Shown here: positions 1-64,000 of the stretch, one piece after another
Layout of the letters: every line of letters begins with the position of its first letter
Numbering within the stretch: position 1 is the first letter of the stretch
Assembly: GCA_937944105.1 (NCBI GenBank)
Contig: CALDZP010000054.1
Location: 1 to 64,000 of the forward strand
Source of the DNA: an uncultured Ignavibacteria bacterium
GTDB lineage: Bacteria; Bacteroidota; Ignavibacteria; Ch128b
DNA: 64,000 nt
Direction: 5' to 3'
Program-made: the position numbers and the translations under genes
Notes under the pieces: model-generated
What the model was told of the DNA's origin: nothing
The model's database searches: none
What the model saw: the letters and a program-made list of their open reading frames with translations, nothing else

Positions 1-390
1 TTTATTTTTTGAGATAAATCTTTTTGTAAGATAGCAATCATCAGCTGGAGCGTTAGAACCAGCAATTAAAACATTTTTATTTGCCTCTTTTATTGCGTTT
101 TTTACAAGATCAACAGCAATTTTCACAAGTTCCAGAGAAGAAACATTTGAATTTGCTAGTTCAACAGCATATGGATTAGTTCTAAAAGTATTGGTTGTTA
201 CCACATCCGCACCAGCAAGAATATATTCTTTATGGATTTTAAGCACCTCAACTGGATTATTTATTAGAGCCATTGCTGACCAGAGTTTTGAACCCAGATC
301 AATTCCTCGTTCAATTAAAAGAGTTCCCATCGGGCCATCGAGTACTAAAGGTTTTTTAAGATTACTAATGAAGGTTTTATCGATTTGCAT
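1..390 (-). CDS. Homocysteine S-methyltransferase-like protein, 3' end cut by window edge
   Basis: Only the first 130 codons are visible because the frame stays open to position 1. The translated start holds LDGPMGTLLIERGIDL near residue 17 and AGADVVTTNTFRTNP near residue 58. These are the opening strands of the homocysteine S-methyltransferase TIM barrel, which transfers a methyl group to homocysteine to make methionine. The zinc-binding cysteines lie in the missing C-terminal part, so substrate and activity cannot be judged. The ATG overlaps the end of the upstream glycosyltransferase gene by 14 bp, so the two are probably co-transcribed. The family call is good; the exact methyl donor (S-methylmethionine or other) is unknown. 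Confidence 0.75.
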   Translation of the reverse strand, partial: MQIDKTFISNLKKPLVLDGPMGTLLIERGIDLGSKLWSAMALINNPVEVLKIHKEYILAGADVVTTNTFRTNPYAVELANSNVSSLELVKIAVDLVKNAIKEANKNVLIAGSNAPADDCYLTKRFISKNK

Positions 391-1525
391 TTTTAATTTG
401 ATTATGAAATTTATGAACTTTCTTTATCATTCCATTTAGATCAATTCTTTCAATGCATTCGAGATTATAAGGGCAAACTTTTTTCCAGCAAGGCGAACAT
501 TCTAAATCTTCTTGATAGAATTTTTTCCCGTAATCGTATAGATCAATTTCTGTCCAGCAACTTACACCGAACCACACTAAAACATATTTACCAAGTCCAA
601 TTGAAGCATGCATTCCAAACGAGTCACCAGTGATAACTAAATCACATACATCAATATAACAGAGTCCTTTTCTTAAACCTTCAGTTGTAGGAGTTAAAAC
701 AACTTTTTCCCCAACAGCATCTTTAATTTTCTTATTTCTTTCGGTATCTTCTGGTCCTCCAAGCAATAATAATTTGTATTCCGGATATTTTGAAAGTTCA
801 TTGATTAAATAGATATGTTGTTCAATTGTCATTTTTTTATTTGGATAAAGATTTGAACAACCAGTGTTAAATCCAATAATTGTTTGATTTAAATTATCTA
901 AAATTTTTGATCTGTATTCTTTTACAAATGCTTTTTCTTCCTCGGTAAGATTCAAAATATATTTATCACGTTTATAGTCGTTGTTCCAGGTTTCGGCTAG
1001 AATTTCCTGCCCCGTTTTTTGATTTACTCTAAATTTCAAATAATCATCGATGCCAAGTAAAAAGTTATAATCAGCAAAAGAATTTTCAGGAACAATTTTA
1101 CCATCTTCATTTAATGTAAAACCATATTTTTCTTTTGCAATAATAGATTTATGAAGTGCACATGACCGCTGAGATTTATCTGCATTTAAGACAACATCAA
1201 AATCCATTTGTTGCAAGATCATGATATTTTCAAAATTCCATTCCAATGGATAGTCTATTAAAGGATTATAAAGTAATAATGGATAAGCATTTTTAAGAGT
1301 AATCCAGTAAATAGTTGATTCTGGATATTTTCTTTTTAATCCTTTTAGTTGAGCGGTAGTCATAATTACATCGCCCATTGCATCAAGATTTATTATCAAA
1401 ATTTTTTTACCGATGGGATTATTTTCTTTACATCCTTTTTCGATACAATTATAGTAAGGAAAACATGGTTTATATCCTGAAAAGTTTTTACACTTTGGTA
1501 TTTCAAAATGGGATTTTTCAATCAT
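377..1525 (-). CDS. Glycosyltransferase family 9 protein (heptosyltransferase-like), third of a tandem set
   Basis: The protein of 382 residues belongs to the GT9 family, which transfers ADP-heptose or related sugars onto lipopolysaccharide cores at the inner face of the cytoplasmic membrane. The N-terminal Rossmann half has ILIINLDAMGDVIMTTAQL. The C-terminal half has the donor-site stretch ITGDSFGMHASIGLG followed by a cysteine-rich tail (CSPCWKKVCPYNLEC). An extra N-terminal segment of about 35 residues also carries four cysteines. The frame could open at a GTG at 1534, but that GTG lies inside the ribosome-binding site AAGGTGG, and the ATG at 1525 forms a TAATG junction with the preceding stop, so 1525 is preferred. 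The acceptor cannot be read from the sequence. Confidence 0.85.
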   Translation of the reverse strand: MIEKSHFEIPKCKNFSGYKPCFPYYNCIEKGCKENNPIGKKILIINLDAMGDVIMTTAQLKGLKRKYPESTIYWITLKNAYPLLLYNPLIDYPLEWNFENIMILQQMDFDVVLNADKSQRSCALHKSIIAKEKYGFTLNEDGKIVPENSFADYNFLLGIDDYLKFRVNQKTGQEILAETWNNDYKRDKYILNLTEEEKAFVKEYRSKILDNLNQTIIGFNTGCSNLYPNKKMTIEQHIYLINELSKYPEYKLLLLGGPEDTERNKKIKDAVGEKVVLTPTTEGLRKGLCYIDVCDLVITGDSFGMHASIGLGKYVLVWFGVSCWTEIDLYDYGKKFYQEDLECSPCWKKVCPYNLECIERIDLNGMIKKVHKFHNQIKNANR

Positions 1526-2538
1526 TATTTCCACCTTAATTCTTTAATGATTTCTTCAAATGCTGACTGTATTTTTTCAGTGGGGATGTCTTTAATTTCT
1601 TCAGTTTCTGAAATAATTGTTTTATGAATTGTTTTGTAGGGAGCAAAACTTACAATGGACCATCTGGTGTTTGGATAGAGTGCAATTACTGGTACTTGTA
1701 GAGCTGAACAAACATGAACAGCTGAAGTATCGGGAGTTATTAAAAGGTCAACATTCTTGATGGTTGCAGCAAAACTTTGAAATGTATCACATTTTGTTTT
1801 AATAACTAAATTATTTTGGAAAAAATTTAAAATTTGTTCAGCACTTTTTATATCTTCTGAATCAAAAAGAATTAAAATTTTTAATTCTTTATGTTTATTG
1901 ATAAGGGATGAAATTAGTTTAATCCAATTTTCAACACTATACTTCCTTATTGGTGCACCAGATGAAATATTTAATCCAATTAATTTATAATTTTTTTTCA
2001 ATTGACTTAGCTCATTAACAATCTTTTCTTCTATTTTTTTATCGAGATAAATTACTGGTTTAATAATTTCATCATTAATTTCTAATCCGCTCTCTTTTAG
2101 AAGATGAGCATAACGTTCAACAAGATGTGTTGATTCTTTATTCAATTGTTCAATTGAATGTGTGAGATATTTTTTTTGCTTATCGAAATTAAAACCTAGT
2201 TTGAACTGAGCATCAAAAAATTTAAGTAAAAGCGCTGATGTGTTTGAAGGATTATCGTTTAAGTCAATTAAGAGATCAAATTTTTTTCTAAATTTTAATG
2301 GTAATAACTTAACTAATGCTATTATATTCTGTTTAATAAAATAAATTTCATCAATATCAGGATTAACTCTTAATATATCTTTATTCTTTTGTAATGTTAT
2401 CAAGTAAATTTTTATTTCTGGATTTAATTTTTTGATAGCTGTAAAAACAAATGAAGATATAATAATATCTCCAATTTTTCCGGGTCTAAGAATTAAAATA
2501 TTTCTAATTTTATTATAGTTTATCTTATTCATTTTCAC
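1525..2538 (-). CDS. Glycosyltransferase family 9 protein (heptosyltransferase-like), second of a tandem set
   Basis: This GT9 protein has 337 residues. It opens with NILILRPGKIGDIIISSFVF (nucleotide-sugar fold, first strand) and has ITPDTSAVHVCSALQVPVIALYP in the C-terminal domain. That stretch matches the conserved D-S/T-x-x-x-H donor-binding segment of ADP-heptose:LPS heptosyltransferases. Unlike its two neighbours it lacks the cysteine-rich C-terminal tail. Translation probably starts at GTG 2538 or ATG 2532; neither has a clear Shine-Dalgarno sequence and both overlap the upstream gene end, so it is likely translationally coupled. The three genes have diverged too far to be a recent duplication. 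A role in lipopolysaccharide core or another surface glycan is inferred from the family. Confidence 0.85.
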   Translation of the reverse strand: MKMNKINYNKIRNILILRPGKIGDIIISSFVFTAIKKLNPEIKIYLITLQKNKDILRVNPDIDEIYFIKQNIIALVKLLPLKFRKKFDLLIDLNDNPSNTSALLLKFFDAQFKLGFNFDKQKKYLTHSIEQLNKESTHLVERYAHLLKESGLEINDEIIKPVIYLDKKIEEKIVNELSQLKKNYKLIGLNISSGAPIRKYSVENWIKLISSLINKHKELKILILFDSEDIKSAEQILNFFQNNLVIKTKCDTFQSFAATIKNVDLLITPDTSAVHVCSALQVPVIALYPNTRWSIVSFAPYKTIHKTIISETEEIKDIPTEKIQSAFEEIIKELRWK

Positions 2539-3544
2539 TATTAAAGATCAATTTAAGTTTTTCAATAATAAGTTGTGAATCTAATTCTAACATGCATTCA
2601 TGATTTTTAGGACATTTGTTTAAATTACACTGAATGCAATCCAAGTTTTCGTTTCTTACCCAAAAACATTTTTTACCAAATGGACTGTGTGCTTTAGGAT
2701 TTGTAGGTCCAAAAATTCCAATTGTTGGTATTCCTACAGCAGCAGAGAGATGCATTGGTCCTGAATCATTTGCAATTACTGCTTTACAAAATGAGATTAA
2801 TGCTACCATTTCTCTTATAGTTGTTTCTGGTGCCAGAATAGAAAATTCTTTTGTTAAGGAGTGAATTTTAATGGCATCCTGATAATCATCTTTCCCATAC
2901 AATATTAAAAATTTTGAATTCCAGATTTTATTTATTTCTTCACTGATTTCAGCAAATTTTTCTGGCTCACATCTTTTTGATTCCCATCCACCACCAGGGA
3001 TTATGGCAATCAAATTCTCCAGCAAATTATTTCGTGCTAAGAAAAATTTAGCTTTTTCTTTCTCTTCATTTTTTATATAATAAATTAAATCTTTTGATTT
3101 TGTTTCTACTCCAATGGCTTTCAAAAATTCAAGATGTGCCAAAGCACTATGTAGATCAGGATCATTAATTGTTATTTTTATGTTATAAGCATAATTTCTA
3201 CCACGTTTATTATAACCAATTTTAAGCTTTGATTTGATTAAAAATGTAAATTGAGCAGTTCTTGGATTAGAGTAAAAATCGAAAATTATATCATAATTTT
3301 CTTTTCTGAGTTGACTAATTAAAAAGAAATTATCCATAAGTGTTTGACCGAATGTAAATATTTTTGAAATATATGGATTATTCTCTAAGACTGGTGCAGC
3401 AAATTTTTCGGTTAAGAAATGTATTTCACAATTTTCAATTTCGGATTTAATATTTTTGAGAACAATTGTGGAGAGAATTACATCGCCTATACCTCTTGGT
3501 TTAATTAATAAAATTTTTTTGATTGACTCTTTATTTATTATCAT
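2525..3544 (-). CDS. Glycosyltransferase family 9 protein (heptosyltransferase-like), first of a tandem set
   Basis: This 339-residue protein begins with KILLIKPRGIGDVILSTIVL and has VIANDSGPMHLSAAVGIPTIGIFGP in its C-terminal half. Both are classic GT9 signatures, and it is the closest of the three to LPS heptosyltransferases (waaF/waaC type). It ends in a four-cysteine motif, CIQCNLNKCPKNHEC, seen in many GT9 members. It is the first gene of the minus-strand set; only 44 bp separate its ATG from the divergent prmC, so both promoters must lie in or overlap that gap. The precise sugar donor is not determinable. Confidence 0.87.
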   Translation of the reverse strand: MIINKESIKKILLIKPRGIGDVILSTIVLKNIKSEIENCEIHFLTEKFAAPVLENNPYISKIFTFGQTLMDNFFLISQLRKENYDIIFDFYSNPRTAQFTFLIKSKLKIGYNKRGRNYAYNIKITINDPDLHSALAHLEFLKAIGVETKSKDLIYYIKNEEKEKAKFFLARNNLLENLIAIIPGGGWESKRCEPEKFAEISEEINKIWNSKFLILYGKDDYQDAIKIHSLTKEFSILAPETTIREMVALISFCKAVIANDSGPMHLSAAVGIPTIGIFGPTNPKAHSPFGKKCFWVRNENLDCIQCNLNKCPKNHECMLELDSQLIIEKLKLIFNSENE

Positions 3545-3588
3545 ACCGTTTTTAACTAAATTAAAAAAAACAAATCAGTTACTAAAAT

Positions 3589-4434
3589 ATGACAGTTCTT
3601 GAATCATTGAAACTTGCAACTGAATATCTTGAAAAGCACAGTATTGAAAATGCAAGACTAAATTCTGAACTTCTTCTTTCAGATGTTCTCAATTGCAAAA
3701 GATTTGAATTATATACTAATTTTGATAAACCACTAAAAGAATCAGAAATTCAAAAATTTAGAGAATATTTAAAACGAAGAGCCATTGGAGAACCAGTTCA
3801 GTATATAACTGGCAAAGCAAATTTTTATGGATTGGAATTTATTGTTACTCCTGATGTACTAATTCCACGTCCTGAAACAGAACTACTTGTGGAAGAGATT
3901 CTCAATTGTTACGATCATAATTTACAATTGAAAATTCTGGATATTTGTTCTGGAAGTGGAAATATTGGAATAACACTTGCTAAATTTTTTGAAAATTCTA
4001 TTATCCATTGCATAGATGTCTCTGAAAAGGCAATTGAAATAGGGAAATTAAATGCGCAACGACTGAATTTTAAAAATGTTGCTTTTCATAAAATTGATAT
4101 TTTGACACAAAAACCTATTGAAAAAAATTATGATTTAATTGTCTCCAATCCACCATATGTATCAGAAAGCAAAAAACAATCATTGCAAAAAGAAATCAGA
4201 TTATTTGAACCGCATATAGCTTTGTTTGTTGATGACGAGTTAAAATTTTATAGACGAATTATAGAACTTACTGATGAATTTCTGGTGAGTGGGGGTAAGT
4301 TATTTTTTGAAATAGATCATAATCAGGCTATGAATGTTAAGAGTTTAATGATTGTTAAAAATTTTACTAATATTAAGATAAAGAAAGACCTCGCCGATTT
4401 GAATAGAATAATTTCAGGAGTAAAATCAATATGA
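3589..4434 (+). CDS. prmC: Peptide chain release factor N5-glutamine methyltransferase PrmC
   Basis: PrmC methylates the glutamine of the GGQ motif in release factors RF1 and RF2, which raises termination efficiency. The 281-residue protein has the family's N-terminal helical domain, then the SAM-binding motif LDICSGSGNIG near residues 117-127 and the substrate-gripping NPPY at 187-190. The RPETELLV segment near residue 94 is also typical of PrmC/HemK. Length and motif order are normal. It is the first plus-strand gene of a coupled run: its stop overlaps the dtd start codon in an ATGA arrangement. No release factor gene (prfA) is adjacent, although that pairing is common elsewhere. Confidence 0.95.
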   Translation: MTVLESLKLATEYLEKHSIENARLNSELLLSDVLNCKRFELYTNFDKPLKESEIQKFREYLKRRAIGEPVQYITGKANFYGLEFIVTPDVLIPRPETELLVEEILNCYDHNLQLKILDICSGSGNIGITLAKFFENSIIHCIDVSEKAIEIGKLNAQRLNFKNVAFHKIDILTQKPIEKNYDLIVSNPPYVSESKKQSLQKEIRLFEPHIALFVDDELKFYRRIIELTDEFLVSGGKLFFEIDHNQAMNVKSLMIVKNFTNIKIKKDLADLNRIISGVKSI

Positions 4435-4901
4435 GAGCAGTTGTACAAAGAGTTAGTCGGGGAAGTGTAAAGATTGGTAATGATTATTATAAAGAAATCG
4501 GAAATGGGATGGTGGTATTATTAGGTGTTCATAAAGATGATACAGAAGAAGATGCAACGAAACTCGCTGAAAAAATTTGCAATCTTAGGATTTTCAATGA
4601 TGAAAATGGCAAGTTAAATTTATCCATTAATCAAGTGAGCGGTGAAATGTTGATTATATCACAATTCACGCTTTATGGAGATTGTAAAAGGGGGAACAGG
4701 CCCAGTTTTATTGATTCAGCTGATGCGGCGAAGGGAAATGCTATTTATGAATTATTTGTTAAAGAGTGTAAGAAAATTCTTGGAGAAGAAAGAATTAAAA
4801 CAGGAATTTTTGGAGCAATGATGACAGTTGAAATTATAAACGAAGGTCCTGTTACAATAATTGTTCATACAGATTATAATAAAACTCTCTCGGAAAAATG
4901 A
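4431..4901 (+). CDS. dtd: D-aminoacyl-tRNA deacylase
   Basis: Dtd hydrolyses D-amino acids (and glycine) mischarged on tRNA, protecting translation from D-amino-acid toxicity. The 156-residue length is normal. The family opening MRAVVQRVSRGSVKI is present, the active-site signature SQFTLYGD falls near residue 76, and the Gly-cisPro loop appears as NEGPVTIIV near the C-terminus. Both substrate-binding motifs are intact. It overlaps prmC by 4 bp and the next gene by 4 bp, which indicates translational coupling within one operon of small housekeeping enzymes. Confidence 0.96.
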   Translation: MRAVVQRVSRGSVKIGNDYYKEIGNGMVVLLGVHKDDTEEDATKLAEKICNLRIFNDENGKLNLSINQVSGEMLIISQFTLYGDCKRGNRPSFIDSADAAKGNAIYELFVKECKKILGEERIKTGIFGAMMTVEIINEGPVTIIVHTDYNKTLSEK

Positions 4902-5809
4902 AAAAACGAATTATGATGCTTTTTGTAGATGGTTGGGGGATTGGAAGAAATGATCCCAATGTAAATCCATTTGTAAAATTTAAGTTTAATTTTTTTTATG
5001 ATTTTTTTGGCTCAGTTCCAACATTACGAAAATCAAAAATCCAGAATAAGTTCTTTTCTATTCAACCAGTAAATGCAACAATGGGAGTGGCTGGTTTACC
5101 ACAAAGTGGTACTGGACAGACAGCAATATTTTGTGGATTCAATGCAGCAAAATTTATTGGAAAACATTTTGGACCTTATCCATACTCAACTTTAAAGCCT
5201 TTGATTCAAAAGAAAAATATTTTTATTGAGCTTGAACAGAAAAATTATCGTACTTATTTTTCAAATGCTTATCCACAAAGATTTTTTGATTATCTAAAAA
5301 ATGGGAGGCGAACTTTAAGCGTTACAACTTTCTCATATCTTTCTGCGGGTAAAAAATTAAATGATGTAAATGTTTTACTTGATCGCAAAGCAATTACCGC
5401 TGAAATCACAAATGAAATTTGGAATACGAAACTTGGTTATAATTTACCTTTAGTAGTTCCTCAAAAAGCAGGTGATGTGTTTTATGACATTAGTAAAGAA
5501 TACCATTTTAACTTATTTGAATATTTTTTAACAGACTATGCTGGACATAGCAGAGATTTTAATTATGCATTTGATGTTTTGAATAAATTTGATGGATTTT
5601 TAGAAGGTATAGTTAATAGAATAAATTTTTCGAAGGACTTATTAATAATTATTTCCGATCATGGAAACATTGAAGACCTTTCCGTTAAAGGTCATACAAG
5701 AAATCCTGCAATTGGAATCTTTGTTGGGAATAAACATCAAGAACTTTCTGAAAAAACTAAAATCCTCTACCAACTAAAAAATAATATAATTCGATACCTT
5801 GAAGATTAA
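4898..5809 (+). CDS. Alkaline-phosphatase-superfamily metalloenzyme, specific function unknown
   Basis: The 303-residue protein has the metal-ligand pattern of the alkaline phosphatase/phosphoglycerate mutase superfamily. FVDGWG near residue 10 gives the first Asp, and GLPQSGTGQTAIFCG gives the candidate nucleophile Thr or Ser. DYAGHSRD supplies the Asp-x3-His pair, ISDHGNIED the Asp-His pair, and KGHTRNP the last His. All ligands expected for two metal ions are therefore present and the enzyme should be active. It is shorter than cofactor-independent phosphoglycerate mutase and lacks that enzyme's inserted domain, so it is probably a hydrolase or phosphomutase of unknown substrate. It is coupled to dtd by a 4-bp overlap and to comEC by 11 bp. 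No signal peptide is seen, so it should be cytoplasmic. Confidence 0.75.
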   Translation: MKKRIMMLFVDGWGIGRNDPNVNPFVKFKFNFFYDFFGSVPTLRKSKIQNKFFSIQPVNATMGVAGLPQSGTGQTAIFCGFNAAKFIGKHFGPYPYSTLKPLIQKKNIFIELEQKNYRTYFSNAYPQRFFDYLKNGRRTLSVTTFSYLSAGKKLNDVNVLLDRKAITAEITNEIWNTKLGYNLPLVVPQKAGDVFYDISKEYHFNLFEYFLTDYAGHSRDFNYAFDVLNKFDGFLEGIVNRINFSKDLLIIISDHGNIEDLSVKGHTRNPAIGIFVGNKHQELSEKTKILYQLKNNIIRYLED

Positions 5810-8012
5810 GGATTATCCAGTAATAAAAACTTTAATTTTATTTTTATCTGGTTTTTTTATTGCTTATCATATTAAAATTCCACTCAATTTTTTATTTCTA
5901 TTGATTATTCTTCTAATTATTTTAACATTCATATTTGTTCGAATCAAATCTATCCTTAAAGTATTTACAATTTCGATACTTGTAATTGCAACTGGTGCTC
6001 TTGTATTTTCTTCGAGTTATTATGAAAATGATAAAGAAATTCATTTGCTTGATAAGTTAAATGGTCAAAAAATTTTAATTTATGGAGAGGTTAGAAAAGT
6101 CGATTATCTTGACAAAGATAAAATACAATTTGTGCTGAATGGTGATAAATTGATAGTGAACAATAAATGGATTAAAATCAATCAAAAGATTCTTGTTAAT
6201 CTAAATTTATCAAACACTACTTTTTCATTAAATTATTTTAATAAAATAATAAGTCCAGGTAATTCAATTCGAATATCAGGAAATTTGTTAAAACCCGATG
6301 AATCAAAGTTTGTTGGTGATTTTAACAGCAGATTATTCTTGAAATCTAAAGAAATTAATTACACTTTAAACTCTAATATTTTTGATGAACTCAATCTTTT
6401 GCGGGCGAATAAATCCATTTTCAATTTCAGTAGGTTTCTTAATGATTTAAGATTAAAGATAAAATTTCAGATTGAAGAAAATTATACCCCAATAATCGCT
6501 GCTTATATTAAGGGGCTCTTTATTGCTGAAAGAAGCGATATCCCCGAAGAAATTAAAAATGATTTTATAAATTCTGGGGTTATACATGTCTTAGCTGTTT
6601 CGGGTTTACATACTGGTTATATTGCTTTAATTTTATTTGCATTTACAAGTCGATTTAATAAATGGATAAAATTAATTCTTGTCATGATTGGACTTTTTGT
6701 TTTTGTGCATCTTGCAAATCTTTCGCCTTCTGTGATTCGTGCCAGTGTGATGAGTGTATTAGTTTTATTTAGCATGATAATGGAAAGACAGAATTATATT
6801 CTCAATTCTATTGCTTTTGCATGTTTGTTAATCCTTATGATAAATCCTCTTGATCTATTTAATCCTGGTTTTCAGTTATCATTTTCTGCTGTTCTTTCTA
6901 TTGCGATTATTTATCCTGTTTTGACTAACCTAGTAAATGTAAAAAGATTTTCTGGATTGAGTAAATATATTATCGATCTGATTTTAATTTCATTTGCTGT
7001 TTCTCTTGGCACTTTTCCTTTTGTGGTAACATATTATCAAAAATTTTCATTTATTTCTTTGTTGGCTAATTTGATTGTTATTCCATTAACAGGTTTAATT
7101 TTAGGTGGTATAATACTTAATTTGGTGGTGATTAATGTTTTTCCGCAATTTGTTTCGATTTATAAAATTGCTTTAACAGAATTGATAAATTTAAACTTTA
7201 CTGTTGTAAAGTTTTTTGCAAACTTACCTTTTGCTTACTCTTCAATTAAAAATTTTTCAATTCAAAACGCAGTATTTTATTATGCATTAATTGGTTTAAT
7301 AATATGGATAATGAATAAAAATTATCGACCTTTTATGAAATTTGTTTTTGTCACTTTGTTGATTTTTAATTATGTGTTTCACTTCAGGGAGTTAAGTGAT
7401 AACAAAATTTTAATTGATGAACCTCACTTGATATTAATGAAAATGAATAATTCAAACTCTATATTTTTTGGGAATGATGAAAATAGTTTTTTAAGATTTT
7501 ATGAAAAAACTGATTTCTTGAAATCGATTCAAAACGATATGAATAAAGTGAACTCAATTTTTGAACAATTAAATTTAAAAAATATTCATACCGCAAATAT
7601 TAATTCAAATGCAATCTGGTTGAAAAATGATCTTAAAACAAAACTAAATAATCTGAACATATATAGAATAAATGAAAATAACTGGTTTTTTAGTGATTCA
7701 AAAGTTATAGACGAAGATTACTTACATGTTGATAAAAAAAATATTGAATACAGATTTTTTGAAAAGTCTTTAACAGATGTTTTCACATTCAATGATTGGC
7801 ATTTAATAATATCACCGATAGACTTCAATAAAATTAAAAATCTAGAATTAAAACAAAATTTGAAATTTATTTTTATAAAACCAGAACTTGATACTTTATT
7901 CATAAAAAGCTCAAAACACATCTTTCAAAAAATTCCAATAAACTTTGAAGGCACAATGATGAAGGTATTCAAAATTGAGAAAGAAAATTTAAAAGAAATA
8001 GAATGGAGATAA
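5799..8012 (+). CDS. comEC: ComEC/Rec2-family DNA uptake channel protein
   Basis: ComEC carries single-stranded DNA across the inner membrane during natural transformation. The 737-residue protein starts with hydrophobic helices and an OB-like soluble part typical of the N-terminal DUF4131 domain. The Competence domain follows, with the hallmark GVIHVLAVSGLHTGYIA near residue 257 and SPSVIRASVM near 305, within roughly ten membrane segments. The soluble C-terminus of about 220 residues lacks the HxHxDH motif of the metallo-beta-lactamase nuclease domain found in many ComEC proteins. The start is a TTG inside the end of the preceding gene (11-bp overlap). It also overlaps the next gene by 10 bp. 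A function in DNA uptake is inferred from the family; other competence genes are not adjacent. Confidence 0.88.
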   Translation: MKIKDYPVIKTLILFLSGFFIAYHIKIPLNFLFLLIILLIILTFIFVRIKSILKVFTISILVIATGALVFSSSYYENDKEIHLLDKLNGQKILIYGEVRKVDYLDKDKIQFVLNGDKLIVNNKWIKINQKILVNLNLSNTTFSLNYFNKIISPGNSIRISGNLLKPDESKFVGDFNSRLFLKSKEINYTLNSNIFDELNLLRANKSIFNFSRFLNDLRLKIKFQIEENYTPIIAAYIKGLFIAERSDIPEEIKNDFINSGVIHVLAVSGLHTGYIALILFAFTSRFNKWIKLILVMIGLFVFVHLANLSPSVIRASVMSVLVLFSMIMERQNYILNSIAFACLLILMINPLDLFNPGFQLSFSAVLSIAIIYPVLTNLVNVKRFSGLSKYIIDLILISFAVSLGTFPFVVTYYQKFSFISLLANLIVIPLTGLILGGIILNLVVINVFPQFVSIYKIALTELINLNFTVVKFFANLPFAYSSIKNFSIQNAVFYYALIGLIIWIMNKNYRPFMKFVFVTLLIFNYVFHFRELSDNKILIDEPHLILMKMNNSNSIFFGNDENSFLRFYEKTDFLKSIQNDMNKVNSIFEQLNLKNIHTANINSNAIWLKNDLKTKLNNLNIYRINENNWFFSDSKVIDEDYLHVDKKNIEYRFFEKSLTDVFTFNDWHLIISPIDFNKIKNLELKQNLKFIFIKPELDTLFIKSSKHIFQKIPINFEGTMMKVFKIEKENLKEIEWR

Positions 8013-8821
8013 ACATAAATTATAAAAATGAATTTTTATCATTAGGAAAATTAACAGATTTTATAGCGTTTTCGATAATTTATTTTACTGATAATTACAA
8101 GAAAATTTTCAGTAAAATAATACTCCCACAGATATTTTCAATTTTAGCCTCAGTGTTTCTTTTTGTTGCACTTGATGGTGAACTTAATTTGACCTTCATT
8201 ATTTCAAAAGAAGGAAAAATATGGATTGGTTTTACTATTTTTCTAATTTTAGTGAATGTCTTTAATTCTATATATCAATCGATTAAACTCGTAATGCTCC
8301 AATCACTCGATTTAAGAAACTTAAAATTTAAGCTTAAAATTTTTGCTTTAACGACTATTCGATTTATAATTTTACTTACGTTGATAATCACTTACTTTTA
8401 TGATGAATTATTTGTAATTAATCTTTTTGTGTTTATGGTCTTAAATTTATATTTCTATTTTCACTTATTTACTCAATCAAATCGGTTAGTATATAATAAA
8501 AATATGCAACAAACATTTCTGGAAAAATTGAATCTTCATATAAATGCTTTTATTTTGGTTGTATTAAATCGTCTCCTTTTAATTTTCATACCTTTTATTG
8601 TAACTTTTTCGATATTTATCGTATATGAATTTGTTCGAATTCTAATGACAGGAAAAATATTTTTTTTCATAACTGACAGAATAGATGAATTAGCAATTTT
8701 ATTTTTATTGTTTCTTATTCTTCTTTTAATTATGAATCCTTTTCAATACCTTAGCTTGATGAACTTTCATAAATATTATTACATAAGTTATCAGAAAAAA
8801 ATTTCTGAGAATCTTGAATGA
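8003..8821 (+). CDS. Polytopic membrane protein of unknown function
   Basis: I do not recognise a family. The 272-residue protein is dominated by about six hydrophobic segments (near residues 45-60, 75-95, 110-130, 135-155, 180-210 and 230-250) separated by short, mostly basic loops. This suggests an inner-membrane protein with little soluble mass. It resembles general bacterial DUF-type membrane proteins that have glycerophosphoryl-phosphodiesterase-like membrane domains, but no motif confirms this. It overlaps comEC by 10 bp and the sigma factor start by 4 bp, so all three are probably translated from one mRNA. It has no zinc-finger or other anti-sigma signature, so a role in controlling the sigma factor is only a guess from position. 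Confidence 0.6.
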   Translation: MEININYKNEFLSLGKLTDFIAFSIIYFTDNYKKIFSKIILPQIFSILASVFLFVALDGELNLTFIISKEGKIWIGFTIFLILVNVFNSIYQSIKLVMLQSLDLRNLKFKLKIFALTTIRFIILLTLIITYFYDELFVINLFVFMVLNLYFYFHLFTQSNRLVYNKNMQQTFLEKLNLHINAFILVVLNRLLLIFIPFIVTFSIFIVYEFVRILMTGKIFFFITDRIDELAILFLLFLILLLIMNPFQYLSLMNFHKYYYISYQKKISENLE

Positions 8822-9423
8822 AAATAAAAAATAAATTGAATGATGTCTCCAGGTCGGAGGATATAAAACATATAAATGCAGCTATTAACGGAGATCAAGA
8901 TGCTTATGTCTGGTTAATGAAAAAGTATAGAGGTTCGATTCAAAATTTAATATTTAAAATGATTGGCAAAAAGAACGAAGTGGAAGATCTTGTACAGGAA
9001 GCATTTATCAAAGCTTTTAATTCTCTCCAGAATTACGATCAAGAATACGCTTTTTCTACATGGATTTATCGAATAGCAATTAACAATACAATTGATTATT
9101 TAAGAAAAAAGAAACTTGAAACTTTCTCAATCGATTCTGATGAAGAAGATGAAGATGATAAGCCTAAGTTTGAGATTCCTGATGACACTTATATTCCTGA
9201 TGCAAATTTAATTTTGGAACAAAGACAAAAAATCATTAACGATGCAATTGAATCTCTCCCGTTGAAATACAAAAAGATTATAGAGTTGAGACATAAAGAA
9301 GAATTATCTTATGAGGAAATTGCAGAGATATTGAATTTACCTATTGGAACTGTAAAAGCACATTTATTTAGAGCAAGGGAATTACTTAATAAGTATTTGA
9401 AAGATAAACTTAAAATACTTTAA
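8818..9423 (+). CDS. ECF-type RNA polymerase sigma factor
   Basis: The 201-residue protein has sigma-70 region 2 near residues 30-95 (VEDLVQEAFIKAFNSL and FSTWIYRIAINNTIDYLR). Region 4 lies near 140-195 (ALPLKYKKI-like SLPLKYKKIIELRHKEELS, then EEIAEILNLPIGTVKAHLFRARE). Regions 1 and 3 are absent, as in extracytoplasmic-function sigma factors. The linker holds an unusual acidic run, DEEDEDD. The start codon overlaps the preceding stop (ATGA). No anti-sigma factor follows: a terminator and the convergent clpP gene come next. Target genes cannot be read from the window. Confidence 0.9.
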   Translation: MKIKNKLNDVSRSEDIKHINAAINGDQDAYVWLMKKYRGSIQNLIFKMIGKKNEVEDLVQEAFIKAFNSLQNYDQEYAFSTWIYRIAINNTIDYLRKKKLETFSIDSDEEDEDDKPKFEIPDDTYIPDANLILEQRQKIINDAIESLPLKYKKIIELRHKEELSYEEIAEILNLPIGTVKAHLFRARELLNKYLKDKLKIL

Positions 9424-9437
9424 TATTTAAAATTAAA

Positions 9438-9467
9438 AAGCCATCCTGGAAATAATCTGGATGGCTT
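9438..9467. terminator. Hairpin terminator between convergent sigma-factor and clpP genes
   Basis: A perfect 9-bp stem, AAGCCATCC with GGATGGCTT, encloses a 12-nt loop. On the minus strand the stem is followed by a T-rich run, which fits a Rho-independent terminator for the tig-clpP transcript. On the plus strand an AT-rich stretch with a T run follows about 10 nt later, so it may serve both convergent genes. Confidence 0.75.
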
Positions 9468-9489
9468 ATGAGAGAAAAATTTTTTTCTA

Positions 9490-10104
9490 TTATTTCTTTT
9501 TATCTTTTCTCACTAAAATATTATCAATCAATCCATATTCCAGAGCTTCTTCTGGGCTGAAAAATCTATCTCTATCGGTGTCTTTTTCTATCTGAGAAAT
9601 TTCTTTTCCAGTATGATGTGCTAAAATTTCATTTAATTTTTTACGCAACTTTAATATTTCTTCAGCGTGGATTGAAATATCTGTGGCAGTACCTCTAACA
9701 CCGCCCCATGGTTGATGAATCATAATTCTTGAATTTGGAAGAGCTGTTCTTTTTCCTTTTGTTCCACCAGCCAATAATACTGCACCCATACTTGCAGCCA
9801 TTCCAATACAAATAGTAGCAACATCACATTTTACATATTGTATCGTATCATAAATTGCAAGTCCAGCATAAACATCTCCACCAGGTGAATTGATATAAAG
9901 GTTGATATCTTTATCAGGATCTTCTGATTCTAAAAAAATTAATTGAGCTATTATCAGACTCGCTATATGATCATCAATTGGTGTAGATATCATCACAATT
10001 CTTTCTCGTAAAAGACGAGAGAAAATATCCATTCCTCGTTCACCACGACCCGTTTGCTCAATTACATAAGGAATAAGTTGGTTATTAAAATTTTTGAAAT
10101 CCAT
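9490..10104 (-). CDS. clpP: ATP-dependent Clp protease proteolytic subunit
   Basis: ClpP forms the tetradecameric serine-protease chamber that degrades proteins unfolded by ClpX or ClpA/ClpC. The 204-residue protein has the full catalytic triad: Ser105 in GMAASMGA, His130 in [10 protein letters not shown] and Asp179 in DTDRDRFF. Their spacing equals that of Escherichia coli ClpP. The family signature [17 protein letters not shown] is intact. The short N-terminus suggests little or no propeptide. A good ribosome-binding site (AAAGGAG) precedes the ATG. It lies 10 bp behind tig, the usual order, but clpX is not the next gene: the operon ends here at a terminator. Confidence 0.97.
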
Positions 10105-10114
10105 TTTTTCTCCT

Positions 10115-11386
10115 TTAAATAATTACCTTTTTGGTATTAATTTTTATTTTATCAAGAATAAAATTGAAAAATTTTTCATCTTCTTTTTCATCAAGTAATG
10201 TTGATTTATCGCTGTATAAAAATTTTAAAACAGCTTCGTGATTTATATTAAATTTCTCGGCAAGGGATTGAGCATATTCAATAACTTCCTGTTCACTTAA
10301 ATTTAAGTTGAATTTATCTTTTATTGATTTTTTGATTATATACCATTTGGCATCATTGGAAGCATATTCATTTATCGTTTTAAGAGTTTCTTCGGGGAGT
10401 TGATTAACATTATATTTTTTCTTTATATCTTCAGAATAATATTTTGCGGCCCTTTCTATTAAAGATGTTGGAGGATGAAAATTGTATTTAGAAATTAAAG
10501 CCTTTCTTATTTCATCTTTAAGTTTTTGATAGGCTTCGGCTTTTCTGTATTCTAATTCTCTTTGCGCAAATTGTTGCTTTAGTTCCTCCAGAGTTTTCAG
10601 TTGATCATTTGTAAATTTTTTTGCTAGTTCGTCATTAGCTTCTGGCAAAATAACCTTTTTGATTGTCACTATCTTATATTTTTTTATTTGGTCTGCATCT
10701 TTTGAAGTTTGTTTTTCAATATCGTTATTTAAAATTGGAATTGAAGTTTCAAACTCTTCATTTAATTTTTTATTGAGTAATAAATTCACGAACTCTTGAT
10801 TAAGTTCTAAATTTTTCAAATAAAGAGAATACTTCTTTGGTTCTTGAGCACTTTCTTTTTCTGATGTATTGCTACCGTTGAAAATTTCCAATTCCACAAT
10901 GTAATCCATTGAATCAATAATTTCAGCTGGTTCTTCGGTTCGAAGCTGGAATCTTACATATTCTACAATGTCTTCATAAAATTTATCACTAATTTCATAT
11001 TCTTCTTTTTCCACTTCTATTCCATCAAAATCTGTGATTTCAATTTGTGGAAGTACTTCAAATTCAATTTCGAATTTCAAACCGCCATTTTCATCGAGAT
11101 TGATATCAGTTAATTTTGGAACACCAAATACCTCAATGCCTTGTAAATCAATTTCATCCCAGAATTTATTTTCAGCAATTTTATCGAGATTGTCATAGAA
11201 AAGAGCATCTCCATACATTTTCTTTACTAAAGATAGAGGCGCCTTTCCTTTTCTAAATCCTGGAATTGTTAATTTTTTAGCTTCTTTTTTGAGAATTTCC
11301 TCAAAATACTTTTGCGTTTCTTCCTTTTCCATCTGAATAGATACTTTTCGCTCTGATTCATTCAAATTTTGGATCTCTATACTCAA
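10115..11386 (-). CDS. tig: Trigger factor, ribosome-associated chaperone and prolyl isomerase
   Basis: Trigger factor binds the ribosome exit tunnel and shields nascent chains. The 423-residue protein has the N-terminal ribosome-binding domain with the signature PGFRKGKAP near residues 40-48. A central FKBP-like region follows, greatly diverged (residues about 150-250), and then a long charged helical C-terminal chaperone domain. The middle domain lacks an obvious canonical peptidyl-prolyl isomerase core, as in many Bacteroidota-type trigger factors, so isomerase activity is doubtful. Translation starts at TTG 11386 after an AGAGGAT ribosome-binding site. It is followed by clpP and preceded by a tRNA-Leu gene in the same direction. 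Confidence 0.9.
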
Positions 11387-11426
11387 TTTTATCCTCTTAT
11401 TTTTGTGGTTGATTAAACTAAAGAAG

Positions 11427-11508
11427 TGCGGAAGGGGGGACTCGAACCCCCACGAGTTTCCTCACTAGATCCTAAGTCTAGCGCGTCTGCCAATTCCGCC
11501 ACTTCCGC
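11427..11508 (-). tRNA. tRNA-Leu, anticodon UAG
   Basis: The minus strand folds as a class II tRNA. The acceptor stem GCGGAAG pairs with CTTCCGC, the anticodon stem-loop is CTAGA-CTTAGGA-TCTAG, and the T arm is GGGGG-TTCGAGT-CCCCC. A short extra arm sits around GTGAGGAAACTC. The anticodon UAG reads CUA and, through wobble, other CUN leucine codons. The 3' CCA is not encoded. It lies 40 bp upstream of tig on the same strand. Confidence 0.96.
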
Positions 11509-11520
11509 ATAAAAGCATTA

Positions 11521-11528
11521 CAAAAATA
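11521..11528 (-). promoter_or_regulatory. Possible -7 box of the tRNA-Leu/tig/clpP promoter
   Basis: The minus strand reads TATTTTTG here, matching the TAnnTTTG -7 element of Bacteroidota-type primary sigma factors. It lies 12 nt before the tRNA 5' end, where a promoter would be expected. I see no clear TTG -33 element at the right distance, so support is partial. Confidence 0.3.
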
Positions 11529-11630
11529 TGAAAAATCGAAACCTTTAAAAAATTGCTTGCCTTTTAATTAATTTAAAATTTTATGTTATCAAATGAATTT
11601 TTACTTTTGTAAGTTAAATTAATTAATTAA

Positions 11631-12320
11631 ATGAGTAATTCACAAGAACATAAAAGAGAAACTACAACCGTTTTATCATTTATAGAAAAACCAGTTTTAA
11701 AATGGTTTGCCGAAAAGCTTCCACCGTTTTTCACTCCAGATATACTTACAATCATAGGTATTGTTGGTTCTCTATTAACTGGCCTTGGGTATTTTTTATC
11801 ACTTAAAAGTGATTATTATCTCTGGCTAGCAAGTTTTGGGTTACTTGTAAATTGGTTTGGCGACTCTCTCGATGGGACAGTAGCGCGTTTTAGACATATC
11901 GAAAGACCTAAGTATGGATTTTTTATTGATCATACATTGGACTCTGTGAGTATGGTTTTAATTGGTATAGGGGTTGGTCTTTCACCTTACGCCCGTTTTG
12001 ATTTTGTATTACTGGCACTGGTTAGTTATTTATTAATTTCAATCTTAGTTTATATCAAAACATTTGTACATGGTGTTTTTAAGATTTCATATTATGGCTT
12101 CGGACCAACAGAAGTTAGACTTTTTATTGTATTTGTAAATACAATTGTATTCTATTTTGGAGCAGGAAATAGTGTAATTTTTGGAATGGAATTATCTATT
12201 ATTGATCTTGCGTCTTTGTTTTTTGCATTGGTGCTTTTTGGATTTTTTATATCTTCTGTTTGGTTAGAAGGAAAAGAATTAAAAAAAATAGATGAAAAAA
12301 ATTTAATTAACAAAAATTAA
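11631..12320 (+). CDS. CDP-alcohol phosphatidyltransferase family membrane enzyme
   Basis: Members of this family move a phosphatidyl group from a CDP-activated lipid or alcohol to an alcohol acceptor during phospholipid synthesis. The 229-residue protein shows the complete signature: Asp78, Asp81-Gly, Ala-Arg, Gly96, Asp100 and Asp104 in the segment from GDSLDG to FFIDHTLDS. About six membrane helices surround it. The acceptor is not evident: phosphatidylglycerophosphate, phosphatidylinositol-type or other head groups are all possible, and the protein is longer than a typical PgsA. It stands alone, divergent from the tRNA-Leu, with efp starting 66 bp downstream. Confidence 0.85.
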   Translation: MSNSQEHKRETTTVLSFIEKPVLKWFAEKLPPFFTPDILTIIGIVGSLLTGLGYFLSLKSDYYLWLASFGLLVNWFGDSLDGTVARFRHIERPKYGFFIDHTLDSVSMVLIGIGVGLSPYARFDFVLLALVSYLLISILVYIKTFVHGVFKISYYGFGPTEVRLFIVFVNTIVFYFGAGNSVIFGMELSIIDLASLFFALVLFGFFISSVWLEGKELKKIDEKNLINKN

Positions 12321-12386
12321 ATTCTTGTATTTGAAAATTTGAAAATTTAAATTGTCGTTCCAAAGTTAAACAAAAAGAGAGAGAGT

Positions 12387-12953
12387 ATGGGTTCAACACA
12401 AGATTTTAGACCTGGTTTAATTATAAGGTTTAACAATGAGCTTTATCAGATCGTCGAGTTTCAACATGTCAATCCAGGAAACTGGCGAGCTTTTGTCAGA
12501 ACTAAACTTAAAAATATTAAAACAGGTAGAGTGATTGAAAATAGATTTAGAGCTGGTGAAAGTGTAGATATTGTGAGAGTCGAAAGACATCAATTTCAGT
12601 ATCTCTACAAAGATGGTGATCTATTAGTCTTAATGAATACAGAGAATTTTGATCAAATTAACGTTCCTGAAGAGGTTATCGGTGAAGGGACAAAATTCCT
12701 AAAAGAAGGTGTTGTTCTCGATTTATTAATGGACGGTTCAACAATTGTTTCTGCTGAGTTGCCAATTTTTGTCGAACTTCAAGTAACACATACAGAACCA
12801 GGAATTAAAGGTGATACTGCTACAGGTGGTTCAAAACCAGCAACAGTTGAGACGGGAGCGGTAGTATCTGTGCCTTTATTTATTGATGAAGGCGATATTA
12901 TCAAAATAGATACAAGAACGGGTGAATATGTAGAACGAGTAAAAGAGAGGTAA
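12387..12953 (+). CDS. efp: Translation elongation factor P
   Basis: EF-P binds between the ribosomal P and E sites and relieves stalling at polyproline stretches. The 188-residue protein has the normal three-domain layout, with FDQINVPEEVIGEG in the middle domain and the C-terminal signature ATGGSKPATVETGAVVSVPLF-type stretch. The domain I loop tip reads HVNPGNWRAF: Asn32 occupies the place where the modified Lys or Arg sits in well-studied EF-Ps, and Arg34 follows two residues later. A GAGAGAG ribosome-binding site precedes the ATG. It is followed 3 bp later by accB, an arrangement known from many bacteria. Confidence 0.96.
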   Translation: MGSTQDFRPGLIIRFNNELYQIVEFQHVNPGNWRAFVRTKLKNIKTGRVIENRFRAGESVDIVRVERHQFQYLYKDGDLLVLMNTENFDQINVPEEVIGEGTKFLKEGVVLDLLMDGSTIVSAELPIFVELQVTHTEPGIKGDTATGGSKPATVETGAVVSVPLFIDEGDIIKIDTRTGEYVERVKER

Positions 12954-12956
12954 TAA

Positions 12957-13463
12957 ATGGACTTAAATTATTTAAAAAAATTATTAAAAATTGTTGATGA
13001 AAGTGGGGTTGATGAGGTCGAGATAGAAGAGGAAGGTTCAAAGATTAGAATTAAAAAAACTCCATCATCTAAGGAAAATTCACAAAATATTTTTCCGATA
13101 ACTTTTCCACAAAACTTTCAAATGCCTGCGCAGGTACCTGTTTATCAACCTCAGGTTCAGACACCAACTCCACAAATTGTTGAAGAAAAGAAAGTTACCG
13201 AAGAAAAGAAGGCTGAAAAGAAATATCATGAGATTAAATCTCCCATAGTAGGAACATTTTATCGCGCACCATCTCCTGACGCTGAACCCTATGTAAAGGT
13301 AGGGGATATTGTTCAGGTAGGGCAGGTACTTTGTATTGTAGAGGCAATGAAGTTAATGAACGAAATTGAAAGTGATATAAACGGTAAAATTATTCAAATT
13401 CTTGTGGAGAATGCCCAACCAGTAGAATATGGGCAAACTCTTTTCTTAATTGAACCCTTGTGA
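12957..13463 (+). CDS. accB: Acetyl-CoA carboxylase biotin carboxyl carrier protein
   Basis: AccB carries the biotin that shuttles CO2 from biotin carboxylase to the carboxyltransferase in the first step of fatty-acid synthesis. The 168-residue protein has an N-terminal oligomerisation segment, a Pro/Gln/Lys-rich flexible linker (residues about 50-90) and a C-terminal biotinyl domain. The biotin attachment site EAMKLMNE has the target Lys132. The [19 protein letters not shown] opening of the biotinyl domain is typical. It lies between efp and accC and is probably co-transcribed with both. Confidence 0.96.
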
Positions 13464-13492
13464 TTTTATCTTGAATAAATGGGAAAATACGA

Positions 13493-14845
13493 GTGTTTAA
13501 AAAAGTTTTAATTGCAAATCGTGGCGAAATTGCATTAAGGGTCATTAGAGCATGTAAAGAGCTTGGAATTAAGACAGTAGCTGTATATTCCGAAGCTGAT
13601 AGAGATTCTTTACATGTTAGATTTGCTGACGAAGCAGTTTGTATTGGACCACCACCGAGTAAAGAAAGTTATTTAAATATTCCAAGAATTATTGCAGCAG
13701 CCGAAATTACGGGAGCTGATGCGATACATCCCGGATATGGTTTTTTAGCTGAAAATGAAGATTTTGCAGAAATTTGTGAGACATCAGGAATTAAATTTAT
13801 TGGTCCATCGGCTGAAAGTATTAGATTGATGGGTGACAAAGCAACCGCAAAAGATACAATGAAAAAGGCTGGTGTCCCTGTTGTACCTGGTAGTGATGGA
13901 ACAATTAATGATTTACAAGAAGCAGTAAGCGTTGCTAAGAAAATTGGTTTTCCTGTTATAATTAAAGCTACTGCGGGTGGTGGTGGTAAGGGTATGAGAG
14001 TTGCAAAATCTGAAGATGAATTTGAAAGACTTTTCACTCTTGCAAGAAATGAAGCCGAGGCAGCATTTGGAAATCCTGAAGTTTATATTGAAAAATATAT
14101 CGAAGAGCCTCACCATGTTGAAATTCAGATTTTAGGCGATCAATATGGAAATGTGATTCATCTTGGAGAAAGAGATTGTTCAATACAGAGAAGACATCAA
14201 AAATTGATTGAAGAATCACCTTCTCCAATTGTTGATGATGAACTGCGTGAAGCAATGGGTGCTGCTGCTGTTGCTGGTGCTAAAAGTGTAAGGTATGAAG
14301 GAGCAGGAACAATAGAATTTCTGGTTGATAACAAAAAGAATTTCTATTTTATGGAGATGAATACCAGAATTCAGGTAGAACATCCGGTAACTGAAGAGTT
14401 ATATGGTATTGATCTTGTTAAAGAGCAAATTCGTATTGCTGCTGGTAGTCGAATTAAAAAGATCAAGGTTAAACCCAAACATTGGGTTATTGAATGTCGA
14501 ATTAATGCTGAAGATCCTGATAAAGATTTTAGACCATCACCAGGTAAAATAACAGTGTTTCACCAACCAGGTGGTATTGGAGTTAGAACAGATACACATG
14601 TCTATACAGGTTATTCTGTTCCACCTTATTATGATTCATTAATTGCAAAGTTGATCGTAAAAGGTGCAGATAGACTGGATGCCATCAAAAAAATGGAAAG
14701 AGCTCTCGAAGAGTTTATTATTGAAGGCATTAAAACAACAATTCCATTTCATTTAAGGGTAATGCGAGATAAAAATTACAGGGATGGAAAATTTGATACA
14801 CATTTTCTTGAACATTTCAACTTTAAAAATTTGGAGGATAAATAA
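13493..14845 (+). CDS. accC: Acetyl-CoA carboxylase, biotin carboxylase subunit
   Basis: AccC uses ATP and bicarbonate to carboxylate biotin on AccB. The 450-residue protein begins with [23 protein letters not shown]. It carries the ATP-grasp glycine-rich loop [12 protein letters not shown] near residue 158, then [15 protein letters not shown] near residue 288 with the catalytic Glu and Arg. The RINAEDP motif of the C-terminal lobe follows. Length and motifs are normal, and a free-standing AccC (not a fused pyruvate or propionyl carboxylase) fits the adjacent accB. Translation starts at GTG. The accA and accD carboxyltransferase genes are not in the window. Confidence 0.97.
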
Positions 14846-15226
14846 ATGTTGATTCCTGAAGATCTCAAATACACAAAAGAACACGAATGGATTCGTGTTG
14901 AAGGAAATATCGGAACGATCGGCATTACCGATTTTGCCCAGAGCGAATTAGGTGATATAGTTTTTGTTGATTTAAATAAAAATAAAACTGAACTAAAACA
15001 AGGTGAAGTATTTGGAACTATTGAAGCTGTAAAAACGGTATCTGATTTATTCGCTCCAGTATCTGGTAAAATTATAGAGTTTAATTCAAGTCTGGAATCA
15101 AATGCCGAAATTGTTAACAAAGATCCTTATGGTGAAGGTTGGATGATTAAAATTGAAATTTCTGACCTAAAAGAATTGGACAATTTATTGGATGCAGAAG
15201 CCTACAAAGCTCTTATTGGAAAATAA
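14846..15226 (+). CDS. gcvH: Glycine cleavage system H protein
   Basis: GcvH carries the aminomethyl group on lipoyl-lysine between the P, T and L proteins of the glycine cleavage system, and can also supply lipoyl groups to other enzymes. The 126-residue protein has YTKEHEWIRVEG near residue 9 and the lipoylation site IEAVKTVSDLFAPVSG with Lys63. The gene starts at the base after the accC stop codon, with its ribosome-binding site GGAGG inside accC. It therefore belongs to the accB-accC transcript. No gcvP or gcvT is seen nearby. Confidence 0.96.
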   Translation: MLIPEDLKYTKEHEWIRVEGNIGTIGITDFAQSELGDIVFVDLNKNKTELKQGEVFGTIEAVKTVSDLFAPVSGKIIEFNSSLESNAEIVNKDPYGEGWMIKIEISDLKELDNLLDAEAYKALIGK

Positions 15227-15256
15227 AAAGAAATCTTTTATTGATGTTTTAATTTT

Positions 15257-15290
15257 AAGAGGCGGAGAAATTCCGTCTCTTTATTTTTTA
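15257..15290 (+). terminator. Rho-independent terminator after gcvH
   Basis: A 10-bp stem, AAGAGGCGGA with TCCGTCTCTT (one G-T wobble), has a 5-nt loop and is followed by TTATTTTTT. It closes the efp-accB-accC-gcvH transcript. Its T-run ends only about 20 bp before the guaA start codon. Confidence 0.85.
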
Positions 15291-15310
15291 AAAATTAATT
15301 ATTATTAAAA

Positions 15311-16846
15311 ATGGTAGATAAAATTTTAGTTATTGATTTTGGTTCTCAATATACTCAGTTAATTGTTCGAAAAGTTAGAAACTTCAATGTTTATTCGTTG
15401 ATTAAACATAATAGTATTACTGTCGAAGAAATTTTAAACGAGCAACCGAAAGGGATAATTCTTTCAGGTGGTCCAGCTTCAGTTTTTGACATTAATTCGC
15501 CAAAAATTAATAACAAAATTCTAGAACTTGGTATTCCAATCCTTGGGATTTGTTATGGTTTTCAATTAATTTCCTTTTCCCTTGGTGGAAGAGTTGAAAA
15601 GTCTGATAAAAGAGAGTATGGACTTGCTAAATTAAAAGTTGATAATAAAAATAAATTATTTCTAAATATTCCATCGGAATTTAATGTTTGGATGAGCCAT
15701 TCTGATAAAGTAGTTAAGCTACCAGAAAATTTTATTCCTATTGCATCAACTGAAAACACGGAATATGCTGCAGCATTCAACCCAGAAAAAAATATTTATG
15801 GTGTTCAATTTCATCCTGAGGTAACTCATACCGAGTTTGGAAATAAAATAATTGAAAATTTTCTCTTTGAGATTTGCAAATGCAATCCAAATTGGTTGAT
15901 GTCTAACTTTATAAATGATAAAATTGATGAAATAAAAAAAATTGTTGGTAATAATAAAGTAGTATGCGCTTTGAGTGGTGGTGTCGATTCAACAGTTGCA
16001 GCAATTTTAGTTCAGAAAGCAATAGGGAAAAATTTACATTGTATTCATGTTGATACAGGTCTAATGAGAAAAAACGAGAGTAAAGAAATCATTGACTTCT
16101 TTCAAAAAAATTTTGTAATAAATTTACATTTTGTCGATGCTTCTCGTTTATTTATCCAGAAATTAAAAGGGGTATATGAACCTGAAGAAAAAAGGAAAAT
16201 CATCGGTAAAACTTTTATCGAAGTGTTTGAGAGTGAAATACAAAAAATTGGTGATGTAAAATTTCTTGTACAGGGAACTTTATATCCTGATATTGTTGAA
16301 TCAGGTGTATTTTCAAGCAACTCAAGTGTGATAAAATCTCATCATAATGTTGGTGGTTTACCAGAGAATTTAAGTCTGCATTTAATTGAGCCCTTAAAAG
16401 AATTGTTTAAAGATGAAGTTCGTCAACTTGGTCGTGAACTCAACATACCTGAAATTTTATTGAAAAAACATCCATTTCCAGGTCCAGGTCTTGCTATACG
16501 AATAATTGGTGAAGTTGATGAAGAAAAATTAAATCTTTTACGAGAAGTTGATTATTTATTTATTGAAGAATTGAAAAAATCTAATTTGTATGATTCAGTC
16601 TGGCAGGCTTTTGCAGTTCTTTTACCAGTTAAAAGTGTTGGGGTAATGGGAGATGAAAGAAGTTATGCTTATTCTATTGTCCTCAGGGCAGTAACGAGCA
16701 TTGATGGAATGACAGCTGACTGGGCTAAACTGGATCATCAATTTTTAAATCTTGTTTCTAACAAAATCATTAACGAAATTAAAGGTGTTAATAGAGTTGT
16801 TTATGATATTACTTCGAAACCACCAGCAACGATTGAATGGGAGTAA
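15311..16846 (+). CDS. guaA: GMP synthase (glutamine-hydrolysing)
   Basis: GuaA converts XMP to GMP using ATP and glutamine-derived ammonia. The 511-residue protein has an N-terminal glutamine amidotransferase domain with nucleophile Cys81 in [10 protein letters not shown] and the His-Glu pair in [11 protein letters not shown]. Next comes the ATP-pyrophosphatase P-loop [10 protein letters not shown] near residue 220. The C-terminal dimerisation domain contains [15 protein letters not shown] and ends in PPATIEWE, the usual terminus. No Shine-Dalgarno sequence is visible before the ATG. The gene's 3' end overlaps the next open frame. Confidence 0.97.
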
Positions 16847-18701
16847 TCTTTTAATTTTTATAGTCTTTATTTCCATTAGTACATTATTTAGTCAAAGCAA
16901 AACTGATTACGAAAATGGAATTAAAAATTTTAATAATGGCGATTATAAACAAGCCATTTATTACTTAGAAATATTTACGAAAAAAAGATCTGAATATTCT
17001 GAAAAAGCTAATTTACTGATAATATTAAGTTATTTTCGATTAAATGAACTTGAAAATGCAAAAAGATTTATTGCTAGTTTCGAAACTAATTATCCTGCTT
17101 CCAATTCTATTCAATTAGTGATAGAAACTAAATTGGCAATAGCCGTTCTTCAAAAAGATTTTAATGAAATTAGAAATTCTCTTCTAAGTCTTAATCAATT
17201 TAAATTCAATAAAAGTCAAGTAAATGATTTTATAGCTGTTTTTAAAACGATTTTGAGTTTTATAGATAAACAGCAGAGTTATGATCTTGAGAAAATTATT
17301 ACGAATCAAATATTAAGATTTGCATATCTAAAAGCTTTATTTATGAATCTAATTGACCAGAAGAGTTCAGATGAAATAAGAAAAGTTTATAACGAACTTT
17401 TGCAGATTGGATTTAAGAATGATTTATTAAATGTAAACAAAATTGGTGTTTTAATACCCATTGAAAGTAAACATGGAACAGCTGAAAATTTAATCATTGA
17501 AGGATTAAAATTTGCGATTCATCGTTTTAATGATTTAAGAGAAAAGAATTATGAGTTGAAAATATTTAAAGGTGATGAAAAGCTTCTTGAGTCAGCAATT
17601 ATTCAGTTAGCAAAGGATCCTGAAGTGTTATGCATTATTGGTCCTCTTTATTCATCACAATTTAAAAAATTAGCAACGCTTGCTGATAGACTATGTATAC
17701 CTTTAATTAGTCCTACTGCAACAGCAACAGATATCTCATTTAAATCAAAGTATATTTTCCAGTTCAATCCAACTCTTGATGTTCGAGGCTTTGCAATGGC
17801 TTCTTTTGCAATTGATAAATTGAGGCTTTCAAGATTTGCGTTATTAAGCTCAGATAATTCGACTTCAAAACCTATTTCGAAAGAAATTCGTGAGAAAATA
17901 AAAAATTCTAAATCGGAATTGTTAATTGATTTGCTCTGGAATGAAAATAAAAAAACACTTTCAGCTAAGATAAAAGAAATTAGAAAAGCTGCAGCAAAAA
18001 GAGATCAGGTGATTAGATTTAATCAATTAATGGATTTTGAAACTGAACAAAAATTAGTCTCGTATGGAATGGAGCAAAGCAAAATAGATTCATTAAAAAC
18101 AGTTGAAGCTGAAGTAAGTATTTTTGAAATATTTGGAAGGGATGCGGAAAAAATTTGTCAAAATTTAAGAATCCCATTTTATAAAAGAACTAAATATGTT
18201 GCTGATGATCTTTCTATCCCTCTTTACTCTATTGATGCTGTATTTATACCAATATCAAATAATAAAATTATTTCGGATATTACAAATGAATTTGAAAAAC
18301 AAAATATTATAACAAAGATCATTGGGAACGATATTTGGAACTCTTTAGAAGAATTAAATAAAGCGTATCCCTCTTCAAATGGTATATATTTCACGTCCGA
18401 TTTTTATTTTGATACAGATGATTACTCATTTAAAAATCTGGCTAATGAGGTTTATGAATATACTCAATTGCAATTAAATCGAACTTTTTTTTACGGTTTT
18501 GAAACAGCTAATAAAATTTTAGAAAATTGGAATGATGAAATAAATAGAGAAAATTTTTATAATGTTCTGGTTAATGATAGAAATTACGAAGGGATTGTAT
18601 CCGATATTATTCTTAATAAAAATGGAATAAACTCGTCTGTGTTTGTTCTTCAATATAAAAATAGAAAAATTATTAAAGTTGAAAGAATGATTTCTAATTG
18701 A
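16803..18701 (+). CDS. Exported TPR plus periplasmic-binding-fold protein (LpoA-like architecture)
   Basis: An exported protein of about 630 residues. After a hydrophobic signal segment ([15 protein letters not shown]) come tetratricopeptide-like helices ([20 protein letters not shown] and following). A type I periplasmic-binding fold then starts at [18 protein letters not shown], with [19 protein letters not shown] and [12 protein letters not shown]. This resembles Leu/Ile/Val-binding proteins and the order in the penicillin-binding-protein activator LpoA. No lipobox cysteine is present, so it is probably soluble. No transporter genes are adjacent. The frame opens at 16752, but that start overlaps guaA by 95 bp; ATG 16803 or TTG 16833 give a better signal peptide. 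The function remains uncertain. Confidence 0.7.
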
Positions 18702-19408
18702 TATTGGAGGTTACCATTAAAGTAAAAGACTTACCAATAGATGATCGACCACGAGAGAAATTGGAACTCAAAGGTCCACGCTCTTTAAGTGATGCTGAAT
18801 TACTGGCAATAATTTTGAGAACGGGTAAAAAAAATAAATCGGCAATTGAAATTGCTAATCACTTGATCAAGGAATATAAGAGTTTGAAGGAACTGGCAAA
18901 AAAAGATTTTAGAGAAATTTTAAATCAATTTAAGGGAGAAGGTATAGGTAAAACAAAGGCAATTACTTTACTGGCAGCAATCGAACTTGGAAGAAGATCA
19001 ACTCAACTTGATATTATTAATGAGGAGATTAAAGTTACGGAACCAAAAATCATTTTTGAGTTGATGAATCCAAAACTTTCTCATATTACAGTTGAGGAAT
19101 TTCATATTGTTTTGTTAAATAGGAAAAATGTTGTAATCAGGTCAGAACTTGTAACTCGTGGAACGCTTGATTCCAGTCTTGTTTCACCAAGAGAAGTTTT
19201 TAAGATTGCCATTGATAATCGTGCATCAAGTATTATTCTTGTTCATAATCACCCAAGTGGAAATTTAGAACCAAGTAAAGAAGATATTAAAGTAACTGAA
19301 CAACTTTATCAAGCTGGAAAACTTTTAGAAATTCCTGTTTTAGACCACTTGATAATTGCCAATAATTCCTACACAAGTTTTTTGGAAAGGAATCTTGTAT
19401 TTAAATGA
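18698..19408 (+). CDS. radC: RadC-family DNA repair protein
   Basis: RadC proteins have an N-terminal helix-hairpin-helix region and a C-terminal JAB1/MPN metalloprotease-like domain. Despite the name, their role in repair is not settled. The 236-residue protein has LPIDDRPREKL near the start, then helix-hairpin-helix GEGIGKTKAITLLAAIELGRR, then the metal-binding HNHPSGNLEPSKEDI. All expected ligands are present. The frame's first usable start is TTG 18698, coupled to the preceding stop. However, a strong GGAGG at 18706-18710 sits ideally for an ATT codon at 18716, and homologues usually begin at exactly that point, so the true start may be ATT. The gene is coupled downstream to a small lipoprotein by a 4-bp overlap. 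Confidence 0.93.
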   Translation: MILEVTIKVKDLPIDDRPREKLELKGPRSLSDAELLAIILRTGKKNKSAIEIANHLIKEYKSLKELAKKDFREILNQFKGEGIGKTKAITLLAAIELGRRSTQLDIINEEIKVTEPKIIFELMNPKLSHITVEEFHIVLLNRKNVVIRSELVTRGTLDSSLVSPREVFKIAIDNRASSIILVHNHPSGNLEPSKEDIKVTEQLYQAGKLLEIPVLDHLIIANNSYTSFLERNLVFK

Positions 19409-19677
19409 GAAAAATTGTTAATCATCTTGCTCAAAAATTGCAACTTGGCCTTTTTTTGATAATACCTTTAATATTAATGATATATGGTTGTGCGAGATAT
19501 GCTACCGAGGAAGAAATTTTCGAAATGAAAAAATTGGAACAGGAAGTTTTGTCTCTTGAAAGAGAAGTTAAAGAATTAAAAGAAAAGCAAATTGAAATGA
19601 CAAAGTACAAATTCAAATTATTAAAAGAACTTGAAAATTGTGACCATTTTAAAAAATTAAACGATTCTGATAATTAA
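19405..19677 (+). CDS. Small coiled-coil lipoprotein, unknown function
   Basis: This 90-residue protein has an N-terminal signal with a lipobox, ILMIYGC, so the Cys near residue 29 is probably lipidated. The rest is a strongly charged heptad-like helix (EEEIFEMKKLEQEVLSLEREVKELKEKQ) predicted to form a coiled coil. No family is recognised. It overlaps radC by 4 bp and is followed 23 bp later by another small exported coiled-coil protein. The two may act together in the periplasm; this is inferred from position only. Confidence 0.7.
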   Translation: MRKIVNHLAQKLQLGLFLIIPLILMIYGCARYATEEEIFEMKKLEQEVLSLEREVKELKEKQIEMTKYKFKLLKELENCDHFKKLNDSDN

Positions 19678-19700
19678 CTAATTGAAACAAAATTTTTATT

Positions 19701-20117
19701 ATGAGATACAATCACTATAAGACAATTTTATTAGTGATGATGATATCTTTGTCATCTAATCTTTTTTCTCAGGATTTAAAACTAAAAAAATCTATCTGGA
19801 AAAGTTTAATGGAAGATTTAAGATTACGAAAAAATAGTCTGGAATTGGAAAAAGAATACTTAAAGAATATTTTATCATCAACAAATGAGCTGGATTCCTT
19901 AAAGAATTTACTGGATAAATGTAGTGAACAAAATAAGACCGAACAAAGTCGGGATACCTTAAACAATAATCAGGATTTATCGAAACTATTTAAGGGGAAT
20001 CGAGGTCTTATTTTAATTTCTGGCAAATCGGAAATAATTAAAGGATTGATTAAATTAAGTTATAAACAGAGTATTTTTGGAATGAATTATAAATTTTATT
20101 TTTCAAATTTCTTTTGA
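19701..20117 (+). CDS. Small exported protein with coiled-coil segment, unknown function
   Basis: The 138-residue product has a cleavable-looking signal peptide (ILLVMMISLSSNLFSQ) followed by a lysine/glutamate-rich helical stretch up to about residue 80. A short C-terminal region follows, with IWKSLMEDLRLRKNS-type helices earlier and a hydrophobic beta-like end (GNRGLILISGKSEIIKG). I recognise no family. It lies downstream of the small lipoprotein and before a terminator, so it probably ends the guaA-radC transcript. Confidence 0.6.
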   Translation: MRYNHYKTILLVMMISLSSNLFSQDLKLKKSIWKSLMEDLRLRKNSLELEKEYLKNILSSTNELDSLKNLLDKCSEQNKTEQSRDTLNNNQDLSKLFKGNRGLILISGKSEIIKGLIKLSYKQSIFGMNYKFYFSNFF

Positions 20118-20194
20118 ATTAAATAAGAACAATAGAAAGGAGCTTAATCAAAACTTGGTTCAGAATTTTAATAAATTTCATTTAAATATCTGAG

Positions 20195-20226
20195 TACCCC
20201 ATCGATTCTAAGTGGGGTATTTTTAT
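20195..20226 (+). terminator. Hairpin terminator just upstream of phoH
   Basis: A perfect 7-bp stem, TACCCCA with TGGGGTA, encloses an 11-nt loop and is followed by TTTTTATATTT. It looks like a Rho-independent terminator for the radC-lipoprotein group. It ends only about 10-30 bp before the phoH start, so it could also act as an attenuator of phoH. Confidence 0.7.
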
Positions 20227-20237
20227 ATTTATAAAAG

Positions 20238-21242
20238 ATGGAGGAAGATGAAAAAGTGACAGCAATAGAGAAAAAGATCAAGTTAGCTAATGTTGATATG
20301 ATGACTCTTCTTGGAGTCAATGATCAGAATATTTCCTTAATAGAGTCATATTTCACAACTACAATTTCAGTTCGTGGTGAAAACATTCATCTAAAAGGTA
20401 CCCCCGAAGAAATTGAAATTCTTGAAAAGGTTTTTAATGAACTTGCATTTCTTGTAAATAAAAACAGAAATCTTTCTCATCAAGATATTGAACTTGTTAT
20501 TCAACTTGCAAAAAATGGGAAAGAAGTTGTTTCCGAAAATGATATCGATTCTGCTATTTTGTTTACTAAAAACGATGTAATAAAAGCCAAAACGCCAGGG
20601 CAGTTTGAATTTATTAAAGTTGCCCGAAAGAATGATATAGTATTTGCAATTGGTCCAGCTGGAACAGGGAAAACATATCTATCTGTTGCACTTGCAGTTG
20701 CAGCATTCAAAAATCATCTGGTAAATAAAATTGTTCTTTGTCGTCCCGCAGTAGAGGCTGGTGAAAGTTTAGGATTTCTGCCAGGAGATTTTCGTGAAAA
20801 AATTGATCCGTATCTTAGGCCTCTCTATGATGCACTCGAAGATATGATGCCATATGAAAAATTAAAATACTATCTGGAAAGAAATCAAATTGAGATAGTT
20901 CCACTTGCATATATGAGAGGTAGAACTCTCAATAATGCATTTGTAATACTTGATGAAGCTCAGAATGCCACAGCGCTTCAAATGAAAATGTTTTTAACGA
21001 GACTTGGAGCTAATTCCAAAGCAATTATAACTGGCGATGTTACTCAAATTGATTTGCCAAATAAGAAAGACAGCGGGCTGGTGCAAGCTCAAAATATACT
21101 GAATGGCATTGATGGCGTAGCATTTGTTTATTTCACCAAGCAAGATGTTGTTCGTCATAAACTTGTAAAAGAAATTTTGAATGCTTATGAAAAGTATCAA
21201 AATGGAAATAATATAAATAACAATGCGGAGATACAGAAGTGA
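20238..21242 (+). CDS. PhoH-family ATPase (PhoH-like protein)
   Basis: PhoH-like proteins are cytoplasmic P-loop ATPases linked to RNA metabolism and phosphate starvation. The 334-residue protein has an N-terminal KH-like region (ISVRGENIHLKGTPEEIE), Walker A GPAGTGKT near residues 139-146, and Walker B FVILDEAQNAT near residue 237. ITGDVTQIDLP also matches the family. The ATG at 20238 lies immediately before GGAGGA, which would serve better as the ribosome-binding site for GTG at 20256; the true protein may be six residues shorter. Its stop overlaps the next gene's GTG start. In many bacteria phoH neighbours ybeY, which is not seen here. Confidence 0.93.
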   Translation: MEEDEKVTAIEKKIKLANVDMMTLLGVNDQNISLIESYFTTTISVRGENIHLKGTPEEIEILEKVFNELAFLVNKNRNLSHQDIELVIQLAKNGKEVVSENDIDSAILFTKNDVIKAKTPGQFEFIKVARKNDIVFAIGPAGTGKTYLSVALAVAAFKNHLVNKIVLCRPAVEAGESLGFLPGDFREKIDPYLRPLYDALEDMMPYEKLKYYLERNQIEIVPLAYMRGRTLNNAFVILDEAQNATALQMKMFLTRLGANSKAIITGDVTQIDLPNKKDSGLVQAQNILNGIDGVAFVYFTKQDVVRHKLVKEILNAYEKYQNGNNINNNAEIQK

Positions 21243-22126
21243 AAAATTTTCGATTTCTTTTTATAATACTAATTATGGTTTTAATTAATAATCCTACACA
21301 TACTCAAGAAGAAGATTTTTATGGAGAATCGAATGATTCACTTGAAATTTACCTTATCGATAATTATATCAAAAGCGAAACCGAGAAAATTCTTATTTTA
21401 AGCTGGATGACAAACATCCCTGTCAAATCAAAAGTTGAGATTAAAGATATTGGAATATATCCAGTTAGTGATACTCTTACTGATTTTCATCAAGTAAAAA
21501 TCGATTTAAATAATTTTAAGTTTGATAAGGAAGAAAATTATTTTAGAATTATCTCTGAATTCGAAGATGGCAAAATAATAGAGAGTGATGATTATTCATT
21601 TCTTGTTCCTGTTGATTCAAGTCTTCAGTTCGGTTCTCAGAGTATTACTACTTCAAGCTCTTATTATCTTTATAATTTTTTAACGGGAATTACACTGTGG
21701 CTTTTACCTTCTCCAGGTTTAGCAATAGAAAATAATCAAACAAAATTTGCTTTAGTGAAGGATTTACCAATTATAAGCATTGGATCATCATCAGCTTATA
21801 AAACTTTCCCTTATGCCTATTTTTATTCTGGTTATTCACATATTTTCAATGGTGACATTAAAAATGCTTTTAGAATTGGTACTAAATATTTATATGAAAT
21901 TAAAGATTTAAAACATTTTATAAGTTTTGGAATTGGTGGGTTTACAAATTTCAAAGGTTCGAATGGGCTTTCCAGTGAAATTGGTTTTAGCTTTTTAAAA
22001 GTCTTAAATACTTTTGAGATGTATGGTTCATATTCCTACAATTACTTACTTTCTACTAAACGGAAGTTTCATCTTTTCAATATAGGATTGTTTACATCAT
22101 CTTTTTCAATAAATCTAAACTATTAA
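21239..22126 (+). CDS. Exported protein of unknown function
   Basis: The 295-residue product starts at GTG, overlapping the phoH stop by 4 bp, and has a clear signal peptide (FLFIILIMVLINNPTHTQ). The first half reads like a small beta-sandwich domain. The second half, from about residue 150, has alternating aromatic/Gly strands (ISIGSSSAYKTFPYAYFYSG, FHLFNIGLFTSSFSINLNY) suggesting a small beta-barrel or an outer-membrane-associated domain. No named family is recognised. Function unknown. Confidence 0.6.
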   Translation: MKNFRFLFIILIMVLINNPTHTQEEDFYGESNDSLEIYLIDNYIKSETEKILILSWMTNIPVKSKVEIKDIGIYPVSDTLTDFHQVKIDLNNFKFDKEENYFRIISEFEDGKIIESDDYSFLVPVDSSLQFGSQSITTSSSYYLYNFLTGITLWLLPSPGLAIENNQTKFALVKDLPIISIGSSSAYKTFPYAYFYSGYSHIFNGDIKNAFRIGTKYLYEIKDLKHFISFGIGGFTNFKGSNGLSSEIGFSFLKVLNTFEMYGSYSYNYLLSTKRKFHLFNIGLFTSSFSINLNY

Positions 22127-22127
22127 T

Positions 22128-23033
22128 ATGATTATCACACAATTAACCCCAGCTGATTTAAAATCTGCGGCAAAGTTCTGTCGAATAAATATGAGATTCG
22201 ACATAATGCCCGACTTTCTTTTCAAGGAAAAAACATTTGATGATCCAGATTTTGATCCTGAGCTTGCTTTATTAGCAAAAGAAAATGATGAAATTATTGG
22301 TTTAATGGTTGGAGTTATAAGAAATCATAAGAAAATTGGGAAAATTGGTTACATTAAATTGATGGCGGTAAAACTTTCTGAAAGAAGAAAAGGTATTGCA
22401 TCTAAACTTTATGAAATTATTCACGAGAGATTTGTTAGAGAAGGTTGCGAAAGAGAAAGAATTTTGGAATCTCATCCAAATTACTTTCAACCTGGACTTG
22501 ATCCTTTTTATACCGAAGCAATTTGCTTTGTAGAAAGAATGGGTTTCAAAAAATTTAATGATACGGCTAATATGATTTGTAATTTAGTTGATCAAAAATT
22601 TGATACATCTAAAGACGAAGAAAAATTACTTAAAGAAGGAATCTTAATTAAAAGAGCGGAAAAAAATGATTTTGAAAGAACAATGGATTTTATTCTCTCA
22701 GAATTTGAATTGTGGGAAGAAGAAGTAAAAAATGCTTTCAAGAATGATCCTATATCAATCCACATTGCAATTTATAATGATAATGTAGTTGCTTTCTCTG
22801 CTTATGATACCAATAATTTAAATACTGGTTGGTTTGGTCCTATGGGCACAAGTCCTGAAATGAGAGGCAAAAGTATTGGTGGAGTTTTATTGAAAAGATG
22901 TCTTCGAGATCAACAGTCGCAAGGGCATCAATTTGCAATTATTCCCTGGGTTGGTCCGATACCATTTTATTCCCATCATTGTGATGCTAAAGTGCATAGA
23001 ATATTCTGGCGATACGAAAAGGTTTTAAATTAA
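22128..23033 (+). CDS. Tandem GNAT-domain N-acetyltransferase
   Basis: The 301-residue protein has two GNAT folds in tandem. The first (residues about 1-150) holds the acetyl-CoA loop LSERRKGIASKLYE; the second (about 170-300) holds SPEMRGKSIGGVLLKRCL. Both match the R/Q-x-x-G-x-G/A pyrophosphate-binding motif, so either or both may bind acetyl-CoA. The acceptor is unknown. No Shine-Dalgarno sequence is evident. It starts 1 bp after the upstream stop codon, so it is probably in the phoH transcript. Confidence 0.8.
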   Translation: MIITQLTPADLKSAAKFCRINMRFDIMPDFLFKEKTFDDPDFDPELALLAKENDEIIGLMVGVIRNHKKIGKIGYIKLMAVKLSERRKGIASKLYEIIHERFVREGCERERILESHPNYFQPGLDPFYTEAICFVERMGFKKFNDTANMICNLVDQKFDTSKDEEKLLKEGILIKRAEKNDFERTMDFILSEFELWEEEVKNAFKNDPISIHIAIYNDNVVAFSAYDTNNLNTGWFGPMGTSPEMRGKSIGGVLLKRCLRDQQSQGHQFAIIPWVGPIPFYSHHCDAKVHRIFWRYEKVLN

Positions 23034-23114
23034 AATTCTCAATCAAGTCGATTATTATTTCTCAATTTATTAAGGTTTTGGAAAGCAAATAATCAATTGA
23101 TATATTTGTGGCTA

Positions 23115-23819
23115 ATGATAACTAAAAAAGGGATAATTATAGCAATTGATGGTCCTGCAGGAGCTGGAAAAAGTACTACTGCTAAACTTTTAGCTGAAAG
23201 ATTGAATTATAAATACATTGATACAGGCGCAATGTATCGTGCTGTTACTCTTTTTGCATTAAGAAATTCTATTGAACCAACGGATATTGAAAAGCTTGTA
23301 GAGCTTGTTAAAGGAATGAAATTTAGTTTTGAGAATAATGGAAGTATTCTCTTTGTTAATTCAGAAAATGTAAGTGATGCTATTAGGAGTCCTCAAGTTT
23401 CAGATCGTGTGAGTGAATTCAGTAAAATTGCTGAAATCAGAGAAATTCTTGTTCAAAAACAAAGGGAAATTGGTGCTGATGGTGGAATTGTGATGGAAGG
23501 TAGAGATATAACAACAGCAGTATTTCCAGATGCTGAATTAAAAATTTTTTTAACAGCTGACCTGGATATACGAGCATATCGAAGGTTGATTGAGCTTAAA
23601 AACAAAGGATTAAATATTAATCTTAATGATGTCCGTGGTAATCTTGAGACTCGTGATCGAATAGATTCAAGTAGGGAAATTAATCCTTTGATGGTGACAG
23701 AGGATTCAATTGTTATCGACACAACTCAAATGACCATTGAAGAACAGGTTAACTTTATTTATAATAAAGCGCAGGAAATAATCAGGAGTTTTAATCAAAA
23801 TCAAAGCCATCGCAACTAA
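23115..23819 (+). CDS. cmk: Cytidylate kinase
   Basis: Cmk phosphorylates CMP and dCMP with ATP, feeding nucleotide pools. The 234-residue protein has the P-loop GPAGAGKS near residues 13-20, then YIDTGAMYRAVTL and the long NMP-binding insertion. GREIGADGGIVMEGRDITTAVFPDAELKIFLTA-type features and RDRIDSSREINPL follow. The frame opens at TTG 23097 but ATG 23115 begins the conserved protein and is preferred. It is the gene immediately upstream of rpsA, the conserved cmk-rpsA order found in many bacteria. Confidence 0.96.
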   Translation: MITKKGIIIAIDGPAGAGKSTTAKLLAERLNYKYIDTGAMYRAVTLFALRNSIEPTDIEKLVELVKGMKFSFENNGSILFVNSENVSDAIRSPQVSDRVSEFSKIAEIREILVQKQREIGADGGIVMEGRDITTAVFPDAELKIFLTADLDIRAYRRLIELKNKGLNINLNDVRGNLETRDRIDSSREINPLMVTEDSIVIDTTQMTIEEQVNFIYNKAQEIIRSFNQNQSHRN

Positions 23820-23890
23820 CTGATGTTTAAAAACGAACAGGTTTTTTGCTTCGATGGCGGCAAAAATCTTGTTCAAATTACGGAGGAATA

Positions 23891-25726
23891 ATGTCCGATT
23901 TAATAAACGAAACAAATCAAACAGGTGCTATGAGTACAAAAAACATAGATCAAAAATTACTCAATCAAAAAAATCTTTATGATATTGAAGGTAATTATTC
24001 TGAAGAAGAATACAAACAATTAGCTGAACTTTTAACAAAAGATTTAACTGATTACAAAGAAGGTGAAATTGTTAAGGGTACAATCGTTGAAATTCAAGGT
24101 GATCGGGTTATAATTGATATTGGATTTAAGGCGGAAGGTTCTGTTCCGGTTTCAGAATTTGATGACCCATCACAGATAATTCCTGGTCAACAAGTCGAAG
24201 TTTTGCTAGAAAAAGTCGAAGGAACGGCTGAAGGTGAAATCGTTCTTTCTAAAAAGCTTGCAGATTTCCAGAGAATCTGGGAGAGGGTTGTTCAAGCAGC
24301 TGAAAAACAAGAAGTTATTCAAGCAAAAATTTTGAAAAGAATTAAAGGTGGATTGGTTGCAGAAATTTTTGGGATGGAATCATTTCTACCAGGTAGTCAG
24401 ATAGATATTAAACCTATTCGTGATTTTGATGCTTTCATTGGTAAAACTTTGGATGTAAAGATAGTAAAACTTAATCATGCTCAGAAGAATGTTGTGGTCA
24501 GTCATAAAGTTTTGATTGAAGAAGAAATCAAAGATCAAAGAGAAGCAATTCTTAATAGCCTTGAAAAAGGTCAGGTTTTACAAGGAACAGTTAAAGCAAT
24601 TACTGATTTTGGTGTTTTCGTTGACCTGGGTGGTGTTGATGGATTGATTCATATTACAGATTTAAGCTGGGGTAGAATTAATCATCCCTCTGAAGTTGTC
24701 AAATTAGATGAAGTAATAAATTGTGTTGTATTGGATTTTGATCCAGAAAAGAAAAGAATTTCGCTTGGAATAAAACAACTTCAGGAACATCCATGGAAAA
24801 ACATTGAACAAAAATATGCAATCAATCAACGGGTTACTGGAAAAGTTGTTTCACTCACTGAATATGGTGCGTTTGTTGAGATTGAAAAAGGTATTGAAGG
24901 TTTAATTCACATTTCTGAAATGAGCTGGACTGAACACATTAAACATCCTTCTCAAAAAGTCTCACTTGGACAAATTGTCGAAGCAGTTATTCTAAGCATC
25001 GATAAAGAAGAGAAGAAGATTTCACTCGGATTAAAACAACTTGAACCAGATCCATGGGGTGAGCTTTTGAAAAAATATCCTGAGGGATCAAGGCATACTG
25101 GTATCGTTAGAAATCTAACTAATTTTGGAGTGTTTGTTGAACTTGAACCTGGTGTTGATGGATTGATTCATATAAGTGATTTATCCTGGACCAAGAAAAT
25201 TCGTCATCCAGCCGAAATTGTAAAGAAAGGTGATAAAATTGATGTTGTTGTTCTAAATATTGATGTTGAACAAAGAAAAATTTCTTTGGGTCATAAACAA
25301 TTAGAAGAAAACCCATGGGATAGATTTGAAAGAGAATACAAAGTTGGAACTGAAGTGACTGGCAAGGTTATTCGTCATGTTGATAAAGGTTTACTGGTTG
25401 AATTGCCATTAAATGTTGATGGATTTGTTCCAGCTAATCAATTATCGCCAACTCCTATTAAAAATATTAAGCAAGCTTTTCCTGAGGGTGAAGAACTAAC
25501 ACTTAAGGTGATTGAATTCGACAAAGAAAATAAAAAAATAACTTTGAGTGCAATTGAAGCTTTAAGAGATAAAGAACAAAGATTAGTTGAAGAGTATCTT
25601 GCAAAACATAAACTTGAAAAAGTAACCATTGGTGATTTATTCAAGGAAAAAGAGCAACAGAAAGCAAAAGCTCAAAAATCCAAACAAGAAAAAGAAAAAT
25701 CCGAACAACCAAAATCTGAAGAATAA
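23891..25726 (+). CDS. rpsA: 30S ribosomal protein S1
   Basis: S1 binds mRNA at the 30S platform and helps load structured or Shine-Dalgarno-poor messages. The 611-residue protein contains six S1 domains. The first two are diverged (from GEIVKGTIVEIQGDRVIIDIG). The middle three are close copies with DFGVFVDLGGVDGLIHI, EYGAFVEIEKGIEGLIHI and NFGVFVELEPGVDGLIHI. The sixth is weaker, followed by a lysine/glutamate-rich tail. A frame opens at 23846, but GGAGG at 23882-23886 places the start at ATG 23891. Its strong Shine-Dalgarno contrasts with many genes here. Confidence 0.96.
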   Translation: MSDLINETNQTGAMSTKNIDQKLLNQKNLYDIEGNYSEEEYKQLAELLTKDLTDYKEGEIVKGTIVEIQGDRVIIDIGFKAEGSVPVSEFDDPSQIIPGQQVEVLLEKVEGTAEGEIVLSKKLADFQRIWERVVQAAEKQEVIQAKILKRIKGGLVAEIFGMESFLPGSQIDIKPIRDFDAFIGKTLDVKIVKLNHAQKNVVVSHKVLIEEEIKDQREAILNSLEKGQVLQGTVKAITDFGVFVDLGGVDGLIHITDLSWGRINHPSEVVKLDEVINCVVLDFDPEKKRISLGIKQLQEHPWKNIEQKYAINQRVTGKVVSLTEYGAFVEIEKGIEGLIHISEMSWTEHIKHPSQKVSLGQIVEAVILSIDKEEKKISLGLKQLEPDPWGELLKKYPEGSRHTGIVRNLTNFGVFVELEPGVDGLIHISDLSWTKKIRHPAEIVKKGDKIDVVVLNIDVEQRKISLGHKQLEENPWDRFEREYKVGTEVTGKVIRHVDKGLLVELPLNVDGFVPANQLSPTPIKNIKQAFPEGEELTLKVIEFDKENKKITLSAIEALRDKEQRLVEEYLAKHKLEKVTIGDLFKEKEQQKAKAQKSKQEKEKSEQPKSEE

Positions 25727-25751
25727 ATTTCACTATTAATTAGTTTGAATT

Positions 25752-25797
25752 TGTCATTGCATTCTTACAAATTAGGAATGCAATGACATTTTTATTT
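25752..25797 (+). terminator. Strong Rho-independent terminator after rpsA
   Basis: A perfect 13-bp stem, TGTCATTGCATTC with GAATGCAATGACA, has an 11-nt loop and is followed by TTTTTATTTTTA. It is the longest uninterrupted terminator stem in the window apart from the one near 57.3 kb. It ends only about 11 bp before the mtaB start codon. Confidence 0.9.
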
Positions 25798-25808
25798 TTA
25801 GAATAATT

Positions 25809-27122
25809 ATGAATCAAAAGAAAGTCGCATTTCATACACTAGGTTGTAAATTAAATTATGCTGAGACGAGCGTAATAGGGAATAATTTTTTAAAAAGAGG
25901 TTTTGAGCTAACAGATTTTGATTCAAAAGCAGATGTCTATGTTATAAATACCTGCACTGTTACGGAGAATGCTGAAAGGGAATGCAGACAAATTATCCGC
26001 AGAGCTTTAAGACGAAATCCAGATGGTTTTGTGATAGTGACAGGCTGTTATGCTCAATTAAGACCTGAAGAAATCCAGAAAATCGAAGGTGTTGATTTAG
26101 TTCTGGGGACAAAAGAAAAATTCGAAATTTTTAATTTCATTGATTCATTTCAGAAGAAGGAACTTGCTTGTGTTTATGTTAGCCCTCTTGACAATTTAAT
26201 TGATTTTGGTCCAGCTTATTCACCTCTACCTGAAGATAGAACGAGAGCCTTCTTAAAAATTCAAGATGGCTGTGATTATAAATGTTCCTTCTGTACAATT
26301 CCAAAGGCTCGTGGTCAGAGTCGTAGTGAACCAGAAGATGACGCAGTCATTCAACTCTCGGAACTAATTAGCCAAGGTTATAAAGAAATTGTGTTAACTG
26401 GTGTTAATGTTGGAGATTATGGTTCAAAAATTGGAACTAATCTATTCAATCTTTTGAAAAAATTAATTAAGGTAGATGGTAATTTTAGAATAAGAATTAG
26501 CTCCATCGAACCAAATCTGCTCACTGATGAAATTATTGAGCTTGTAGCGACCGAAAATAAACTTTGCAAACACTTTCATATTCCACTTCAAAGTGGGAGT
26601 GATAAAATTTTAAGACGAATGCAAAGAAGATATCAAACCAAACTTTACGCTGAGCGAATTGAAAAAGTGAAAAATTTAATTCCCGATGCGGGTATTGGTG
26701 TCGATGTTATAGTTGGTTTCCCTGGTGAAGATGAAAATGATTTCAATGCTACAAAGGAGTTAATTACTAATTTACCCGTGTCTTACCTTCATGTCTTTAC
26801 ATACTCAGAGCGACCTGGAACTTTAGCAGCCCAGATGAAAGATCAAGTTCAGAAGGATGAACGAAAAAGAAGAACAAATGTTTTGAGATTAATTGGGGCA
26901 AGAAAAAAATATCAATTTTATTCAGAAATGCTTGATTCCAAGCAAGTTGTTTTATTTGAACACAAAGAAAATGATGGCTCAATCAAAGGGTTCACTTCGA
27001 ATTATATTCGTGTAAAATCAAATTCAAATGAAAATTTGACTAATAAGTTTGCTGAAATTCAACTTGAAGCTATAGAAAATGAATTTGCTATTGGTCATAT
27101 TCAAAAAATTTATGAGGATTGA
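25809..27122 (+). CDS. mtaB: tRNA t6A37 methylthiotransferase MtaB
   Basis: MtaB adds a methylthio group to N6-threonylcarbamoyladenosine at tRNA position 37. The 437-residue protein has the UPF0004 domain with three cluster cysteines (Cys13, Cys49, Cys80). The radical SAM motif DGCDYKCSFC places Cys155, Cys159 and Cys162, and a C-terminal TRAM-like region follows. The N-terminal FHTLGCKLNYAET distinguishes MtaB from MiaB and RimO. The start lies about 11 bp after the terminator T-run with no visible Shine-Dalgarno sequence, so translation may be leaderless or depend on transcription reading through. Confidence 0.94.
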   Translation: MNQKKVAFHTLGCKLNYAETSVIGNNFLKRGFELTDFDSKADVYVINTCTVTENAERECRQIIRRALRRNPDGFVIVTGCYAQLRPEEIQKIEGVDLVLGTKEKFEIFNFIDSFQKKELACVYVSPLDNLIDFGPAYSPLPEDRTRAFLKIQDGCDYKCSFCTIPKARGQSRSEPEDDAVIQLSELISQGYKEIVLTGVNVGDYGSKIGTNLFNLLKKLIKVDGNFRIRISSIEPNLLTDEIIELVATENKLCKHFHIPLQSGSDKILRRMQRRYQTKLYAERIEKVKNLIPDAGIGVDVIVGFPGEDENDFNATKELITNLPVSYLHVFTYSERPGTLAAQMKDQVQKDERKRRTNVLRLIGARKKYQFYSEMLDSKQVVLFEHKENDGSIKGFTSNYIRVKSNSNENLTNKFAEIQLEAIENEFAIGHIQKIYED

Positions 27123-27126
27123 TTAA

Positions 27127-27834
27127 ATGATAAATAGACTGTGTTTAATAAGCGTAATTTTTATGAATTCACTTTTTGGACAGATTAAAAATCTCCCAGA
27201 AAGAAATTACATCGATCACAATTTTCAAAAAATCTCTTTAATAAATGAAAATGTAGAAAAAAGCAAAACATTAGCTTTTTTTATGAGCCTTTTAGTTCCT
27301 GGTTTAGGTGAATATTACATAAATAGATTTGATATTGGAAAGTATTTTTTAATTTCAGAAGGGGGATTATGGTTATCGTTATATGGTTTTGATTATTATG
27401 GTAGGTTTCAGAAAAATAATTACATTAATTATGCAAAAGTCAATGGAAATGTAATTACAAATGGTAAGGATGATAATTATTGGGCGATAATTGGTTCTTA
27501 CATGAATATTTATGACTACAATAATGAAAAATTATTAAATAGACAATTTCATTTAGTTTATAATGAAAATTCACATTACTGGTACTGGTCAACCAATGAA
27601 GAACGAAAAAAATATAGATCACTCTGGTTATCAAGTGAGAGTGCTTTTAATAATAAACAATTTCCAATTGCTTTAATTATTATAAATCATTTTGCAAGTG
27701 CGATTAATGCTGCTATTCTTGCTGGTAAATACAACGCAAAAAATGAGCAAGAGTCAATACAAATTTTTCCGCAACTTGGATTCGATGAATTTTATAATCC
27801 TCAGGTAAAACTATCATTTCTAAAAAATTTTTAG
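27127..27834 (+). CDS. DUF5683-like membrane-associated protein, unknown function
   Basis: The 235-residue product has a signal-like N-terminus (LCLISVIFMNSLFG) and then KTLAFFMSLLVPGLGEYYINRFDIGKYF. That stretch is typical of DUF5683-like proteins of Bacteroidota and relatives, with the P-G-x-G-x-x-Y helical motif. A second hydrophobic segment lies near residue 80 and a third near residue 175 (LIIINHFASAINAAILAGKY). Function is unknown in the family. It starts 4 bp after the mtaB stop. Confidence 0.6.
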   Translation: MINRLCLISVIFMNSLFGQIKNLPERNYIDHNFQKISLINENVEKSKTLAFFMSLLVPGLGEYYINRFDIGKYFLISEGGLWLSLYGFDYYGRFQKNNYINYAKVNGNVITNGKDDNYWAIIGSYMNIYDYNNEKLLNRQFHLVYNENSHYWYWSTNEERKKYRSLWLSSESAFNNKQFPIALIIINHFASAINAAILAGKYNAKNEQESIQIFPQLGFDEFYNPQVKLSFLKNF

Positions 27835-27840
27835 AAGAGA

Positions 27841-28563
27841 ATGCCAGTTGTAAAAGGTATTTGTGAATATGATGGAACAAATTACTCAGGCTGGCAAAAA
27901 CAAATCAACTCAAATTCCATTCAAGCAGAAATAGAAAAAGCTCTTTCGGTTATTCTTGGAAAAAACATTTCAATCATTGGGGCAGGAAGAACCGATGTGG
28001 GTGTTCACGCTTTAAATCAAGTTTTTCATTTTAAATATGATAATGAAATAAATTTGGATTTAATTAGAAAATCTCTTAATGGATTGCTCCCCGATGATAT
28101 TTCCATAAAATCATTAAAAGAAGAGAAAGAAAATTTTCATGCAAGATATTCTGCGAAAAGAAGAACATATCTTTATATAGTATCAAAAAGAAAAAATGTT
28201 TTTTATGATAAATATAGCTGGACTATTTTTAGTAATTTAGACCATAAAGCTCTACTTGAAATACAGAATCATTTTATTGGTGAAAAAGATTTCACTTCAT
28301 TTTGTAAAGCTGAGAAGGAAGTTAAAAATAAAACCTGTAAAGTTAGTTACTCAAGATGGTTCAGCAATGATGATTTTTTATTATATTTTATAAGTGCCGA
28401 TAGATTTATTCATGGAATGGTTAGAGGAATTGTTGGTTTATCTATAGAGTATGCAAAAGGTAGATTGAGTCTTGATGAGGCAATAGAGATAATAAATGGA
28501 TTTCAGAGATGCCCGATATGGGCACCATCAAAAGGTTTAATTCTTTATAATGTAGAATATTAA
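27841..28563 (+). CDS. truA: tRNA pseudouridine(38-40) synthase
   Basis: TruA isomerises uridines 38-40 in the tRNA anticodon arm. The 240-residue protein has the catalytic Asp52 in GAGRTDVGVHALNQ, the early YDGTNYSGWQKQ and the C-terminal FIHGMVRGIVG. Length and motifs are normal. It lies 6 bp downstream of the DUF5683-like gene. Confidence 0.96.
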   Translation: MPVVKGICEYDGTNYSGWQKQINSNSIQAEIEKALSVILGKNISIIGAGRTDVGVHALNQVFHFKYDNEINLDLIRKSLNGLLPDDISIKSLKEEKENFHARYSAKRRTYLYIVSKRKNVFYDKYSWTIFSNLDHKALLEIQNHFIGEKDFTSFCKAEKEVKNKTCKVSYSRWFSNDDFLLYFISADRFIHGMVRGIVGLSIEYAKGRLSLDEAIEIINGFQRCPIWAPSKGLILYNVEY

Positions 28564-28578
28564 GGAGGAAATATAAAT

Positions 28579-29349
28579 ATGCTGAATCTTGAAAATAAAG
28601 TTGTCGTTATTACTGGTGGTTCAAGGGGAATAGGTAGGGCTTGTGTGAAGTTTTTTGCTCAAGCTGGTTGTGATATAGCCTTTACTTATAATAAATCTAA
28701 ATATGAAGCGGATAGATTAATAGAAGAACTTCATAATACCAACAGGAAAATTAAAGCTTATCAATGTTCTCTGGATAATGACAAAGAAGCGGAAAAACAA
28801 ATTATAAATATTGTTAAAGATGTAATAAAAGAATTTGGTAAAATTGATATTCTTGTGAACAATGCTGGTATATGGGAATATGGTGAAGCAGATAAAATGA
28901 GCCTTGAGAATTGGAACAGAACTATGACTGTGAATGTTACTGGAACAATGTTGTTTACTCGTGAAGTTATTCCATTTATGAAAAATCAAGGAGGTGGTAA
29001 AATTATCATTATCACCTCTACAGCTGGACAAAGAGGCGAGGCTTTTCATTCTCATTATGCTGCCAGTAAAGGAGCTCTAATAAGTTATGTCAAATCTCTT
29101 TCAACTGAACTTGCACCTTTTAAGATATTGGTGAATTCAGTTGCACCTGGTTGGGTTGATACAGAGATGTGTGATCCAGTTTTTAATGATCCCGATTATA
29201 AAGAACAGGTAAGACAAAGCATACCACTAAAAAAGATCGCAACACCAGAAGATATAGCAGGTCCAGTATTATTTCTTGCTTCTGACCTTGCAAATCATAT
29301 AACTGGAGAGATATTAAATGTTAATGGTGGAAGTGTCCTTTGCGGTTAA
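28579..29349 (+). CDS. Short-chain dehydrogenase/reductase (FabG-like)
   Basis: The 256-residue protein is a classical SDR. It has the cofactor-binding TGGSRGIGRA near residue 12, NNAGIWEYGE near residue 93, the catalytic Ser of ITSTAG and the YAASK active-site pair near residue 161. It resembles 3-oxoacyl-ACP reductases and could reduce a ketoacyl substrate, but family members act on many substrates. A strong AAGGAGG ribosome-binding site lies at 28562-28568, just after the truA stop. The next gene is a small SRPBCC-fold protein. Confidence 0.87.
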   Translation: MLNLENKVVVITGGSRGIGRACVKFFAQAGCDIAFTYNKSKYEADRLIEELHNTNRKIKAYQCSLDNDKEAEKQIINIVKDVIKEFGKIDILVNNAGIWEYGEADKMSLENWNRTMTVNVTGTMLFTREVIPFMKNQGGGKIIIITSTAGQRGEAFHSHYAASKGALISYVKSLSTELAPFKILVNSVAPGWVDTEMCDPVFNDPDYKEQVRQSIPLKKIATPEDIAGPVLFLASDLANHITGEILNVNGGSVLCG

Positions 29350-29361
29350 TGAGTTAAAGTT

Positions 29362-29805
29362 ATGAAGACTTTTTCAAGTTCATATTCAATTAAAACTGAT
29401 CTGGAAAAAATCTTCAGATTTCATCTTGATCCAAAGAATTTAAAATTAATGTCCACTCCTGGTCTGGACTTAAAAATTTTGGAAGGGAAATCTCCAATTT
29501 CAAAAAATTCTAAAGTGAAAATTCGTTTCTTTATTTTACCATTTTTCCCTATTGAATGGGATTTGATGATTGAAGATTTAATTGAAAATGAGTTAATTGT
29601 CGATATTCAGACTAAGGGTCCGTTTAAATTCTGGAGGCATAAGCATCATTTCAAAAAATTATTTGATGGTACAGTTATTTTAACTGATGAAATTGAATAT
29701 GATACTGGTATCGTGGGTAAGATTTTTAGTCCTTTTATTAAATGGCGAATAAAAAAGTTATTTAAATTCAGATATAAAATAATAGAAACATTATTTGGAG
29801 GGTAA
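29362..29805 (+). CDS. SRPBCC-fold (START-like) protein
   Basis: The 147-residue protein fits the polyketide cyclase/dehydrase-like SRPBCC fold, a hydrophobic-ligand-binding helix-grip. It begins with FSSSYSIKTDLEKIFRFHLDP and continues with WDLMIEDLIENELIVDIQTKGPFKFWRHKH and DEIEYDTG. Such proteins bind lipids or aromatic ligands. The ligand is unknown. The ATG at 29362 is 12 bp after the SDR stop. Confidence 0.75.
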   Translation: MKTFSSSYSIKTDLEKIFRFHLDPKNLKLMSTPGLDLKILEGKSPISKNSKVKIRFFILPFFPIEWDLMIEDLIENELIVDIQTKGPFKFWRHKHHFKKLFDGTVILTDEIEYDTGIVGKIFSPFIKWRIKKLFKFRYKIIETLFGG

Positions 29806-29806
29806 T

Positions 29807-30334
29807 ATGGAAACATTAGCTTCTTTTCATCCAAAAGTTGTTCATTTTGCTATTGCATTACTTTTAACTTATGTTCTTTTAGAATTTCTTTATCTTTTAT
29901 TCAAAAAAGAATATCTCAATAAATCGGCAACTTTAATTCTATTTCTTGGCGTACTGGGTTCTTTAGCGTCTTTATTAACTGGTAATCAAGCATATCATTA
30001 TGCGGAATCACTTTTCGATAATTATGATATTAAAATTCCTCTGGGATTAATCGATGAACATGAAGAATATGCAACATGGACTTTGTTCTGGTTTTCAGGA
30101 ATTCTTGTTATTAGATTTATATTAAACTTAAAAGACAAATTAAAAGGATGGTTGCAAATTGCCGTATTTGTTCTTTCATTGGTTGGTGTCTATTTCGTTT
30201 ATGAAACAGGAGAGCATGGAGGTGAACTTGTTTATAAATATGGTGTTGGAACCAAAGTAATTGAAAAAGGGATTGTTCCTGATTCCATCCAAACTCCCTT
30301 AAAAGATGAAGAATTAGAAGAACACGAACATTAA
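29807..30334 (+). CDS. DUF2231-like membrane protein
   Basis: The 175-residue protein has about four membrane helices, beginning with ASFHPKVVHFAIALLLTYVLLE. This resembles DUF2231 proteins, which often occur with haem or electron-transport functions. A second helix includes LGSLASLLTGNQAYHYAES. Several His residues (HPKVVHF, EHEEYAT, EHGGELV) could bind metal or haem, but this is only a suggestion. The frame opens with a TTG at 29795, but TTGGAGGG is the ribosome-binding site and ATG 29807 is the likely start. The overlap with the SRPBCC stop is thereby removed. Confidence 0.7.
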   Translation: METLASFHPKVVHFAIALLLTYVLLEFLYLLFKKEYLNKSATLILFLGVLGSLASLLTGNQAYHYAESLFDNYDIKIPLGLIDEHEEYATWTLFWFSGILVIRFILNLKDKLKGWLQIAVFVLSLVGVYFVYETGEHGGELVYKYGVGTKVIEKGIVPDSIQTPLKDEELEEHEH

Positions 30335-30341
30335 AATAAAA

Positions 30342-31154
30342 TTGATTAAAAAAATATTTCAGGTACTTTTTTTTGTTGTAGCTTATAATGCAATATTTTT
30401 TGCCCAAAGTTATTTTGAATCTGAACTTCAGTTTTATTTTCTGGGGTTCAGATTAAATTTATTTTTGATTCTTAATCTTTATATAATTTTTTTGTATCGT
30501 GAAAAATTTTATTGTATTGAAAAATACATTAAAAATTTTGGTAAAGTAATTCACTGGCTTATTGTTCTGATTTTACCTGTAATTATAACTGGCAGCACAC
30601 TTGTCTTTATTTATTTTTTTGGAAATCTTAAATATAAAGAACCACAGTTTTTAATAGAATTTGGTTTCACCTCGTTAATTGATATCCCAATTTATTATGT
30701 GTGGACATTTCCTTTCGTTGCTTCAATAGTTATTTGTGTAATTTTCTTTGTAGAGAAATTTAGGCCAATAAAGTCGATGTTTTACTCAGTAATTTTTGCT
30801 TTATCATTTTTGACTTTACAATTAAAATTATTGGATAAAAATTTTAAGTTTGAAAATTTTTCTTCATTACTTCTAATCGTGGGTTTCATCTTTTATAATT
30901 TATCTATCATAAGAAAGTTTGAATCAATCTGGATATCTGTTTTTTCAATTCTTATTTCTATTTATTCTTATGTGCTGGTTTTTGGTAGTAAAAATTCTTT
31001 TGTAATTAAAACTTTTTTTGCAAGGACTTATTCGGAATGGAATGGATTGTTTTTAATAAAAAAGATAAATCCAGAGGTCGTGGATATGTTTTTTGCTGGG
31101 TTGATGATTCTTTTCGCAATTTTCTTTTTTATATTTGATAGAAAAAGTTCATAG
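30342..31154 (+). CDS. Polytopic membrane protein of unknown function
   Basis: The 270-residue protein has about eight hydrophobic segments (for example VLFFVVAYNAIFFAQ, LFLILNLYIIFLY, LIVLILPVIITGSTLVFIYFF and FAGLMILFAIFFFIF at the end). It has no recognised family motif. A TTG at 30342 opens the frame 7 bp after the DUF2231-like stop. It is likely an inner-membrane protein. Function unknown. Confidence 0.55.
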   Translation: MIKKIFQVLFFVVAYNAIFFAQSYFESELQFYFLGFRLNLFLILNLYIIFLYREKFYCIEKYIKNFGKVIHWLIVLILPVIITGSTLVFIYFFGNLKYKEPQFLIEFGFTSLIDIPIYYVWTFPFVASIVICVIFFVEKFRPIKSMFYSVIFALSFLTLQLKLLDKNFKFENFSSLLLIVGFIFYNLSIIRKFESIWISVFSILISIYSYVLVFGSKNSFVIKTFFARTYSEWNGLFLIKKINPEVVDMFFAGLMILFAIFFFIFDRKSS

Positions 31155-31159
31155 TTATT

Positions 31160-31714
31160 ATGCAAAAAATTTTTATTATGATTTTGATAATTAATTCTTA
31201 TGTTTTTGCTCAGGAAATTTCAGGGATATTTATAAGTCCTTATGTTGGTGCAAGGTTTCCCCTTGAGGAATCTTCAAAAAAACACAAAACTGGTTTTAGT
31301 TTTGGTGGAAGTTTTGAATACGGAACATCTGCTTTACCTTTTATCATGAAGGTAGAATTTAATTACACACATTTTCCGCAAAAAAGTTTATTTCAAAATC
31401 AATATGAAAGTAAATCGATTACTGGTGTTGGTATTGGTTTGGACTATTTGTTTTATCCATTAATTGCCTCTGAGACTATTTTAACCCCATTTATAACAAT
31501 TGATTTGACTTATAATTACATTGAAAAACAAATTTTAACTTACACTTATCGTTTCGAAAATTTTACTAAACCAGAACAAAAATTTGGTTTTGCAATAGGT
31601 GGTGGATTTAGTTTCTTCCTTGTCGAGTTTACATTCAAATATTTTTATTTAATTTACGAACCTTATCTTGGAATTGATTATAAACTTCGTTTACCAATAA
31701 GTATATCATATTAG
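31160..31714 (+). CDS. Predicted outer-membrane beta-barrel protein, small
   Basis: The 184-residue protein has a signal peptide (MILIINSYVFA followed by Gln). Alternating Gly/aromatic strands follow (GISPYVGARFPLEESS-like start, FGFAIGGGFSFFLVEFTFKYFYL). Its length is typical of an eight-strand outer-membrane barrel. No specific family is recognised. Confidence 0.6.
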   Translation: MQKIFIMILIINSYVFAQEISGIFISPYVGARFPLEESSKKHKTGFSFGGSFEYGTSALPFIMKVEFNYTHFPQKSLFQNQYESKSITGVGIGLDYLFYPLIASETILTPFITIDLTYNYIEKQILTYTYRFENFTKPEQKFGFAIGGGFSFFLVEFTFKYFYLIYEPYLGIDYKLRLPISISY

Positions 31715-31724
31715 GAGTTAAAAT

Positions 31725-32504
31725 ATGTACGAGACAATTTTATTTGAGCAAAAAAACAATTTTGCTATTATTAAAATAAACCGTCCAGATAAACTTAATG
31801 CATTAAATAGTAAAGTACTGGACGAACTTTCTCAAGCTTTTAGGCATTGTGGTGAGAATGAATCAATATGGGGAGTGATTCTTACTGGTTCAGGAGAAAA
31901 GGCATTTGTTGCTGGTGCTGATATTGGTGAAATTAATCAATTAAATTCTAAAACCGGGAAAGAATTTGCTTTGAGAGGGCAATCAGTTTTTAATTATATC
32001 GAACAATTTCCAAAGCCTGTTGTTTGTGCAGTTAATGGGTTTGCTCTTGGTGGTGGATGTGAACTGGCTATGGCTTGTCACATAAGAATTGCATCGGATA
32101 ATGCGAAGTTTGGTCAACCCGAAGTTAATTTAGGGATTATACCAGGTTATGGTGGAACTCAGAGATTAACAAGATTGATTGGTAAAGGAAGAGCTATGTA
32201 TATGATTTTAACCGGTGAAATGATTGATGCAAATACAGCATTACAATATGGTCTGGTTAATAAAGTAGTTCCGCTTAATGAATTATTAGATGAATCAGAA
32301 AAAGTTCTTTCCACAATTATTCAGAAAGGAAGAATTGCGTTGACAACAGCAATTCGTTCAATTAATTCAGCTTGCGAACTTCCACTTTCTGAGGGTTTAA
32401 AGTTTGAAGCTGATATGTTTGCTGTTTGTTGTGGAACTGAAGATTTTAAGGAAGGAACTTCAGCCTTTCTTGCAAAAAGAAAACCTGAATTCAAAGGAAA
32501 ATGA
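31725..32504 (+). CDS. Enoyl-CoA hydratase/isomerase (crotonase) family enzyme
   Basis: Crotonase-fold enzymes act on acyl-CoA thioesters. The 259-residue protein has the oxyanion-hole segment GEKAFVAGADIGE, then NGFALGGGCELAMACHIRIAS with the first catalytic Glu. FGQPEVNLGIIPGYGGTQRL carries the second. Both glutamates of hydratases such as rat crotonase are therefore present, so a hydratase role is credible. An AGGAG ribosome-binding site precedes the ATG. It is unlinked to other beta-oxidation genes here. Confidence 0.88.
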   Translation: MYETILFEQKNNFAIIKINRPDKLNALNSKVLDELSQAFRHCGENESIWGVILTGSGEKAFVAGADIGEINQLNSKTGKEFALRGQSVFNYIEQFPKPVVCAVNGFALGGGCELAMACHIRIASDNAKFGQPEVNLGIIPGYGGTQRLTRLIGKGRAMYMILTGEMIDANTALQYGLVNKVVPLNELLDESEKVLSTIIQKGRIALTTAIRSINSACELPLSEGLKFEADMFAVCCGTEDFKEGTSAFLAKRKPEFKGK

Positions 32505-32619
32505 TTTTATTATCTCAAAATATTTTTAATCATTTAATAAGTTCAATTTAATCGTTTGAAAGTTTTTGCTAAATTTCTTGGTGCAGGGAAAATTGCATCA
32601 GTTATTTGCCAGCTTCTAA

Positions 32620-34653
32620 TTAAAATTTAATTTCTAATTGCAGAGTTAAGGATGAAGAAAGATTGGTTGGAATTTCATCATTACCACTTCCGATTTTTTT
32701 GATATCGTCTCTGTAATATTCAGCATATTTTAATGATAAATTAACTAAATCGAAAACTTTATAATTAATTAATCCATAAAATCTCCAACCTCGACCATAG
32801 AGAGCTAAACTGTTAAAGACTCCCTGTACATCACTCTCTAATTGATAAATTCGTGAGTCATAAGAATCTGTATGAAAATAAGTAATCCTGGTTTTAAATC
32901 TTAAGTTTCTCAGAATTTCTAAAGATAAATCACCAAAAGCTAAGAGCCCATTTTCAGATTTTGAATTTAGTTTGTAGAAAGTATTTACATATTCAATTCT
33001 AAATGCAGTTCGATTATTATTGCCAAAAAATTTTTGAACTTCGAATCTTAGATTTTGTTGTTGCCTGATATCTGTAGCTTTTTTATTTCTATTAAATTGA
33101 TCCAGTGTATTAGAGTTAATTTCTTTAAACTCATTTTTGTAACGAAGAATATATTTAGATTTGGAGATAGTTGGTGATTCGTAAGCAAATAAAATTTCTT
33201 TACCACCTGTAAGAGTTTTATTGTATGTAAGTGGATAATCGAATTTGAATTGATCAAAATAAATATTAAATGTTCCAAGTTTCATTGAATGATTTAAGCC
33301 TAAATAAAAACCAGCTTCATTACAAGTATTTCCATTTCGTTCACCAAAACCATAACCGTGAATGTTAATGTATTCTGGCGGATAATTTCTAAAGAGTATA
33401 ATGAAATTAGTTTTTCGAGCAATAGAAGATTGAATAGCAATTAATGAAGCAAGATTGCCATTTTTATCCCTCGAAAACTCACCAAATAAATTTGTTGATT
33501 CCACAAATAAATTGAAGTCTGCCGATAGATAATTATAATTTGTCCAATAATTTTTGAAATACGAATTGGGTGAAATAGATTTATCAAATCTTGAATTATA
33601 ATAAGTCACACCAAACTGATTAGAACCAAACAGGTAAGAAATTCGCGAACCTATTAATTTTTCATTTGCAGAATTTTTTCGGGATAATTCACTCTCATTT
33701 CGATGATATCCATCTAATGGAGTGCTGATAATTCTATTTTCAATTGAGTCAATTCTCGCATCAAAAGATCTGAATGAATAGAAAAAAGTAAAATCAAAAT
33801 TTGAAATGTTGGTATTTACCGCAAATCCTCTGAAAAATTGATTTTCATCGGTACTTTTATATTGAACAATACCGTTTCCTTTCTTTTTAATTGGATAAAT
33901 TGCATCTGCTCCTTTTGCAAAACCAATCTGGCGCCACATCGAAAGCCCCTGACCAAATTCAAGAACATAGTCGCCAATTACAAATTTTTTAAATATCAAA
34001 ATATCTTTTGCGAAGAAACTTGCACTTAAAAAATCGAAGTAAGATTTTTCGCCTGGATCTTTTTCTGTTAATAAAGAAAAGAAATACTTTTTTGAATAAT
34101 CGGCTAAGATTCTATTGTAAAATTTGAAAGGGGAATTATAATATTTTCCGTTTTCGTATCCTTTTCGTCTCGGAAATGTTTGGTAGTATCTTTGTCTATA
34201 TTGAAAATTTAACTGATTACTTATCCTTTGTGGTGAATAATCAAGTTCGGATTGATCAGATAAGTTACTGAATTTACTTCTATCGATATAAATAAACGGT
34301 TTAATCTTTTGTAGTAATTCTGGAGTCATCCCTGAGATATTGTTTAGTTCTCCAATTGTAAAATAAAATCCGTATTTATTTCTGAATTCGATAATCTCTT
34401 TTGCTAAATCAATTGTGATAAATGGAATCTTTATTAGATCTTCAATAGATGCGGAATTAATTTCAATAGGATTTACTACTAAATCTTCAACTATTTCATT
34501 AATCTGTGAATCATCAATATCTTGAATAGATTCCTCAAGTATTTTTTCTAATTGTTCATCCAACGGAGTTTCAAGTGTATCAATCTGTGGAAATAGTTTT
34601 GAGTGAAATGTAATTAGAATTAATGATAATAAAATTATTCTTATTGAGTTCAT
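32620..34653 (-). CDS. Exported helix-hairpin-helix protein with predicted outer-membrane barrel
   Basis: This 677-residue protein has a signal peptide (IILLSLILITFHSKLFPQ), then an N-terminal ComEA-like helix-hairpin-helix region (INSASIEDLIKIPFITIDLAKEI, and GELNNISGMTPELLQKIKPFI). A long beta-rich region follows, ending in the barrel-like C-terminus SLTLQLEIKF. Repeated alternating aromatic strands and the Phe at the last position fit an outer-membrane barrel. Helix-hairpin-helix motifs bind DNA without sequence preference. A role in DNA uptake is possible but only inferred. It is the downstream gene of a pair with the PorV-like protein, 9 bp apart. Confidence 0.65.
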   Translation of the reverse strand: MNSIRIILLSLILITFHSKLFPQIDTLETPLDEQLEKILEESIQDIDDSQINEIVEDLVVNPIEINSASIEDLIKIPFITIDLAKEIIEFRNKYGFYFTIGELNNISGMTPELLQKIKPFIYIDRSKFSNLSDQSELDYSPQRISNQLNFQYRQRYYQTFPRRKGYENGKYYNSPFKFYNRILADYSKKYFFSLLTEKDPGEKSYFDFLSASFFAKDILIFKKFVIGDYVLEFGQGLSMWRQIGFAKGADAIYPIKKKGNGIVQYKSTDENQFFRGFAVNTNISNFDFTFFYSFRSFDARIDSIENRIISTPLDGYHRNESELSRKNSANEKLIGSRISYLFGSNQFGVTYYNSRFDKSISPNSYFKNYWTNYNYLSADFNLFVESTNLFGEFSRDKNGNLASLIAIQSSIARKTNFIILFRNYPPEYINIHGYGFGERNGNTCNEAGFYLGLNHSMKLGTFNIYFDQFKFDYPLTYNKTLTGGKEILFAYESPTISKSKYILRYKNEFKEINSNTLDQFNRNKKATDIRQQQNLRFEVQKFFGNNNRTAFRIEYVNTFYKLNSKSENGLLAFGDLSLEILRNLRFKTRITYFHTDSYDSRIYQLESDVQGVFNSLALYGRGWRFYGLINYKVFDLVNLSLKYAEYYRDDIKKIGSGNDEIPTNLSSSLTLQLEIKF

Positions 34654-34662
34654 AGAAGTTCA

Positions 34663-35463
34663 TTAAAATTTATAGTCTATTCCAAAACTATGAGTTAATC
34701 CTAGATAATTATGAGAAATAAGTGAATAATTAAACTGAAGGTTTGAATAATTGATACCTATTCCTACTGTAAAATTATTTGGTTCAGTATTAAAACCAGT
34801 TCTTAATGATAGGTACTTAATTATTAAATATTCAATTCCCCCTTTTAGATTAAATGGAAATCTGACATCTTTTTCAATTTCTATTGCCATCAATAAGTTA
34901 TCTGTGGGTTTATATGAAAAACCACCGGCAAAAGTTTGAGGCAGTTTTTCTTTATTTACACCATAAGTTGGTCGATTAATATTTGTAACTGTAAAACCAA
35001 ATTGAAGATTACTTGATAATTTAGTTAGAACACCAAAATCTAATCCAAAAGTAAAGTCATTTCCATATTTAGATATGGATAAGGAGTAGTAAGTAAACTT
35101 TAAGCCAAATTGAAAATCTGAAAATAATTTTTTTGCATAAGCTAAAGATATTTTATTTTCTCTAAAGAGTTCAAAACCATAAGTGAAAAATGAAAATCCA
35201 ATTCCACCAAAAGAAAAATTATTTGTTATAACAACGCTTCCATTTGCGAGTTCTTTTATTCCAAAAGGAGCAGGTGAATAAAATATTCCTGTAGATAGAT
35301 CTTTAAGATTAGATATTCCTGCAGGATTGTAATAAATACTCCAGGGATCGTCGGCAATAGAGGAAAATGCAAACCCCATTGCTGATTGCCGAGAACCAGG
35401 CTGGAACTGTGCAAATAGATTAACATATAAGATTATTAATGAAAATAGAATTTTCTTTATCAT
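34663..35463 (-). CDS. PorV/PorQ-like outer-membrane protein (UPF0164-like)
   Basis: PorV and PorQ are type IX secretion barrel proteins that shuttle cargo to the outer-membrane attachment complex. This 266-residue protein begins with a signal peptide (KKILFSLIILYVNLFAQ), then GSRQSAMGFAFSSIADDPWSI and YYNPAGISNL, a hallmark of the family. It continues as beta-strands. The open frame extends to 35496, but ATG 35463 fits the signal peptide better. It is probably co-transcribed with the helix-hairpin-helix protein and divergent from the DUF4835 gene. Membership in the shuttle group versus a general OmpP1-like barrel is uncertain. Confidence 0.7.
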   Translation of the reverse strand: MIKKILFSLIILYVNLFAQFQPGSRQSAMGFAFSSIADDPWSIYYNPAGISNLKDLSTGIFYSPAPFGIKELANGSVVITNNFSFGGIGFSFFTYGFELFRENKISLAYAKKLFSDFQFGLKFTYYSLSISKYGNDFTFGLDFGVLTKLSSNLQFGFTVTNINRPTYGVNKEKLPQTFAGGFSYKPTDNLLMAIEIEKDVRFPFNLKGGIEYLIIKYLSLRTGFNTEPNNFTVGIGINYSNLQFNYSLISHNYLGLTHSFGIDYKF

Positions 35464-35536
35464 TCTTTTTTCTAAATTTGTTATGCATTTTAACAATTAA
35501 AATATTCTTATTCAATAAAATTGGAGAATTCAATAG

Positions 35537-36427
35537 ATGAAGAAATTCATTTTGATATTTATTTTAATGATTACTTCTCAAAAATTATGTGCGCAAGAGA
35601 TTGCAGCAAAAGTAACTGTAAATTTTGAATCACTTCAAACTGAATTCAGAGAAAAGCTTGTCAATTTTGCGACTCAAATAGAGGATTATATTAACAAAAA
35701 TAAGTGGACTGATATCAAATGGGAAGGTCCAAAAATACCTGTATCAATTCAGGTGTTTTTTAGAAGCGGAAATCAAGCTAATCGATATAATGCTCAAGTT
35801 GTAATTTCAAGTCAAAGACCAATTTACCAAAGTGAAAAAAGTACTTTGATGTTAAAATTAATCGACCCTAATTGGGATTTTATATACGAAAAAAATCAGG
35901 TATTACTATTTAATCCGAATTTATTTGAGCCACTTACGGGATTTATTAATTATTATATGTATATCATTTTAGGAATTGATTCAGATTCCTACGAAGAATT
36001 TGGTGGAAATAGATTTTTTAGTCAAGCACTTTCAATTGCATATCAAGGTGCCTCAAGTAATTTTTCGAATGGATGGATTCAGGGAGAAGGTTCATTCAAT
36101 CGAGTTGATTTTGCTGCAGAATATTTAAATGAAAAATATCAAAATTTTAGAAAAGCTTTTTATGATTACCATTATAATGGATTAGATTTAGCTTCAGAAA
36201 ATCCAGATTTACCATTAAAGAAGTTAGTTAATTTTGTTAAAGTCATTGAGGATTTAAGAGCAAAAGTTTTTTCAAGAAGTATTTTATTAAAAGTTTTTTT
36301 TGATACAAAATATCTTGAGTTTTGTGAATTGTTGAAGGATTACCCTGACAAATCCATATTCGAAAGATTAAAGAAGATTGATCCTGCCCACATTTCAACT
36401 TATGATAATTATATCATGAGAAAATAA
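35537..36427 (+). CDS. DUF4835 family exported protein (PorD-like)
   Basis: The 296-residue protein has a signal peptide (ILIFILMITSQKLCAQ) followed by the conserved DUF4835 pattern: QEIAAKVTVNFESLQ, then WEGPKIPVSIQVFF, YNAQVVISSQRPIYQSE and the LEPLTGFINYYMYIILG-type segment. In Bacteroidota this family has been linked with type IX secretion under the name PorD; I am moderately sure of that link. It is divergent from the PorV-like gene 73 bp away, which supports a secretion role. Confidence 0.8.
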   Translation: MKKFILIFILMITSQKLCAQEIAAKVTVNFESLQTEFREKLVNFATQIEDYINKNKWTDIKWEGPKIPVSIQVFFRSGNQANRYNAQVVISSQRPIYQSEKSTLMLKLIDPNWDFIYEKNQVLLFNPNLFEPLTGFINYYMYIILGIDSDSYEEFGGNRFFSQALSIAYQGASSNFSNGWIQGEGSFNRVDFAAEYLNEKYQNFRKAFYDYHYNGLDLASENPDLPLKKLVNFVKVIEDLRAKVFSRSILLKVFFDTKYLEFCELLKDYPDKSIFERLKKIDPAHISTYDNYIMRK

Positions 36428-36437
36428 ACAAATGATT

Positions 36438-37208
36438 TTACTTAAATGAAATAATAAAAGCATCAGGATAAAATTTAGAAATACTATCCTTTTTTAATTG
36501 AGCCTCTCTAATACTAGGAAATATTCCAACCACAGCTCGATAAATCCCAGAAGAAGGATGATATATAAAAAGTTCATTTTCGTTAACTTCGTCAATCTGC
36601 TCGATAAATATCTGGGCATTTTTAAGAGTAGAGAAACTTGCAATTTGAATCAAGTAACCATTCGATACATTTATTTTTTCATATTTCAAATTATAAAGTC
36701 CGAATTCCGAAATTGATATATTTTTTTGTTTTTCTAAGGGTTTTGTTCTGAATCTAAGATAAACCTCATGCTCTTCAAGTTCGGGAAGAGAAACTTCTTC
36801 TTGTGTTCTTCTTATATCTTTATTTTGTTGAATTTCAGTGGCAGGTGGATTTATTATCTCCAATTTGACATAAATTGATCCGGGACCAAGCATTCCAAGT
36901 TCTCGGGCGGCAGCATACGAAAGATCTATAATTCGATTTTTCATAAATGGGCCCCGGTCGTTAACACGGACAATCACAGATTTCTGGTTTGCAACATTTG
37001 TAACTTTAAGCCATGTATTAAATGGTAAGTAAGGATGAGCACATGTCAATTTATGCATGTCATAAACTTCACCACTGGAGGTGAGTTTACCGTGAAAATC
37101 TTCCGAATAATAGGATGCAAATCCTTCTGTTTCATATAATTTTTGAGAAAAAATATCAAATGCACATAAAAGTATTAACAAGAAAGAAAATTTAAATTTC
37201 TTTCTCAT
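36438..37208 (-). CDS. rlpA: RlpA-like septal lytic transglycosylase with SPOR domain
   Basis: RlpA cleaves peptide-free glycan strands of peptidoglycan at the septum. The 256-residue protein has a signal peptide and a double-psi beta-barrel domain (EGFASYYSEDFHGKLTSSGEVYDM; RVNDRGPFMKNRIIDLSYAAA). The conserved catalytic Asp sits in DRGPF. The C-terminal 75 residues form a SPOR domain (GYLIQIASFSTLKNAQIFIEQID) that binds denuded glycan. No lipobox is seen after the signal peptide, unlike many RlpA proteins. It overlaps the GNAT-like gene by 17 bp and converges with the DUF4835 gene. Confidence 0.88.
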   Translation of the reverse strand: MRKKFKFSFLLILLCAFDIFSQKLYETEGFASYYSEDFHGKLTSSGEVYDMHKLTCAHPYLPFNTWLKVTNVANQKSVIVRVNDRGPFMKNRIIDLSYAAARELGMLGPGSIYVKLEIINPPATEIQQNKDIRRTQEEVSLPELEEHEVYLRFRTKPLEKQKNISISEFGLYNLKYEKINVSNGYLIQIASFSTLKNAQIFIEQIDEVNENELFIYHPSSGIYRAVVGIFPSIREAQLKKDSISKFYPDAFIISFK

Positions 37209-38310
37209 ATATTCTATATTTTTTATAAAGTTCTCCTTGCATCATTAAAGCAGAACGATTCATCATTTCATTATCCTCTAAGACCCAACTTGCTTCACCT
37301 AAATGAATACCTTTCTTATGCGCTCTTTCAATAATTTCATAATAAAATACTGCATCAATACCTTTTTTCTGAAATTTAGGAATAATTCCAAGAGTTAGAA
37401 TTCTACACCAATTAATTTTTTTCCTATCAGTGAATAATCTAATAAAACCAAATGGGAATAATCTTCCATTTAATTTTTTGAAAATTTGATTATAATCTGG
37501 CATTGTTAAGGAAAAACCAACAAGCTCTCCATCTATTTCACCAAAAAGAACAAGATCAGGATCAACTATCACTTTTAAATCTTTAGCCATTGCATTAATT
37601 TCCTCATCAGTCATTGGAACAAAACCCCAATTAGGTTCCCATGCTTTGTTATAAACATATTTTACTTTTTTTAATTCGTTGTCAAAATCTTTCATATTAA
37701 GAGAAGTTAGTTTTAATTTATATCTTCTTCTTACAACATCCTGAACTTCATAAATCTTTTTAACTTTTGTAATTTTATCATATTCTAACTTGTATGCGTA
37801 AAGATCTTTAACTTTTTTCAATCCATAATTTTCACATAATTCTGGATAATAAGTTGGATTGTATGTCATTAAAAATCTTGGAGAATCATTAAATCCTTCA
37901 ATTAACATTCCATATTCATCATTGCTTGATGGATTAGCAGGACCTCGCATTGCATTTAATCCTTTGGATTTTAGCCATTGCTCTGCAGAATTAAATAAAG
38001 CATTTGCAACCTCTTGATCATTAATTGATTCAAAGAATCCAAAAAAGCCAACTTTATCTTGATGAACCTGATTATGCAAATCATTTTTAATTGCAGCAAT
38101 ACGACCAAGTATTTCACCATTTCGATAAGCTAAAAACATTTCCATCTCTGCGTGGCGATAAAATGGATGATTTTTTCTATCAAGAATTTTTTTTCTATCC
38201 ATAATCAAAGGTGGAACCCAATATGGATCATCTTTATAAATTTTCCATTGCATCTTGATGAAATTCATCAGTTCTTTTTTTGATTGAACGGTTTTAATTT
38301 TAATTGTCAT
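37192..38310 (-). CDS. GNAT-like acyltransferase, candidate bacterial ceramide synthase
   Basis: The 372-residue protein belongs to a family of GNAT-fold transferases of this length. It has the opening WKIYKDDPYWVPPL, the FFGFFESINDQEVANALF stretch, MRGPANPSSNDEYGMLIEGF in the middle and GIIPKFQKKGIDAVFYYEI near residue 325. The gene lies 18 bp downstream of the serine-palmitoyltransferase-like gene, with a GGAGC ribosome-binding site. In Caulobacter the bacterial ceramide synthase that N-acylates the long-chain base is, as I recall, an acyltransferase of this general kind near spt. The assignment depends on family resemblance plus context and is not proven. Confidence 0.6.
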   Translation of the reverse strand: MTIKIKTVQSKKELMNFIKMQWKIYKDDPYWVPPLIMDRKKILDRKNHPFYRHAEMEMFLAYRNGEILGRIAAIKNDLHNQVHQDKVGFFGFFESINDQEVANALFNSAEQWLKSKGLNAMRGPANPSSNDEYGMLIEGFNDSPRFLMTYNPTYYPELCENYGLKKVKDLYAYKLEYDKITKVKKIYEVQDVVRRRYKLKLTSLNMKDFDNELKKVKYVYNKAWEPNWGFVPMTDEEINAMAKDLKVIVDPDLVLFGEIDGELVGFSLTMPDYNQIFKKLNGRLFPFGFIRLFTDRKKINWCRILTLGIIPKFQKKGIDAVFYYEIIERAHKKGIHLGEASWVLEDNEMMNRSALMMQGELYKKYRIYEKEI

Positions 38311-38328
38311 TTAATATTGCTCCTGGAT

Positions 38329-39519
38329 TTATATTACTCCAAGTTCTTTACCTATTTTCTTGAAAGCATCTATTATAAAATCTAAATGTTCATCTTCATG
38401 AGTAGCCATATAAGATGTTCGAAGCATAGCCATATTTGGCGGTACACCAGGTGAGACAAAAGCATTGACAAAGACGCCAGCATCATAAAGCTTTCGCCAG
38501 AAAATGAAAGTTTTCATATCATCTCCAATAATAACAGGAACGATTGCTGATTGGTTTTCAACAATTTTAAAACCTAATTCTTTGAAAGCCGTTCTTATTT
38601 TTTGTGCGTTATATTGCAATTTCTGTATTCGTTCTGGTTCCTGTTCAAGGATATCCAATGCAGCAAGAGCGGCAGCAACAGAAGCCGGGGTTGGACTTGC
38701 ACTAAATATCAGAGCGGGTGCATGATGTTTTAAATAGTTTATTACTTTTGATTCACCAACAACAAAACCACCAAGTGAGGCGAAAGTTTTACTAAATGTT
38801 GCCATTGTTAAATCCACTTGAACTGAAAGATTGAAATGGCTGGCAGTTCCTCTTCCACCCTCACCAATAACACCAATTGCGTGTGCATCGTCAAGTAATA
38901 TTCGAGCATTATATTTTTTAGCTAAATCGACCATTTTAGGCACATCAGGTATGGTGCCCCAGGTGCTAAAAATTCCATCACTGACGATCAATTTTCCTGC
39001 ATCAAGAGGAAGTTTAGAAAGAACTCTTTCAAGGTCCTCCATATCATTGTGTTTGTAACGAATGACATCAGTCATCATAGCTTTTGCAATTAGATTTCCA
39101 GCAACAATACTGGCGTGGTTTTCCTTATCAGAAATTATATAGTCACCTTTCTGTGCAAGAACTGGAATTACACCCTGAGCAGCTTGAAAGCCGGTGCTAT
39201 AAAGAAGACAATCTTCTTTACCCATAAATTTTGCAAGTCGTTTTTCGAGTTCTATATGGAGATCTAATGTTCCAGTAAGATATCTTGAGCCGGAACAACC
39301 AGTTCCATATTTTTCAACTGCTTTGATTGCAGCTTCTTTTACTTTGGGATGGGCTGTTAATCCAAGGTAGTTATTCGATCCAGCCATTATTATTTTTCTA
39401 CCTTCTATTTTAACAACTGGACCTTCATTCTCTTCAATTGCTCTAAAGTACGGGTAATAACCTAAAGCTTTGACTTCATCTGCTCGGGTAAAGTTGTAAC
39501 ATTTATCAAATAAATCCAC
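38329..39519 (-). CDS. Serine-palmitoyltransferase-like PLP-dependent acyltransferase
   Basis: This 396-residue enzyme belongs to the alpha-oxoamine synthase family, which condenses an amino acid with an acyl thioester. It has SNNYLGL near residue 48, [13 protein letters not shown] near 72, the DDAH cofactor motif at 210-213, and the PLP lysine Lys244 in [14 protein letters not shown]. The N-terminal YYPYFRAIE and the overall pattern favour serine palmitoyltransferase (3-ketosphinganine synthesis) over glycine C-acetyltransferase or BioF. No threonine dehydrogenase or biotin gene is nearby. Translation starts at GTG after an AGGAGAT site. The acyltransferase gene follows directly. Confidence 0.8.
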
Positions 39520-39560
39520 TTTTTATATCTCCTATTTGTTCAACATTTTTCAATTGTTTT

Positions 39561-39568
39561 CAAATTTA
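39561..39568 (-). promoter_or_regulatory. Possible -7 box for the serine-palmitoyltransferase-like operon
   Basis: The minus strand reads TAAATTTG, matching TAnnTTTG, 42 nt before the GTG start. A clear TTG -33 element is not seen. It lies within the 109-bp divergent gap, near a second such box on the plus strand. Confidence 0.35.
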
Positions 39569-39586
39569 TGTAAATTCTACGAAAAA

Positions 39587-39594
39587 TAATTTTG
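39587..39594 (+). promoter_or_regulatory. Possible -7 box for the divergent reductase gene
   Basis: The plus strand reads TAATTTTG, matching TAnnTTTG, 35 nt before the ATG at 39629. A good ribosome-binding site AAAGGAG follows at 39615-39621. The -33 element is weak (TTTA about 20 nt upstream). Confidence 0.35.
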
Positions 39595-39628
39595 AAGTTA
39601 ATCATATGCAACTAAAAGGAGAACACAA

Positions 39629-40621
39629 ATGCAGGAAAAAATTATCTCACTTGTAACAGGTGCAAGTGGGTTTGTTGGAAGTCACTTAGTTGATAGATTA
39701 ATTGATTTAAGTCATAATGTTAGAATTATTGCTAGAAAAGAAAGTAGATTAAAGTGGATTGATTCTTCTAAAGTTGAAGTATTTCACTGTGATTATGAAG
39801 ATGTTAAGTCTTTAAAATTAGCAGTATCTAATGTTGATTATATTTTTCATGTAGCAGGTGTAATTAAAGCAAAGAAAAAAGAACAATATTATAAAGGTAA
39901 TGTAGAAGTCACTAAAAATTTGCTTAAAGCAGTTAATGACGCTAATGAAAATTTAAAGAGATTTGTTTTTATTAGTAGTCAGGCGGCAGCTGGACCAAGT
40001 CCATTTAATCATCCAAAAACCGAAGATATGGAATGTAATCCAGTAACGAGTTATGGTAGATCTAAATTAGAAGCAGAAAAGGTAGTTCGAAGTTATGAAG
40101 GGAGAATTCCTTTTACAATAGTAAGGCCATCAGCCGTTTATGGTCCAAGAGACCCGGAAATTCTTCTTTTCTTTCAAACTTTGAAAAAGGGTATTCAACC
40201 AATGGTTGGATTCGATGAAAAATATGTTTCTCTTGTTCATGTCAGTGATTTAATTGATGGAATTTTGTTATCTGCTTTTTCAGAAAATTCATTAAATCAA
40301 ACTTATTTTATTTCAAGCGAAAAAGGATATGGCTGGGAAGAAATTGGGAATATTTCTTCGAAAATTTTAGGCAAGAAAGTACTAAAAATCAGGATACCCC
40401 ATTTCATCATTTTTTTAGTCGCAGTAGTTTCACAAATCTTTAGTTACTTCAAGAAAGATGCAACGATTTTAAATGTGGAGAAAGCACGAGAAATGATTCA
40501 GAAAAGCTGGGTTTGTAGTGTTGAAAAAGCTAAAAATGAACTTGGATATTATCAAAAAATCGAACTTGAAGATGGAATAAAGCAAACGATTGAATGGTAT
40601 CGAAAAAATCAATGGTTATGA
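39629..40621 (+). CDS. NAD-dependent epimerase/dehydratase-family protein, candidate ceramide reductase
   Basis: The 330-residue extended SDR has the cofactor motif TGASGFVGSHLVDRL near residue 10 and the active-site pair Tyr142 and Lys146 in SYGRSKLEAE. A hydrophobic segment near residue 260 (FIIFLVAVVSQIFSYF) suggests membrane association, which fits a lipid substrate. In Caulobacter an SDR of this kind (CerR) reduces the keto group after N-acylation in ceramide synthesis. Its location next to the serine-palmitoyltransferase-like and acyltransferase genes, divergent and sharing a short promoter gap, supports that role. Sugar-nucleotide or 3-beta-hydroxysteroid-type chemistry remains possible. 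Confidence 0.65.
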   Translation: MQEKIISLVTGASGFVGSHLVDRLIDLSHNVRIIARKESRLKWIDSSKVEVFHCDYEDVKSLKLAVSNVDYIFHVAGVIKAKKKEQYYKGNVEVTKNLLKAVNDANENLKRFVFISSQAAAGPSPFNHPKTEDMECNPVTSYGRSKLEAEKVVRSYEGRIPFTIVRPSAVYGPRDPEILLFFQTLKKGIQPMVGFDEKYVSLVHVSDLIDGILLSAFSENSLNQTYFISSEKGYGWEEIGNISSKILGKKVLKIRIPHFIIFLVAVVSQIFSYFKKDATILNVEKAREMIQKSWVCSVEKAKNELGYYQKIELEDGIKQTIEWYRKNQWL

Positions 40622-40628
40622 AATTTCA

Positions 40629-41018
40629 TTAATTATTCTTTGCACCTTCGGCAACCCAGATTCGTATGGCTTTAATTTGTTTTTGTGTTAATGGAGGTCT
40701 GCCTGGTGGTGGCATAGGATAGGTTGATTTACCTTCAATAGATAAAACAAGTAAACTGGCGTCTGGATTTCCAGGATAAACATAAACATAACTTGCTGTC
40801 GTATTTTGATAACTTGTTAAACTTAGACCACCTGCTTTAGTCTGGTCATCGTGACAACCTGAAGATGTGCAGCTATAGTTAAAAATTGGTTGAATGTGTT
40901 TTGAATAAGAAATATTTGATTCAGGTATTTGATCATCTGAAGGGACATTTACCTGGTCATCACAAGAACTAATGATTATAGTTAAGTAAATTAGAAAAAA
41001 TTTGATAAAGTACTTCAT
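40629..41018 (-). CDS. Small lipoprotein with c-type cytochrome-like CX4CH motif
   Basis: The 129-residue protein has a lipoprotein signal (LIYLTIIISSC, Cys19) and a single domain beginning SYSKHIQPIFNYSCTSSGCHDD. This holds Cys50, Cys55 and His56, a CX4CH haem-type motif, and TYPMPPPG later offers a possible axial Met. This resembles planctomycete-type cytochrome c domains. The frame extends upstream to 41066, but ATG 41018 with a GAGAG ribosome-binding site fits the lipobox signal. The four-residue spacing is unusual for a monohaem protein but known in multihaem cytochromes. No redox partner is adjacent. Confidence 0.7.
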   Translation of the reverse strand: MKYFIKFFLIYLTIIISSCDDQVNVPSDDQIPESNISYSKHIQPIFNYSCTSSGCHDDQTKAGGLSLTSYQNTTASYVYVYPGNPDASLLVLSIEGKSTYPMPPPGRPPLTQKQIKAIRIWVAEGAKNN

Positions 41019-41253
41019 AACTCTCAAAACTTTTTTCAAGTATACTTTGAAGAATTCAGGAAACAAAATTTATTGAAAATGTTATTTTCACTATTTTAAG
41101 TAAAAGCTTTTGAAGTAAATTCCAGATAAATTTTTTATTAAATTAGATTTATTAAAATTGGGTTAATAAGTGAGCATATTATACTAAGAATAATTAAAAA
41201 TTTTTAATACATATCAAATTGAAATTTTTATATTAGCAAAAAGGTCAAATGGA

Positions 41254-42237
41254 ATGAATACAGGTTTTTCAATCATATCAAACTTTCTTTTTGATACTGC
41301 AAAAAAATATGGTTTTTATCTATTAAAGATTTTAGTTGGAACGGGATTAATTTTTTATTTAATCAATAAAATATCATTAAAAGAAATTTTTTATTCCTTC
41401 AATTCAATTAATCTTTTTTATTTTTCTTTCGCTGTTTTACTAAGTGTAGTCAACATTTTTTTACAATATTTAAGGTTGAAAACTTTATTAAGAAATGAAA
41501 TTAAAACTGTTAATAGGTATTCAATAATTCAATCTTTGTTTATTGGATTTAGTGGAGGTACATTTACACCTGCAAGAAGTGGGGAATATTTTCTGAGGAA
41601 ACTCCCACTTAAAGAATTTAAGTTATCATCTATTGTTACATTAACATTTATTGATAAGATGATGTTGTTAATCAATGTGATTTTCTGGGGAGCAATGGTA
41701 AGTTTTGGAATGATGATTTTTTATTATGGCGTCGATTATTATGTAACAGCATCATTATTTATAATTTTTGCTTCATTCTTTACTGCGTTCTTTTTAATTA
41801 TCTATTCAAAGAAATTTTACAATTATCTAAGAGAGATTAAGAATAGAATGAATTTTAAACTTCAAATTTTGAAAAAGTTGATTGAACCTTTCTCTGATTT
41901 GAATAATCAGTTGATTTCCAGGTTAATTTTTATTGGTTTCTTAAATTTTCTTGTAATAGTTGTTGAGTTTTCAATTATAGTTATTAGTTTTGACAGTCAT
42001 TTAAATTTTGGGTTATTACTTATAGCTGCTATAATGGTTTATTTTTCAAAAACATTAATACCTTCAATTACACTCGGTGAGATCGGAATAAGGGAGAGCG
42101 CTGCAATCTACTTTTTCGGACTTTTTGGATGTAATGAATCAATAGCATTTAGTAGTTCAATGATTTTGTTTTTTTTGAATTTGTTTTTGCCTTCTTTAGT
42201 TGGTTTATATTTTCTAATTAGATTGAAAAGGGTTTGA
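41254..42237 (+). CDS. Flippase-like membrane protein (lysylphosphatidylglycerol synthase TM/UPF0104 family)
   Basis: The 327-residue protein has about eight membrane helices and the family hallmark FIGFSGGTFTPARSGEYFLRK near residues 92-112. A C-terminal LIPSITLGEIGIRESAAIYFFG-type segment is also present. Members of this family (like AglD and YbhN relatives) act with glycosyltransferases in lipid-linked sugar transfer or flipping, though mechanisms differ. It is the first gene of a chain of overlapping genes. The 187-bp region upstream is AT-rich with no clear promoter match. Confidence 0.8.
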   Translation: MNTGFSIISNFLFDTAKKYGFYLLKILVGTGLIFYLINKISLKEIFYSFNSINLFYFSFAVLLSVVNIFLQYLRLKTLLRNEIKTVNRYSIIQSLFIGFSGGTFTPARSGEYFLRKLPLKEFKLSSIVTLTFIDKMMLLINVIFWGAMVSFGMMIFYYGVDYYVTASLFIIFASFFTAFFLIIYSKKFYNYLREIKNRMNFKLQILKKLIEPFSDLNNQLISRLIFIGFLNFLVIVVEFSIIVISFDSHLNFGLLLIAAIMVYFSKTLIPSITLGEIGIRESAAIYFFGLFGCNESIAFSSSMILFFLNLFLPSLVGLYFLIRLKRV

Positions 42238-42242
42238 TATAG

Positions 42243-43382
42243 TTGAACATTATTGCAATCTTTGATCTTGCTCTCAAATTATTATCTTTAATTTATCTTT
42301 TTTTCATTCTATTTCTAATAAGAGGCATCTCAAAAGTTAAAAATATAAATAGAACAAACAAGTTGAGAGCCTCTGTTATTGTTCCATTTAGAAATGAAGA
42401 ACGAAATTTAAGACGCACCATTGAATCAATTCTTAATCAAGATATTGAAAAGGATCGTTTTGAAATAATCCTTGTTGATGATAATTCAAAAGATAATTCT
42501 ATTGAATCAGTTAAGGATTTGATAGAAAATAACAATCTCAGGCTTATAAAACTTCATGATGGAATGGGGAAAAAAAAGGCTATTGAAACAGGAATTAACC
42601 AAGCGAAAAATGAAATTATAGTTACCACAGATGCGGACTGTTATCATCAAAAAGCCTGGTTGAGATCTTTGATAGAATGCTTTGATGAGGAAACTGGGTT
42701 TGTGGCAGGTAAAGTTGTTTACGATAATGTTAATAATTTTTTTGAAGAATTACAGAAGATTGAATTTGCAAGTCTTGTAAGTATTGGAGCTGCGTTAATT
42801 GGAAACAATATTCCTTTGCTTGCAAATGGTGCAAGCTGTGCTTATCGAAAAGATTTATTTTTTATGGTAGGTGGATTTTCAGATAATTTAAATTTAGCTT
42901 CTGGTGATGAAGAATTTTTAATGCAAAAAATTCACTTTGATGCTAAATATAAGATTAAATTTTGTTCAGCTGAAAACAGCTCAACATTTACTGAACCAAT
43001 AAAATCTTTTAGCAAATTTTTAAACCAGAGAAAAAGATGGGTCTCTAAAGTTCCGTTTTATAGAAATAAACTTTTGCTTCCGGTTTTAGTTTTACTTTAT
43101 CTTTTTTATGTGTTTTTTTTACCTGGACTTGCATTGATTTTCGTTAATTCAAATTTGAGCAAGACGATCTTTTTAATCTTTGGTTTCAAGTCGTTTATTG
43201 ACCTAATTTTTATGGTTAAGGGTTATAAATTACTTGGTTTATTAAAACGCAAATATGAGTTATTAAAATTAATTATTTTCTTTCCAATAGCTGAATTTTT
43301 TCATTTCATTTATATTTCTTTGATACCGATATTGAGTTTTCTTACGGGCTTTAAATGGAAAGGAAGAAAGTTTAAAAGATGA
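42243..43382 (+). CDS. Membrane glycosyltransferase family 2 enzyme (processive type)
   Basis: The 379-residue protein has an N-terminal membrane helix, then a GT2 catalytic domain with ASVIVPFRNEERNL, VDDNSKDNS, the DxD-type TTDADC and the QRKRW (QxxRW) motif of processive synthases. C-terminal helices follow (LLPVLVLLYLFYVFFLPGL). This layout fits cellulose- or chitin-synthase-like enzymes. It begins at TTG, 5 bp after the flippase-like stop. The product is unknown but is likely an envelope glycan. Confidence 0.85.
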   Translation: MNIIAIFDLALKLLSLIYLFFILFLIRGISKVKNINRTNKLRASVIVPFRNEERNLRRTIESILNQDIEKDRFEIILVDDNSKDNSIESVKDLIENNNLRLIKLHDGMGKKKAIETGINQAKNEIIVTTDADCYHQKAWLRSLIECFDEETGFVAGKVVYDNVNNFFEELQKIEFASLVSIGAALIGNNIPLLANGASCAYRKDLFFMVGGFSDNLNLASGDEEFLMQKIHFDAKYKIKFCSAENSSTFTEPIKSFSKFLNQRKRWVSKVPFYRNKLLLPVLVLLYLFYVFFLPGLALIFVNSNLSKTIFLIFGFKSFIDLIFMVKGYKLLGLLKRKYELLKLIIFFPIAEFFHFIYISLIPILSFLTGFKWKGRKFKR

Positions 43383-44011
43383 AATTTATTTTCATTGAAC
43401 CACCAAAAGTTGTTCGATTAATATTTAAAGATTTTATTTGGCAAAATTTACAGGATGAAGTACTCTTTACTTTTGATGATGGACCGTATCCAGGAGTAAC
43501 AGAAAATATTCTTGATGTTCTAAGGTCAAACAATATTAAAGGATTGTTTTTCCTTACGGGAAAAAATATTTCAGAAAATATGAATTTATTTGATTTAATA
43601 ATTGAGAATGGGCATTTTGTTGCAAATCATTCTTATTTTCATTCGAGAAAAAATTTGCTGATGAATTTAGAAGATTTTAAGAATGAAATTATGAAAACTG
43701 AAAATTTTTTAAGAAAGACAAAAAATTTTCAAAAATTTTTTCGCCCACCTTATGGTTTGATAAATTATAGAATGAAAAAAGTTTTAAATGAATTAAATTA
43801 TAAAATTATGATGTGGTCTTTATTAACTGAAGATTATTTGTCTGACTTTGAAATGGTTAAAAAAAATCTTGACAGGCATTTGAAGAATAATTCAATAATA
43901 GTTTTTCACAATAATCTTAAATCAGCTAAAATAATTGAAAGTTCATTACATTACTCAATAGAATTAATTTCGAAGAGAGGTTACAAAATTGGGAACACTT
44001 TCTGCTTTTGA
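43379..44011 (+). CDS. Polysaccharide deacetylase (NodB homology) protein
   Basis: The 210-residue protein has the full NodB catalytic set: TFDDGPYP (Asp33, Asp34), NHSYFH (His84, His88), RPPYGLINYR, MWSLLTEDY and VFHNN. It therefore should be an active metal-dependent deacetylase of N-acetylated sugars. No signal peptide is seen, so its substrate is probably a cytoplasmic precursor or lipid-linked sugar. It is coupled to both neighbouring GT2 genes by overlaps (4 and 23 bp). The nearby enzymes suggest it removes acetyl groups from the product they build. Confidence 0.87.
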   Translation: MKFIFIEPPKVVRLIFKDFIWQNLQDEVLFTFDDGPYPGVTENILDVLRSNNIKGLFFLTGKNISENMNLFDLIIENGHFVANHSYFHSRKNLLMNLEDFKNEIMKTENFLRKTKNFQKFFRPPYGLINYRMKKVLNELNYKIMMWSLLTEDYLSDFEMVKKNLDRHLKNNSIIVFHNNLKSAKIIESSLHYSIELISKRGYKIGNTFCF

Positions 44012-45092
44012 AACTCTTTTTTTAATTGCTATTTTATTTTATGTAGTTCAACAGATTATTTTTTTGATTGGATTTAATAAAAAAATTAAAACTAATTTAA
44101 ATTATGAACCAAAAGTTACAGTTATTGTAGCCGCAAGAAATGAAGAAGAAAACATAAGAAATTGTCTCGATTCCCTTGTTAAACTGGACTATCCTGAGGA
44201 AAAACTCGAAATAATTATGGTGGATGATTACTCTACAGATAATACTGGAAAAATCATTGATGAGTATTCTCAAAAATTTTCATTCATTAAAAAAGTGATC
44301 CCATCAGAAAAAGTAATTCCTAAACCTGGGAAAACAAATGCAATAGTTAATGGGATTAGAAACTCAAAAGGTGAAATTATTTTTACTACCGATGCTGATT
44401 GTATCGTCAAAAGTTCGTGGATTAAAACTCAGTTAAAATATTTTACAGATAATGTTGGAGTTGTAACTGGATTTACTTATCAAAATGCGTATTCGCAATT
44501 TACCGGTATGCAAAATCTTGATTGGGTTTATCTTTTAACAGTTGCAGCTGGCACAATTAATCTTGGTTTACCTTTGAGTTGTATAGGTAATAATATGGCA
44601 TATAGGAGAGACGCATATAATTGGGTGGGTGGTTATGAAAACATAAAATTTAGCGTAACTGAAGATTTTGCTCTCCTCCATAAGATTCATAAGCACACAA
44701 ATTATAAAATTGTTTTTCCGGTTGATCCAGATGGAATAAATCGTTCAGAACCATGTACAGACTTGAAAACTTTGTACAGACAAAAACATCGATGGGGAAT
44801 TGGTGGTCTTGATGCGCCATTTATTGGTTTTGTAATAATGTTCTGGGGATGGTTAAGTCATTTAATGATCTTATTGCAAATTTTCTTCATGACGAATTTT
44901 ACTTTATTGCTAACATTAATCAAGTTAATGAGTGATTTTGTTTTCCTCTTTATTCCGTTAAAGAAATTTAAGATGGTTAATCAATTAAAATATTTTATTT
45001 CATTTCAGATCTATTTTATCTTGTATGTTCTGATTTTACCATTCATTGTTTTTATTAATCGAAAAGTTATCTGGAAAGAAAGAGAATATTAA
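43989..45092 (+). CDS. Membrane glycosyltransferase family 2 enzyme (processive type), second of the pair
   Basis: The 367-residue enzyme has the same order as the other GT2: an N-terminal helix, VTVIVAARNEEENI, MVDDYSTDNTG, TTDADCIVKSSW and the QKHRW motif, with several C-terminal helices. Start TTG lies inside the deacetylase gene (23-bp overlap). The two GT2 enzymes share low-level similarity, mainly in motifs, so they probably have different substrates. Position implies they act in one pathway. Confidence 0.85.
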   Translation: MGTLSAFETLFLIAILFYVVQQIIFLIGFNKKIKTNLNYEPKVTVIVAARNEEENIRNCLDSLVKLDYPEEKLEIIMVDDYSTDNTGKIIDEYSQKFSFIKKVIPSEKVIPKPGKTNAIVNGIRNSKGEIIFTTDADCIVKSSWIKTQLKYFTDNVGVVTGFTYQNAYSQFTGMQNLDWVYLLTVAAGTINLGLPLSCIGNNMAYRRDAYNWVGGYENIKFSVTEDFALLHKIHKHTNYKIVFPVDPDGINRSEPCTDLKTLYRQKHRWGIGGLDAPFIGFVIMFWGWLSHLMILLQIFFMTNFTLLLTLIKLMSDFVFLFIPLKKFKMVNQLKYFISFQIYFILYVLILPFIVFINRKVIWKEREY

Positions 45093-46103
45093 GTGAAAAT
45101 GTTACTGTTATGTAATTATTATTTAACCTATCGCTGTAATGCCGATTGTGAATTCTGTCATTTTGGTTTTTCATCGGAGTTGAATCGAACGCCATTTGCA
45201 AAGGATGAGGATGTTTTTAGAAATCTTCCTCAACTTCAAAAACTTGGAGTTAAGTTTATTGATTTTACAGGTGGTGAACCGCTTCTGCATAAAAACATCC
45301 ATCTTTTTGTTGAAGCTGCCAAAAAATTAAAGATGCAAACGAGCATTACAACAAACTGTTTACTTTATCCAAAATTTGCTGAAAAACTTGCTGGTAAGGT
45401 TGATTTACTTCATTTTTCTCTTGATTCACCTGATGAAGAAGAACACAATAGAATAAGAAAAGTTAAGTGCTTTAATTCGGTTATTGAATCAATTAAAATT
45501 GCTAAATCACTCGGTGAATTCCCTGACATACTATTCACTGTCACAAATGAAACATTTAGAAAACTTCCACAGATGTATGAACTGGCAAGAAAACACAATC
45601 TCGTACTTATTGTAAATCCAGTTTTTAGTTATTTTGGCAATCCAGGACTTTCGATAGAAGCACTTGATTTTATAGAAGATTTTGTCACAGGAAAATCTGA
45701 TATCTATATTAATCCAAGTTTCATTGAACTTCGAAGAAGGGGTGGAAATGATCCTGAAAATCCATTGTGTAAAGCTGTTTCAAGAGTTATTGTAATTTCA
45801 CCTTACAACGAGATAATTTTGCCATGTTATCATTTTGGTAATAAAACAATTAATATTGATCGTCCATTACACGAAATTAGAAATTCAGATATTATTAAAT
45901 ATTACAAGTCAATGGAAGGTAGATTTGAATTTTGCAAAGGTTGTACTGTCAATTGTTATTTTGAACCGTCGTTTGCTTTTCCGACTAATTATTTTGGGAT
46001 TAAAAGTGTTCCTTCAAAATTTTATTATGGATTCAATAAATTAATTAAGCAGAAAATCCTTAAATTGGCAAATAAATTTTCAGGAATAAAAAGTTTTAAA
46101 TGA
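45093..46103 (+). CDS. Radical SAM protein with C-terminal cysteine-rich region
   Basis: The 336-residue protein has the radical SAM cluster motif CNADCEFC (Cys15, Cys19, Cys22), DFTGGEPLLHKN for SAM binding, and a C-terminal group of cysteines (NPLCKAVSRV, LPCYHFG, FCKGCTVNCYFEP). These could hold additional clusters like the SPASM domain. GTG starts the frame at once after the preceding stop. Products in this family range from peptide modification to lipid and sugar chemistry. It is embedded in the GT2/deacetylase operon, so a glycan or lipid substrate is most likely, but unproven. Confidence 0.82.
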   Translation: MKMLLLCNYYLTYRCNADCEFCHFGFSSELNRTPFAKDEDVFRNLPQLQKLGVKFIDFTGGEPLLHKNIHLFVEAAKKLKMQTSITTNCLLYPKFAEKLAGKVDLLHFSLDSPDEEEHNRIRKVKCFNSVIESIKIAKSLGEFPDILFTVTNETFRKLPQMYELARKHNLVLIVNPVFSYFGNPGLSIEALDFIEDFVTGKSDIYINPSFIELRRRGGNDPENPLCKAVSRVIVISPYNEIILPCYHFGNKTINIDRPLHEIRNSDIIKYYKSMEGRFEFCKGCTVNCYFEPSFAFPTNYFGIKSVPSKFYYGFNKLIKQKILKLANKFSGIKSFK

Positions 46104-46951
46104 AACAAGTAATTTTATTACTCTTACTGGCAATTATAGAACAAATTTTTGCTCAACCATATTTTTACAATAGATCAAAAACGACATTATTCCCGGAACA
46201 TAAACTTTTTGTTTCAAATTTTTCCGATCCATCTGAAGCAAAAATTGGAACTCAATTCTATCTTGAAGATAAGAATCTTCAGCTGAATATTGGGGCTGCA
46301 AAAGATCTTGTTCATCACAGAATTGATTTCAAAAATTCATTGGCCTTTGGGACTGAATTTTTTTCCTGGACATTACTTCACAGAGAAACACAATTTAGAT
46401 TTCCAGTAATTACTACTGATTATTTTTTTGGAGGGTATTTTGTTTTTTATCATTCAGGAAGAAAAATTGATTGGGTAAATCGAATTAGATTAAGTCATAT
46501 CTCTGCCCATCTATCAGATGGTTCATTTGATAAGAATCAAAATCTATGGTTAAACAATCAATTACCTTTCACATACAGTCGTGAATTTGTTCAATGGACA
46601 TCGCTATTTATTCATAAAAATTTAAAATTATATTTTGATGCTATTTATGTATTCCACTCAATACCAGAATTGAAATACAATACTATCACTGGTGCTGGAT
46701 CGGAATTTGTTTTAATTGGTTTCCCTGAAATTATTACAAAAATTTTTACCGGGTTTGATCTGAAATTTCAAAAATTATTGATTAATAAATTTGAATCCAA
46801 TAAAAATTTTTCAGCTGGGTTTATAATTGGTAATGAATGGAAAACTCATTTTCGTTTAGCTTACCAGTATTATAATGGATATAAAATCCATGGACAATTT
46901 TATACGAGCAAGATAAATCAATCATTTATAAATTTGAGTCTTATTTTGTAA
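46100..46951 (+). CDS. DUF1207-like outer-membrane protein
   Basis: The 283-residue protein has a signal peptide (LLLLLAIIEQIFAQ) and beta-rich content typical of DUF1207, with RIRLSHISAHLSDGSF near residue 132. Function in the family is unknown. It overlaps the radical SAM gene by 4 bp and shares one base with the following protease gene, so it is part of the same operon. It may be an outer-membrane partner of the glycan pathway. Confidence 0.72.
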   Translation: MKQVILLLLLAIIEQIFAQPYFYNRSKTTLFPEHKLFVSNFSDPSEAKIGTQFYLEDKNLQLNIGAAKDLVHHRIDFKNSLAFGTEFFSWTLLHRETQFRFPVITTDYFFGGYFVFYHSGRKIDWVNRIRLSHISAHLSDGSFDKNQNLWLNNQLPFTYSREFVQWTSLFIHKNLKLYFDAIYVFHSIPELKYNTITGAGSEFVLIGFPEIITKIFTGFDLKFQKLLINKFESNKNFSAGFIIGNEWKTHFRLAYQYYNGYKIHGQFYTSKINQSFINLSLIL

Positions 46952-47961
46952 TGGAAGATTATTATCAAATTAAGGAAGAAAAAGAAACAACCACAAAAGC
47001 TTTCCTATCAGGAAAGTATTCATTTTTAATAAACATTGTTCTTTTTCTTGTAACATTTTTTACTACTACTATCGCTGGAGTTTCCTGGATTGCAGGACCA
47101 GTTGCTGCTTTTAATCTTAATAATTTTCATTTGGGTTTACCTTATTCAATTTCTATTTTATTTGTCCTTGGTGTGCATGAATTTGGTCATTACTTTGCTG
47201 CAAAATATCACAAAGTAAAAGCTACACTTCCCTATTTCATACCTTTTCCAATTATGTATGGTTTTTTGAATTTTGGAACACTCGGGGCTGTAATTAAAAC
47301 AAAATCAGTCATTCCAGATAAAAAGGCAATGTTTGATATTGGAGTTGCTGGTCCTATTGCAAGTTTTATTGCATCAGTTGGTTTACTGATTTATGGATTT
47401 ACGCATTTACCAGGAATTGAATATATTATTCAAATTCATCCCGATTATTTTAGTCCTTTAAAAAATCCAGATGCTTTAGAATTAGAGTTCGGTAGCAATT
47501 TAATTTATTTAACCTTGCAGCAGCTTTTCACAAATCCAGAGATTGATTTTGTACCTCCTATGACAGAAATTTATCATTATCCATTTTTATGTGTTGGTTG
47601 GTTTGGTTTATTTGTTACTGCAATGAATTTAATTCCTGTTGGTCAACTTGATGGAGGTCATATTTCGTATTCTTTATTTTCTTACAAAACGCATCAAAGG
47701 ATTGCTGACCTGAGTTTTATTTCTCTAATTATTTTTGGAATGTTGGGTTTTGTATCGGAGTATTTTAATTGGTCTTACCCGATTGGATGGACGGGCTGGT
47801 TGTTCTGGGCTTTAATCTTGAAATTCTTTATCAAGCTTTATCATCCTGAAGTAGTTGATACAACCGAACTCGATCCAAGAAGGAAACTTATTGGATATTT
47901 TGCAATTTTTATTTTTATAGTAAGTTTTATCCCTGCACCTTTTTATATTAAATTGTCTTAA
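46951..47961 (+). CDS. Site-2 protease family (M50) intramembrane metalloprotease
   Basis: The 336-residue protein has the zinc motif HEFGH (His76, Glu77, His80) on a membrane helix and the distal LDGGH in LIPVGQLDGGHISYS. These are the zinc ligands of site-2 proteases. About seven membrane helices are visible. No PDZ domain is present, unlike RseP. Such proteases release membrane-bound regulators. Its adjacency to the ECF sigma factor is not close (38 kb), so target is unknown. The ATG overlaps the preceding stop by one base. Confidence 0.85.
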   Translation: MEDYYQIKEEKETTTKAFLSGKYSFLINIVLFLVTFFTTTIAGVSWIAGPVAAFNLNNFHLGLPYSISILFVLGVHEFGHYFAAKYHKVKATLPYFIPFPIMYGFLNFGTLGAVIKTKSVIPDKKAMFDIGVAGPIASFIASVGLLIYGFTHLPGIEYIIQIHPDYFSPLKNPDALELEFGSNLIYLTLQQLFTNPEIDFVPPMTEIYHYPFLCVGWFGLFVTAMNLIPVGQLDGGHISYSLFSYKTHQRIADLSFISLIIFGMLGFVSEYFNWSYPIGWTGWLFWALILKFFIKLYHPEVVDTTELDPRRKLIGYFAIFIFIVSFIPAPFYIKLS

Positions 47962-47980
47962 TAAATTAAAGTAAAGCATA

Positions 47981-48454
47981 ATGTTAATTAGATGTATAAA
48001 TAAATTTTATCTGCCAATAGTTTTATTCCTTTATGGGATATTAATATCAGGATGCGAAAAAAAATATTCAGAAGTTATTGATCCAGTTCAGAATGTCCCA
48101 CCAATTATTCGTAATCTTCAAGCACCTGATACATTAACGCTTCATCAAAGCGATACTTTGAAAATTATTATAAGTGTAGAGGTTTATGATCCAGACGGGA
48201 AAGATGATATAAAAAATGTCTATTTTAATTCTTATTTGCCCGATGGTTCCCCATCAAGAAGCAATCCAATTTATCTTTACGATGATGGAAATTTACAAAT
48301 GAATGGAGATTATTTAGCAAATGATGGAATCTATTCACGAATAATAATTCTTCCACCAACTACTCCAAAAGGAAAATACCGTTTTGATTTTCAAGCTATC
48401 GATAAAAAAAATGAAACAAGTAATATAATATCACATAATATAGTTGTAAAATGA
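47981..48454 (+). CDS. Lipoprotein, Ig-like fold, unknown function
   Basis: This 157-residue protein has a lipobox (LYGILISGC, Cys about 25) and a beta-rich body (IIISVEVYDPDGKDDIKNVYFNS, YDDGNLQMNGDYLANDGIYSR, GKYRFDFQAIDKKNETSN). The layout fits a bacterial Ig-like or cadherin-like domain. It overlaps the next gene's ATG by 4 bp, so it probably acts with that exported Asp-box protein. Confidence 0.65.
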   Translation: MLIRCINKFYLPIVLFLYGILISGCEKKYSEVIDPVQNVPPIIRNLQAPDTLTLHQSDTLKIIISVEVYDPDGKDDIKNVYFNSYLPDGSPSRSNPIYLYDDGNLQMNGDYLANDGIYSRIIILPPTTPKGKYRFDFQAIDKKNETSNIISHNIVVK

Positions 48455-50016
48455 AGAAGATAACTCTTTTAATTCTTTCAGTTTTTATTCATATATATGC
48501 ACAAAACATTCCTTATACCTATTTGCTTGATCAGGAAAAGCAATTAATGAAAACTTCTTCTACTTCACCAGTTCAATTAGGGAATTCAATTACTGATATA
48601 GTTGTGGCTGGTGATACAGTTATACTTGGAACTGGAAAAGGTTTGAGCATCAGTTATGATAGAGGTGAGAACTGGTATAATTTTTATGGTCATCCAGATT
48701 TTGGTACTGAAAGTATTTCTGCTGTAGCTTATAAGAATGGTTATATCTGGGTTGCAACTGCACATTCTGTGGAAAGAGATCAACAAATTTTGCCTGAAGG
48801 AAGTGGATTGAGATATTCATCTGATGGTGGAAAAACGTGGAATAAAATTTCACAACCTGTCGATCATAAGGATTCAAACAAAGTTATTTATGGGATTAAT
48901 GTTCTAAATGCTTTACCAATTACAACAACAATAAGTAATATTACTTACGATATTGGATTAACAAGTGATGCAATCTGGATTACATCGTTTGCTGGCGGAT
49001 TAAGGAAATCAACGGATTTAGGAAAAACATGGCAAAGAGTTGTTTTACCTCCGGATTATCTTGATACCATTAAACCAACAGAAAGTTATAACTTCACACT
49101 TTCACCAACGAGTGGAAATCTTGGTTATGAAAACAATTTAAATCATAGAGTTTTTTCGATTTATGTTCAAGATGATTCGACAATTTTTGTTGGAACAGCA
49201 AATGGAATAAACAAATCAACTGATGGGGGAAAGAGCTGGATAAAATATACAAAACAAAATCAAACAAATCATATTTCTGGAAATTTTGTCGTTGCCATTA
49301 GTGGAACAAAATATCAGGGGAAAGATTACATTTATGCTGCAACTTGGAAAGCTGAAGACTTGACAGAAGAATATGGAATTTCCATTTCTTCAGATGGTGG
49401 TTCAAATTGGTTTATTTCGAATAAGGGAGTAAGAATTCATAACTTTGGTTTTTATAATAAATACGCTTATGCGGCTGGTTCAACAGGACTTTTTAGAAGC
49501 GATAATTATGGATTAGATTGGGTTAAAGCACCAACGATTGTTGATTCTTTAACTAGGCAAAGAATTTTAACCTCAACATTTTATTCGGTGAACACTCAGG
49601 ATAATTTAATCTGGGCAGGTTCAAATGAGGGTCTTGCACGAACATATGAAACAGGTTTTCCATGGAGTGCTCCATGGCGAGTTTATCTTGCGTATGTTCC
49701 TGTTAGAAATAGAAATGAAACTTATGTATATCCTAACCCTTTTGATCCAGAAGGGGACATTTTGAAAATTAAGTATACAACAAATGGTCAGGATGAAAAA
49801 GTAACAATAAGAATCTTTGATTTTGGAATGAATCTGGTGAAAACCATTATTCAAAATGCTCCGAGAAGTGGTGCTATTGATCAACGAATTCAACAAACTG
49901 AATTCTGGAATGGTAAAGATGAATTTGGAAATATTGTTAGTAATGGTGTTTATTTTTACTCTGTTCAAATTGGTAACGATGAACCTATCTGGGGAAAAAT
50001 ACTTGTGATTAGATGA
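48451..50016 (+). CDS. Exported Asp-box (BNR) repeat protein with type IX sorting-like C-terminus
   Basis: The 521-residue protein has a signal peptide and at least five Asp-box repeats: SYDRGENWYNF, SSDGGKTWNKI, STDLGKTWQRV, STDGGKSWIKY and SSDGGSNWFIS. These mark a beta-propeller like sialidases or VPS10 domains. The last 85 residues (YVYPNPFDPEGDILKIKY, then IRIFDFGMNLVKT, ending in ISNGVYFYSVQIGND-type strands) match the FlgD-like/type IX C-terminal sorting domain. It is likely secreted and possibly anchored at the surface. No catalytic sialidase residues were identified. Confidence 0.8.
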   Translation: MKKITLLILSVFIHIYAQNIPYTYLLDQEKQLMKTSSTSPVQLGNSITDIVVAGDTVILGTGKGLSISYDRGENWYNFYGHPDFGTESISAVAYKNGYIWVATAHSVERDQQILPEGSGLRYSSDGGKTWNKISQPVDHKDSNKVIYGINVLNALPITTTISNITYDIGLTSDAIWITSFAGGLRKSTDLGKTWQRVVLPPDYLDTIKPTESYNFTLSPTSGNLGYENNLNHRVFSIYVQDDSTIFVGTANGINKSTDGGKSWIKYTKQNQTNHISGNFVVAISGTKYQGKDYIYAATWKAEDLTEEYGISISSDGGSNWFISNKGVRIHNFGFYNKYAYAAGSTGLFRSDNYGLDWVKAPTIVDSLTRQRILTSTFYSVNTQDNLIWAGSNEGLARTYETGFPWSAPWRVYLAYVPVRNRNETYVYPNPFDPEGDILKIKYTTNGQDEKVTIRIFDFGMNLVKTIIQNAPRSGAIDQRIQQTEFWNGKDEFGNIVSNGVYFYSVQIGNDEPIWGKILVIR

Positions 50017-50104
50017 GATGAAATATAAATCTTGTTTCAAAATGAATTTTGATTCATTATTTCCTCAAAATATTAAAGAAGAAAAAATAAATTTGTATTA
50101 AAAA

Positions 50105-51175
50105 ATGAGAAAAGAATTTCTTTTAATTAAGTTTGAAAGCTTTAAATTTACTTCTAGTGGCAGTTTAATATTGGAAGTATTGAAGATTAATCTTCTTGTG
50201 ATTCTTATGTCTTTTAATCTGTTTGCACAACCAAAAACATCACAGATTTCTTCTCTTCCTGGTGGCTTTTCAAGAATGGGATTTGCTGCTCGAGGTATGG
50301 CTATGGGTAATGCTATGACATCAGTTACAACCGGGTCGGTTAATTCCTATTATAACCCGGCACTTAATCCTTTCATTAATGATAATTTGATTCAGTTTGG
50401 TTTATCTTTTCTCTCTCTTGATAGGAAATTAAACTTTGTTCAGTTAAGTAAAAGTTTTACTCAATATAAAAGAGATTCTTATGGTAATAAAACTGATGAA
50501 ATTTATTCTCGTGCAGGAGTTACTTTTGGTTTAATAAATTCAGGAGTTAACAATATTGATGGCAGAGACAATAGCGGAATTAAAACCAGAAATTATTCAA
50601 CTTCAGAAAATTTATTTTTCCTTTCTGTTGGTATAAATCCTTCAGAAAAATTGAGTGTAGGAGTTACTGCAAAGTATTATCATTATTCTCTTTTTGATAA
50701 AATGACCTCAACTGCCGTCGGTTTTGATATTGGTATGATTTATAAAATTTTTGATAACTTAACTTTTGGTGGTTTCATTGGTGATATGAATTCAAAATAT
50801 AGATGGGATTCCACTCCTCTTTACTCGGAAGAAGGGAATAATTTCTATGATTATTTCCCGGTTTTGAAAAGAGCTGGATTAAGTTATTTATTACCAGAAT
50901 CTTTTGGGATTGTATCTTTAGATTTTGAAATGACAAGTTATAATACAAAAATATTGAGGGGAGGCACTGAAGTTAATCTCGCTGAATTCTTTAAGATAAG
51001 AGCTGGTGTTGATCGAATTAATCTTGATAATTCTGATATGATTCCAAAAATTTCTTTTGGTTTTGGTTTGAATCATAAATTATTTGATAAATTTTTTGAA
51101 ATAAATTATGCATTTGTTACAGAACCTTACTCTCCAATGGATCAACACATCTTAACAATTGGAATTAGATTATGA
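50105..51175 (+). CDS. PorV-like outer-membrane protein, first of two
   Basis: The 356-residue protein has an N-terminal signal, then GFSRMGFAARGMAMGNAMTS and NSYYNPALNPFINDN, the UPF0164/PorV-type hallmark. Strand-rich sequence ends in QHILTIGIRL. It lies downstream of the Asp-box protein by 88 bp and overlaps the next PorV-like gene by 4 bp. The initiator may be further downstream, since the region before the signal-like segment (residues 1-25) is unusually long. It may shuttle or anchor type IX cargo, inferred from family and position. Confidence 0.75.
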   Translation: MRKEFLLIKFESFKFTSSGSLILEVLKINLLVILMSFNLFAQPKTSQISSLPGGFSRMGFAARGMAMGNAMTSVTTGSVNSYYNPALNPFINDNLIQFGLSFLSLDRKLNFVQLSKSFTQYKRDSYGNKTDEIYSRAGVTFGLINSGVNNIDGRDNSGIKTRNYSTSENLFFLSVGINPSEKLSVGVTAKYYHYSLFDKMTSTAVGFDIGMIYKIFDNLTFGGFIGDMNSKYRWDSTPLYSEEGNNFYDYFPVLKRAGLSYLLPESFGIVSLDFEMTSYNTKILRGGTEVNLAEFFKIRAGVDRINLDNSDMIPKISFGFGLNHKLFDKFFEINYAFVTEPYSPMDQHILTIGIRL

Positions 51176-52068
51176 AAACTCTAATTTTTTTATTCATCTT
51201 TTTAAGTTCAAATATTTTTGCGCAAAATGCGGGAACAACGGGTTATAGCTTTCTAAAAATTGGAATCGGTGCTGCCGAGTTAAGTCTTTCTGAAGCAACC
51301 TCAGCAAGATTCAATTCACCATTTTCGTTGACTTATAATCCAGCTTTATTAAGTGAATCTTCAATTTCCTCAATCGGGTTAATGCACAATGAATGGATTA
51401 AAGATTTAAGAACTGAATTTTTAATAGGCAATTCTGAAGTTTTTGGAATTCCATTTTTTATCGCAATAAATTCAACAAGAATTTCTCAGATTGAAATTAG
51501 AACTCGACCAGGAGAACCTGAAGGTTTTTTTGATGCTCATTATTTTTTTGGTGGAATAGGGACGGCATTAAATTTATGGAATGAACTTTCAGCTGGTATT
51601 CAATTCAAATATCTTTACGAAAACATTTATGTAGATGAATCAAATGGTTATGCTTTTGATTTTGGTTTATTTAAGAGAAATTTAATTGAAAATGTTAATG
51701 CAGGAATAAGTTTAAGAAATTTTGGTAAAGTTAATAAGCTTTCGTCCGAGAGCACTCAATTACCTTCAGAAATTAGGTTTGGTATAAGTTATTCTGGGGA
51801 TCTTTCCTTAAGTATGTTTAGATTTTATCCTTCTTTTGATATTCAAAAATTTTGGGGTTACGATAAAATAGGATTATTGTTAGGAATTGAATCGATTTAT
51901 GATAATTTGATTTCAATTAGATTGGGTTACAATTCTGCCAGAGATTTAAATAATTTTTCTTTTGGATTGGGACTTAAGTACAAATTAATCTCATTTGATT
52001 ATGCTTTAATTCCATTCAAAGAGAATTTTGGTAATGCGAATGTACTATCAATTAGTTTAAAACTATGA
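51172..52068 (+). CDS. PorV-like outer-membrane protein, second of two
   Basis: The 298-residue protein has a signal peptide (LIFLFIFLSSNIFA) and begins AGTTGYSFLKIGIGAAELSLSEA, with SLTYNPALLSES shortly after. These match PorV/PorQ members. It continues as barrel strands and ends in LSISLKL. It differs considerably from the first PorV-like protein, so the pair is not a recent duplication. It overlaps both neighbouring genes by 4 bp. Confidence 0.78.
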   Translation: MKTLIFLFIFLSSNIFAQNAGTTGYSFLKIGIGAAELSLSEATSARFNSPFSLTYNPALLSESSISSIGLMHNEWIKDLRTEFLIGNSEVFGIPFFIAINSTRISQIEIRTRPGEPEGFFDAHYFFGGIGTALNLWNELSAGIQFKYLYENIYVDESNGYAFDFGLFKRNLIENVNAGISLRNFGKVNKLSSESTQLPSEIRFGISYSGDLSLSMFRFYPSFDIQKFWGYDKIGLLLGIESIYDNLISIRLGYNSARDLNNFSFGLGLKYKLISFDYALIPFKENFGNANVLSISLKL

Positions 52069-53039
52069 TAAAGCTTGTAGAATTTAATCAGTCTAAAATT
52101 ACCACCGAAGAATGGGATCAATTTGTTGAAAATTCAGATAATGGTACAATTTTTCATCGAAGAGATTTCTTGAACTATCATCCACCAGAGAGATTCAAAG
52201 ATAATTCACTTGTTTTTCTTAAAGGGGAAAAGTTGTTTGCCGTTTTTCCTGCAGTTGATTTTGAATTGAATGGTGAGAGAATTTTATATTCTCATCGTGG
52301 AGCAAGTTACGGTTCATTTGTTTATGAATCATCTTTAAATATTAAAGATGCATTTAATCTTGTTGAACAATTAATTGATTATGGAAAAAAGAAAAAATTT
52401 GACAAAATAATTTTAACTCTTCCACCAATTATCTATTGTTCCCGGATTTCAAATTATATTGATTTTGCACTTTACAGAAATGGTTTTCAATATCTTAAAA
52501 GAGAAATATCAAGTGTTGTTTCTCTCGATTTTGAAAGCGATAAACTTTTAGAAACATTTAGACCTGAGGCAAGGACTGCTCTTAAAAAGTCTCTCAAGTT
52601 AGGAGTGGAAATTGCAGAAACCGATCGATTCGAAGAATATTATGAGATCTTGAAAAACAATCTTAAAATGCGACACAATGTGAATCCTACTCATTCCCTA
52701 GACGAATTAATAAAATTAAAAAATATGTTTCCTACTCGAATCAGGTTATTTGGTGCATTTGTAAAGTCCAAACTTATTGCTGGTGTGTGCAACTTCTCAG
52801 CGAATTCAAAGGTAGTACTGGCATTTTATATTTCACACAATGAAGATTATCAAGAATATCGTCCTGTGAATCTTTTATTTTATGAGATCTTACGTCGGTC
52901 TAAATCTGATGGCTTTAAATATTTAGATTTTGGAATTTTTACAGTGAATATGGAACCAAACTGGGGACTTGGTAGATTTAAAGAAAATTTTGGAGCTCGA
53001 GGAATATTTAGAGACACATTTCAACTTAGCTTAAAATAA
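52065..53039 (+). CDS. FemAB-like GNAT-fold acyltransferase
   Basis: The 324-residue protein resembles the BioF2/FemAB-like acetyltransferase domain. It has NGTIFHRRDFLNYHP near residue 26, LETFRPEARTALKKSLKLGVEI near 165 and YEILRRSKSDGFKYLDFGIF near 270. Such proteins transfer amino acids or acyl groups onto peptidoglycan or surface polysaccharides. It overlaps the PorV-like gene by 4 bp and is followed by a glycosyltransferase, so a role in surface polysaccharide decoration is likely. Confidence 0.75.
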   Translation: MIKLVEFNQSKITTEEWDQFVENSDNGTIFHRRDFLNYHPPERFKDNSLVFLKGEKLFAVFPAVDFELNGERILYSHRGASYGSFVYESSLNIKDAFNLVEQLIDYGKKKKFDKIILTLPPIIYCSRISNYIDFALYRNGFQYLKREISSVVSLDFESDKLLETFRPEARTALKKSLKLGVEIAETDRFEEYYEILKNNLKMRHNVNPTHSLDELIKLKNMFPTRIRLFGAFVKSKLIAGVCNFSANSKVVLAFYISHNEDYQEYRPVNLLFYEILRRSKSDGFKYLDFGIFTVNMEPNWGLGRFKENFGARGIFRDTFQLSLK

Positions 53040-53042
53040 TTA

Positions 53043-54131
53043 ATGCTTAAAATTTTACATATTGCTGTAGAAAATTTTGCTGGTGTCCCTCTTTCATTTG
53101 TTAAAATGCACAGGGCTATGGGGGACAAATCTTTACTCGTCACTTTTTATAAAACCAAACAGGAATTTCCGGAAGAGTTATCACTGGATTTTAAGATTCC
53201 AAGAAATTTTTTTGCTAATTTATGGAGGCAGATTAAAATCACTAAAAATGTTTTATCGATCGAAAAAAAGGAAAAAACTTATCCATTATATTTCGAACCT
53301 AAAAATTTTCTTGAATCTTTATTCTTTGATATAAGAGAATCCATAAGAAGAAAAAAAATTTACGAGTTTATTGAAAAGCATCACCTCAATGAATTTGACA
53401 TAATTCATTATGACGGGGGAATGGATTTCTTTCGTGACTCTCATATCGCCAAACAATGGAAAATCGATGGTAAGAAAATTGTTTGTTGTTATTTTGGAAG
53501 TGACTTACGTTCCCGTGGATTAATGAGAGAGCTTGATAAAATTTCCGATTTAAACTTGACTTCCGAATTTGATCACCTCGAAATGCATCCTGATATACAT
53601 TATATATTTTATCCTTACGAAGGAGATGATTTACCTGAGAGAATTCCAAATGAGTCAAATAAAGTTAGAATAGTTCATTCACCTACGAATAGAAAATTTA
53701 AAGGAACGGATCTAATTCTTAAAGTTATCAAAGAGATAAAAAAGGATAGAGATATAGAATTCTTTTTGTTAGAGAATCTTCCAAGACATGAAGTATTAAA
53801 AATAAAAGCAACCTGTGATATTTGTATTGATCAGGTGGGTGGTAAATATGGTGGAACTGGTTATGGAAAGAGTGGACTTGAAAGTTTAGCTATGGGGATT
53901 CCTACAGTAACAAACATGACCGATACTTATCAAAAATTCTTAAAAGAAAATCCTTTCGTTGTTGCAAATAATGAAAAGGAATTGAAAGATAAATTGATCG
54001 AACTTATCGATAATAAAAATCTTCGTGAAGAAATTGGTAAACTCTCGATTGATTGGGTTAAAAAATATCATTCCTACAAGAGTGTAAATGACCAGCTTTT
54101 AAATCTTTATAAACAGCATGGTATTCTCTAA
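53043..54131 (+). CDS. Glycosyltransferase (GT4-like)
   Basis: The 362-residue protein has the GT-B fold features. ILHIAVENFAGVPLSFVKMHR opens the N-terminal half, and VRIVHSPTNRKFKGTDLILKVIKEI opens the C-terminal half. TGYGKSGLESLAMGIPTV near 280 includes the Glu that contacts the donor in GT4 enzymes. The acceptor is unknown. Its end overlaps the flippase start by 14 bp. Confidence 0.82.
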   Translation: MLKILHIAVENFAGVPLSFVKMHRAMGDKSLLVTFYKTKQEFPEELSLDFKIPRNFFANLWRQIKITKNVLSIEKKEKTYPLYFEPKNFLESLFFDIRESIRRKKIYEFIEKHHLNEFDIIHYDGGMDFFRDSHIAKQWKIDGKKIVCCYFGSDLRSRGLMRELDKISDLNLTSEFDHLEMHPDIHYIFYPYEGDDLPERIPNESNKVRIVHSPTNRKFKGTDLILKVIKEIKKDRDIEFFLLENLPRHEVLKIKATCDICIDQVGGKYGGTGYGKSGLESLAMGIPTVTNMTDTYQKFLKENPFVVANNEKELKDKLIELIDNKNLREEIGKLSIDWVKKYHSYKSVNDQLLNLYKQHGIL

Positions 54132-55560
54132 AAAAAATAAGAGTGTCTTTTCTCACACCTTGATTTATACATTTGGAAATTTTTTTTCTCGTGGATTAAG
54201 TTTTATACTCCTTCCAGTTTACAGTCATTTTATTTCACCATCTGAATTTGGAATTTATTCAGTTATAATATCTATTTTAACGATTGCTTCTACAATTTTT
54301 AATTTCGGTCTACCAGGCATATTTGTAAAAAAATTATCTGAACTCAACTCATTAGATTCAAAGAAAAAATTTTTTTCAAATGTGATCTCTGGAATAACAA
54401 TTGTTAACCTGCCTATTATATTATTTGTTATGTTATTTTCTGAAAAGTTAAGTCTCCTTATCATCGGTAATGAGAATTATGCACTCGAAATAATTTTAGG
54501 ATTTATATCAGTATATTCATTGAATTATTCTTATTACTTTTCTGTTTTTTTCATAGCAAATGAAAATTCAAAAAAATATGTCTTCATAAATTCAACTGCC
54601 GCAGTACTAAATTTTATTCTTAATATTTTTCTTGTGACAATATTAAGATTGGGAATAAATGGAATATTTATTTCGCAAATTATTAGTTCTATGCTTGTCA
54701 TTATTATGTCAAAAGAAATAATTAAATATTATTTCAGCTTTGAACTTGATTTCAAGTATTTGATACCGATTATGATTGTTTCGTTTCCGCTTTTACTTTC
54801 AGGTATTTTTTCAATTATTGTTGAATTAATTGATCGTTTACTTGTATTAAAATTTCTTGGCGAAATACAGGCAGGGATATATTCTTTTGGTTATCGATTA
54901 GCTTTAATTTTTAATTTGTTTGTTTTATCCTTTAAGACAGCCTGGATCCCACACTACTTCAATCTAAAAAATCAGACCGATGAAGAAAAATCCATACATC
55001 TCGGCAAGGTATTTACAAAACTTATCTTTATATCATCTATTTTAATTTTATGCATTCAAATGGTAATATATTTTCTATTTCAGATAGAAATAGATTCATT
55101 CCGATTCTTTGATAAATCTTACTATGAAACTACAGGATTTATAATTTATGTGATGATAGGATATTTTTTCAGCTTGCTAATGGGATTCTACTCAATAGCT
55201 CCTTACAAGTCTAATAAAACAATTCACTTTTTAATATCTGATTTAATTGCTGTGATACTTAATCTTGCATTAAATTTTATTCTTATTCCCAAGATAGGTA
55301 TTAAAGGAGCAGCATTATCAACAATGCTTGCCTTTGGGGGTGGATGTGTTTATCTTTTATATTACTCACGAAAAATTATTAAGGTTAAGTATGAATTAGG
55401 GAAAATTATATTGATATTCTTCTTAATTTCTATGGCTTATCTTTCATTTGAAGTGTTTAAAAATATTTACTCCTTTATCAGTATCATATGTGTATTATTA
55501 GTAGTTGGAATTAAACTGGGATTAATAGGCGAAAATTTTAAAAATTTATTAAAGGTTTAA
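54118..55560 (+). CDS. Wzx-type polysaccharide flippase (MATE/MOP superfamily)
   Basis: The 480-residue protein has about twelve to fourteen membrane helices and the N-terminal pattern HTLIYTFGNFFSRGLSFILLPVYSHFISPSEFGIYS. That pattern is typical of oligosaccharide flippases in O-antigen or capsule pathways. A second segment, PKIGIKGAALSTMLAF, matches the family near residue 390. It works with the flanking glycosyltransferases in moving lipid-linked repeat units across the membrane. It converges with the next glycosyltransferase, whose end overlaps its own by 12 bp. Confidence 0.86.
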   Translation: MVFSKKNKSVFSHTLIYTFGNFFSRGLSFILLPVYSHFISPSEFGIYSVIISILTIASTIFNFGLPGIFVKKLSELNSLDSKKKFFSNVISGITIVNLPIILFVMLFSEKLSLLIIGNENYALEIILGFISVYSLNYSYYFSVFFIANENSKKYVFINSTAAVLNFILNIFLVTILRLGINGIFISQIISSMLVIIMSKEIIKYYFSFELDFKYLIPIMIVSFPLLLSGIFSIIVELIDRLLVLKFLGEIQAGIYSFGYRLALIFNLFVLSFKTAWIPHYFNLKNQTDEEKSIHLGKVFTKLIFISSILILCIQMVIYFLFQIEIDSFRFFDKSYYETTGFIIYVMIGYFFSLLMGFYSIAPYKSNKTIHFLISDLIAVILNLALNFILIPKIGIKGAALSTMLAFGGGCVYLLYYSRKIIKVKYELGKIILIFFLISMAYLSFEVFKNIYSFISIICVLLVVGIKLGLIGENFKNLLKV

Positions 55561-56688
55561 GTAACCTAATGCTTTTTTCATTTCCTCTTCACACACTTTC
55601 CAGTTGAAAAATTTCTCAGCAGCATTTCTCCCATTTAATCCATACTGATAAATTAAATCTTTATTGTTTATGAGGTTGATAATGCTTTTAATTATCTCGT
55701 CAAATTTCATAGGATTTACTAAAATTCCACAATTTGCTGAATCAAAAATTTTTTTGATCGGTTCATAATTAGAGGCAACTATACATTTACCAAGAGCCAT
55801 ATAATCAAAAATCTTAATTGGTAATGAACGTTCATAAATTTTGTTGGGTGGCCTGATATCAAGACATATATGAACACATTCAAGGTTCCGTGAAAATTCT
55901 TTATAATCAGTCCACTCATAATATTTGAAAGTAATACCAAGTTCGGAAAATTTATCGATGTAATGTTTTTCTTTTTCAAACTCAAATTTGCCAGAGAGGA
56001 TAAATCCGAAATTAAAATCAATAAATTGCTTTTTTAATTCTTTTAATATTTGATAATAAATATCTAAGCCCCGAGAAATTGAAATAACACCTGCATAACC
56101 GAAAATAATTTCATTATTTAATACTTTTAATGTTGAAGGTTTATAATATTCAAGAATAGGATAGTAACTAATGATTGAATATTTTTTCTTAGGAGAATAC
56201 TTAAGATATCGAATTAATTTTGTTTCTTCGCCAACAAATAAATAATCTGAAAGATTTGTTGCGAGAAAATTAATAAGGTGACCGAAGAGAAAATAAAATA
56301 TTCTTGTTAATCCTTTTCTTTTTAAATATACATTTTCTGGATACCATTCAGTTACATCATATATTAGACGGGCTGGAATTTTCTTTCTCTGAAATAAAGT
56401 AAACAAAAATGAAATTATTACTGGAAAAGCTTCTGAGCAGATAATCAAATCAGGATTTATATTTTTCATGCTTCTCATGATGAAAGAAATTTTTTTGAAT
56501 AAAAAAAATCTTTGATTTCTGAAATCTTTCCCTATGACTTTTATCTGTTCAATTTTGGCTATGTGATTAATGGTTGTGACGACTATATGGACGTCAAAAT
56601 TCATTTTTAATAAAGTCTCGCCAATTTTGTTAAAAATCCTTTCATCAAACGGTGGATGTCCAGTGGAAACTATTGCTACTTTTTTCAT
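55549..56688 (-). CDS. Glycosyltransferase family 4 protein
   Basis: The 379-residue GT-B protein starts with VAIVSTGHPPFDERIFNKIGETL, a common GT4 opening. It has ARLIYDVTEWYPENVYLK and the C-terminal donor region IKIFDYMALGKCIVASNYEPIKKI with the Glu/Asp contacts shifted. It is encoded opposite to the flippase cluster and its 3' end overlaps the flippase gene. The acceptor is unknown; surface polysaccharide is likely. Confidence 0.85.
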   Translation of the reverse strand: MKKVAIVSTGHPPFDERIFNKIGETLLKMNFDVHIVVTTINHIAKIEQIKVIGKDFRNQRFFLFKKISFIMRSMKNINPDLIICSEAFPVIISFLFTLFQRKKIPARLIYDVTEWYPENVYLKRKGLTRIFYFLFGHLINFLATNLSDYLFVGEETKLIRYLKYSPKKKYSIISYYPILEYYKPSTLKVLNNEIIFGYAGVISISRGLDIYYQILKELKKQFIDFNFGFILSGKFEFEKEKHYIDKFSELGITFKYYEWTDYKEFSRNLECVHICLDIRPPNKIYERSLPIKIFDYMALGKCIVASNYEPIKKIFDSANCGILVNPMKFDEIIKSIINLINNKDLIYQYGLNGRNAAEKFFNWKVCEEEMKKALGYLNL

Positions 56689-56762
56689 CTATTTACATCT
56701 AATTATATTGAAATATGTACTTTTTATATTCAAATTTATAAACATTCATGAAAGGAAATAAA

Positions 56763-57281
56763 ATGAGGAATAAATCAATTCCAATTTTTGTGATCTCAAT
56801 AATTTTAATTATTTCATATCTTGTTTTGAATGCAAATGGATCATCAAACAATTCTACTTCAGACAATAAAACAAAATCATTTGAAGAGATCTTAAAACTC
56901 GCACAGAAGGATAAAAAGAAAGTTGTTATTCAAGTTTATGCTGATTGGTGTAGTTGGTGTAAGAAAATGGAAAAAGAAACTTTCCCTAACTCAGAAGTTC
57001 AAAAGGAATTGCAAAGGAATTTTTATTTATATCGATTAAATGGTGAATCCAGTGAAACAATTGAATATGATGGAAGAAAATGGACAAAAGCGGAGTTTAC
57101 TAAAGCATTTGGAATCAGAGGATTTCCATCCACAATATTTTTGAATTTTAATTCAAAACCAATCACTGTATTGCCTGGTTATGTTGATGCAAAAGCCTTT
57201 GCAAGTATTCTAAAATTCATTGGAGACGATTTGTACACAAAAATGACCTTTGAAGAGTATATGAAAAGTGCGAAAAAATAA
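56763..57281 (+). CDS. Exported thioredoxin-like protein with CSWC motif
   Basis: The 172-residue protein has an N-terminal membrane or signal segment (PIFVISIILIISYLVLN) and a thioredoxin fold with VYADWCSWCKKMEKETF, active-site Cys63 and Cys66. The cis-Pro is found in RGFPSTIFLNF. The family (thioredoxin-like, often called thiol:disulfide interchange) works in the periplasm on disulfide bonds or cytochrome maturation. An open frame starts at 56748, but AAAGGAAA lies between that ATG and the ATG at 56763, which is the better start. Confidence 0.85.
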   Translation: MRNKSIPIFVISIILIISYLVLNANGSSNNSTSDNKTKSFEEILKLAQKDKKKVVIQVYADWCSWCKKMEKETFPNSEVQKELQRNFYLYRLNGESSETIEYDGRKWTKAEFTKAFGIRGFPSTIFLNFNSKPITVLPGYVDAKAFASILKFIGDDLYTKMTFEEYMKSAKK

Positions 57282-57297
57282 TTTAATTTTTAAAATG

Positions 57298-57328
57298 AAT
57301 AGGAAATCCTTTAGCAGGATTTCCTATT
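57298..57328. terminator. Bidirectional hairpin between convergent thioredoxin-like and epimerase genes
   Basis: A perfect 13-bp stem, AATAGGAAATCCT with AGGATTTCCTATT, has a 5-nt loop. T-runs on either side are short, so termination strength is uncertain, but the position between two convergent genes supports a shared terminator. Confidence 0.7.
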
Positions 57329-57335
57329 GAAATTA

Positions 57336-58286
57336 TTATTCTAGACCTAACTTTTGCTTGAAGTAATTAAGTGTAATTTTAATCCCTTCACTTCTTGAAA
57401 TCTTTGGTTCCCACCCTAATAGTTTTTTCGCTAATGTTATATCAGGTTGTCTGACTTTAGGATCATCAACAGGAAGTTCCTTAAAAATAATTTTACTTTT
57501 ACTATTTGTATGTTTAAGAACTTCTTCTGCAAATTCGAGAATTGTAATTTCATCAGGATTGCCGATATTAACAGGATCGTGATAATCAGTATTAAGTAAT
57601 CTAAAAATTCCTTCTATTAAATCATCCACATAACAAAAACTTCTCGTCTGACTACCATCACCAAAAACGGTTAAGTCTTCACCTTTTAATGCTTGCGAAA
57701 CAAAAGTTGGCAAGACTCTACCATCATCAAGTCGCATTCTTGGACCATATGTGTTAAAAATCCTAACGATCCTTGTATCAACTCCATGATAACGATGATA
57801 AGCCATAGTCATTGCTTCTGCAAATCTTTTGGCTTCATCGTAAACACCACGTGGACCAATTGGATTTACATTTCCCCAATATGATTCGGGTTGAGGATGA
57901 ATTTCCGGATCACCATAAACTTCTGAAGTTGATGCTAGTAAGAATCGAGCTTTCTTTGCTTTTGCAAGTCCAAGTGCTTTATGAGTGCCAAGTGAACCAA
58001 CTTTTAATGTTTGAATTGGATACTTCAAATAGTCAATTGGTGAAGCGGGTGAAGCAAAATGTAAGATATTATCAACTCGACCATCTACATAGATGAATTC
58101 GGTTACATCGTATTTAATGAATTTAAAGTTTTCATTTCCGAACAGGTGAGCAATATTGTCAAGACTTCCAGTAATCAAATTATCGAGGCAAATTACTTTA
58201 TGACCATTTTCAATTAATTTATCGCAAAGATGAGATCCTAAAAAACCAGCTCCACCAGTTACAACTGAAACAGGTCTTTCTGCCAT
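57336..58286 (-). CDS. UDP-glucuronate decarboxylase-like SDR
   Basis: The 316-residue protein has [15 protein letters not shown] near residue 10, [20 protein letters not shown] near residue 76 and the catalytic Tyr149 and Lys153 in YDEAKR. The ASPASP segment and the pattern [26 protein letters not shown] are typical of UDP-glucuronate decarboxylase (UXS), which makes UDP-xylose for surface glycans. dTDP-glucose dehydratase is less likely. The gene lies 4 bp downstream of a ferritin-like gene. Confidence 0.85.
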
Positions 58287-58290
58287 ATTA

Positions 58291-58737
58291 TTACTTCAAG
58301 TATTCTTTTAAGAATCCACTGAATACTGAACGATGTGATTCTTCATCTGTCAGCAATGTAATACCTAAATCTTGAGTTACATAATCAACACCATCGCACA
58401 ATTTTATTAATTCATTGTAAGTCTTAATTGCATCATCTTCTGCTTCAATAACACCTTTAATAACTGTAACAACATCAGTTGTATCCTTTGGGGGTTGCAA
58501 TGCTTTTTGCTCTGCCTTAAATTCAAATGAACCTGGAACGAATCCACCTAGTTCTTTAATTCTTCTTGCCAGAGTTTGAGCGTGAGTCAATTCTTCTGCC
58601 ACATCTGCTGCAAGTGCCTTTTTAATTTCTTCTGCTCGAACTCCGTCTAAGTTTACGGAGTTAGCGAGATAATTTTGTACTGTTTCAAGTTCTTTCCAGT
58701 ATGCTTTTATTAAAAGCTCAATAATTTTTTCTTTCAT
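58291..58737 (-). CDS. Ferritin-like domain protein
   Basis: The 148-residue protein is a four-helix ferritin-like protein with the expected iron-ligand residues: Glu in [20 protein letters not shown] (Glu-x-x-His), [11 protein letters not shown] and DEESHRSVF (Glu-x-x-His). It resembles bacterioferritin or a general DUF-type diiron protein. Iron storage or oxidative protection is possible, but no haem ligand or other specific motif is clear. It is preceded by a 242-bp region shared with dapF and followed closely by the epimerase gene. Confidence 0.78.
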
Positions 58738-58766
58738 TTTTACACCTTTATTTTTTTTAGTTACTA

Positions 58767-58774
58767 CAAATATA
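58767..58774 (-). promoter_or_regulatory. Possible -7 box for the ferritin-like gene
   Basis: The minus strand reads TATATTTG, matching TAnnTTTG, 29 nt before the ATG. No TTG -33 element is seen at the right spacing. A 14-bp dyad, AATCACGAGTGATT, lies upstream at 58827-58840. Confidence 0.35.
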
Positions 58775-58979
58775 AATAAGTTAATGTAATTAAGAATTAA
58801 AAGTATATTTGAAAAATTGAAGCCAGAATCACGAGTGATTATTTTGTTGTACTTAGAATAAAAATAATTTTTTTATCCGAACCAAAATTTGTAAACTCAT
58901 ATTGTTGAAATTTTTTCTTCACCAATTGATTTTCTATTGAACTAAAGAAAAATTTTTAATTATAAAAATGGATTAAATC

Positions 58980-59819
58980 ATGAAATTAAACTTTACTAAA
59001 ATGAATGGTGCAGGTAATGATTTCATTGTAATTTATAATCAAAATTTTTATCCCGATCCTATTGTTATTCAAAAACTTTGTGATCGGCATTTTGGAATTG
59101 GTGCAGATGGAATCTTATGGATTCAAAAATCTAAAATTTCTGATTTTGGCGTAAGGTATTTTAACTCAGATGGTTCAGGAGATTCATTATGTGTGAATGG
59201 CGCTCGTTGTTCAGTTCTTTTTGGCTATTTAAATAATTTATGTAATAAGAAATGTCGATTCGAATTTATAGGAAAAGTTTTTGAGGCTGAAATAATTAAT
59301 CCAGATGAAATTAAAATTAAACTTGATTATACTCCTAAAATTGAGCCCTCTAAAGAAATAAAATTTCTCGGTAAAAAATTGAATTTGTCATTTGTCGATA
59401 TTGGTTCACGACATTTAATAATCGAATGGTTTGATTTTGAGAATATGTTCAAAAAAGAGATAAATGAAAGTAATTTTGAGGAATTTGATATCAATTATTA
59501 TGGTAGGGCATTGAGGAATCACCCTGACTTCATGCCAAATGGGGTTAATGTTAACTTTATAAAAAAAATTGATGATAACTTTTACAAAATAAGAACATAT
59601 GAAAGAGGAGTAGAATCGGAAACATTAGCTTGTGGTAGCGGTTGTATTTCGTCGGCAATTCAAATTTATTTGAAATGGAATATTTTACCACCAATAAAAT
59701 TTCTTACTAAAAGTCAAAAAATTTTAGAAGTCAATTTTGATGTTGTTTCTAATTTTGTTAGAAACATTTCATTAATTGGTCCTGCTGCTAAAAATTTTGA
59801 AGGAATGATAGAAATATAA
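58980..59819 (+). CDS. dapF: Diaminopimelate epimerase
   Basis: DapF converts LL- to meso-diaminopimelate for lysine and peptidoglycan. The 279-residue protein has the opening FTKMNGAGNDFIVI and the two catalytic cysteines, Cys71 in LCVNGARC and Cys218 in ACGSGC. The first motif reads CVNG where CGNG is usual, but the cysteine is retained. GRALRNHPDFMPNGVNVNF also matches. It stands alone. No ribosome-binding site is clear. Confidence 0.94.
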   Translation: MKLNFTKMNGAGNDFIVIYNQNFYPDPIVIQKLCDRHFGIGADGILWIQKSKISDFGVRYFNSDGSGDSLCVNGARCSVLFGYLNNLCNKKCRFEFIGKVFEAEIINPDEIKIKLDYTPKIEPSKEIKFLGKKLNLSFVDIGSRHLIIEWFDFENMFKKEINESNFEEFDINYYGRALRNHPDFMPNGVNVNFIKKIDDNFYKIRTYERGVESETLACGSGCISSAIQIYLKWNILPPIKFLTKSQKILEVNFDVVSNFVRNISLIGPAAKNFEGMIEI

Positions 59820-59827
59820 ATTTTTCA

Positions 59828-59858
59828 TTGTCTTAGTAAAAAGTCCTTCGTAAATTTG
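59828..59858 (+). promoter_or_regulatory. Predicted promoter of the 59.9-62.5 kb operon (TTG / TAnnTTTG type)
   Basis: TTG at 59828-59830 and TAAATTTG at 59851-59858 are separated by 20 nt, matching the Bacteroidota-type consensus (-33 TTG, -7 TAnnTTTG, spacing 17-23). The start of transcription would fall near 59865, about 26 bp before the next ATG. A ribosome-binding site AAGGAG precedes that ATG. Confidence 0.5.
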
Positions 59859-59890
59859 TAAAGTTGAACCAAATTATTAAGGAGTTATAA

Positions 59891-60193
59891 ATGCCTAAAG
59901 TAATATTTAGTATAAGTTATTCTGTATATCCAGATAAAATTGATAAATATCTTAAGAAAATTTCATATTTAAAGGCTTTGTTATCTGAAGAGAGTTATCA
60001 ATATTCAGTTTATCGTGATAAAAAGAACCCATATGAATTTGAAGAAATTTATGTTTTTGACTCGGAAGAGGAATTTGATTCCTTTGACGATTCTGAAAAT
60101 GCTGAAGCAAGTGCTATTATCTTCGAAATAGCGAATAATTATGTGGTAAATAAAAAACAAAATTATAAAACATTAATAGAGGTCGAGGATTAA
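59891..60193 (+). CDS. Small alpha/beta-barrel-like protein (ABM-type fold), unknown function
   Basis: The 100-residue protein has strand-helix-strand patterns (VIFSISYSVYPDKIDKYLKKISYL, QYSVYRDKKNPYEFEEIYVF) similar to dimeric alpha/beta-barrel ABM domains. The rest is acidic (SEEEFDSFDDSENAEAS). The family assignment is weak. It follows the predicted promoter and has a good AAGGAG ribosome-binding site, and is followed without a gap by the TPR protein. Confidence 0.5.
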   Translation: MPKVIFSISYSVYPDKIDKYLKKISYLKALLSEESYQYSVYRDKKNPYEFEEIYVFDSEEEFDSFDDSENAEASAIIFEIANNYVVNKKQNYKTLIEVED

Positions 60194-60769
60194 ATGAAAT
60201 TTAATATTAAGTATTTCTATATGGTTTTAGGGCTTGTTGTAGTAGGAATGATTGCCTACTTTGTTGTTGCTAAAGAAGTTGACAAATCCAAAGAAAGTAA
60301 AATGCCTGATGATGAAGTTCATCGAAATTTAATGCAACAAAAATCTCCACAGATGGATAAAGAACTTTTATCCAAAATAGATTCACTCAAAAAAGTAGTT
60401 GATGAAAATCCTACAGATTCAATAGCCTTAAATCATCTCGGTTTCTTTTTAATGCAGGCACACAAATTTGAAGAAGCTGAAAATTATTTTAGTAACTTAT
60501 TGAAATTAAATCCAGATAGAGCGGATATTCTGAATGTCCTTGCAGAAATGAATTTTAACCTTCAAAAATTTGATAAATCAGAGAATTATCTTAAAAAGCT
60601 TATAAATATCGAAAAAGATAATGAGGTAGCACAATATAATCTCGGGGTTGTTTATGTAATGCAAGGTAAAAAAGATGAAGCGAAAAAAATCTGGAATAAG
60701 TTAATCCAGAAAAATCCTGATTCAGAATTGAGTAAAATGGCAAAAGAATCTATTCAAGCGTTACAATAA
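60194..60769 (+). CDS. Membrane-anchored TPR protein
   Basis: The 191-residue protein has an N-terminal membrane helix (YFYMVLGLVVVGMIAYFVVA) followed by tetratricopeptide repeats (ALNHLGFFLMQAHKFEEAENYF, ILNVLAEMNFNLQKFDKSENYL and AQYNLGVVYVMQGKKDEAKKIW). It probably scaffolds a complex on the periplasmic side. The ATG follows the previous stop immediately, so it is translationally coupled. Confidence 0.78.
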   Translation: MKFNIKYFYMVLGLVVVGMIAYFVVAKEVDKSKESKMPDDEVHRNLMQQKSPQMDKELLSKIDSLKKVVDENPTDSIALNHLGFFLMQAHKFEEAENYFSNLLKLNPDRADILNVLAEMNFNLQKFDKSENYLKKLINIEKDNEVAQYNLGVVYVMQGKKDEAKKIWNKLIQKNPDSELSKMAKESIQALQ

Positions 60770-60771
60770 AA

Positions 60772-61815
60772 ATGTTTGAATACAGTTCAGTCATTCATGT
60801 TCATTCCAATTACTCCGATGGTTCAGGTGAAATTCCAGAAATTGCAAGGTATGCCAGTGAAGTAGGTGTTGATGTTGTGCTAATGACAGACCATAATACA
60901 TTACGACCTTTGAAAGATGGACTTGAAGGCTGGTATGGTTCAACACTTGTTCTAATTGGAACAGAAATAAATGATCAAAAAAATCAGAACCATTATCTGG
61001 CTTTTGGAATTCAAAACACTTTTGATAATAGATTGTCAGCTGCTGAATATGTCAGTAAAGTAAAGGAGGAAGGAGGAATTGGTTTTATTGCTCATCCTTT
61101 TGAAAAACGAAATCACATGAAAGAACATCCTCCATATCCATGGACTGATTGGTCAACTGATGAATATGATGGAATTGAAATATGGAATCATATGTCCGAA
61201 TGGATGGAAGGACTTACTGAACAGAATAAGTATCAAAGATTTGTTCATCCACTAAAGACTGTTGAAAAACCAAATGACGAATCAATTAAGTTGTGGGATA
61301 AAAAAGCTCTTGAAAGAAGAGTAGTTGGCATTGGTGGAGTTGATGCTCATGCTTATAAACAAAATATGTTTGGTTTTTTCGAAATTGAAATTTTCCCGTA
61401 TAAGGTTTTATTTAAGTCTGTTAGGACCAACATTTTCACGAAAGAACCTTTAATTAAAGACAACACAAAACTTAATTACAATAAAAAGTTAGTTTATGAT
61501 GCTTTGCGAGAAGGTCGTTGTTACATAACTAATTTTTATCATGCAGATGCAAAAGGTTTCCGTTTTTTTGCCGAAGCTGATGGAAAAGTTTTTCAGATGG
61601 GGGAAACCATTCCAAATGAAATTCCCAAGATAAGATTGCGAGTTAATTTGCCTCAGATTGTTACAGAAATTCGCTTGATTAAAAATGGTGAATTTATCGA
61701 TTCAGTAATAAGTGATGAAGCTATCTGGACAATTAACAATAAAGGAGTTTATAGAGTAGAGGTTTATTATGACGATAAACCCTGGATTTATACAAATCAC
61801 ATTAGATTTATTTAA
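60772..61815 (+). CDS. PHP-domain phosphoesterase
   Basis: The 347-residue protein has the PHP motifs IHVHSNYSDGSG near residue 8, LMTDHNTLRP near 38, FIAHPFEKRNHM near 104 and GGVDAHAY near 187. These give the metal-binding His and Asp residues. A beta-rich C-terminal extension (about 90 residues: RFFAEADGKVFQMGETI to YTNHIRFI) is unusual for plain PHP proteins. Function is unknown; phosphoesterase activity is likely from the family. It starts 2 bp after the TPR gene stop. Confidence 0.82.
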   Translation: MFEYSSVIHVHSNYSDGSGEIPEIARYASEVGVDVVLMTDHNTLRPLKDGLEGWYGSTLVLIGTEINDQKNQNHYLAFGIQNTFDNRLSAAEYVSKVKEEGGIGFIAHPFEKRNHMKEHPPYPWTDWSTDEYDGIEIWNHMSEWMEGLTEQNKYQRFVHPLKTVEKPNDESIKLWDKKALERRVVGIGGVDAHAYKQNMFGFFEIEIFPYKVLFKSVRTNIFTKEPLIKDNTKLNYNKKLVYDALREGRCYITNFYHADAKGFRFFAEADGKVFQMGETIPNEIPKIRLRVNLPQIVTEIRLIKNGEFIDSVISDEAIWTINNKGVYRVEVYYDDKPWIYTNHIRFI

Positions 61816-61832
61816 TTAAATCAGGAGTAATT

Positions 61833-62528
61833 ATGTTAACACCAAAGAAAAAAATCACAAAAAAAGAAATCAAACAGGATAAGTTGATTGAAACTTTTTT
61901 TAAGGTTAGAACCTTTTATGAGGAAAATCAAAAAACATTATTGATTACTGTTGGAAGTTTAGTAGTAATAATTTTATTAGTGATTTACTTGACGAATCGT
62001 GCAAAAGAAAGAGATATTGAATCAACCACATTACTGGGTAATGTTTTAAGCTTGTATGATCAGGGTCAATATCAACAAGCAATTGAAGGAATACCCGGGA
62101 AAAAAATTAAAGGACTAAGATCCATCGCCGATGAATATGATGGTACTGAGAGTGGGGAGGCAGCAAAAATATTTCTTGCCAATTCATATTTTAATCAAAA
62201 TAAAATTGATGAAGCTTTGAAATATTATGAGGACTATGATGGTGATAATTTGTTGTTTAAGGCAACAGCTTATGCCGGTGCTGCAGCTTGCAATGAAATC
62301 AAAGGAAACAAAGAAAAAGCCGCTGAATTATTTTTAAAAGCAGCAAAAGTAAATGAAAGTGAAGTTTATAGTCCTGAATATTTAATTTATGCTGCAAGAA
62401 TTTACTCTGAAATCGGTAAAAAAGATATTTCTAAAAAACTACTTGAAAAAATAAAGAAAGAATACTCTACTTCAGCACAAGCTAGAGATTACGATAGATA
62501 TCTGACCGAGTTTGGGATTGCTGATTAA
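61833..62528 (+). CDS. Membrane-anchored TPR protein (YfgM/BamD-like)
   Basis: The 231-residue protein has a cytoplasmic start rich in lysine, one membrane helix (LLITVGSLVVIILLVIYLT) and a periplasmic TPR-like part (AKIFLANSYFNQNKIDEALKYYEDY, AGAAACNEIKGNKEKAAELFLKAA). The architecture resembles YfgM, a translocon-linked chaperone partner. It ends the operon at the following terminator. Confidence 0.75.
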   Translation: MLTPKKKITKKEIKQDKLIETFFKVRTFYEENQKTLLITVGSLVVIILLVIYLTNRAKERDIESTTLLGNVLSLYDQGQYQQAIEGIPGKKIKGLRSIADEYDGTESGEAAKIFLANSYFNQNKIDEALKYYEDYDGDNLLFKATAYAGAAACNEIKGNKEKAAELFLKAAKVNESEVYSPEYLIYAARIYSEIGKKDISKKLLEKIKKEYSTSAQARDYDRYLTEFGIAD

Positions 62529-62564
62529 AAAAGTTTTTTATGAGTAAGTATCAATCAAAATAAA

Positions 62565-62597
62565 AAAGGCTGTCACTAATGACAGCCTTTGTTTTTT
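62565..62597. terminator. Bidirectional Rho-independent terminator
   Basis: A perfect 11-bp stem, AAAGGCTGTCA with TGACAGCCTTT, has a 4-nt loop CTAA. It is followed by GTTTTTT on the plus strand and by a TTTTTTATTTT run on the minus strand. It serves both the TPR operon and the convergent type IX cargo gene. Confidence 0.9.
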
Positions 62598-62622
62598 AAG
62601 TTTGGTCAATTCAGCGTTAGCA

Positions 62623-64000
62623 TTACTTAACAAGCATCATTTTAATCTCTTTCGAAAAATTTCCAAATCTTAACTGAGCTATATAGATACCACTTGAAAC
62701 AGGTTTACCAGTATCATTTTTTCCGTCCCATATTAGTGAATGTTCACCCCTCATATATAATTCATCGTTAACTAATGTCTTTACGACCTGACCAAGTTGA
62801 TTATATATCTTAAGTGAGATTTTCTTATCCAGAGGTAAATAGAATGAAATTTTTGTGGATGGATTAAATGGATTTGGGTAATTTTGATATAATTTGTAAT
62901 CGTCAGGAGTAATGATGGTGAGATCTTTTACCTCAACACCTGTTCCGACTGTACCTTCAATTACTCTTAAGCCCCATCTCTTTGGATTTGCAACTTTACC
63001 CGAATCAACGGTTACCCATTCCCCTGTAGAACTATTCCATTGAACTGATTTGTGTATAACACTGTCACTGAGAGCCTGATATGGTAAAATTATATCTTCA
63101 AATCCATCTTTATCAATATCAGTATATCTTCCAAAAATTTTAGAAGCAAATGAATTGTCAATTGTAAAAACTGTATCAACAACACCAGCTGAATCTCGAA
63201 TTACTCGCTGAGTATAAATTGAAGGATCGCCCGCATATAGTTTTGAGAATGTCCAGTTTGCAGGATTTGTTTTATCTCCGCCTTGAAATTCTGCAGTTAA
63301 TACATTGCATCCTGTAAGTCCATATGTACTTGATGTGTAAATGTTAGGTTTCCCATTTTTGTTGATATCTCCATAACCAAAACCAAAGGTTACAAGTCCA
63401 TCATCAAGAACTCCATTTGTTTTAAAATCTAATACAAATACATTTGTTGAATCAATTTCTGCTGTTGATTGACCGGGTTCATAATGAATTACATGAATAG
63501 TTCCTCTATATGGACTACCAGTAGCATGGTAAGTTGGTAAATAAACTTCTTGACGACCATCACCATCAATATCAAAAGTTCCACCTCCAAATAATGCAAC
63601 ATCATCAAAAGTGCCCGATAAACGGATACTTTGTTTTCCATTTGTCGTGTCAGCTTCTACATATGTATTAGCAGCGGGAACTCTAAGCGGTGTCACAGCT
63701 TTGAAATTCCAGGCTTGAAAGAGTAACTCGGGATTTCCCTGTCCATCAAAATTAGCAATGTGCATCGAATAAGGTGTTCCACCATTCATATCCCATGCAG
63801 CGAGATCAATTCTGCTTTTAGCATATTCAGCTTGAAAACCTGAAAAGCCGGGATCGTTTGTACTCCAATCACCAATTGCACTAATTATATAAAACTTATC
63901 ATTTGCATTTGGTGTAGAATTATAAAATACAAGTAATTCATTTTGTCCATCTCCATCTGGATCACCAATCTCCATATATTCTGTATTTCCAGCAATTCCT
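62623..64000 (-). CDS. Secreted FG-GAP/VCBS repeat protein with type IX sorting domain, 5' end beyond the window
   Basis: The visible 459 residues lack the start, because the frame stays open to position 64000 (an internal Met at 63975 is not the true start). They contain calcium-binding-like repeats (DPDGDGQNELLVFY, DIDGDGRQEVYLP, DINKNGKPNIYTS, DIDKDGFEDIILP) of the FG-GAP/VCBS type. The end is a classical type IX C-terminal sorting domain (KLYQNYPNPFNPSTKISFYLP, then LGQVVKTLVN and GIYIAQLRFG). It should be exported by the type IX system and attached or released at the surface. Confidence 0.88.
   Translation of the reverse strand, partial: GIAGNTEYMEIGDPDGDGQNELLVFYNSTPNANDKFYIISAIGDWSTNDPGFSGFQAEYAKSRIDLAAWDMNGGTPYSMHIANFDGQGNPELLFQAWNFKAVTPLRVPAANTYVEADTTNGKQSIRLSGTFDDVALFGGGTFDIDGDGRQEVYLPTYHATGSPYRGTIHVIHYEPGQSTAEIDSTNVFVLDFKTNGVLDDGLVTFGFGYGDINKNGKPNIYTSSTYGLTGCNVLTAEFQGGDKTNPANWTFSKLYAGDPSIYTQRVIRDSAGVVDTVFTIDNSFASKIFGRYTDIDKDGFEDIILPYQALSDSVIHKSVQWNSSTGEWVTVDSGKVANPKRWGLRVIEGTVGTGVEVKDLTIITPDDYKLYQNYPNPFNPSTKISFYLPLDKKISLKIYNQLGQVVKTLVNDELYMRGEHSLIWDGKNDTGKPVSSGIYIAQLRFGNFSKEIKMMLVK

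Follow-up and report, generated by a model that had tools for sequence, protein, structure and literature searches.

The ceramide cluster of Caulobacter has a published layout, CC_1165-CC_1154 (PMC11324152), and its reductase CerR is reported to be periplasmic. Two competing models exist for the order of the bacterial reactions, and the disagreement is acknowledged (PMC11087976). The genetic potential for a ceramide pathway has also been stated for 'Ignavibacter' in a study (PMC10667739, which cites Stankeviciute 2022 and Sohlenkamp & Geiger 2016) that correlates monoglycosyl ceramides with Ignavibacteria sequences, and a Black Sea study extended Spt-like proteins to 40 phyla. Because these genes and proteins were already reported, a ceramide pathway in this lineage is not new in kind. 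Here, we describe a locus from an uncultured Ignavibacteria bacterium that, judging from its sequence, very probably codes for the enzymes of all three core steps in bacterial ceramide synthesis. This set of three genes is conserved throughout the class, and some families have the first two enzymes as one protein.

Results

The genes of the locus and their neighbors within the window, that is, the whole stretch of 64,000 nucleotides analyzed, are listed in Table 1. The first-pass annotation had placed three ORFs here, with 109 bp between the PLP enzyme gene and the SDR gene, and both the ORF boundaries and this gap were found to be exact to the base. The GNAT-like gene was confirmed to lie directly downstream of the PLP enzyme gene on the same strand, and no biotin, threonine-catabolism, or sugar genes were present between the members of the trio, as had been claimed. 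The annotation had also assigned the PLP enzyme and GNAT genes to a shared transcript. Their orientation and close spacing are consistent with this, but the transcript does not seem to be limited to the two genes: because the rlpA-like gene overlaps the GNAT gene, the minus-strand transcript is probably longer. The genes for PorD and the RlpA-like protein adjoin the trio, and their order relative to Spt-GNAT is kept within the family. At 41254-45092, the window encodes a flippase-like LPG_synthase_TM protein and two GT2 glycosyltransferases with a polysaccharide deacetylase between them. Both GT2 proteins have secondary Pfam matches, of 37 and 53 bits, to Glyco_transf_21, a ceramide-glucosyltransferase-type family. 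These glycosyltransferase, deacetylase, and flippase-like genes were considered as head-group genes and set aside, their synteny with the trio being found only within the genus.

Table 1. Features of the putative ceramide locus and its neighbors in the window, with the fused loci of relatives
Feature	Position	Strand	Remarks
Type IX secretion protein PorD	35537-36427		221 bits vs cut-off 170 (NCBIfam)
rlpA-like gene	36438..37208	minus	Overlaps GNAT gene by 17 bp at GNAT 3' end
bCerS-type N-acyltransferase (putative), tandem GNAT fold, 372 aa	37192..38310	minus	18 bp downstream of Spt
Spt, serine palmitoyltransferase-type alpha-oxoamine synthase, 396 aa	38329..39519	minus	GTG start, PLP lysine K244
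Intergenic region between divergent Spt and SDR starts, 109 bp	39520..39628		Presumed site of both promoters; ORF gap
CerR-type extended SDR, probable 3-keto reductase, 330 aa	39629..40621	plus	Divergent from Spt
Fused Spt-GNAT loci			L115, L122, L130, L133, L137, L138, L148 (families f4, f11); L214, L226

The PLP enzyme was assigned by Pfam to the aminotransferase I/II domain, and its best PDB match was the S. multivorum SPT (3a2b/8guh; E = 2e-117). The best NCBIfam model was NF047600 SerpalmtaseCFB, the equivalog of Bacteroidota Spt, with 509 bits; this does not reach the cut-off of 640, and the window Spt is not assigned to this narrower equivalog. The annotation had described the enzyme as serine-palmitoyltransferase-like, which phylogenetic analysis bore out. 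In a tree of 33 sequences, it fell within the clade of all Spt references, which include S. multivorum 3a2b and a Sphingomonas Spt that is almost the same as the crystallized 2jg2, with a support of 98/95, whereas Kbl, BioF, ThAOS, and the oxoamine-synthase paralogues of the class itself were placed outside. The Ignavibacteria Spts formed a separate clade inside Spt. Grouping with Kbl or with BioF was rejected by AU tests (p = 2e-6 and p = 0.006, respectively), and the scores for both were below the NCBIfam cut-offs. A search of the window's genome with Spt as the query gave no further match at E ≤ 0.001, which suggests that this genome has just one alpha-oxoamine synthase, whereas most relatives in the class carry a separate Kbl-like paralogue besides Spt.

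The enzyme has YYPYFRAIE near its start and Lys244 within a 10-residue stretch further on, and residue mapping aligned this lysine to Lys244 of S. multivorum Spt. Comparison of the active sites, with residue roles taken from PMC10196870 and PMC9304779, indicated that N49, S78, and H135 of the window Spt are identical to Asn52, Ser81, and His138 of the S. multivorum enzyme, and S185, D210, H213, T241, K244, and R367 to Ser185, Asp210, His213, Thr241, Lys244, and Arg367. This set, which covers the PLP lysine, the stacking His, the Asp/His pair, and the Asn and Arg contacts, matches throughout. The sole change among the checked PLP- and substrate-contact positions was at Met271, which is Ile in the window Spt; the contact of Met271 in S. 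multivorum is made by the main chain (PMC10196870). The position of Lys281 in the cysteate enzyme SulA, a marker described in PMC9304779, is occupied by Ala274, and because of this replacement a sulfonolipid role of the SulA type is unlikely.

For the GNAT protein, no NCBIfam model covered the sequence, and a PDB sequence search gave nothing significant. Its AlphaFold model (pLDDT 92.7) predicts a tandem GNAT, and the closest solved folds were tandem GNATs; the lower-ranked matches included Fem-type aminoacyl transferases and a histidine acyltransferase in complex with N-myristoyl-histidine. In a tree rooted by midpoint only, the window protein grouped, with a support of 100/100, with the GNATs of Spt clusters, which are found in Sphingomonas, E. 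coli, Klebsiella, Pseudomonas veronii, Rubrobacter, and Streptomyces, the gene order in the latter two being Spt-GNAT-SDR, and next to the Spt of Aureispira. By this placement, it is orthologous to the acyltransferase of complete sphingolipid clusters, and the earlier suggestion of a ceramide-synthase-type GNAT is upheld by clusters from bacteria other than Caulobacter. The same branch separates the Spt-cluster GNATs from a more distant paralogue clade, about 30% identical, which is present in several class genomes (L149-L155) and in Bacteroides; the B. finegoldii member of this clade lies away from Spt. The CoA-binding loop of the C-domain is canonical in the window GNAT (QKKGID, within the motif PKFQKKGID) and degenerate in the proteobacterial orthologues (QFSRIG, QASRMA), a difference that perhaps reflects a different acyl donor.

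The SDR model indicated a confident extended-SDR fold, and the nucleotide-binding motif GASGFVG at residues 11-17 and the YxxxK motif (YGRSK) at residues 142-146 were intact. The hydrophobic segment noted by the annotation was located at residues 256-274 (mean hydropathy 1.91). The first Rossmann strand of the model starts from residue 6, which would be too close to the N-terminus for a classical signal peptide to precede it. In a search with a profile of six Spt-cluster reductases, the window SDR was the best match in its genome with 247.9 bits, followed by another SDR with 73.9 bits, and it was the only match in its own genome when the Sphingomonas reductase was used as a single query. With the latter query, the SDR orthologue was also the best match in each of seven other class genomes tried. 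The proposal of the divergent SDR as the candidate keto-reductase was, thus, strengthened by its similarity to reductases in the CerR position. The identity to the SDRs of proteobacterial and actinobacterial clusters was 26-32%, and a few unlinked SDR paralogues of relatives fell near the cluster SDRs in the tree. Extended SDRs are a versatile family, and this putative reductase is the least certain assignment of the trio.

To describe the conservation of the trio, we examined 41 genomes, namely, the window's own and those of 40 relatives, and found Spt in 41, GNAT in 40, and SDR in 41, the last count including one genome (G028) with a paralogue-level match only. A scan of the genome collection gave at least 582 stretches encoding relatives of the window Spt, and the best 80, which were analyzed, came from Ignavibacteria and allied MAGs, Melioribacter, Stygiobacter electus, and Kapaibacterium. 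Among these best 80 of at least 582, GNAT was directly downstream of Spt or fused to it in 64 of the 78 informative loci, the divergent SDR was present in 69 of 77, and the whole trio was together in 58 of 75, although the loci share kinship and the counts do not represent independent events. The three-gene linkage, which the annotation had named as a point to check in relatives, is accordingly a common arrangement among these loci, and the divergent orientation of Spt and SDR is kept. Because the PLP enzyme matches a solved Spt so closely and genome after genome of the class shows this arrangement, we dismiss chance resemblance.

Furthermore, two related families, f4 and f11, were found to encode Spt, a linker of 20-36 residues, and GNAT in one uninterrupted ORF of ~800 codons. 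The fusion was present in 5 of 5 genomes of one family and 12 of 13 of the other (17 of 18 in total), and the one genome lacking it is 67% complete; the genomes in which the fusion was first found also retain a separate GNAT copy. As the GNAT halves of the fusions fall into one clade (100/99) and the Spts of the two families are sisters in the tree, a single fusion event is likely to lie behind both. This Spt-GNAT fusion, which lies outside the window, looks new, and no description of an Spt-bCerS fusion was found in the literature searched, the coverage of which was incomplete.

Discussion

In the pathway that we propose, Spt would form 3-ketodihydrosphingosine by condensing L-serine and a long-chain acyl thioester, as its clade and active-site residues suggest; the tandem-GNAT protein would N-acylate this base to 3-keto-dihydroceramide, for which its orthology and genomic coupling argue; and the SDR, in view of its orthology and intact motifs, would reduce the 3-keto group to yield dihydroceramide. 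We infer the substrates, the product, and the order of acylation before reduction from sequence. The reading of the region as a ceramide locus, already put forward by the first-pass annotation, draws its support from clades, catalytic residues, and linkage, with bacterial clusters other than Caulobacter as references. Acylation first is favored by the Spt-GNAT fusion, because in a fused protein the keto base would reach the acyltransferase directly. In f4 and f11, one of which includes a Candidatus Kapaibacterium genome, we lean slightly towards a bifunctional 3-keto-dihydroceramide synthase that would both carry out the condensation of serine with an acyl thioester and N-acylate the keto base before its release, with acylation preceding reduction there. 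Joining the first two steps in one protein agrees with acylation first but does not prove it, since sphinganine could still be the substrate of the acyltransferase.

The same enzymes could work in the eukaryote-like order, in which the SDR first makes sphinganine from 3-ketodihydrosphingosine and the GNAT then acylates sphinganine. Such an order was proposed for Caulobacter by one group (PMC11324152), B. thetaiotaomicron has a known 3-ketosphinganine reductase (PMC9278070), and the lack of a signal peptide in the SDR model would allow the reductase and Spt to share the cytoplasm. We nevertheless regard this order as rather doubtful, if deserving of serious attention, in that the pair that is co-oriented, adjacent, and fused is Spt and GNAT, not Spt and SDR, and in that localization and knock-out data from Caulobacter favor acylation first (PMC11087976). 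It is unlikely, in turn, that Spt and bCerS are correctly assigned and the SDR is a nucleotide-sugar or hopanoid-type enzyme acting on another substrate. The top NCBIfam score of the SDR was indeed for HpnA, but its 146 bits are far under the cut-off of 368, and the folds matched by its model are mostly sugar epimerases, as expected for any extended SDR. The profile search disfavors the sugar-epimerase reading, since no other protein of the genome matches Spt-cluster reductases as well as the SDR; it is, moreover, the divergent neighbor of Spt in most of the informative loci among the best 80, and Bacteroides, Parabacteroides, and Prevotella, all of them genera that make ceramide, have related SDRs.

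With respect to the first step, use of another amino acid, by which the trio would make a 1-deoxy-ceramide (from alanine or glycine) or a sulfonolipid (from cysteate), is decidedly unlikely. The S. multivorum Spt does take alanine and glycine weakly (PMC10196870), and sulfonolipid makers occur in the phylum Bacteroidota (PMC9304779); however, the serine-contact residues are the same as in the former enzyme, and the latter role is opposed by Ala274. Scarcely credible is the reading of the PLP enzyme as a general alpha-oxoamine synthase, serving as Kbl or BioF, with the GNAT and SDR as unrelated neighbors. The breadth of the families and the absence of another obvious Kbl/BioF candidate in the genome could speak for it, but the AU tests, the separate Kbl-like paralogue in most relatives, and the conserved linkage and fusion with GNAT speak against it.

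The presence of the trio, mostly linked, throughout a widespread environmental class makes it plausible that ceramide is a regular membrane lipid there; no lipid data on Melioribacter or Stygiobacter were found in the literature searched. The trio also offers source organisms for environmental ceramides, which one study correlated with Ignavibacteria sequences (PMC10667739), and the Spt-GNAT fusions offer an independent way, through genomes, to approach the dispute over which of the last two steps comes first (PMC11087976).

Compared with known systems, the locus shares enzyme types with Caulobacter crescentus, that is, spt (CC_1162), cerS/bcerS (CC_1154), and cerR (CC_1164), by annotation and by synteny via Sphingomonas: the cluster of Sphingomonas parapaucimobilis, which consists of the reductase, an acyl carrier protein, Spt, LptFG, and GNAT, matches the published Caulobacter layout. 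In the window, by contrast, Spt and GNAT are adjacent, the SDR is divergent and has no evident export signal, and no LptFG genes and, unlike in proteobacterial clusters, no dedicated acyl carrier protein or acyl-ACP synthetase were seen beside the trio. The B. thetaiotaomicron 3-ketosphinganine reductase BT_0972 is likewise an SDR, with a substrate of the type proposed for the window SDR, but it is a ~31-kDa protein aligned to eukaryotic KDSRs (PMC9278070), whereas the window protein is an extended SDR of 330 residues. The YghO clusters of E. coli (L101) and Klebsiella (L106), composed of a fatty acyl-AMP ligase, SDR, acyl carrier protein, Spt, and YghO, hold orthologues of all three enzymes together, as in the window; they differ in the additional ligase and carrier protein, in the 34-36% identity of GNAT and Spt, and in the degenerate CoA-loop motif of the YghO C-domain. 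These two, the E. coli one in a PN43 plasmid record beside lptF/lptG homologues and the Klebsiella one in K. michiganensis, look like complete ceramide clusters, as does a cluster with the same five components in Pseudomonas veronii (L193); the three genera are seldom regarded as sphingolipid makers.

At the level of the first enzyme, the S. multivorum SPT (3a2b, 8guh) is ~48% identical to the window Spt and has all the listed active-site residues in common with it, with the differences that Met271 is Ile in the window and that the Ignavibacteria Spts are separate and under the NCBIfam cut-off for Bacteroidota Spt. At the level of the whole locus, Aureispira anguillae (Saprospiria), which belongs to a different class of Bacteroidota and whose trio is likewise annotated by homology only, has the identical arrangement on its plasmid pAUEa (L099), with the SDR divergent from Spt-GNAT and identities to the window trio of 64%, 45%, and 42%.

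Follow-up and report, generated by a model that had tools for sequence, protein, structure and literature searches.

The Arn pathway joins a GT2 glycosyltransferase (ArnC), cytoplasmic-side de-N-acylation by ArnD, a NodB-family cytoplasmic enzyme, and a flippase (ArnE/F), and PNAG synthesis uses PgaC/IcaA with PgaB/IcaB. In hopanoid producers, HpnI puts GlcNAc on bacteriohopanetetrol, HpnK deacetylates it, and the radical SAM enzyme HpnJ forms the cyclitol ether, and one species without hpnJ contains BHT glucosamine only (PMC12583986). BlsE is a cytosylglucuronate decarboxylase, a sugar-nucleoside decarboxylase (PMC3715490). Here, we compare these systems with five genes (FLIP, GTA, NODB, GTB, and RSAM) in a 64,000-nucleotide stretch of DNA, hereafter the window, from an uncultured Ignavibacteria bacterium. 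The operon is real, conserved, and uncharacterised; our literature search found no paper on it, and none joining radical SAM and polysaccharide deacetylase in Ignavibacteria.

Gene layout and conserved residues

The five genes and the two that follow them lie on the forward strand. FLIP (41,254–42,237) encodes a membrane protein of the LPG_synthase_TM family, formerly UPF0104, with multiple hydrophobic segments (PF03706, 81.5 bits), and GTA (42,243–43,382; TTG start) a membrane GT2 glycosyltransferase with hydrophobic N- and C-terminal segments (PF00535, 113.8 bits). NODB (43,379–44,011) falls in the CE4/NodB deacetylase family (PF01522, 89.9 bits against a gathering score of 23.1). It is followed by a second membrane GT2, GTB (43,989–45,092; TTG start; PF00535, 100.1 bits), and by RSAM (45,093–46,103; GTG start), a radical SAM protein whose C-terminal part carries auxiliary-cluster cysteines, and which is placed in the superfamily by PF04055 (87.1 bits) and a CX3CX2C motif. 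The ORF coordinates bear out the spacing given in an initial annotation made from the sequence (a 5-bp gap, a 4-bp overlap, a 23-bp overlap, and direct adjacency), and its five family names agree with Pfam matches that all exceed the gathering scores. If RSAM instead started at the in-frame ATG at 45,099, two codons on, a 6-bp gap to GTB would result. The gene run extends past RSAM into a DUF1207-like gene (46,100–46,951), which overlaps the RSAM end by 4 bp and encodes a signal-peptide-like hydrophobic N-terminus (PF06727, 19.3 bits, under the 22-bit cut-off), and an M50-family membrane protease gene (46,951–47,961; PF02163, 76.2 bits), which overlaps the DUF1207-like gene by 1 bp. Sigma-70-like promoter matches in the region showed no excess (46 versus 48.4 expected from shuffles).

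Alignments comprised 33 RSAM rows of the 49 from 48 loci plus the window, 18 each for NODB and GTB, and 14 each for GTA and FLIP. Judged by the catalytic residues, which were invariant in these cassette alignments, the five genes are intact. The QRKRW and QKHRW motifs reported for the two GT2s were present, with D130xD132, E224, and Q262/R263/R265/W266 of GTA invariant in 14/14 and D135xD137, E225, D226, and Q265/R268/W269 of GTB in 18/18 sequences. NODB is complete, as had been claimed, with D33, D34, H84, H88, R122, W146, and H177 kept in all 18. In RSAM, C15, C19, and C22 of CX3CX2C and the additional C226, C245, C281, C284, and C288 were invariant in 33/33 orthologs aligned. Since NODB has neither a hydrophobic segment nor a signal peptide, it probably deacetylates its substrate at the cytoplasmic side; RSAM likewise has no hydrophobic segment. 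The FLIP profile found no relative among the sequences of solved structures, and lipid flipping is a candidate activity taken from its family match.

The GTA profile matched DPM synthase (1.2e-16), ArnC (1.5e-15), and GtrB (sll0501; 4.7e-14) in the PDB. Both GT2 profiles covered ceramide glucosyltransferase (26qf) along its length (residues 17–368 and 17–377), and most other solved GT2s were matched over the catalytic domain only. The best NCBIfam match of GTB was PgaC/IcaA, end to end and in 18/18 members, and GTB also aligned with HpnI end to end; it scored higher against PgaC/IcaA (97.6 bits) than against HpnI (62–63 bits), each far beneath its cut-off (422.3 and 310 bits, respectively). 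The best structural match to an AlphaFold2 model of GTB (pLDDT 93.0) came from hyaluronan synthase (Z 28.6, rmsd 2.9, 342 aligned), and the mannosyltransferase PcManGT also resembled it (Z 27.1, rmsd 3.6, 316 aligned); ceramide glucosyltransferase was not among the structural matches listed. A search with the C-terminal half of GTB returned cellulose synthase (E 0.005) and otherwise nothing above noise. We rejected structure as a means of separating lipid transferases from polymerases, since the GTB fold is common to both. The label 'processive' given to the two GT2s is thus not upheld: GTB has a hyaluronan-synthase-like fold, yet its alignments with ceramide glucosyltransferase and HpnI run over the full length as well, and its sequence and modeled fold appear to fit a lipid glycosyltransferase and a polymerase alike.

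Comparison of RSAM with characterised subfamilies, which had been suggested at the outset, left it under every curated NCBIfam cut-off among the matches listed. Its model (pLDDT 88.6) was closest to BlsE (7vob; Z 25.0, rmsd 3.3, 288 aligned, 19% identity), followed by SuiB (Z 23.2); the RiPP maturases SuiB and SkfB lay within 3 Z units of BlsE, and the sugar-acting radical SAM enzymes DesII and BtrN were also among the matches. Although BlsE is the best structural match, RSAM scored 71.1 bits against the 400 of the BlsE decarboxylase model (TIGR04466). SPASM (PF13186) was matched by 4/33 RSAM members at E 0.1 (best 0.0021), and the HpnH model by 2/33 at E <= 1e-15. The C-terminal part gave a weak match to DUF3463, a domain known from HpnH, in 27/33 members (best 1.4e-4), with the window protein under the cut-off. 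A C-terminal basic amphipathic helix with a moment of about 0.4–0.6 was present in most class members, against 0.16–0.28 in six lone RSAM forms (L102–L107), taking the best of many windows; it is suggestive only, and might serve as a membrane dock. Searches of plasmid sequences returned distant GT2s and radical SAM proteins plus one RSAM relative (Bernardetia, 50.8%). A viperin (pVip) defence function was rejected, as RSAM scored 79.3 bits against the 180 of NF038283, over the core only, and the PADLOC pVip match (82 bits) covered only residues 7–140.

Conservation and modularity of the gene order

RSAM orthologs, defined by E <= 4.4e-29 (the next value was 2.3e-18), occurred in 26/149 genomes of the class and 34/395 of the phylum. 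We fetched 50 RSAM-centred loci and used 48, leaving out L059, in which the frame was broken, and L099, for which no RSAM ORF was called. A simple longest-ORF caller supplied the ORFs and may have overlooked some genes, in particular a NODB in L042. FLIP–GTA–NODB–GTB–RSAM stood in this order, directly upstream of and including RSAM, in 14/48 loci, 12 of them in class families f1, f10, f22, and f25 and the other two outside the class, in f28, a family of a second class. A third f28 genome (L142) had the five-gene order as well. The f28 proteins were 22% (FLIP), 27–28% (GTA), 22–25% (NODB), 24–28% (GTB), and 50–51% (RSAM) identical to those of the window. Shorter forms were NODB–GTB–RSAM (5/48), GTB–RSAM (1/48), and RSAM alone (28/48), so that NODB–GTB–RSAM was contiguous in the window and in 19/48 loci, five-gene loci counted in. 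Overlaps or very short intergenic gaps were retained. Because it is kept in 14 of 48 loci, across four families of the class and in a second class at 22–28% identity for four of the genes, the five-gene order is a real, selected arrangement. The conservation on which the initial annotation had made its reading depend is therefore confirmed for part of the class; beyond the class, the order is partly lost and partly kept (two f28 loci of the 48, plus L142).

A GTA-query survey, in which 80 named loci were retained of 553 confirmed, revealed how the genes combine elsewhere. Among these 80, FLIP directly preceded GTA in 78, NODB followed GTA in 18, and a second, different radical SAM gene preceded FLIP in 20; its product contained a SPASM domain where read (L088). 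FLIP–GTA stood alone in Sphingobacteriaceae (Sphingobacterium, Pedobacter, and Parapedobacter loci). Some f22 genomes carried NODB–GTB–RSAM at one site and FLIP–GTA at another, and in both f2 genomes with an inspected GTB site (L137 and L138) NODB–GTB was apart from FLIP–GTA. The operon order without RSAM was found in L109, L114, and L115, and enzymes other than RSAM followed GTB in L110 (a CehA/McbA-type hydrolase), L113, and L143. In L126, an EamA transporter gene followed GTB. The DUF1207-like gene came directly after RSAM, or after GTB where RSAM was absent, in the loci compared, and the M50 gene lay downstream of the whole operon or of GTB in many loci examined within the class.

These observations show that FLIP–GTA and NODB–GTB are two separable pairs and that the operon is not one indivisible unit. 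RSAM is alone in 28/48 loci and the operon also exists without it; the gene therefore has the look of an optional tailoring function that was slotted in after GTB and ahead of the DUF1207-like gene. Of the five-gene operon first described, the order and the tie to RSAM stand; a fixed unit of five genes does not, as the pairs separate, RSAM is dispensable, and the DUF1207-like and M50 genes continue the run. GTA was present at E <= 5e-84 in 43/149 class genomes, among the matches listed, and co-occurred with RSAM in the class (22/26 genomes with RSAM versus 21/123 without; Fisher 7e-11, inflated by relatedness). GTB co-occurred with RSAM outside the class (16/19 versus 37/278; 8e-11, likewise inflated by relatedness).

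Two neighbourhood ideas were rejected. Upstream (37,192–40,621) are genes resembling those for serine palmitoyltransferase (SPT), a GNAT acyltransferase, and a CerR-type reductase, but among the RSAM loci examined it is only in the window's genus (L035, L036) that ceramide-type genes adjoin the operon, and an SPT relative occurs in 144/149 class genomes; being genus-limited in the one respect and near-universal in the other, they are uninformative on the operon's acceptor. SPT- and CerR-like matches near GTA in f2 loci (35% and 29%) are, we presume, more likely Kbl/Tdh threonine genes. We found no paper joining sphingolipid and serine palmitoyltransferase with Ignavibacter. A bacillithiol link was dropped as well: bshC flanks the operon in many loci, mostly on the opposite strand, and no direct tie was found.

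Proposed function and competing readings

We tentatively propose, with confidence a little short of an even chance, that the operon's enzymes equip a non-hopanoid membrane lipid with an amino-sugar head group, deacetylated in the cytoplasm, optionally radical-modified, and then flipped. On the cytoplasmic side, GTB would attach an N-acetylhexosamine to a lipid alcohol, the sugar probably being GlcNAc donated by UDP-GlcNAc, and cytoplasmic NODB would deacetylate this lipid-bound sugar. In operons that include it, RSAM would carry out a radical modification of the freed amino sugar, as HpnJ does in cyclitol-ether synthesis. GTA with FLIP would be a separate unit, responsible for attaching another sugar and for carrying the lipid across the inner membrane. 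The sugar, acceptor, step order, and flipping direction are those that we infer. HpnI–HpnK–HpnJ-like action on another lipid was proposed because NODB–GTB–RSAM has the same three activities, yet the window's genome lacks matches at the level of the Hpn models and the cyclase. Against HpnI (TIGR03472, 310 bits), GTA scored 40.5 bits and GTB as given above; HpnK (TIGR03473) found nothing in the genome at E 0.001; and HpnJ (TIGR03471, 577.6 bits) did not match the RSAM site and gave 37.7 and 31.6 bits at two other sites. Squalene-hopene cyclase had no match in the window's genome and, among the 26 class genomes with RSAM, only a partial one in G060 (32.2 bits). A hopanoid product is thus ruled out for the window's genome.

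The lipid reading agrees with the order kept across two classes, the invariant catalytic residues, the FLIP–GTA pairing, the retention of NODB–GTB when FLIP–GTA is elsewhere, the end-to-end alignments of GTA and GTB with ceramide glucosyltransferase and of GTB with HpnI, the proximity of RSAM to BlsE, and the relatedness-inflated co-occurrence of RSAM with GTA and GTB. Against it, RSAM often stands alone, GTB is nearer to PgaC/IcaA and hyaluronan synthase, and a better HpnI relative is encoded elsewhere in the genome (C28, 241.9 bits). The PgaC/IcaA and hyaluronan-synthase matches speak for an exopolysaccharide, in which GTB and/or GTA would polymerise GlcNAc into a PNAG-like or chitooligosaccharide-like chain and NODB would partly deacetylate it: PgaC/IcaA is the best family match of GTB, over its full length, and is matched by all 18 members, and GTB has the hyaluronan-synthase fold and a QxxRW motif. 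However, GTB and GTA (82.4 bits) fall far below the PgaC/IcaA equivalog score, the Nod factor models were matched at 53.6 of 550 bits (NodC) and 76.4 of 240 bits (NodB), NODB has no export signal where the PNAG system has an exported deacetylase, neither a Pga porin nor a PgaD/IcaD-type partner was found in the operon, and ceramide glucosyltransferase is a full-length match too. We consider this reading quite unlikely. Thus, of the deacetylated, radical-modified glycolipid or exopolysaccharide first suggested, the glycolipid is the best reading and the exopolysaccharide remains its rival.

An Arn-type route is a fairly unlikely, though still live, rival. Here, ArnC-/GtrB-like GTA would load an N-acyl amino sugar on undecaprenyl phosphate, ArnD-like NODB would deacylate it, FLIP would flip it, and an unlinked periplasmic transferase would pass it to lipid A or protein, with GTB and RSAM acting in a separate or later step. 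The GTA matches in the PDB, the adjacency of FLIP in 78 of the 80 GTA loci retained (of 553 confirmed), the EamA transporter of L126, and the presence of LpxC in the window's genome are consistent with such a route, but GTA reached 42.4 bits of the ArnC equivalog's 529, the conserved pairs are FLIP–GTA and NODB–GTB rather than GTA–NODB, and no ArnT-type transferase is among the operon genes. RSAM could also be a separate housekeeping or peptide-modifying enzyme that sits in the operon by happenstance in some lineages. Its many lone occurrences, beside genes that we take to be of MoxR/BatA type or accD-like, among others, and its structural closeness to SuiB and SkfB would suit this, whereas it adjoins or overlaps GTB in 14 full operons and six shorter forms in two classes, and it co-occurs with GTA and GTB where unlinked, a pattern confounded by relatedness. 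The operon also has no ORF of at least 80 aa for a precursor peptide and no intergenic room for one. Such an independent role seems rather improbable; still, since RSAM is alone in 28/48 loci, its substrate may be something common and not the product of this operon.

Returning to the lipid head group, we regard as unlikely its specific form as a hopanoid-free counterpart of HpnI–HpnK–HpnJ drawn from different families, by which Ignavibacteria and relatives would make a membrane glycolipid with a glucosamine head group that a new radical SAM subfamily remodels, perhaps contracting the ring to give an aminocyclitol, or through another radical step. If true, radical-modified amino sugars on lipids would have arisen convergently. 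Membrane lipids of uncultured Bacteroidota relatives are poorly known, and if the lipid reading is true, the operon opens an unknown lipid class to genetic study, a conserved radical SAM subfamily without a curated model joins the short list of sugar- or lipid-modifying ones, and GlcNAc transfer, deacetylation, and radical remodelling are suggested to have evolved more than once. Because some operons have RSAM and others of otherwise matching order do not, lipidomics could test the radical step.

Comparison with known systems

Like the Arn pathway, the operon combines a GT2, a NodB-family de-N-acylation enzyme that probably acts on the cytoplasmic side, and a candidate flippase; unlike it, the operon has no ArnT or sugar-nucleotide genes and contains two GT2s, a radical SAM protein, and a flippase candidate of another family. 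It shares with PNAG synthesis a GT2 of PgaC-like sequence and a NodB-type deacetylase, but here the deacetylase is not exported, a flippase-like protein and a radical SAM protein are added, and scores lie far under the cut-off. BlsE, the nearest solved structure, resembles RSAM in its radical SAM core and auxiliary-cluster cysteines; the two are 19% identical over 288 residues, and the operon has no nucleoside-antibiotic genes.

The hopanoid branch is the closest parallel to NODB–GTB–RSAM, formed here by other protein families. Both, in the operon's case putatively, join GT2-catalyzed GlcNAc transfer to a lipid alcohol, deacetylation, and a radical SAM enzyme as the last step; close linkage of the three genes, a trait of that branch, was found in NODB–GTB–RSAM; and the radical step can be missing, as in the species without hpnJ and in operons here without RSAM. 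The operon differs in having a NodB-family enzyme in place of HpnK, a radical SAM protein that is not HpnJ, and an extra FLIP–GTA pair. The view that the gene mix has no recognisable parallel therefore does not hold, since HpnI, HpnK, and HpnJ follow the same three-step logic. An entirely novel pathway is less likely than a new form of lipid tailoring with amino sugars.

Variable genes at either end of the operon

A second radical SAM protein was found to be encoded immediately 5' of FLIP, the flippase-like gene of the operon (L088:4714-5730, where it carries a SPASM domain; L090:4226-5251; L086:13080-14090), with a radical SAM match in this position in 20 of the 80 loci kept around the glycosyltransferase gene GTA. 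At the other end, where RSAM is absent, the second glycosyltransferase gene, GTB, is followed 3' by a CehA/McbA-type metallohydrolase gene in L110 (6026-7663) and, in L113 (12513-15241), by a CehA/McbA-type gene together with one for an MJ1255-family glycosyltransferase; this metallohydrolase assignment was scored on the L110 protein and applies to the L113 protein by membership of the same cluster.

Flanking genes

Genes encoding DUF1207-like, M50 protease, small lipoprotein-like, BNR-like and two barrel-like proteins lie downstream of RSAM (window 46100-52068), and their order is kept 3' of GTB in many loci of the class. Many genomes have a bshC (bacillithiol) gene next to the operon, mostly on the opposite strand (L087:2742-4367, among other loci). 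Archease and RtcB genes lie upstream of NODB-GTB-RSAM in a genome of family f22 (L084:4409-7701), and genes of these clusters are also present in L039, L042 and L085.

Probable ceramide-type genes

Family-model matches identified three adjacent genes at window 37192-40621 as SPT-like, GNAT and HpnA/CerR-like, the SPT-like gene scoring 509 bits versus a profile cut-off of 640. The interval from the CerR-like gene to the operon holds a small opposite-strand ORF with a TTG start and a cytochrome-like SCTSSGCH motif (window 40629-41066), which is conserved within the genus. Strong SPT relatives were detected in 144 of the 149 class genomes. Judged by sequence, the trio probably constitutes a ceramide-synthesis set. 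Elsewhere in this genome, in which the search detected no squalene-hopene cyclase, G000:C28:106798-107907 encodes a closer HpnI relative than either operon GT2 (241.9 bits; cut-off 310), a candidate ceramide glycosyltransferase.
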